From contig CAJPSU010000004.1 in the NCBI GenBank assembly GCA_905373345.1, positions 1 to 21,105 of the forward strand: a stretch of 21,105 nt of DNA, written 5' to 3'. Positions within the stretch are counted from its first letter, which is position 1; each line of letters opens with the position of its first letter. The position numbers were made by a program, and so were the translations under genes. Under the pieces are notes generated by a model. It was given only the letters and a program-made list of their open reading frames with translations. It searched no databases and was not told the DNA's origin. Source of the stretch: Candidatus Saccharimonadota bacterium. Lineage in GTDB: Bacteria; Patescibacteriota; Saccharimonadia; Saccharimonadales; Saccharimonadaceae. Below are positions 1 through 21,105 of the stretch, one piece after another.

Positions 1-2
1 CC

Positions 3-254
3 AACGAAGAGCGCGCTGGGTTTCAAGCATATCTTGACGCTGGGTTTATTGATGTTTTCCGCGCCGCCCACCCGCACGAAGCGAACGCTTACACTTGGTG
101 GACGCATTGGGCGAACGCCCGGGCGCGCAACGTTGGCTGGCGGATTGACTACTGGCTGGCATCTGCCGCAATCGCACCGCACGTACAAAACCCAACAATT
201 CACGCCGAACAAATGGGCAGCGATCACTGCCCGGTGAGCATTGAATTTATATAA
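3..254 (+). CDS. xthA: Exodeoxyribonuclease III / AP endonuclease, C-terminal part (cut by window start)
   Basis: An open frame enters from the left edge and runs 83 codons to TAA. It has no start inside the window. The peptide carries the two C-terminal signatures of the ExoIII (EEP) fold: a W-R-I-D-Y-W-L block (GWRIDYWL), and the catalytic G-S-D-H-C-P-V motif whose Asp-His pair acts in phosphodiester cleavage, nine residues before the end. The TWW...ARARN stretch before it is also typical of the family. The enzyme cuts abasic sites and trims 3' ends in base excision repair. The stop lies about 140 bases before the first strong hairpin, so transcription may continue to the hairpin at 394-415. 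The symbol rests on motif recognition; ExoA-type AP endonucleases of the same family cannot be separated from so short a piece. Confidence 0.88.
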   Translation, partial: NEERAGFQAYLDAGFIDVFRAAHPHEANAYTWWTHWANARARNVGWRIDYWLASAAIAPHVQNPTIHAEQMGSDHCPVSIEFI

Positions 255-336
255 ACTTATCCCCTTAAATGTTATCCTTTTCTAGGAAATAAACCTTTAT
301 TTGGTAATTTAAGAGCAATAAAAAGCACAAGAAGTA

Positions 337-365
337 TTGACTTTTATCTATAAACGTGCTATTAA
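337..365 (+). promoter_or_regulatory. Sigma70-like promoter with no obvious gene
   Basis: TTGACT (337-342), a 17-base spacer and TATTAA (360-365). The 13 bases AAGTATTGACTTT around the -35 are identical to those of the promoter at 1198-1226. A transcript starting near 372 would meet the hairpin at 394-415 after only about 25 bases, so it would be a very short RNA of about 50-65 nt or a remnant. Confidence 0.5.
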
Positions 366-384
366 ATAATCTCTGAGATTATTT
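364..384. promoter_or_regulatory. Perfect 10-bp dyad at a transcription start
   Basis: AAATAATCTC and GAGATTATTT are exact reverse complements separated by one T. The dyad begins inside the -10 box and covers the expected start site, the classic position for an operator. In RNA it would also make a weak hairpin. No regulator can be assigned. Confidence 0.5.
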
Positions 385-393
385 GTCGCACCA

Positions 394-427
394 CCCCGCA
401 CAAGCCAGTGCGGGGTATTTCCTTTGC
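394..427 (+). terminator. Intrinsic terminator
   Basis: CCCCGCAC / GTGCGGGG, an 8-bp GC-rich stem with the 6-base loop AAGCCA (394-415), followed by TATTTCCTTT. It could end transcription of xthA, of the short unit starting near 372, or both. In the minus direction it lacks a T-run but may still slow readthrough from the broken Nudix gene. Confidence 0.6.
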
Positions 428-448
428 GGGCTTTTGTATGTTAGAACG

Positions 449-1122
449 TCAGAACTCACTGTCGCCGTAGTCATGCATCCGCTCGGTAAGCGGTATGCTG
501 TTTAAGCACGCCGCTATTTCGGCTTCAAAACCTTTATACTTTTTCGGTTCTAACATCATATCTTCAAGCGTACGCCATGTATTACGCCCGCCGTCAAATT
601 CCACTTGCAGTTCGCCGCTAAACCGATCGCAAAACATCAGTTGGAACAATTTGTCCTCAATGATTTCGCCTGTCGCTTGATGGCGTGCACGCTCGTGGTA
701 TATGCCGCGATATTCAAATACACCCAAAAGCCGAAGTAGGGGTGTTTCAGCCGTTTCTGCAGTAAATATTCCATCATATGCGTTTTGGAATTATACCGTT
801 CAACGACGAGCAGCACAGCGACTTTCGGCTGCCGTTCAATCACGCCAGCATCTGTGTCGAGCTTATTAGCGTGCTCCTTGCCCGCAATACTGAGCTGGTA
901 CACGCTGCCGATTTTGTCGACATAACCCAGTTCAACCAACCGTTTGATATGAAATTTCGCATGATCACTTTCTAGCCCGCTGGCTTTTTGCAGCTCTGCG
1001 AAGCGTGCTGTCGGCATAAATAGCAGCTCCCGCAAAATCTTGGTCTGCGCCGGGTGAAACCCTGCTTCGCGCGCCATTACTTTCTCTATTTTCGTCATTT
1101 CACTGCCCACTGTAGCGCACAT
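449..1122 (-). pseudogene. Winged-helix/Nudix hydrolase gene with the Nudix box deleted and frame shifted
   Basis: Reading leftward from ATG 1122 (or ATG 1098, MTKIEKVM), the first frame encodes a winged-helix-like DNA-binding segment (HPAQTKILRELLF...FHIKRLVELGYV) and then the first Nudix strand (KVAVLLVVERYN...YLLQKRLKHPYFGFW, ending near 726). The matching C-terminal half (FEYRGIYHERARHQ...GEIIEDKLFQLMFC...EFDGGRNTW) lies in a different frame, from about 727 down to TGA at 449. In intact Nudix proteins these parts are joined by the box G-x5-E-x7-R-E-U-x-E-E-x-G-U, about 25-30 residues; none of it is present in any frame at the joint. The simplest reading is an internal deletion of roughly 80-90 bases that removed the metal-binding catalytic helix and broke the frame, so no active hydrolase can be made. 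The N-terminal half could still give a winged-helix protein with a junk tail (161 codons from ATG 1122). Confidence 0.75.
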
Positions 1123-1146
1123 TTCGCCGCGAGGCTAGGGAACTCG

Positions 1147-1183
1147 GCTTCCGGAAGCTGATTTTTTGATATTATGACATAAT
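1147..1183. promoter_or_regulatory. Two short palindromes between divergent units
   Basis: GCTTCCGGAAGC (1147-1158) is a perfect 12-bp palindrome. ATTATG-A-CATAAT (1171-1183) is a perfect dyad with a one-base centre; its minus-strand half CATAAT is also a fair -10 for the leftward broken Nudix gene. The pair sits between that gene and the rightward promoter at 1198, so an operator is plausible but not shown. Confidence 0.35.
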
Positions 1184-1197
1184 TTTTGTAAAAAGTA

Positions 1198-1226
1198 TTG
1201 ACTTTGTCGTCTTTATATGATATATA
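1198..1226 (+). promoter_or_regulatory. Promoter of the small membrane protein unit
   Basis: TTGACT (1198-1203), a 17-base spacer and TATATA (1221-1226) within an AT-rich run. The expected start near 1231-1233 falls at the first base of the structured leader. The -35 neighbourhood is the same 13-mer as at 337. Confidence 0.65.
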
Positions 1227-1230
1227 TATT

Positions 1231-1309
1231 AGCCTTTTTGATAGCACCAGCTATCATTAGGCACTTCGTCTTCAAGTCGGATACTTGAAGACTTGAGGTG
1301 CCAAAGGCT
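1231..1309 (+). ncRNA. Structured 5' leader, candidate three-way junction (riboswitch-like)
   Basis: Three nested complementarities can form together. An outer stem AGCCTTT (1231-1237) pairs with AAAGGCT (1303-1309). Inside it, GATAGC/GCTATC (1240-1255, loop ACCA) makes a first hairpin. A long second hairpin has GGCAC (1260-1264) with GTGCC (1298-1302), then TCTTCAAGT (1269-1277) with ACTTGAAGA (1283-1291) around a 5-base loop. The structure ends about 20 bases before the ribosome binding site of the small membrane protein. There is no T-run, so any control would act on translation or RNA stability. I do not recognise a known riboswitch class in it. Confidence 0.55.
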
Positions 1310-1342
1310 GGCATCTCATACAACAAGAAAGGAAGAGCTCAA

Positions 1343-1624
1343 ATGGCTTTTCTGTTCGGACTTTACGTCTTCTCGTTTATGCTGCCATTTCTTGCGCCGT
1401 ATGTAGTGCAAGAAATTATCCATAATAAGGCAGTGACCATAACTGTCGCCTGCCTTGGGCTGTCAGTTGCTGGAGCAATTCAGTGGATGTTTGTCTCAGA
1501 GACATTCCCAAGCTTCATTGTAGGGATTGTCACATTCTCTGGTGACTTCGTTGCCCTCTCGTTGCTGCCAATGGCAGTTTCTGAGATAGTGGGAGACGAC
1601 ACCTCGCGAGAAGAGCGAGTTTGA
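1343..1624 (+). CDS. Small membrane protein, unknown function
   Basis: ATG at 1343 is preceded by a good Shine-Dalgarno (AAAGGA, about 9 bases upstream). The in-frame GTG at 1298 lies inside the leader hairpin and is rejected. The 93-residue product has three hydrophobic segments (about residues 1-23, 29-50 and 55-80) with short loops and a charged C-terminal tail (GDDTSREERV). I recognise no family. It stands alone between a promoter with a structured leader and a strong terminator, so it is a monocistronic, probably regulated unit. The gene has a leader and Shine-Dalgarno, unlike most genes here, which start directly after the -10 box; together with the AT-rich flanks this hints at an acquired segment. 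It could be a small transporter or stress peptide, but nothing in the sequence decides this. Confidence 0.6.
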   Translation: MAFLFGLYVFSFMLPFLAPYVVQEIIHNKAVTITVACLGLSVAGAIQWMFVSETFPSFIVGIVTFSGDFVALSLLPMAVSEIVGDDTSREERV

Positions 1625-1638
1625 TGTCTTCGCATCCA

Positions 1639-1690
1639 GCTGGTGGGTGCAAAATAAAACAAACCAGCGAAACCGCCTGAAATCCAGGCG
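1639..1690 (+). other. Paired hairpins in the 3' untranslated region
   Basis: GCTGGT/ACCAGC spans about 1639-1668, and CGCCTG (1674-1679)/CAGGCG (1685-1690) follows with a 5-base loop. They stand directly before the terminator hairpin, giving the small membrane protein mRNA a folded 3' tail. Confidence 0.4.
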
Positions 1691-1691
1691 T

Positions 1692-1729
1692 CCCCGCACG
1701 GGTTACTCGTGCGGGGTTATTTCTTTTTT
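1692..1729 (+). terminator. Strong intrinsic terminator
   Basis: CCCCGCACG (1692-1700) pairs with CGTGCGGGG (1708-1716) around a 7-base loop, followed by TTATTTCTTTTTT. It ends the small membrane protein unit. Its first 8 stem pairs equal those of the terminator at 394. The T-run overlaps the last codons of the leftward ATPase gene, and the hairpin may also stop that convergent transcript. Confidence 0.85.
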
Positions 1730-4071
1730 GGGGAGTTAGGCGCAATATCCGACGTGCGCGATGCCCCGTCCATACCGCGCTCAATCCTCAAGCCAGCGCG
1801 CTCAGCAATAATATACTGCACAACCGCCACAGCCGCTACGATCGCTGCGCCAGGCCACAGTAGCGCCACGTTTGGCGCGGTGAAGTCAAAGAAGCGGCGC
1901 AGTGGAACAATCGCAAAACCAGCAATCGCCACCACTGCGACTGCCGCCAAGTACAGCGCACGCGCCAATTTCGCGCGATTATCAAGCGTAACACCAAGCA
2001 TAATTCCCGCCAAAAACACGAGATACACGCCAAAAAACGTCGCGATGAGTACCGTCATCGTGGCGGCCTGCGACGGCTGGACGCCAGGCGTTTTTAGCAT
2101 AATCCAGTATACAGCTGCAATTGTTAAGCCTGTGAGGATAGCGATTGGCGCAACCGCCCGTAGTGTATCGCGCCAAAAGCCACGCGGATCCACACGATGT
2201 GCGGGCGAAGGCGGAAACAGCGTCCACATAATTGTCGGCATCGTCACGAGGAAAATATTCAAAAACGTCACATGGCGCGGTGCATATGGATAGACAACGC
2301 CAAGCACAATCGTCGAAAATAGCAGCACAACACCGTAGATAATCTTATGGAAAAAGAGAATCGCAATGATTTCAATCGCCTGAATGATCCGATTGCCGAG
2401 CTGCATACCAGCCGGCAGCGACGTAAACGAGTTGTTCAATAAAATCAAGTCGGCGACGCGGCGGCTAGCGGGCGCACCGGCACGCATAGCAACACCAAGA
2501 TCGGCTCGCTTAAGCGCAAGCGCATCATTTACGCCGTCGCCAACCATACCAGTGAATTTACCCTGGTTGCGAAAATGAGCAATCAAGCGCTCTTTCTGCT
2601 CCGGTAAGACGCGCGCAAAGATCGTATGCTCGTCGGCAGCACGCATAAAGGCTTCGTCACTTAATTTTGCCAGCTCGGCGCCCGTAATTGACTTTTCGGG
2701 GTTATGAATACCCGCCGCCCGCGCAATATACTGCACCGTGCGCGGATTATCGCCACTAATCACGCGAATCGACACGCCATGCCCTTGCAAGAAACGCACT
2801 GTATCCTGTACGCCATCGCGTAGGCTATTGCGCAGTATAACGATTCCAAGCGGTTTGCCCGAGCCGCATGCAAGGTTTTTAAGCGGCGTTTTTGCGTCGG
2901 AAAATCCAGCGAGCAACAGCACGCGCATACCGCGCGACACCCACGAGTCAATTTGTTTAGACTGCGTATCGCTCAATGGCGCAAGTTTCGCGACAAATTC
3001 CGGCGCCCCCATAACGAGCGTACGCGTCTTGCCGCTTATTACCGCGCGGACGCCCGCTAATTTGCGCGCCGACGAAAAGGCGAGTACGCCGGTAATATTC
3101 GCATCAGCCGGCGGATTGGCCGCCGCTAAGATTGCTGCCGCCGTAATATTACCGCCGCCTGTTTCGCGTGCCACGAGCGCCGCCAAGCGAGCGACATCGG
3201 TACGCGCGTTAAACGATTCGCACGATTCTAGCGTTACTTCATCGCTCGTTAGCGTGCCAGTTTTATCTACACAGAGCACGCCGAGAAGCGCCATCGCCTC
3301 AATTGCCGATAGTTTTTGCGGCAATACCTTTGCCTGCGCCAAATGCAGCGACCCAAACGCTAGCAGCAGGGAACTCGCGAGCAATAGCCCCTCAGGTATC
3401 ACTGTCACCGACGCAACGGTAATTGTTTTTAAAATCTGTATCGAATCAAATCCAGAAAAATAATAACTCACAAAAATTAACAGCGATAACACAATTGCGC
3501 CGTATGTCAAAAAAGTAATCGCTGTCTGAATTGCGCGCTGCAATGGCGTAAGCGCCGGCGTGTAGCGCTTCAGCACCGCGCTGATCGCACCAGCACGCGT
3601 ATCCGCCCCAAGCGCCCGCACAGTAACGACACCGTCGCCCGCCGTTACAACAGTTGCGGCGTATACGCGGTCATGCGCTGATTTCTCAACGGCTGCCGAT
3701 TCACCGGTCAGCATGCTCTCATCTAGTTCTAGCCCATGCGACCGAGTTACGTCGCCGTCTGCCGGCAATTCATCGCCCGCACGAATGTGTAGTATGTCGC
3801 CGAGCCGCAATTTATCATACGAAATCTCAACGATTTTGCCCTTACGCTCCACGCGCGCGACTGGCGCATTCATCAACTCCAACTTTTTCAGTACGCGTTT
3901 GGCGCGGATTTCCTGCACAACACCGATTACCGTGTTAATAGAAATAACCACCGACATAAACCATGCATCGCGATACTCGCGCACGTAGAGCAGCGCGCCC
4001 GCCAATACAAAAACCGCCAGTACGACGGGCGAAAGCACATTCCGCTTTATGATTTCCGCGTAATCGCGCAT
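1717..4071 (-). CDS. CtpE-like P-type cation-transporting ATPase
   Basis: A 784-residue protein if started at ATG 4071, which overlaps the TGA of the upstream gene by one base (TGATG) and implies coupled translation; an in-frame extension to 4194 overlaps that gene and is rejected. It has the actuator motif TGES (about residues 122-125), the phosphorylated Asp of DKTGTLT (D269), and the hinge GDGVNDALALKRADLGVAM. The fourth membrane segment reads V-I-P-E-G-L-L-L-A-S-S, not PEGLP; this, and the tail ADLILLNNSFTSLPAGMQLGNR, resemble the CtpE branch, which in mycobacteria is linked to calcium uptake. The ion is therefore inferred only. The N-terminus is short, with little before the first hydrophobic segment (NVLSPVVLAVFVLAGALL). 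The C-terminus ends in a lysine cluster next to the convergent terminator at 1692. Confidence 0.88.
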   Translation of the reverse strand: MRDYAEIIKRNVLSPVVLAVFVLAGALLYVREYRDAWFMSVVISINTVIGVVQEIRAKRVLKKLELMNAPVARVERKGKIVEISYDKLRLGDILHIRAGDELPADGDVTRSHGLELDESMLTGESAAVEKSAHDRVYAATVVTAGDGVVTVRALGADTRAGAISAVLKRYTPALTPLQRAIQTAITFLTYGAIVLSLLIFVSYYFSGFDSIQILKTITVASVTVIPEGLLLASSLLLAFGSLHLAQAKVLPQKLSAIEAMALLGVLCVDKTGTLTSDEVTLESCESFNARTDVARLAALVARETGGGNITAAAILAAANPPADANITGVLAFSSARKLAGVRAVISGKTRTLVMGAPEFVAKLAPLSDTQSKQIDSWVSRGMRVLLLAGFSDAKTPLKNLACGSGKPLGIVILRNSLRDGVQDTVRFLQGHGVSIRVISGDNPRTVQYIARAAGIHNPEKSITGAELAKLSDEAFMRAADEHTIFARVLPEQKERLIAHFRNQGKFTGMVGDGVNDALALKRADLGVAMRAGAPASRRVADLILLNNSFTSLPAGMQLGNRIIQAIEIIAILFFHKIIYGVVLLFSTIVLGVVYPYAPRHVTFLNIFLVTMPTIMWTLFPPSPAHRVDPRGFWRDTLRAVAPIAILTGLTIAAVYWIMLKTPGVQPSQAATMTVLIATFFGVYLVFLAGIMLGVTLDNRAKLARALYLAAVAVVAIAGFAIVPLRRFFDFTAPNVALLWPGAAIVAAVAVVQYIIAERAGLRIERGMDGASRTSDIAPNSPKKK

Positions 4072-4562
4072 CAGCTTGTCAGGATCCTCCGATATGCTAA
4101 CTTCACCGCCGGACGCCAACCGGTACGCGCATCGTGATCGGCACAATAAATCATATCGTCTTTCACCTCGTTGATAATGAGGAGCGCTGGGCAATACGGC
4201 GCAAGCGTACGGTAATATCGCAAGTCATCCGGCTGAATATCGCGCCGGCCCGGGTAAATAGCGACGAATTTACGCCGTGCAACATCGTCAAAATACATCG
4301 GACGGCCTCGCGGCGGCACGAACATTTCCACGCGTACGCCCATGCGCGTCGCCATTTTTTTGATATCGCCGAGCGTTAAATGCGCCGGACCTTCAATATA
4401 GCAATACAATTGGCGTTTTTTCGATAGAAAAAACGTCGCCTGCGCATTCTGCCCGCAGTCAAGGCGCTGCGCGACAATCGCGTCGACTTCAATCGGCATA
4501 CCAAACAACTCGTTTGCCGCCCGCTCCAGCACCAAACTATCAACCAACTGGTCGGATTCCAT
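4071..4562 (-). CDS. Conserved-looking hypothetical protein coupled to the ATPase
   Basis: A soluble 163-residue protein with no signal peptide or membrane segment. ATG 4562 lies 6 bases after a perfect extended -10 box, so the mRNA is probably leaderless. Its TGA overlaps the ATPase ATG (TGATG). Visible features are a mixed alpha/beta pattern, basic patches (SKKRQLYCYIEG, ARRKFVAIYPGRRD) and a middle segment rich in V/M/R (MGVRVEMFVPPRGRP). I do not recognise the family. The tight coupling to the CtpE-like ATPase suggests a partner, regulator or assembly factor of that pump, but this is inference from order only. An unrelated gene sharing an operon is the alternative. Confidence 0.7.
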   Translation of the reverse strand: MESDQLVDSLVLERAANELFGMPIEVDAIVAQRLDCGQNAQATFFLSKKRQLYCYIEGPAHLTLGDIKKMATRMGVRVEMFVPPRGRPMYFDDVARRKFVAIYPGRRDIQPDDLRYYRTLAPYCPALLIINEVKDDMIYCADHDARTGWRPAVKLAYRRILTS

Positions 4563-4568
4563 AGGATA

Positions 4569-4577
4569 ATTATAGCA
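4569..4577 (-). promoter_or_regulatory. Extended -10 promoter, leaderless start
   Basis: On the minus strand TGCTATAAT (4577-4569) is a perfect extended -10; the ATG of the 163-residue protein follows after 6 bases. No good -35 is visible at the usual distance. Confidence 0.7.
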
Positions 4578-4682
4578 TAATCGCCGAGGCGTAAACTCAG
4601 AGCGTACACGCGCTTCAAGAGCGAGAAGTACGAGACCCGCAAAACTCTCACCAGCAAGTAGCCTGCGATACTTGATATGCGG

Positions 4683-4688
4683 TACAAT
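4683..4688 (+). promoter_or_regulatory. -10 box of the helicase-nuclease gene
   Basis: GGTACAAT ends 7 bases before ATG 4696, the same placing as at dus and cysS. No convincing -35 is seen. It is divergent from the promoter at 4569-4577. Confidence 0.55.
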
Positions 4689-4695
4689 AAATGCA

Positions 4696-7600
4696 ATGGC
4701 AACTTTTCACACGCGCTACAACAAACTTAACGCCGCCCAGCGCGAGGCGGTCGATACAATTGACGGACCGCTGCTCGTAGTGGCGGGACCAGGTACGGGC
4801 AAAACTGAGTTACTGAGTATGCGCGTCGCAAATATTCTGCATAAAACCGACACGCTGCCAGAAAACATTTTATGCCTCACGTTTACCGACAGTGGCGCAA
4901 CAGCAATGCGAGCGCGCCTGGCGCGTATTATCGGGCCTGATGCCTACAAAGTAGCAATTCAAACATTTCACAGTTTTGGCACAGAAACGATCAACCACAA
5001 CAGCGAATATTTTTACCATGGCGCGGCATTCAAACCGGCTGACGATTTAACAATGCACGCATTCATGACGCAAATTTTCGACGATCTGCACTATGATAAT
5101 CCGCTCGCAAGCAAAATGAATGGCGAATACACGCACCTGCGCGACGCTATGCAAGTGATTAGCGAACTAAAGCAGGCAGGCCTGACAGACAATGAATTGC
5201 TGCAGATTATTGCAAGCAACGATGAGACGCTTGACGCAGTTGAAGCAAATGTAGCATCAATTTTCGCAAACAAAATCAGCAAAACAACAATCACGCTCAT
5301 CGCGCCCATCGCAAAGGTGGTCGCCGAGCTGCCGCTGCCGAAATTACCGCCTGCAATTACGCCGCTTGCAAACAATTTGGCACTTAGCTTAGCGCATGCC
5401 TTCGATGCCGCGGTTGAATCCGGCAAAACCACGCCAATCACCGCCTGGCGCAACGCCTGGATGGAGAAAGATTCAACCGGCGCGTTTGTGTTTAAGGATC
5501 GTAAGCGCCATGCTAAGCTGCGTGCTATGGCGCCAGTATATAACCGCTACCGCGAACTGATGCAAAAAGCGGCGTTATACGATTACGATGACATGATCCT
5601 AAGTGTCGTGCAAGCAATTGAGCGATCGCCTGAACTCAAATTCAATCTACAAGAACGCTATCATTATATCCTCGTTGATGAATTTCAGGACACGAATTTA
5701 GCGCAGCTACGTATTCTGTTTAACCTCACCGACAATCCGGCAGGCGACGCGCCAAATATTATGGCGGTTGGCGATGACGACCAGGCAATTTACAGCTTTC
5801 AAGGTGCGGACGTTGGCAATATTCACCGATTCCGCGAACGCTATCCAAATTACCGCCATGTCGTACTCACTGAAAACTACCGCTCAGCGCAAACGATCCT
5901 TGACGACGCACGCGCCGTCATTACGCAGGCAAGCGGACGCTTAGAAACAACGATGGAGATTAATAAACAATTAACATCGCATGTGGCAGAAAGTAAGATG
6001 GTTGAATTGCACGAACATACTACGCCCGCAGACGAACGTGCCTGGATCGCAAAACATATCGCCGAACAGATTGCGCGTGACACTCGCCCAAGCGACATCG
6101 CTGTAATTAGCCGACGACACCGCGATTTGGTCGAGCTACTGCCATATCTCCATGAGCGAGGCATTGCGGTCAATTACGAACGGCGAGATAACGTGCTAGA
6201 TGACGAGCGTATCATGGCAATCGAGCTGCTTGCACGCGCTGTTGTCGCTATTGCCGACGGACAGCACAACGAAGCCGACAGCCTACTGCCCGAACTTGTG
6301 TCGCATCCAATGTACGATTTCTCGCCTGAAACGATCTGGAAACTAAGCGTCAACGCCTACCGCAACCACACATCATGGATTAATACCATGCTTGCAACGC
6401 CCGCGCTCGCACCATTTGCAGCATGGTTGCTGGAGCGGGCAAGGGCAGTCGCGCACGAATCGGTTGAAGAGTTTATTGACGAGCTCATCGGCGTGCCAAA
6501 CAATAAGAAGCGGCAATTTACATCACCGCTCTACGAGCATTATTTCAGCGCAGACGTACTCGCAAAAAATCCCGAAGCGTACCTTGAAGCGCTTGAAGCC
6601 CTGCGCACAATCCGCAGCAAACTGCGCGACTATCGCGGCGACCATCTCACCATCGCCGATTTCGTCGACTTCATTGACGACTACCGCCAGCTTGATACGC
6701 CGATTACCAGCGTCCGCCGCCGCAGCGATACAATCGACGACGCCATCAACCTGATGACCGCCCACAAGTCTAAAGGGCTTGAGTTCGACACTGTTTACGT
6801 CATTAATTCCATCGACGCGCAATGGGGCGAACGCGTCCGCGGGCGCAGCCGCAACATCAGCTACCCGGAAAATATCACCATTGCGCCGAGCGCCGACACC
6901 TACGATGAGCGCCTGCGCCTCTATTTCGTCGCTATGACGCGCGCGAAACGCCAACTGTTTTTAACGTACGCGCGCGCCGATCTAAATGGCAAGGATACGC
7001 TCGTCGCTAGCTTCCTGACTGGCGTGAATTTGCAGCCAATCGTACACCGCACGCCAGAAACAGTCGCGCAGTTAACCGCGCAAGCGCAAACCGCGTGGCA
7101 TGACCGCATTATCCGTAAGCCGACCGCTAGCATGAAAGCATTGCTCGCGCCAATGTTGGAACAGTACAAGCTTTCCGCTACACATCTCAATAATTTCATT
7201 GATATTTCGCACGGCGGGCCGCAAGGATTCCTGATGAATAATTTGCTGCGCTTTCCACAAGCGAAAAGCGCGGGCGCCAGTTTCGGCACTGCTATTCACG
7301 CCGCATTGCAGCGCGCCCACACCCACTTGAGCGCCACCGGCGAACGTCGCCCAGCCGAAGACGTCATCGGTGATTTTGTCCGCGAACTGCACGACCAGCG
7401 CCTCAGTATAGACGAATTCAACCACTACGCTAAGCGCGGTACCGATGCGCTTAGTAAATTCTTGCACGCCGAATACGACAGCTTCACGCCTGCGCAAAAA
7501 GCTGAGCTTAGCTTCGCGTCGCAAGGTGTTACGCTAGGCGATGCCCGCTTGACCGGCTCGCTTGACCTCGTTGATATCAACGACAATCATATTTTTGTAA

Positions 7601-7977
7601 CGGACTACAAAACTGGCAAGCCAAGCACAAGCTGGACAGGGCGGGGCGATTACGAAAAAATCAAGCTGCACAAATATCGCCAACAGCTTATGTTCTACCA
7701 ATTGCTCTGCCAGCACTCGCGCGATTACGCCAGCTACGAGTTTGACGGCGCGATCCTGCAATTCGTTGAGCCGGATTCGCATGGCAATATTCACAGCCTC
7801 GACCAAACATTCAGCACTGAGGAGCTTGCACAATTCGCTATGCTCATCGCTGCGGTCTGGCGCTGTATCACCACGCTCGAGCTGCCAGACGCGAGCGATT
7901 ACTCCGCGGATTATAAGGGTATGCTGCAATTTGAGAAAGATTTGATCGCGGGAACCAAGACAAGCGCACAGAACTAG
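4696..7977 (+). CDS. UvrD/PcrA-type superfamily 1 helicase fused to a RecB-like PD-(D/E)XK nuclease
   Basis: A 1093-residue protein. Helicase motifs appear in order: Walker A GPGTGKT (about 31-37), LCLTFTDSGA (Ia), VDEFQDT (Walker B, about 327-333), VGDDDQAIYSFQGA (III, about 358-371), ENYRS (IV), TAHKSKGLEF (V, about 688) and VAMTRAKRQLF (VI, about 745). The C-terminal 230 residues are a RecB-type nuclease: GASFGTAIH (about 860-868), GSLDLVD (Asp 957), DYKTGK (Asp 970, Lys 972) and QQLMFYQLL (about 996), all key residues intact. Such fusions unwind and resect DNA ends, in the manner of AddAB/AdnAB; this may be the end-processing enzyme if RecBCD is absent. ATG 4696 is chosen because it lies 7 bases after a -10 box; an in-frame TTG at 4672 lies upstream of that box and is rejected. 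Confidence 0.93.
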   Translation: MATFHTRYNKLNAAQREAVDTIDGPLLVVAGPGTGKTELLSMRVANILHKTDTLPENILCLTFTDSGATAMRARLARIIGPDAYKVAIQTFHSFGTETINHNSEYFYHGAAFKPADDLTMHAFMTQIFDDLHYDNPLASKMNGEYTHLRDAMQVISELKQAGLTDNELLQIIASNDETLDAVEANVASIFANKISKTTITLIAPIAKVVAELPLPKLPPAITPLANNLALSLAHAFDAAVESGKTTPITAWRNAWMEKDSTGAFVFKDRKRHAKLRAMAPVYNRYRELMQKAALYDYDDMILSVVQAIERSPELKFNLQERYHYILVDEFQDTNLAQLRILFNLTDNPAGDAPNIMAVGDDDQAIYSFQGADVGNIHRFRERYPNYRHVVLTENYRSAQTILDDARAVITQASGRLETTMEINKQLTSHVAESKMVELHEHTTPADERAWIAKHIAEQIARDTRPSDIAVISRRHRDLVELLPYLHERGIAVNYERRDNVLDDERIMAIELLARAVVAIADGQHNEADSLLPELVSHPMYDFSPETIWKLSVNAYRNHTSWINTMLATPALAPFAAWLLERARAVAHESVEEFIDELIGVPNNKKRQFTSPLYEHYFSADVLAKNPEAYLEALEALRTIRSKLRDYRGDHLTIADFVDFIDDYRQLDTPITSVRRRSDTIDDAINLMTAHKSKGLEFDTVYVINSIDAQWGERVRGRSRNISYPENITIAPSADTYDERLRLYFVAMTRAKRQLFLTYARADLNGKDTLVASFLTGVNLQPIVHRTPETVAQLTAQAQTAWHDRIIRKPTASMKALLAPMLEQYKLSATHLNNFIDISHGGPQGFLMNNLLRFPQAKSAGASFGTAIHAALQRAHTHLSATGERRPAEDVIGDFVRELHDQRLSIDEFNHYAKRGTDALSKFLHAEYDSFTPAQKAELSFASQGVTLGDARLTGSLDLVDINDNHIFVTDYKTGKPSTSWTGRGDYEKIKLHKYRQQLMFYQLLCQHSRDYASYEFDGAILQFVEPDSHGNIHSLDQTFSTEELAQFAMLIAAVWRCITTLELPDASDYSADYKGMLQFEKDLIAGTKTSAQN

Positions 7978-7981
7978 CCGC

Positions 7982-8010
7982 CGCGCAGATCACACTGATC
8001 CACCTGCGCG
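7982..8010 (+). other. Hairpin after the helicase gene
   Basis: CGCGCAG and CTGCGCG form a 7-bp stem with GATC/GATC complementarity inside the loop, a few bases after the stop codon. No T-run follows, so it is at best a weak terminator or a 3'-end stabiliser. Confidence 0.35.
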
Positions 8011-8089
8011 AAACGAGCCTGGCACGCCCCGGCCCAGCGCGCAGCAATCATTAAAAATATCCTAATCAACCCAAATTATAGCAATAAAC

Positions 8090-8118
8090 TTGACCAACCC
8101 TGCAGAGCATGGTACGAT
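8090..8118 (+). promoter_or_regulatory. Promoter of the structured RNA
   Basis: TTGACC (8090-8095), exactly 17 bases, then TACGAT (8113-8118), which is preceded by TG-G to give an extended -10. The expected start is near 8125. No open frame with a ribosome binding site follows; strong hairpins begin within 10 bases. Confidence 0.75.
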
Positions 8119-8181
8119 ACAAATGCTCCAACTGAGCGTTTCGGGTGCCCTCCAATGGGGACACTCGAAACGCTCTGGTAC

Positions 8182-8262
8182 GGGCGCGTATGGCAACCAG
8201 CTTGCGCGGGGAGGTATGTCCTTACGCGCAAGCTGTGGCAGGTTCGATTCCCGCCGCGCCCA
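8182..8262 (+). ncRNA. tRNA-like module within the structured RNA
   Basis: A 7-bp acceptor-like stem GGGCGCG (8182-8188)/CGCGCCC (8255-8261) is followed by an unpaired A (8262) in the discriminator position; CCA is not encoded. The T-arm is GCAGG-TTCGATT-CCCGC (8238-8254, one A-C mismatch) and carries the universal GGTTCRANNCC pattern. There is no normal D-arm: TGG-CAA-CCA fills that place. The anticodon arm is replaced by a perfect 9-bp helix GCTTGCGCG (8200-8208)/CGCGCAAGC (8225-8233) with a 16-base loop. It cannot decode as a standard tRNA. The layout (acceptor, no D-stem, long helix, T-arm) is like the tRNA-like domain of tmRNA, or the tRNA mimics of bacterial Y RNAs, without their diagnostic parts. 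Confidence 0.65.
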
Positions 8263-8426
8263 CTGGGGTCGTTCGTCTTATCGGGGTGACGGACGACGGT
8301 GGTTAGCGGGAGTATAGCAACGACGCTACGCTCCCCGAGCATATGCTCCCACCCGGAGTGGAAGATCTTCCCTTCTTTCACTCCGCCCTTCCTCATAGCT
8401 CCGGCATCACTGCCGTTTTGAGCCTC

Positions 8427-8463
8427 CCCCTATCTCAAAAACGAGATAGGGGCTTATTTATTT
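8427..8463 (+). terminator. Intrinsic terminator of the structured RNA
   Basis: CCCCTATCTC (8427-8436) pairs perfectly with GAGATAGGGG (8443-8452) around a 6-base loop, followed by CTTATTTATTT. The dus promoter starts 4 bases later. Confidence 0.9.
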
Positions 8464-8466
8464 CCG

Positions 8467-8475
8467 TGGTACAAT
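8467..8475 (+). promoter_or_regulatory. Extended -10 promoter of dus, leaderless start
   Basis: TGGTACAAT; its final AT plus the next G spell an ATG (8474) that overlaps the box and cannot be in a transcript started here. The next in-frame ATG (8483) is 7 bases after the box. Confidence 0.65.
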
Positions 8476-8482
8476 GACAAAG

Positions 8483-9505
8483 ATGAAATCATTTTGGAGT
8501 AATCTGCCGCAACCATTTTTCGCGCTTGCGCCGATGGAAGCGGTGACAGACATCATATTCCGCCATGTCGTGCAGCGGGCAGGCGCACCGGACGTATTTT
8601 TCACCGAATTTGCTAATGCGACAGGTTGGGTACATGCCGGTGATAAAGCAATCGCCGGACGGCTACTTAAAACTGGCGACGAGCACCCGCTAGTAGCGCA
8701 AATCTGGGGTGGTGAGCCGGGCGACATGGAGCAATTCGCGGCGCATTGCGCGCGGCTTGGCTTCGACGGTATCGATATTAACATGGGTTGCCCGGCAAAA
8801 AGTGCTATCAAATCCGGTGGAGCGGCGCTGATTCGCCGCCCAGACGTCGCAGTTGCCGCTATTCATGCGGCTAAAACCGCCGGACTACCCGTCAGCGTCA
8901 AGACGCGGCTCGGCTACACGCACGTCAATGAATGGCGCGAGTGGTTGCAAATATTATTAGAGCAGAACATCGTTAATCTAACTATTCACCTGCGGACGAA
9001 AAAAGAAATGAGTAAGGTGCCAGCGCATTATGAACTGATTGACGATATTGTCGCGCTGCGTAACGCGGTAGCGCCGCATACATTACTAACAATTAATGGC
9101 GACATACGCGACCGAGAGCATGGACTAGCGCTCGTATCTGAGCACCCCGGCGTCAACGGCATTATGATTGGACGGGGCGTGTTTGCGAACCCGTTTTGCT
9201 TCGCTGCAAACGACGCCGGGTGTTTGCATTCTCAGAACAATCTGGAGCAAAACGAAACTATTTCGACCAATAACGATAGCGCAGTAATTTGGTGCGCAGA
9301 ATTATTTGATCTCCTCAATTACCATCTTGACCTCTTTGATCGCTACCAGCCGCAAACCGGACGTCCATTCGAAACCCTCAAACGCTTCTTCAAAATCTAT
9401 ATCAAAGGCTTCGACGGCGCAAAAGAACTGCGTGATCAGCTGATGCATATGGCGTCAACCAATGAAGTGCGCCAGATCCTGCGTACTCATTCAACTACTC
9501 TATAG
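8483..9505 (+). CDS. dus: tRNA-dihydrouridine synthase family protein
   Basis: The 340-residue FMN-dependent enzyme would reduce uridine to dihydrouridine in tRNA D-loops. Visible family features are the N-terminal ALAPMEAVTD, the catalytic cysteine in INMGCPAKS (about C103), SVKTRLGY (FMN/phosphate contact) and a C-terminal NGDI...GIMIGRGVFANPF, the TIM-barrel phosphate-binding end. The usual TIHGRTR is TIHLRTKKE here, a modest departure. After about residue 240 an all-helical tail fits the tRNA-binding domain. ATG 8483 is preferred to ATG 8474, which overlaps the -10 box. It is followed 54 bases later by cysS, which has its own promoter, so the two are neighbours but not necessarily one operon. 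Which Dus subgroup (A, B or C) it belongs to is not decided by eye. Confidence 0.88.
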   Translation: MKSFWSNLPQPFFALAPMEAVTDIIFRHVVQRAGAPDVFFTEFANATGWVHAGDKAIAGRLLKTGDEHPLVAQIWGGEPGDMEQFAAHCARLGFDGIDINMGCPAKSAIKSGGAALIRRPDVAVAAIHAAKTAGLPVSVKTRLGYTHVNEWREWLQILLEQNIVNLTIHLRTKKEMSKVPAHYELIDDIVALRNAVAPHTLLTINGDIRDREHGLALVSEHPGVNGIMIGRGVFANPFCFAANDAGCLHSQNNLEQNETISTNNDSAVIWCAELFDLLNYHLDLFDRYQPQTGRPFETLKRFFKIYIKGFDGAKELRDQLMHMASTNEVRQILRTHSTTL

Positions 9506-9543
9506 AAAGATTGATTAAAAAACCGCAGGCAAATAGCGCGTCA

Positions 9544-9552
9544 TGGTACAAT
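9544..9552 (+). promoter_or_regulatory. Extended -10 promoter of cysS, leaderless start
   Basis: TGGTACAAT again overlaps an ATG (9551); the next in-frame ATG (9560) is 7 bases after the box, the same layout as at dus. Confidence 0.65.
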
Positions 9553-9559
9553 GAAAGAA

Positions 9560-11047
9560 ATGAAGCTATATAATACCCTCACGCGCAGCCTTGACGAATT
9601 TACGCCAATGTCGCCCGACCGAGTAACGCTCTACACCTGCGGACCAACGGTATACGACTATCTTCACGTCGGCAACTGGGCAGCCTACGTTTATTGGGAT
9701 ACGCTGGTGCGCGTGCTGAAATTTAACGGATACGAGGTTGAGCGCGTGATGAATATCACCGACGTCGGGCATTTAGTAAGCGACGCCGATGACGGTGAAG
9801 ACAAACTAGAGAAGGGGGCGCGACGCGACGGCAAAACCGCTTGGGAAATTGCCGAGCATTACACTGATGCATTCGTGCGTGGTATGCACGAATTCGGACT
9901 AGTTCCACCGGAACATATGGTGCGCGCAACAGATTTCATCCCACAACAATTGGCACTCGTACGTACGCTAAAAGAGAAAGGCTATACGTATCAAACCAGC
10001 GACGGGATTTATTTTGATACGAGCAAGTTTCCGCGCTACGCAGATTTTGCACAATTAGATTTAGCAGCGCAAAAAGCCGGCGCGCGCGTTGAGGCTAACA
10101 GCGAAAAACGCCAGCCGTGGGATTTTGCACTGTGGAAATTTACCGAGCCAGGCAAGCGCCGCGATATGGAGTGGGAAACGCCGGAAGATTTGCTTGATCC
10201 ACACGGGTGCGAAACGCCCGGGGCGGCGAGTGGAGCGGCAGGCGTAATTATGGGCTTCCCGGGTTGGCACCTAGAGTGCAGCACCATGGCAATGGAGCTG
10301 CTCGGGCAAACAATTGACATCCACACCGGCGGTATTGACCATATTCCCGTACACCACACCAACGAGATCGCCCAGAGCGAAGCAGCGAGCGGCGTACAAT
10401 TTGCACGGTATTGGCTGCACTGCAATCACCTGAAAATTGACGGCGGCAAAATCAGTAAGTCGCTCGGCAACGGCTATACAATGGCTCACCTAAAAGAACG
10501 CGGCTTCACGGCAATGGATTTACGCATGTTTATTCTGCAAAGCCATTACCAAAGCGAAGGAAATTTCTCATTTGATATTCTAGCGGCTGCGCGCAACCGT
10601 TTGAAGAATTGGCGCGATGTCGCCTGCCTGCGCCATCAAATTCACGACCGCCTAAACGACGACACAGAGCGCAATGACGCGCCGCAGTATTTATCGCCGC
10701 AGGCTGCGATCGGTGCAATGCGCGAAGCGCTCAACAATAATCTGAACACGCCAGAAGCGCTTAGTATTATCGACGAGTCGTTTTCGAGCATCAGCCAACG
10801 ACCACTTGACGCAATTTACCGCGCAGGGCTAGTGGAATTATTACAAACAATTGACGACGTGCTCGGGCTCCAGTTGCTTGATTCAACGCCGGATATCAGC
10901 GACAATGCTAAGCAGCTACTGATAGAACGACGGCGCGCCCGCGACGATAAAAACTGGGCGCGCTCTGATGAGTTGCGCGACCAGCTCAAAGCACTAGGAA
11001 TTATCGTGCGAGACACAGCGCACGACACAATTTGGACATACGCATAA
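9560..11047 (+). CDS. cysS: Cysteinyl-tRNA synthetase
   Basis: A 495-residue class I synthetase that charges tRNA-Cys. Motifs in order: TCGPTVYDY with a zinc-ligand Cys (about C27); the HIGH-type HVGN (about 36-39); NITDVGH; the zinc and substrate motif GWHLECSTMAM (Cys about 240) followed by HIPVHHTNEIAQSEA; the KMSKS loop as KISKSLGN (about 297-304); and a C-terminal RR...KNWARSDELRDQLKALGIIVRDT helical region usual for CysRS. Compared with the common form (trp-pro rich link directly before GWHIECS), there is a short Gly/Ala-rich insertion around residues 208-231 (DPHGCETPGAASGAAG). The ATG at 9551 overlaps the -10 box and is not preferred. The gene ends 7 bases from the convergent AI-2E gene, with no room for a separate terminator. 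Confidence 0.96.
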   Translation: MKLYNTLTRSLDEFTPMSPDRVTLYTCGPTVYDYLHVGNWAAYVYWDTLVRVLKFNGYEVERVMNITDVGHLVSDADDGEDKLEKGARRDGKTAWEIAEHYTDAFVRGMHEFGLVPPEHMVRATDFIPQQLALVRTLKEKGYTYQTSDGIYFDTSKFPRYADFAQLDLAAQKAGARVEANSEKRQPWDFALWKFTEPGKRRDMEWETPEDLLDPHGCETPGAASGAAGVIMGFPGWHLECSTMAMELLGQTIDIHTGGIDHIPVHHTNEIAQSEAASGVQFARYWLHCNHLKIDGGKISKSLGNGYTMAHLKERGFTAMDLRMFILQSHYQSEGNFSFDILAAARNRLKNWRDVACLRHQIHDRLNDDTERNDAPQYLSPQAAIGAMREALNNNLNTPEALSIIDESFSSISQRPLDAIYRAGLVELLQTIDDVLGLQLLDSTPDISDNAKQLLIERRRARDDKNWARSDELRDQLKALGIIVRDTAHDTIWTYA

Positions 11048-11054
11048 AACAATA

Positions 11055-12192
11055 TTATTCCGCTGGCGCCGATTTTTTAAGCTTGCTCGCCAGCTTGCCG
11101 AGCACTGGCTTGTCGTGTTTGCTTTCTTCGCGCTTAGCTTTGGCGCGCTCAAGATAATCGTCAAGAAACACTTTGATCGTACCGGCTATCGGAATGGCAA
11201 TGAAACCACCAGCGACACCCGCAACATACAAACCAACCGTCACCGCTGTCAGAACCATCAGAGCTGATAGCTCGACTTTCTTCGATTGAATCGCCGGCGA
11301 GATGAAGTTATTCTCAATCTGCTGGTACACAACGAAAAATACCGCGTAGGCGATACCCGCCGGCACATTGTTAAACGCCAGAAGCAATGTGACGAGCACG
11401 CCGGCAATCGTCGCCCCGAACATCGGAATCAGCGACAGTACGAACACGATTAAAATCGCCGGCATAACCAAATTTGCGTCAATCGCCGGCACAAATAGAC
11501 TAATACCGAATACAAATGCACCTGCTACTAATGAACCAATACCGGAAACTGTCAACTGCCCAGCAACATAGCCGGTAATAACATTATAAATGCGCCCAAC
11601 GAGCCGTTTGTGGTGTTCCATGCGCGCTTGGTTATCATACAAGCCCCAAACGCGCCGCATCCACTCCGGCCCCTCAAGCAGCATCAAAAACGACAAGACA
11701 ATGACCAAAAACAGCGATGTCACGAACGACGCCAGCGAGCCGACGCTGCCGATAATACTGCCGCTCAGATCAGTCGCCCAGTGGGATGCTTGCGTTCTGA
11801 TTGACTCCAAAACTGAGTTTACTTGCTCGCGCATGCTATGCTCGTCAATAAACCGATTGACACCGTGCCACTGCGTGCTCGCCTGATCGATAATCCCAGG
11901 CACCGACTCGGCAAACTTCGCCGTCTGCTGCACGATTGGCGGCACCACAAACCACACGACACAAAATAGAAACACGATGAGTAATGTAAATGCAAGCGCC
12001 GTGCCGCCCAGCCGGCTTTTGCCGGGGATGAGCTTCGCCAGCCGCGCCACCGGACGATTGAGCGCAAGCGCCAAAAACAGTGCCGTGCCCAAAATAACCA
12101 GTGCCGTCTGCGCTAAATAAATTGTTAGCCCCGCTAGACCAAAACCAAAAGCGAATAAACGTTTTCGTGTCAATTTCAATTTTTACCTTCAT
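11055..12192 (-). CDS. AI-2E family membrane permease, N-terminus probably frameshifted
   Basis: The main frame, readable from TTG 12179, gives 374 residues with about eight hydrophobic segments. It shows the AI-2E exporter pattern: two N-terminal membrane segments, a soluble region (VPPIVQQTAKFAESVPGIIDQ...), then a C-terminal membrane block including GSLVAGAFVFGI, VFVLSLIPMFGATIAGVL and the NNFISPAIQSKKVELSAL motif. Family members are transporters or exchangers of varied small solutes. The likely real start is ATG 12192, 7 bases after TATACT, but it is in another frame: it reads MKVKIEIDTKTFIRFW and then runs off into 100 nonsense residues. The two frames would join at TTTTGGTTTTGG (12150-12139). 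So the gene either has a 1-2 base type frameshift, is recoded by slippage, or starts weakly at TTG. The C-terminus is lysine-rich and cytoplasmic. Confidence 0.8.
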
Positions 12193-12199
12193 ACTTATT

Positions 12200-12205
12200 A
12201 GTATA
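12200..12205 (-). promoter_or_regulatory. -10 box of the AI-2E gene
   Basis: TATACT on the minus strand (12205-12200) lies 7 bases before ATG 12192, the spacing seen at other leaderless starts here. It touches the dyad at 12206-12226. Confidence 0.6.
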
Positions 12206-12226
12206 GCGCAATCATTCAGATTGCGC
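12206..12226. promoter_or_regulatory. Perfect dyad operator between divergent transport genes
   Basis: GCGCAATC (12206-12213) and GATTGCGC (12219-12226) are exact reverse complements with a 5-base centre (ATTCA). The dyad abuts the leftward -10 and contains the -35 (TTCAGA, 12215-12220) of the rightward ATPase promoter, so one bound dimer could control both genes. Confidence 0.6.
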
Positions 12227-12243
12227 ACCCGATCTAGTATACT
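12215..12243 (+). promoter_or_regulatory. Promoter of the second P-type ATPase
   Basis: TTCAGA (12215-12220), 17 bases, TATACT (12238-12243). ATG 12250 follows after 6 bases; an earlier in-frame ATG at 12244 directly abuts the -10 box and is less likely. Confidence 0.65.
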
Positions 12244-12249
12244 ATGCTT

Positions 12250-14781
12250 ATGGCTTTTTACACAAAATCAGTGAAACAAACGCTTGACGATCTCCAAACA
12301 ACAAGTGGCGGATTATCGGCAATCGAATCAAAACAGCGGCTACGGCAATACGGTCCAAATTCAATTAAATTACGCACCGAGCCGCTCTGGCGCAAGCTGC
12401 TTGAACCATTTTTGTCGGTTTTTATGGCGGTGCTTGTTGTAGCGATTGGTATTAGCCTATGGCACCAGTCGTATTTTGACGCAGCAATTATCGGCGCGAT
12501 CATTTTGCTGAATGCGCTGATTTATTACGTACAGCGCTTTTCAACCGAGCGGATCTTGCGCTCGCTGCAAAAGCGGTCCACGGTAAAAGTCGAGGTACTG
12601 CGCAAAGGCAAGAGCGTTACGGTCGACGCTGTTAATATCGTGCCGGGCGACGTCATCGTGCTAGACGAAGGCGACAAAATCCCTGCCGACGCGCGCATTA
12701 TTGAAGCGCGGTCGTTTCGTGTCGACGAATCCCAACTAACAGGCGAATCGCTGCCAATTTCGAAGCAGGTCGAAACGCTCGGCGCCGACCGGCAAATTTA
12801 CGAACAGTCAAACATGGTTTTCCAAGGTTCGTTCGTTATCGGCGGCGAAGCGCGCGCTGTCGTTGTAGCGACGGGCAACACCACTGAGTTTGGGCGGCTG
12901 AGCGACTTATCGGCGACGAGCGAAGAAGTTAATCCAGTCGAAAAGAAAATCGACACGCTTATCACACAGATCGTTATCGTCATTAGTCTCGTTGCGCTCG
13001 TCACAATAGGGCTAGCACTGTGGCGCGGGATCGCGTGGGACGAAGCACTGCGGTTTGTGATCGCACTGAGCGTGAGCGCCGTGCCCGAGAACTTGCCGAT
13101 CGCAATTTCAATTATCTTAGTGCTCGCTATGCAGCGAATGGCGCGGCGCAAAGCATTAGTGCGCACGATGGGATCAATTGAATCAATTGGCGCAATTACA
13201 ACTATTGCTACCGATAAAACTGGTACGCTTACGCACAATAAACTGTCAGTACAAGAATTATGGCATCCGCGCAACCAGCGTAAATACACATTACAGACTT
13301 TGGCGGATGCAATCGTACCGCACACGCGGCACAGCGTCGCCGATCCGCTTGATACAGCATTTCGCTCGTTTATCGCAAAAAATCCGCCGGCAAACGTTCG
13401 TAAACCAGTAAAGGCGTACCAATTTGAACACGCTTTAGCGCTAAGCGGTGCACTGTATCATAACGGTACGCAATACGTTCTGGCGCTCAAAGGCGCACCC
13501 GAGCAAATGGTTGAGCGCTGCGATTTAGCAGAGGGCGAGCGCGAACGTGCCACTATTGAGTTACACCATCTAACGGGGCTTGGGTTTCGTGTGATTGCAC
13601 TCGGGCACGCAGCACTTAAGAAGCCGCTGGAATCACTTGAGGAAATATCGCCGCGCCAGCGTATCACGTTTGACGGATTCGTCGCTATCGCCGACACGCT
13701 CCGTGCGGAAGCAAAAAGTGCTATTGCCACCGCGCAGACCGCCGGCATTACCGTGCGCATGATTACCGGCGACCATTTCGAAACAGCATATCATATTGGC
13801 AGGGAACTAGGGCTCGTACATCATCGAAGCGAGGTGTTTGACAGCCGCCAAATGAGTATGATGTCAGACGACGACCTTGCTGAACGTCTAAAAACCATCC
13901 GTGTCTGCGCGCGCGTCCTGCCGGAATATAAACACCGCATCTTAGAAATCCTCAAGCAGCGCGACATCACCGCTATGACAGGCGACGGCGTCAACGACAT
14001 CCCCGCGCTCACGAACGCACATGTCGGCGTCGCAATGGGCTCGGGCGCACAAATTGCCAAAGACGCCGGCGACATCATTCTGCTCGACAATAACTTCCAG
14101 TCGATCGTATCGGCGATCCATGAAGGGCGCACCGTATACGCTAACATCAAACGCATGGTGACGTACTTATTGTCGACGAATCTAGGCGAGGTGCTCGTGT
14201 CGCTCGGATCGCTTATTGTCGGATTGCCGCTACCGCTCACGCCGGTACAGATTTTATGGATTAATCTAGTCACTGATAGCGCAATGGTTATTCCGATCGG
14301 TATGGAGCCAGGAGAAGCGCGCAACATGAAGCAACCGCCTAAACCCGCCAATGCGCCGCTACTCAGTACATTTATGATTTCGCGGATTATCATCATGGCA
14401 CTCCTGATGGCAGTGCTTGTACTGGCACTATACGCTCTGTTTGATCATTGGCATGGCGCTGGCTATGCGCGCACAGTCGCATTTTGCGCGCTTGCAACAG
14501 TGCAGTGGGCAGGCGCGTTTGAGGCTCGTAGCGATTACGAGTCGCTCTTCCGACGCATTAAAAAGCGCAATACGCCGTTCCTCGTCGGGTTGTTTGTTGC
14601 GGTCGGATTACAGCTCATCGCAATCGCAAGCCCATTTGCTCCCTACCTGCACGTTGCACCGATTACTGCTACCGACTTCGCCGCCGTAGCAACGGTCGCA
14701 TTCGTCCTGCCGATTATCGTATTAGAGCTGCACAAATGGTTCGGGCGCACATTCCTCGGCAAGCGGCCAGAGTTAAATTGA
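12250..14781 (+). CDS. P2-type cation-transporting ATPase (SERCA/PMR1-like order)
   Basis: An 843-residue pump with the full type-2 layout: N-terminal cation ATPase domain (YTKSVKQTLDDL...GLSAIESKQRLRQYGPN), two membrane segments, actuator with TGES (about 164-167), two more segments, DKTGTLT (Asp about 322), nucleotide-binding KGAPEQMVERC, MTGDGVNDIPAL hinge and six C-terminal segments. Membrane segment 4 is V-P-E-N-L-P in place of PEGLP; the ion-binding Glu is kept. Segment 5 has TNLGEVLVSL and segment 6 INLVTDS, so the Glu, Asn, Thr and Asp that bind calcium in SERCA are all present. Transport of Ca2+ (or Mn2+/Na+) is therefore likely but not proved. It is transcribed away from the AI-2E gene across a shared dyad. 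No terminator is clear after its TGA. Confidence 0.93.
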   Translation: MAFYTKSVKQTLDDLQTTSGGLSAIESKQRLRQYGPNSIKLRTEPLWRKLLEPFLSVFMAVLVVAIGISLWHQSYFDAAIIGAIILLNALIYYVQRFSTERILRSLQKRSTVKVEVLRKGKSVTVDAVNIVPGDVIVLDEGDKIPADARIIEARSFRVDESQLTGESLPISKQVETLGADRQIYEQSNMVFQGSFVIGGEARAVVVATGNTTEFGRLSDLSATSEEVNPVEKKIDTLITQIVIVISLVALVTIGLALWRGIAWDEALRFVIALSVSAVPENLPIAISIILVLAMQRMARRKALVRTMGSIESIGAITTIATDKTGTLTHNKLSVQELWHPRNQRKYTLQTLADAIVPHTRHSVADPLDTAFRSFIAKNPPANVRKPVKAYQFEHALALSGALYHNGTQYVLALKGAPEQMVERCDLAEGERERATIELHHLTGLGFRVIALGHAALKKPLESLEEISPRQRITFDGFVAIADTLRAEAKSAIATAQTAGITVRMITGDHFETAYHIGRELGLVHHRSEVFDSRQMSMMSDDDLAERLKTIRVCARVLPEYKHRILEILKQRDITAMTGDGVNDIPALTNAHVGVAMGSGAQIAKDAGDIILLDNNFQSIVSAIHEGRTVYANIKRMVTYLLSTNLGEVLVSLGSLIVGLPLPLTPVQILWINLVTDSAMVIPIGMEPGEARNMKQPPKPANAPLLSTFMISRIIIMALLMAVLVLALYALFDHWHGAGYARTVAFCALATVQWAGAFEARSDYESLFRRIKKRNTPFLVGLFVAVGLQLIAIASPFAPYLHVAPITATDFAAVATVAFVLPIIVLELHKWFGRTFLGKRPELN

Positions 14782-15002
14782 GTATTAGGGAAGAGGAGTG
14801 GCATGATCAGAGACTGGCTTCTAGTCTAATTAGCTTTAGGCGACAAGCGTGAATATATTAGCTTTTCGCGCAATCCCGCGCGGAGAGGTCGCTCTTTAGA
14901 GAAATGATAGCAGTGAATATGGTAAAAGGGGTAAGGCTCTTATTATTCTTGCCGTACAGGCACTCGCAGGTGGCGTTGCGTTTGTAGGCACGGGGTAGTT
15001 AT
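14782..15002. other. Intergenic stretch with a possible gene remnant
   Basis: There is no convincing gene. A plus-strand frame between TAG and TAG (about 14900-14999) would read a hydrophobic tail K-A-L-I-I-L-A-V-Q-A-L-A-G-G-V-A-F-V-G-T-G but has no start codon. A tiny frame with a ribosome-binding-like GAGGAG (MIRDWLLV, from about 14803) is not credible alone. The phrase ATTAGCTTT occurs twice. No strong terminator is seen for either flanking gene. Confidence 0.35.
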
Positions 15003-17048
15003 CTATTGCAAACGCCGCTTTGACCGCCGCGAGCGCAATAGCGTTATATCCGAGATATCTTTGCGCCGCCCGATGCGCCGCTTGGCGTCAATAAGCCGCT
15101 CGGTGGATACGCAAGGAATTTGCTCAATACGCTCGGCGTCGCGCTGTAATTGCCGCAGTGGCCAGCCCATCCACGTTTTCATAAGCGCATACTGCCCGCG
15201 CACGAGCACACGCTTACCGCTTGTCCAAGTGGCTTCGTGCCAGGTTTTTTGCGCGCGGAATTGTTCGTAAATCTCGTTTGATACGACAATATCAACATCA
15301 TGCGTATCGCGCAAATGCAACATATCAAGCACCGCGCCGCCGACCACAACATACTGCGCTGGGTCAAGGTTCAGATCTAAAATCATATCGCGCGCCGGCG
15401 GGCTCGCCGGATGAGCCAGCGCTTTCGTTAGCGTTGCGTATAAATTCCGCTCGCCGATGATATCTGTCATGCCGTAAATATCAAACTGCGCGCGCAGACT
15501 CGGCGACATATGCGCAAAAGCAATAGCAATTCCATCTTCGCTCAGCTCGCGGTACAACCGTTTCAACTCTTCAATTGCCGTATAGTCAATGTCGTCGATC
15601 GCACCGGCATCAATCACGACGTAGCGCACCGCGTGGCGCGCCCGCATAATCGCTCGCTTAAGCCGCGCTACAAAATAATTCACATTCTCAAAAAACAGCG
15701 ATTCGTCGAATCCATACACCAACACGTCGCGCGGTATCTTATGCTCGCGACCGAGACGCTCTTTCGCCCAATCCGACAATACGCCGTCGCGCAGCAAAAT
15801 CGTATCGTGCGGACGATACTGCCGGCGCAAGCGCTCCATTAGCGACACCGTTACTGCAATCAACACGCCGAGCTGCACACCGAACAGCACTGTGCATGCT
15901 AACGCAATCATCGCAACCACAAATTCCTCATAGCGCACCATCCACAAATTATGCAGTTCACGAAATCGAATCAGCTGGAATCCAATAACGCACACAATCG
16001 CCGCTAACGCTGCTTGCGGCACGTAGCGAAACAACGATCCGCCCCACAGCAGTAGCCCGCCGACCATGATACCGGACAGAATTGTCGTCATCTGCGAACG
16101 CATACCCGCATTGCTTGCCACCTGCGTACGCGATGGCGTCGCGTTCGCCAAGAATCCTTGGAACAGCGACGTCGCAATCGACGATACGCCAAGCGCCACA
16201 AAATCACGGTTCAGCGCCACGTCCTCATCGTGGTCGCTCGCTAAATTACGAATCATCGTCGTAGACTGCACTAGCGATACCACAACGATCGACAACGCTG
16301 TCGGCAGCAATACCGTTACCAAATCAAAATCAACATGCGGCAACATAAATCGCGGCAGTCCGCGCGGTAATTCTCCCGCAAACGCCACGCCGAAGTCCTG
16401 TACATGAAATATTATTGCAAATAACGCTGCTACAACTAATCCAACCAATTCGCCGGGCACGCGCGTGCGGTGAAACACTATCATCGTACCAATGACAAGG
16501 ATTGATACTGTCACCGTCATGCCGTTGATTGACGACGTTTGCGACATAATTGAACCGATATAATGCCATACTTCACCGTGTCCCGCAACTTTCACGCCTA
16601 ATAACGCCGCTAATTGCGTCACAACGATTTGCACGCCCACACCCGCCAAAAAACCAATCATCACTGGGCGCGAAATCAAATCCGACAAAAACCCGAACCG
16701 CGCCGCACCAAGCAGTATCAGTATCGCGCCGGCGATCAGCCCAAGTACAAACACTGCGTTCACATACTCAGCCGTACCCGCCGCCGCGACCAACGCCGCA
16801 CCGGACGCCACTAAAATCGCTGTCGGCGAGTTCGGACCAACCACCAGCCGCCGCGTATGCGCCAACAATCCAAACACAATCGGCGCGATCATCGCTGCAT
16901 ACAAACCCATTACCGGCGGCACGCCAACAATCGCAGCAAGTGCTAGCGCACTCGGCACAGTTACCGCTGTCACTACGATTGCCGCAACTATATCGTACGG
17001 CAAATACTGCAGCTTATACCGGAACACGCTCGGCAATCTGTTACGCAT
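15003..17048 (-). CDS. SulP anion transporter with STAS and C-terminal nucleotidyltransferase-like domain
   Basis: A 681-residue protein. Residues 1-405 are a SulP (SLC26) transporter: PYDIVAAIVVTAVTVPSALALA, the GLYAAMIAPIVFGL segment, GPNSPTAILVASGAAL and about 10-12 membrane segments. Residues about 440-545 are the STAS domain usual for SulP (DVLVYGFDESLFFENVNYF...VVIDAGAIDDIDYTAIEEL). Residues about 555-681 are extra: VVVGGAVLDMLHLRDTHDVDI matches the nucleotidyltransferase signature hG[G/S]-x9-13-D-h-D-h (GG 570-571, Asp 584, Asp 586), followed by a basic tail. Substrates of SulP proteins include sulfate, bicarbonate and dicarboxylates; which one applies here cannot be read. ATG 17048 lies 8 bases after the -10 of a consensus promoter. 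The fusion is continuous in one frame with no internal start that stands out. The NTase could be active, or a nucleotide-sensing fold regulating the STAS domain. Confidence 0.9.
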   Translation of the reverse strand: MRNRLPSVFRYKLQYLPYDIVAAIVVTAVTVPSALALAAIVGVPPVMGLYAAMIAPIVFGLLAHTRRLVVGPNSPTAILVASGAALVAAAGTAEYVNAVFVLGLIAGAILILLGAARFGFLSDLISRPVMIGFLAGVGVQIVVTQLAALLGVKVAGHGEVWHYIGSIMSQTSSINGMTVTVSILVIGTMIVFHRTRVPGELVGLVVAALFAIIFHVQDFGVAFAGELPRGLPRFMLPHVDFDLVTVLLPTALSIVVVSLVQSTTMIRNLASDHDEDVALNRDFVALGVSSIATSLFQGFLANATPSRTQVASNAGMRSQMTTILSGIMVGGLLLWGGSLFRYVPQAALAAIVCVIGFQLIRFRELHNLWMVRYEEFVVAMIALACTVLFGVQLGVLIAVTVSLMERLRRQYRPHDTILLRDGVLSDWAKERLGREHKIPRDVLVYGFDESLFFENVNYFVARLKRAIMRARHAVRYVVIDAGAIDDIDYTAIEELKRLYRELSEDGIAIAFAHMSPSLRAQFDIYGMTDIIGERNLYATLTKALAHPASPPARDMILDLNLDPAQYVVVGGAVLDMLHLRDTHDVDIVVSNEIYEQFRAQKTWHEATWTSGKRVLVRGQYALMKTWMGWPLRQLQRDAERIEQIPCVSTERLIDAKRRIGRRKDISDITLLRSRRSKRRLQ

Positions 17049-17056
17049 ATGGTTTT

Positions 17057-17086
17057 ATGATACCGACCAAAGATAACGGTTGTCAA
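17057..17086 (-). promoter_or_regulatory. Promoter of the SulP gene
   Basis: On the minus strand TTGACA (17086-17081) is a perfect -35; an 18-base spacer leads to TATCAT (17062-17057). The ATG follows after 8 bases, so the mRNA has no, or almost no, leader. Confidence 0.75.
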
Positions 17087-17154
17087 TCAGAAGAGCGGAA
17101 TATCCCGTGCTACTAGTTAACGATAGAGCAGCAGATAAACCACCTCCGAGCTCA

Positions 17155-17163
17155 TGCTATAAT
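17155..17163 (+). promoter_or_regulatory. Extended -10 promoter of the two-component operon
   Basis: TGCTATAAT is a perfect extended -10; ATG 17171 follows after 7 bases, again giving a leaderless mRNA. Confidence 0.75.
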
Positions 17164-17170
17164 TGCCAAT

Positions 17171-17860
17171 ATGACCCACGATGATCCGGAGACAGCACAC
17201 CCCACGATTCTACTGGTCGAAGATGAACCGGCACTACGCGAAGGCACGGGGCGATTTCTGCGTACGCGCGGCTACCGAGTACTAAGAGCAGACGACGGAC
17301 AATCAGCGCTCGCCCAAATCCAGCAAGCCGACATTATCATACTTGATATTATGCTGCCGGACATGACGGGACTTGAAGTGCTTGAACAATTACGACAAGT
17401 AAGCGATATCCCGGTGCTCATCGTAACCGCACTTGGCGACGAAGCCACCCAAATCAGCAGTTTTAATCGATTAGCAGACGACTATGTGACAAAACCGTTT
17501 TCGCTCACTGTTTTAGACAAACGCCTGCAAGCGCTATTACGCCGCCATCCGCCGCTACCGAAACGCTGGCATTATGGCAAAGCAGAGGTAGATTTCGCAG
17601 CTTACACTAGCCAATATGCGGGGCAGGGCGCTGCCTTAACACCAAAAGAGATCCAGCTACTGAAATTATTCATTAGTCACCCTGGACGCGTCTGGAGCCG
17701 GCAAGCAATACTGGATGCGCTATGGACACACGAGGAATTGCCATTTGACCGCGTCATTGACGTATACGTCAAAAATCTACGCAAACGATTACATCTTGAT
17801 TGCATCGTCACTGTGAAGGGAGTCGGCTACCGCTATGAAGCGCCTAACGTTATTTCCTAA
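17171..17860 (+). CDS. OmpR-family response regulator
   Basis: A 229-residue DNA-binding regulator. The receiver domain (about 11-125) has the acidic pair in LVEDEP, the phosphoacceptor Asp in IIILDIMLPD (D59), the Thr of IVTALG and Lys 108 in DDYVTKPF. The usual Gly of GADDY is replaced (RLADDY). The C-terminal winged helix (about 135-225) shows LTPKEIQLLKLF, PGRVWSRQAILDALW, RVIDVYVKNLRKRL and the final VKGVGYRYE, typical of OmpR/PhoB effectors. The stop overlaps the kinase start by 26 bases, so both are made together. The nearest gene targets are the ABC permeases at 19334. By family resemblance of the whole locus it is VncR-like; that is an inference. Confidence 0.95.
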   Translation: MTHDDPETAHPTILLVEDEPALREGTGRFLRTRGYRVLRADDGQSALAQIQQADIIILDIMLPDMTGLEVLEQLRQVSDIPVLIVTALGDEATQISSFNRLADDYVTKPFSLTVLDKRLQALLRRHPPLPKRWHYGKAEVDFAAYTSQYAGQGAALTPKEIQLLKLFISHPGRVWSRQAILDALWTHEELPFDRVIDVYVKNLRKRLHLDCIVTVKGVGYRYEAPNVIS

Positions 17861-19214
17861 AACATTCCTAGCGTCAATCAGTATGCTCGCAGCGATGATC
17901 GTCATAGCACACGGGTTGATTTATTTACTAATGCCAGCAGTCTACTTGCAGCAAAAACAGCAGACAGCTGAAACCCAGATAGCCGATTTAAGCCGCCAAC
18001 TACGCGGACAATCCGCCGATGATATGCGCCAAACTGCCCGTAGCTTTGCGCTGCGCCATAACGTTACTATCACGCTGACGATTGACGGACGAGACGAAAC
18101 GTTCCAGGGTTTTCAGGCAGTTAATATCATCGCCGAACAGCCAATTGACGCAAGCCTCGTGACAATCGCCGGCGAACAGATTGATCCAGCGTCAATCATC
18201 ATTAGAACGACGACAGTGCGCGGATCGGCGGGCATAGTGAGTGTCAAGCTCCTCGCCGATGTCGAGTCTGTTAACCAAGCAAAAGCAGCGACGCTGCGGA
18301 TTTTGCCATATACGATGACAGCATCTCTGCTCGTGGCGCTTATCTTCTCTTACTGCTACAGCCAGTTTATCACGCGCCCTATCCGCCGCATGGCAAAGGT
18401 TACCACAGCAATGCAGCAGCTGCAGCCCGACGCGCATTACGCAGGTAAGGGTCAAGATGAAATCGCCATACTGGGAAACAATGTCAACCGGCTATATGAT
18501 AATTTGCGCCGCACTATTCAGTCGTTGGAACGTGAAAACGCGCATATTACGCGCCTCGAAAAAGAAAAATTAGCCTTTTTGCACGCCGCTTCGCACGAGC
18601 TCAAGACGCCGCTTGCAAGCCTGCGAATTATGCTCGAAAATATACAGCTCGGCGTTACACCAGCGGCAGAGCGAGAGCAGCAATTAGCTGAATCGCTCGC
18701 AACAGTCGACCGACTGGCCGCTATGGTACAAGATACGCTACGTGCTAGCCAAACCGCCGAGCAAGCAGTCGCGCGCCAAAAAACGTTGAGAGTTGACCAG
18801 CTCGTAGAGCATGTTATCAACGACTATCAATTGCTAGCGTCAACACGGAAGCTGGTCTTTGCAGCAGATCTTACGCCGCTTAAAGTCCGCGCTAATCCTG
18901 ACATGCTTCAGCGCGTCTTGTCAAACGTAATCTCAAACGCCGTGCGCTACAGTAATCGCGGCAGCACGATTAGCGTGCGCATTCATCATAACGTACTCTC
19001 TGTTACAAATCAGTGCAAGCCGCTCAGTACGCGCGAATGCACCCGCGTATTTGAACCATTCTACCGCTTACGACAAAGCAGGGGAAAAACGAATAAAATT
19101 GGCAGTGGCATTGGTCTTTACACTGTAAAGTTACTCCTTGACGCACGCGGCTGGTCGTATCAATTTACACCAGTCAAAGATGGCATGCGCTTTATAATCG
19201 ACTTTAAGTACTGA
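17835..19214 (+). CDS. Sensor histidine kinase, VncS/VanS-like
   Basis: A 459-residue membrane kinase. Membrane segment 1 is about residues 9-36, an external sensor region runs to about 157, segment 2 is about 158-180, then HAMP (RPIRRMAKVTTAM...) and a HisKA helix with the phosphorylated His in ASHELKTPL (H254). The ATPase domain has the N box NVISNAVRYSNRGS, FEPFYRLRQSRG and the G2 box GSGIGLYTVKLLL. The G1 box (D-x-G-x-G) is replaced by TNQCKPLSTREC, as also happens in some Firmicutes VanS/VncS-type kinases, so reduced but real activity is likely. ATG 17835 lies inside the regulator gene. The external domain of about 120 residues is the probable signal sensor; with ABC permeases next door a peptide or envelope-stress ligand is plausible. 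Confidence 0.93.
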   Translation: MKRLTLFPKTFLASISMLAAMIVIAHGLIYLLMPAVYLQQKQQTAETQIADLSRQLRGQSADDMRQTARSFALRHNVTITLTIDGRDETFQGFQAVNIIAEQPIDASLVTIAGEQIDPASIIIRTTTVRGSAGIVSVKLLADVESVNQAKAATLRILPYTMTASLLVALIFSYCYSQFITRPIRRMAKVTTAMQQLQPDAHYAGKGQDEIAILGNNVNRLYDNLRRTIQSLERENAHITRLEKEKLAFLHAASHELKTPLASLRIMLENIQLGVTPAAEREQQLAESLATVDRLAAMVQDTLRASQTAEQAVARQKTLRVDQLVEHVINDYQLLASTRKLVFAADLTPLKVRANPDMLQRVLSNVISNAVRYSNRGSTISVRIHHNVLSVTNQCKPLSTRECTRVFEPFYRLRQSRGKTNKIGSGIGLYTVKLLLDARGWSYQFTPVKDGMRFIIDFKY

Positions 19215-19279
19215 ACGCCAGACTACCATAGCCAACCACCGTACCACTCACACCAGCAAACCATAATCTCCATTTCACA

Positions 19280-19320
19280 TTACTTTCATATTAGCGTGCT
19301 ACACTCCGATGTGAAAGTAA
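19280..19320 (+). promoter_or_regulatory. Permease promoter bracketed by an inverted repeat
   Basis: TTACTTTCA (19280-19288) and TGAAAGTAA (19312-19320) are exact reverse complements. Between them is an extended -10, TGCTACACT (19297-19305), with no consensus -35. The right arm covers the expected start site. This suits a repressed or activator-dependent promoter; the adjacent response regulator is the obvious candidate. Confidence 0.6.
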
Positions 19321-19333
19321 CGAAAGGAGATTT

Positions 19334-20716
19334 ATGTCATTTATGCACCGAGCCTGGCTGTACGTCGCCAGGAAAAAACTAAAAAGCCTCATCGTACTGG
19401 CAATTTTGCTCGTGATGGCAACCATCATGCTGAGCGGGTTTGCTATCAAGCATTCAACCGACCATGCAGCTAAAGAGTTAGACAAAACACTCATGACGGG
19501 CGCTACCTTAGGTAATAATCAGCGGACAAACCCCGGGACGAACCGCGGATCTGGCACTGTATCCAGCAAAGATATCAATGCAGTCAAACACCTGCCAGGA
19601 GTAACAAATTACGTAGCACGCCAGCAAGTCTTAAGCGATTTTCCCGATACCAAGTTAGTGTCACTACCGGACGGCACGAGCGGTTACGATACGAGCAAAG
19701 CGGCACAATTCGGCAACGCTGCTGATGTATTAGGCGTTAATACTTCAGAGCTGGAAAATAAATTCCGCGCCGGTTCAATTAAATTAACCTCCGGGCGGCA
19801 TATCAAGCCAAACGATACGCACAAAATCCTCGTACACGAAAAATGGGCGCAGAAAAACGGACGCAAGCTTGGCGACACCTTTACGCTTAAAGCTAACCCG
19901 CACGACACCGACAACCGGCATAACTCAACAGAAGAAACCACCGTACAAATCGTCGGTATGTTCAGCGGCACCAACCCGCGCCAAGCTACCTACCAAGTCG
20001 AGCTGTTCGAAAACTTATTCTTCACTGACATCGCTACCACGCGCACACTCAGCAAAGATACCGAACAGACAGAGATTTACCAGGACGCCACGTTTTTTAC
20101 CAAAGGCAGCACACAGCTTGATGAGCTACTGAAACAGGCGGAAAAATTGCCAGTTAACTGGCGCATGTATCAGTTAACCAAAAATAGCCAAGAATTAGCA
20201 GGCGTAACGGGCGCAGTCAAGGGCGTATACAGCCTCATTGACGGCATGTTGGTCGCAACCGGTTTCTTCAGCATCGTTATCATCAGCCTCGTACTATTCC
20301 TCTGGATGAACGAACGGAAGCGCGAAGCAGGCGTATTACTCGCGACTGGCGTCTCAAAATCAAACATCGTTCTGCAATACATCGCAGAAGTAACCATGAT
20401 TGCAGTCATCGCTTTTGGCGCTTCGTTCTTCACAGTCGGATTGGTAGCACAACATGTAGGCGACCATATCGTCAATCAAGCGGCACATAACGCCAAGCAG
20501 GCAGGCGAGGCACAGCTCAAAGGCGCATCACTTGGTGCTAATGCCGACTCGGTCATCTCGTCGCGTACGCTCGAAAAAGTTTCTGTGCAAGTAGCACCAA
20601 GTGACCTCGTCGCAGTGTGGAGTGTCGGATTAATCATTATCATTGCTTCGGTACTGCTCGCGAGCCGGCCAGTCACCCAATCGACGCCGAAAGAGCTGCT
20701 GACGGAGGTGGAGTAG
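19334..20716 (+). CDS. ABC transporter permease, FtsX/MacB-like (Vex-type)
   Basis: A 460-residue protein with an excellent Shine-Dalgarno (AAAGGAGA, 3 bases before ATG). Membrane segment 1 is about residues 17-38 (LKSLIVLAILLVMATIMLSGFA), followed by a large external domain of about 230 residues, then three segments (about 300-325, 350-375 and 425-445), the MacB/FtsX topology. The sequence around MNERKREAGVLLATGVSKSNIVLQYIAEV is the family's cytoplasmic coupling signature. Such permeases pair with an ATPase to export or sense peptides or handle lipids; the ATPase is not in the window and probably lies just beyond it. Its position after a VncRS-like pair, and a second permease 3 bases downstream, recalls the pneumococcal vex1-vex2-vex3/vncRS locus. 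It has its own leadered promoter. Confidence 0.9.
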   Translation: MSFMHRAWLYVARKKLKSLIVLAILLVMATIMLSGFAIKHSTDHAAKELDKTLMTGATLGNNQRTNPGTNRGSGTVSSKDINAVKHLPGVTNYVARQQVLSDFPDTKLVSLPDGTSGYDTSKAAQFGNAADVLGVNTSELENKFRAGSIKLTSGRHIKPNDTHKILVHEKWAQKNGRKLGDTFTLKANPHDTDNRHNSTEETTVQIVGMFSGTNPRQATYQVELFENLFFTDIATTRTLSKDTEQTEIYQDATFFTKGSTQLDELLKQAEKLPVNWRMYQLTKNSQELAGVTGAVKGVYSLIDGMLVATGFFSIVIISLVLFLWMNERKREAGVLLATGVSKSNIVLQYIAEVTMIAVIAFGASFFTVGLVAQHVGDHIVNQAAHNAKQAGEAQLKGASLGANADSVISSRTLEKVSVQVAPSDLVAVWSVGLIIIIASVLLASRPVTQSTPKELLTEVE

Positions 20717-20719
20717 GCG

Positions 20720-21105
20720 ATGGCTATACTAACACGCGCGTGGACGGCGGTGGCACGCCGGCTCACGCGCAGCCTCATTATCCTGGCAGTGATGACACTC
20801 ATCTTTACATTGCTCATAAGCACGGTGGCGGTGCGGCAGACGATGACAAACTTACGCTTGAATGTTGAGCGCAACATCCGCGCCGGTTTTAGCCTAAGCG
20901 GTACTAAAGGTGAAGGCTTACCGATGAAAGACGCCGAGGCGGTGCGACACCTTGCTGGAATAGGAGCGTACAACTACCAAATGCAAACAGCCGCTCGACC
21001 AAACGGGCTAGCGTTAATCGACGGCGGCATTCAGCTCAGCGACGAAGCCGATGCCGCAGCCGGCGTCACCGGCACAACCGACAGCCAATCGCTCAGCCAA
21101 TTTAC
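20720..21105 (+). CDS. Second ABC permease, N-terminal part (cut by window end)
   Basis: ATG 20720 lies 3 bases after the stop of the previous permease, with GGAG motifs upstream (20704-20713). The open frame runs to the window edge (128 codons visible). It starts MAILTRAWTAVARRLTRSLIIL, a basic N-terminus and one membrane segment (about 18-37), then the start of an external domain (NIRAGFSLSGTKGEG...DAEAVRHLAGIGAYNYQM). The arrangement RAW...ARR...hydrophobic, then 'K-D-A-E-A-V-R-H-L-A-G-I', parallels the first permease (DINAVKHLPGVTNY), so the two are paralogues and probably form a heterodimer. The missing ATPase is expected downstream. Confidence 0.85.
   Translation, partial: MAILTRAWTAVARRLTRSLIILAVMTLIFTLLISTVAVRQTMTNLRLNVERNIRAGFSLSGTKGEGLPMKDAEAVRHLAGIGAYNYQMQTAARPNGLALIDGGIQLSDEADAAAGVTGTTDSQSLSQF

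Follow-up and report, generated by a model that had tools for sequence, protein, structure and literature searches.

A predicted RNA locus with tRNA mimics between uvrD and dus in Saccharibacteria

The gap between the genes for a UvrD-type helicase and a tRNA-dihydrouridine synthase (Dus) in the window, by which we mean the whole stretch of 21,105 nucleotides analyzed here, raises the question of what kind of RNA it might encode. An earlier note on this DNA had proposed a stand-alone RNA of about 340 nt that carries a tRNA-like module and is of unknown class. The features concerned are as follows.

4672..7977, plus strand: UvrD-type helicase with a PD-(D/E)XK domain, the upstream neighbor (Pfam)
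8090..8118, plus strand: promoter-like site, TTGACC, 17 nt, TACGAT, with TG before the second hexamer; recurs in relatives G001 and G010
8134..8175, plus strand: 5' hairpin with 14 pairs (GAGCGTTTCGGGTG/CACTCGAAACGCTC) and further inner pairs (fold prediction)
8181..8184, plus strand: apparent deletion junction, with CGGG at both ends of about 415 nt in G001; G010 is alike
8182..8262, plus strand: tRNA-like module with discriminator A8262, followed by CTG and not CCA (sequence, fold, and a weak Rfam match)
8268..8297, plus strand: 10-bp hairpin directly 3' of the tRNA-like module; identical sequence in G001
8354..8385, plus strand: 12-bp hairpin of the 3' domain (fold prediction)
8427..8452, plus strand: intrinsic-terminator-like hairpin of 10 bp with a T-rich tail (consensus scan); recurs in G001 and G010
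8474..9505, plus strand: Dus, the downstream neighbor (Pfam)

The segment from 8113 to 8463 is predicted to fold at −172.6 kcal/mol (z = −10.33; none of 100 shuffled sequences reached this stability), and its elements are present in the sequence, which bears out the proposal of a structured RNA with many hairpins. We regard it as a strongly folded putative transcription unit. The promoter-like site, which had been called good, scores 9/12 against the consensus and recurs in both relatives; the scan of 7900 to 8600 on both strands found two such sites where 0.5 were expected. The proposed 10-bp terminator is likewise present and recurrent, with a compensatory swap (T-A to C-G) in its stem in G010, but its scan count (one, against 0.9 expected) is not above chance. 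Given these counts, both signals rest mainly on their recurrence in relatives. ARAGORN reported no tRNA or tmRNA gene in the whole window, Rfam at gathering score gave no match across its 21,105 bases, and RNase P RNA, SRP RNA, and 6S RNA gave none up to E = 10 over 7960 to 8600. The statement that the locus matches neither a decoding tRNA nor tmRNA, RNase P RNA, or SRP RNA thus holds at the Rfam cut-off.

Beyond dus lies the gene for a cysteinyl-tRNA synthetase, and farther off are two P-type ATPases, an AI-2E-type transporter, a SulP-type permease, a two-component pair, and an FtsX-type permease. Judged by dus, the best-scoring named relatives are Candidatus Saccharibacteria, including oral taxa 348 and 352. 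We rejected a leader of dus as the identity of the segment, given that a terminator-like hairpin lies between the two and dus seems to own a −10: an extended −10 (TGGTACAAT) just before the start (window 8463 to 8483) would probably make the dus mRNA nearly leaderless. As a separate observation, the words ATGAGATA and TGAGATAA occur in 12/73 and 10/73 gaps, and in several loci they were read in the position before dus.

The module of the window and its nearest relatives

Folded alone, the module at 8182 to 8262 reaches −45 kcal/mol (z = −3.58), and none of 200 shuffles was as stable. At loose settings over 7960 to 8600, the Rfam tRNA model (RF00005) matched exactly these positions at 24 bits (cut-off, 29; E = 0.015), alongside one chance match on the opposite strand. 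The perfect acceptor stem (8182–8188/8255–8261, 7/7 pairs) and the discriminator A (A8262) are as first described. The T-arm (8238–8254, with the T-loop at 8243–8249) is present but not quite textbook: A8240 faces C8252, leaving 4/5 pairs, as in G001, while G010 forms 5/5. A regular D-arm is indeed missing, although a 3-bp mini-hairpin (TGG-CAA-CCA, 8191–8199) could form in its place. The anticodon arm is replaced by a helix with the 16-nt loop noted before (8209–8224), but of 10 bp (8199–8208/8225–8234) and not nine.

This non-decoding helix reads AGCTTGCGCG/CGCGCAAGCT in the window (10/10 standard pairs), GACTTACATA/TATGTAAGCT in G001 (9/10), and AGCTTGCATG/TATGCAAGCT in G010 (10/10), and between the window and G001 both sides have changed at pairs 6, 8, 9, and 10. 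The comparison uses a five-sequence MAFFT alignment for the T-arm and helix of these three; the arms of the other two (G004 and G179) are unaligned in it. The helices of the module thus appear to be kept through compensatory change, as judged from three sequences and possibly reflecting in part a single template-switch event. As to membership in RF00005, the module scores below the family cut-off, its 10-bp helix and 16-nt loop stand where a tRNA has a 7-nt anticodon loop with U33, and no CCA is encoded (A-CTG). We conclude that the tRNA mimic in the window is real, structured, and non-decoding. It may still undergo CCA addition or bind EF-Tu, but it lacks the encoded CCA that 49/49 sampled genuine tRNAs have.

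A DNA search of 99 relatives gave matches in seven, among which only G001 and G010 contain the whole locus; the other five share short words, and those inspected were T-arm words of ordinary tRNAs or terminator pieces. The pattern GGGCGCGTATGGCAACC...GCTGTGGC had no matches in viral contigs and none in genome contigs, from which near-window records were possibly excluded. Identity to G001 is 93% over query positions 82 to 371 and 86% over 1 to 85 (78% and 82% for G010), and in both genomes the query splits into two pieces about 410 to 420 nt apart. The approximately 415 nt absent from the window hold AAGGAGGTG, an SD, a small frame upstream of the module (60 aa in G001, 63 aa in G010), additional hairpins, and a helix that immediately precedes the module. 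Because the long form is present in both relatives, a deletion in the window is the simplest history, and by its sequence the window locus appears to be the shortened product. The 5' arm reads GAGCGAATCC in G001, where its predicted partner lies within the segment absent from the window, and GAGCGTTTCG in the window, where it pairs over 14 bp with the next segment; this change fits the deletion history, and a template-switch mutation could also give it. The G001 RNA folds with a z of about −10, as does the window RNA.

The absence of a gene, as first stated, is therefore true of the window, but a small frame stands at the same place in G001 and G010, and the RNA taken as stand-alone, though noncoding in the window, seems to be the deletion form of an RNA of about 750 nt with a small gene. 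Since the window keeps the RNA part with the small frame gone, the RNA may serve a function independently of that frame. Six protein clusters represent the G001-type frame: P0001 is full-length, P0006 is short, and P0002 to P0005 contain, by reading, shifts or deletions. With these altered or short forms, the small frame looks dispensable in this lineage. With one member as the query, the G001-family frame was found in 9/295 family genomes. In G010 (locus L054), an extra small unit was read upstream of the RNA, about −1300 to −900 from dus, consisting of a promoter-like site, an SD, a 65-aa frame (MFSFKEAAKIV...), and a terminator-like hairpin.

The uvrD-dus site across Saccharibacteria

Of 249 family genomes that were at least 90% complete, 235 yielded a dus gene. 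The locus set comprised 94 loci, four others, and the window (99 in all), of which 76 passed and 61, including the window, had uvrD and dus in order; the 23 dropped loci were those in which dus was not found (their regions held about 60 bases of it), and distant genera were thereby lost. The uvrD-dus gap measures at least 300 nt in 57/61 loci, with a median of 792 nt over all 61. In the three loci with gaps under 60 nt (L088, 48 nt; L132, −7 nt; L133, −9 nt), uvrD and dus nearly touch, and the RNA locus is thus dispensable. Sixteen loci from beyond the clade (L206 to L221) contained nothing that matched the final 300 residues of the window helicase, nor any ARAGORN tRNA before dus; in L214, inspection of the sequence showed the end of a UvrD-like helicase a short way ahead of dus and no island.

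SD-led frames of 35 to 80 aa were present on the dus strand in 51/57 long gaps (72 frames) and on the opposite strand in 20/57 (30 frames); the window enters the 51 through a frame at 8299 that is probably spurious. Recurrent families included the G001/G010 type (seven members), a VRNxD type (six), zinc-ribbon types (five, four, two, and two), and others (four, three, and two). Thirty-five frames were single, and one two-member cluster, which joins the window frame at 8299 to G001, is probably spurious. Of six representative small proteins, none reached the Pfam cut-off and one gave a weak match.

Rfam scans of 57 loci (a set distinct from the 57 long gaps, with 44 common to both) yielded 34 tRNA, tmRNA, or tRNA-Sec matches in 24 loci, 30 above the family cut-off and four below it (one tRNA-Sec, three tmRNA), with three matches to other families (Plastid-ycf2, YrlA, and RsmW) set aside. 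All 34 modules share the strand of dus and precede that gene; wherever uvrD was found, they follow it. With 33/57 loci lacking a detectable module, the module is not obligatory or is often too diverged for Rfam, which undercounts: up to E = 10 it assigned G001's own module to neither tRNA nor tmRNA. In a further 20 named loci, scanned at gathering score only, eight matches fell in six loci, all upstream of dus and on its strand; three of the six repeat earlier genomes, and the other three (L228, L231, and L233) do not encode CCA.

As controls we used 49 tRNAs from 173 matches in four genomes (G001, G010, G050, and G147), namely, 29 of the 30 best loci (the 30th, L184, being an island module) and 20 at 54 to 60 bits among the matches listed; the weakest modules (21 bits) score below all of them. 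All 49 controls encode CCA and have U33 in a 7-nt loop. Among the modules, 11/34 had U33 in a 7-nt loop (stem of at least 4/5 pairs), 6/34 had CCA, and only 4/34 (L060, L061, one of L063, and L115) had both; at 54 bits and above, the range of the weakest controls, both marks occurred in 2/14. The loops CCAAAAG, CCATCAA, CGAGCAA, and TCACTCA, for example, have no U33, and in L114, L099, L105, and L107 insertions fall in anticodon arms or D-loops while the acceptor and T-arm are spared. C74 is kept in 31/34 modules, C75 in 9/34, and A76 in 19/34. Given 4/34 modules with both marks versus 49/49 genuine tRNAs, the majority of modules are, on these sequence marks, tRNA mimics; as far as these two marks can tell, the four may be ordinary tRNAs. 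What the earlier note called an "unknown class" is a single instance within a variable group of tRNA mimics at this chromosomal site.

Two further loci types were noted by inspection. L061 (1356–1423) and L063 (1357–1424) carry tRNA-Cys(GCA)-like units with CCA at the same place in two species, which by reading have no regular D-arm and unusual T-loops. In L079 of G147 (2143–2518), three modules occupy one gap, two of them with the complementary loops GCGCCCC and GGGGGCG, and a YrlA match (32.8 bits; cut-off, 69) spans part of them.

The modules could be decayed tRNA genes or attachment-site remnants accumulated in a long intergenic region. Many do resemble ordinary tRNAs with damaged anticodon loops, that of L115 looks like an intact tRNA-Glu, and the small frame is altered in several database variants (P0002 to P0005). 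We nevertheless consider such decay quite improbable: acceptor stems and T-arms remain paired, 34/34 modules lie on one strand, and Pfam found no integrase domain in the 12 main window proteins. The retention of C74 with loss of C75 also speaks against simple decay and would suit a cut by an RNase Z-type enzyme, which CCA blocks in some bacteria.

A second type of the locus is marked by a 3' motif, GTCCGTCTCACATTC, that recurs in other genera. Its exact pattern (CYTGTCCGTCTCAC) occurred in 10/245 genomes, once in each and beside dus in 9/10 (G287 was not placed), versus 1/245 for the backward control; single copies at this one site led us to reject a mobile element. The motif follows a 13- to 14-bp helix whose 5' strand (e.g., ACAGGAATAGTGC) lies about 365 to about 950 nt upstream. 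Over 13 sites, 167/182 cells of this closing helix pair, with double changes in 10/14 columns, and 0/2000 whole-strand shuffles pair as well. The count was made on ungapped strands (MAFFT shifted L087) and covers 13 of 15 sites, with L076 and L100 left out for a poor partner and the 5' partner of L072 read by eye. Each partner is the best within about 1 kb, so 12-of-14 matches are weak alone, and the strength lies in the shared motif and the double changes. G001-family frames also stand inside the second type (L094 by clustering, L072 by protein search), and we therefore treat both types as one system at one site, of presumably common origin. At L065 in G018, a G001-family frame with the same kind of closing helix precedes a longer frame with no dus found, and the uvrD-dus site is thus not absolute.

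Such ornate folding would also suit a large RNA particle or RNP in which the mimics are architectural pieces (elbow, kissing loops) and no cutting takes place, on the model of GOLLD with its linker tRNAs or YrlA with its tRNA-like effector domain. The z of about −10 for both the window and G001 RNAs, the double changes in the closing helix of other genera, the complementary module loops of L079, and the subthreshold YrlA match there are all consistent with it. On the other side, the embedded SD-led frames would need to be translated out of a compact particle, and the number of Rfam-detected modules varies from none to three per locus. We hold an architectural role to be possible but rather unlikely and rank it second to a handling or cutting signal.

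Candidate roles of the mimics

RNase P, RNase Z, TruB, and Dus need the parts that the modules keep, and the ribosome and the synthetases need those that are dropped. For this reason we favor, though at somewhat less than even confidence, the reading of the mimic as a handling or cutting signal on a small-gene transcript, recognized through its acceptor and T-arm. Of the partners suggested in the earlier note, RNase P/Z is the one that we retain as a candidate. The window RNA would then be a shortened version of a structured RNA that evolves fast and has been retained between uvrD and dus by a clade of Saccharibacteria. In its full form, this RNA would be transcribed as one unit from its own promoter to its own terminator and would carry a small frame (mostly 45 to 65 aa) translated from a strong ribosome-binding site, several hairpins, and often at least one tRNA mimic. 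The mimic would retain what processing and modification enzymes grip (the acceptor stem, the T-arm, and often the D-arm) and give up decoding, through a loop without U33 or extra arms, and usually the encoded CCA end too. tRNA enzymes for which acceptor and T-arm suffice would bind the mimic and probably cleave it: RNase P might cut before 8182 and an RNase Z-type enzyme after 8262, and Dus or TruB may act on it as well. Such cutting would separate the small-gene mRNA from the structured 3' part and protect the ends.

In favor of a handling signal we count the apparent helix compensation, the strand and position of the modules, the loss of U33 and CCA, the spared acceptor and T-arm, and the SD-led frames. 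Against it we count the 33/57 loci without a detected module, the dispensable gap, the compensation seen across three sequences, the 4/34 modules that may be ordinary tRNAs, and the loss of C75, which weakens RNase P contact.

The turnover at the site invites yet another explanation, in which a variable mimic soaks up tRNA-targeting toxins or phage enzymes, the small proteins act as partners, and an arms race drives the fast change. A single chromosomal site with strong turnover of modules and small frames would fit, as would mimics that keep tRNA bodies and alter the anticodon loop. Yet most known tRNA-cutting toxins recognize that very loop, which the mimics lack, and a PADLOC-DB search with ten other main proteins of the window brought up nothing beyond weak matches at the domain level (best E = 1.7e-5, for the response regulator), so that we regard a decoy as the least likely of the explanations considered.

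The locus may represent a new bacterial RNA class, a hypervariable chromosomal transcript on which non-decoding tRNA mimics serve as punctuation or handles for tiny, fast-changing protein genes and which persists after the gene has gone; we advance this only tentatively, as doubtful but a real possibility. In this clade of very small bacteria, a single place on the chromosome offers dozens of natural variants of a tRNA mimic. Comparing them shows what survives once decoding is given up: the acceptor, the T-arm, and C74, and to a lesser extent U33, C75, and the anticodon arm. The recognition rule is thereby directly testable. The same site also holds several families of small proteins.

Comparison with known RNA families

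In the titles and abstract openings of the open-licence PMC literature, we found no description of an RNA locus between uvrD and dus, and one may be in print elsewhere. GOLLD and ROOL, both of which have Rfam models, gave no Rfam match in the window or the 57 scanned loci. They are alike in being large, ornate, and often near tRNAs; one study describes tRNAs in the linker of some GOLLD RNAs and reports that GOLLD binds ribosomes in pull-down experiments (PMC12286853). Their setting is phage or prophage, whereas the present locus is chromosomal, beside the housekeeping genes uvrD and dus, and unlike those of GOLLD its tRNA units are mostly non-decoding.

YrlA (RF02553), which acts with Rsr/Ro60, is likewise a modular RNA with a non-decoding tRNA-like domain, and one report gives it as a substrate of DusA and TruB (PMC8394870). 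Here the neighboring gene encodes a Dus, which is suggestive, although position alone is no proof. The window locus is longer, and its relatives contain small frames. RF02553 gave no match in the window even at E = 10 and one subthreshold match in a relative (L079). A Ro60-like partner, which the earlier note had suggested, was not borne out: no TROVE protein was found in 60 relatives, against 1/14 control genomes (Deinobacterium). We rejected identity with YrlA for want of a Ro60 gene in these 60 relatives.

A close parallel in layout is tmRNA (RF00023), which shares a tRNA-like module with acceptor and T-arm, a long helix for the anticodon arm, and no full D-arm, and the relatives G001 and G010 also carry a reading frame on the same RNA. 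Their frame differs in lying 5' of the module, with its own SD and start, and a tag frame between tRNA-like halves is absent, the window module being contiguous from 8182 to 8262. No RF00023 match was reported in the window (one lower-scoring match of the same clan was omitted by the tool), and those in relatives' loci (G010, 30.6 bits; G004, 26; G179, 21.3) all fall below the cut-off of 47. Above that cut-off, tmRNA is found elsewhere in G001 and G010, with an encoded CCA. The alanine identity pair of tmRNA, G3-U70, is absent from the window (3-70 is G-C); by reading, the G004 module has G-U at this pair. A second tmRNA was rejected, with the frame outside the module and no match at the cut-off. 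Few bacterial tRNA mimics are known, and tmRNA and Y RNA each opened a pathway; to our knowledge, no kind of RNA other than tmRNA and the class proposed here would, by design, combine a frame that is translated with a tRNA-like body in a single molecule.
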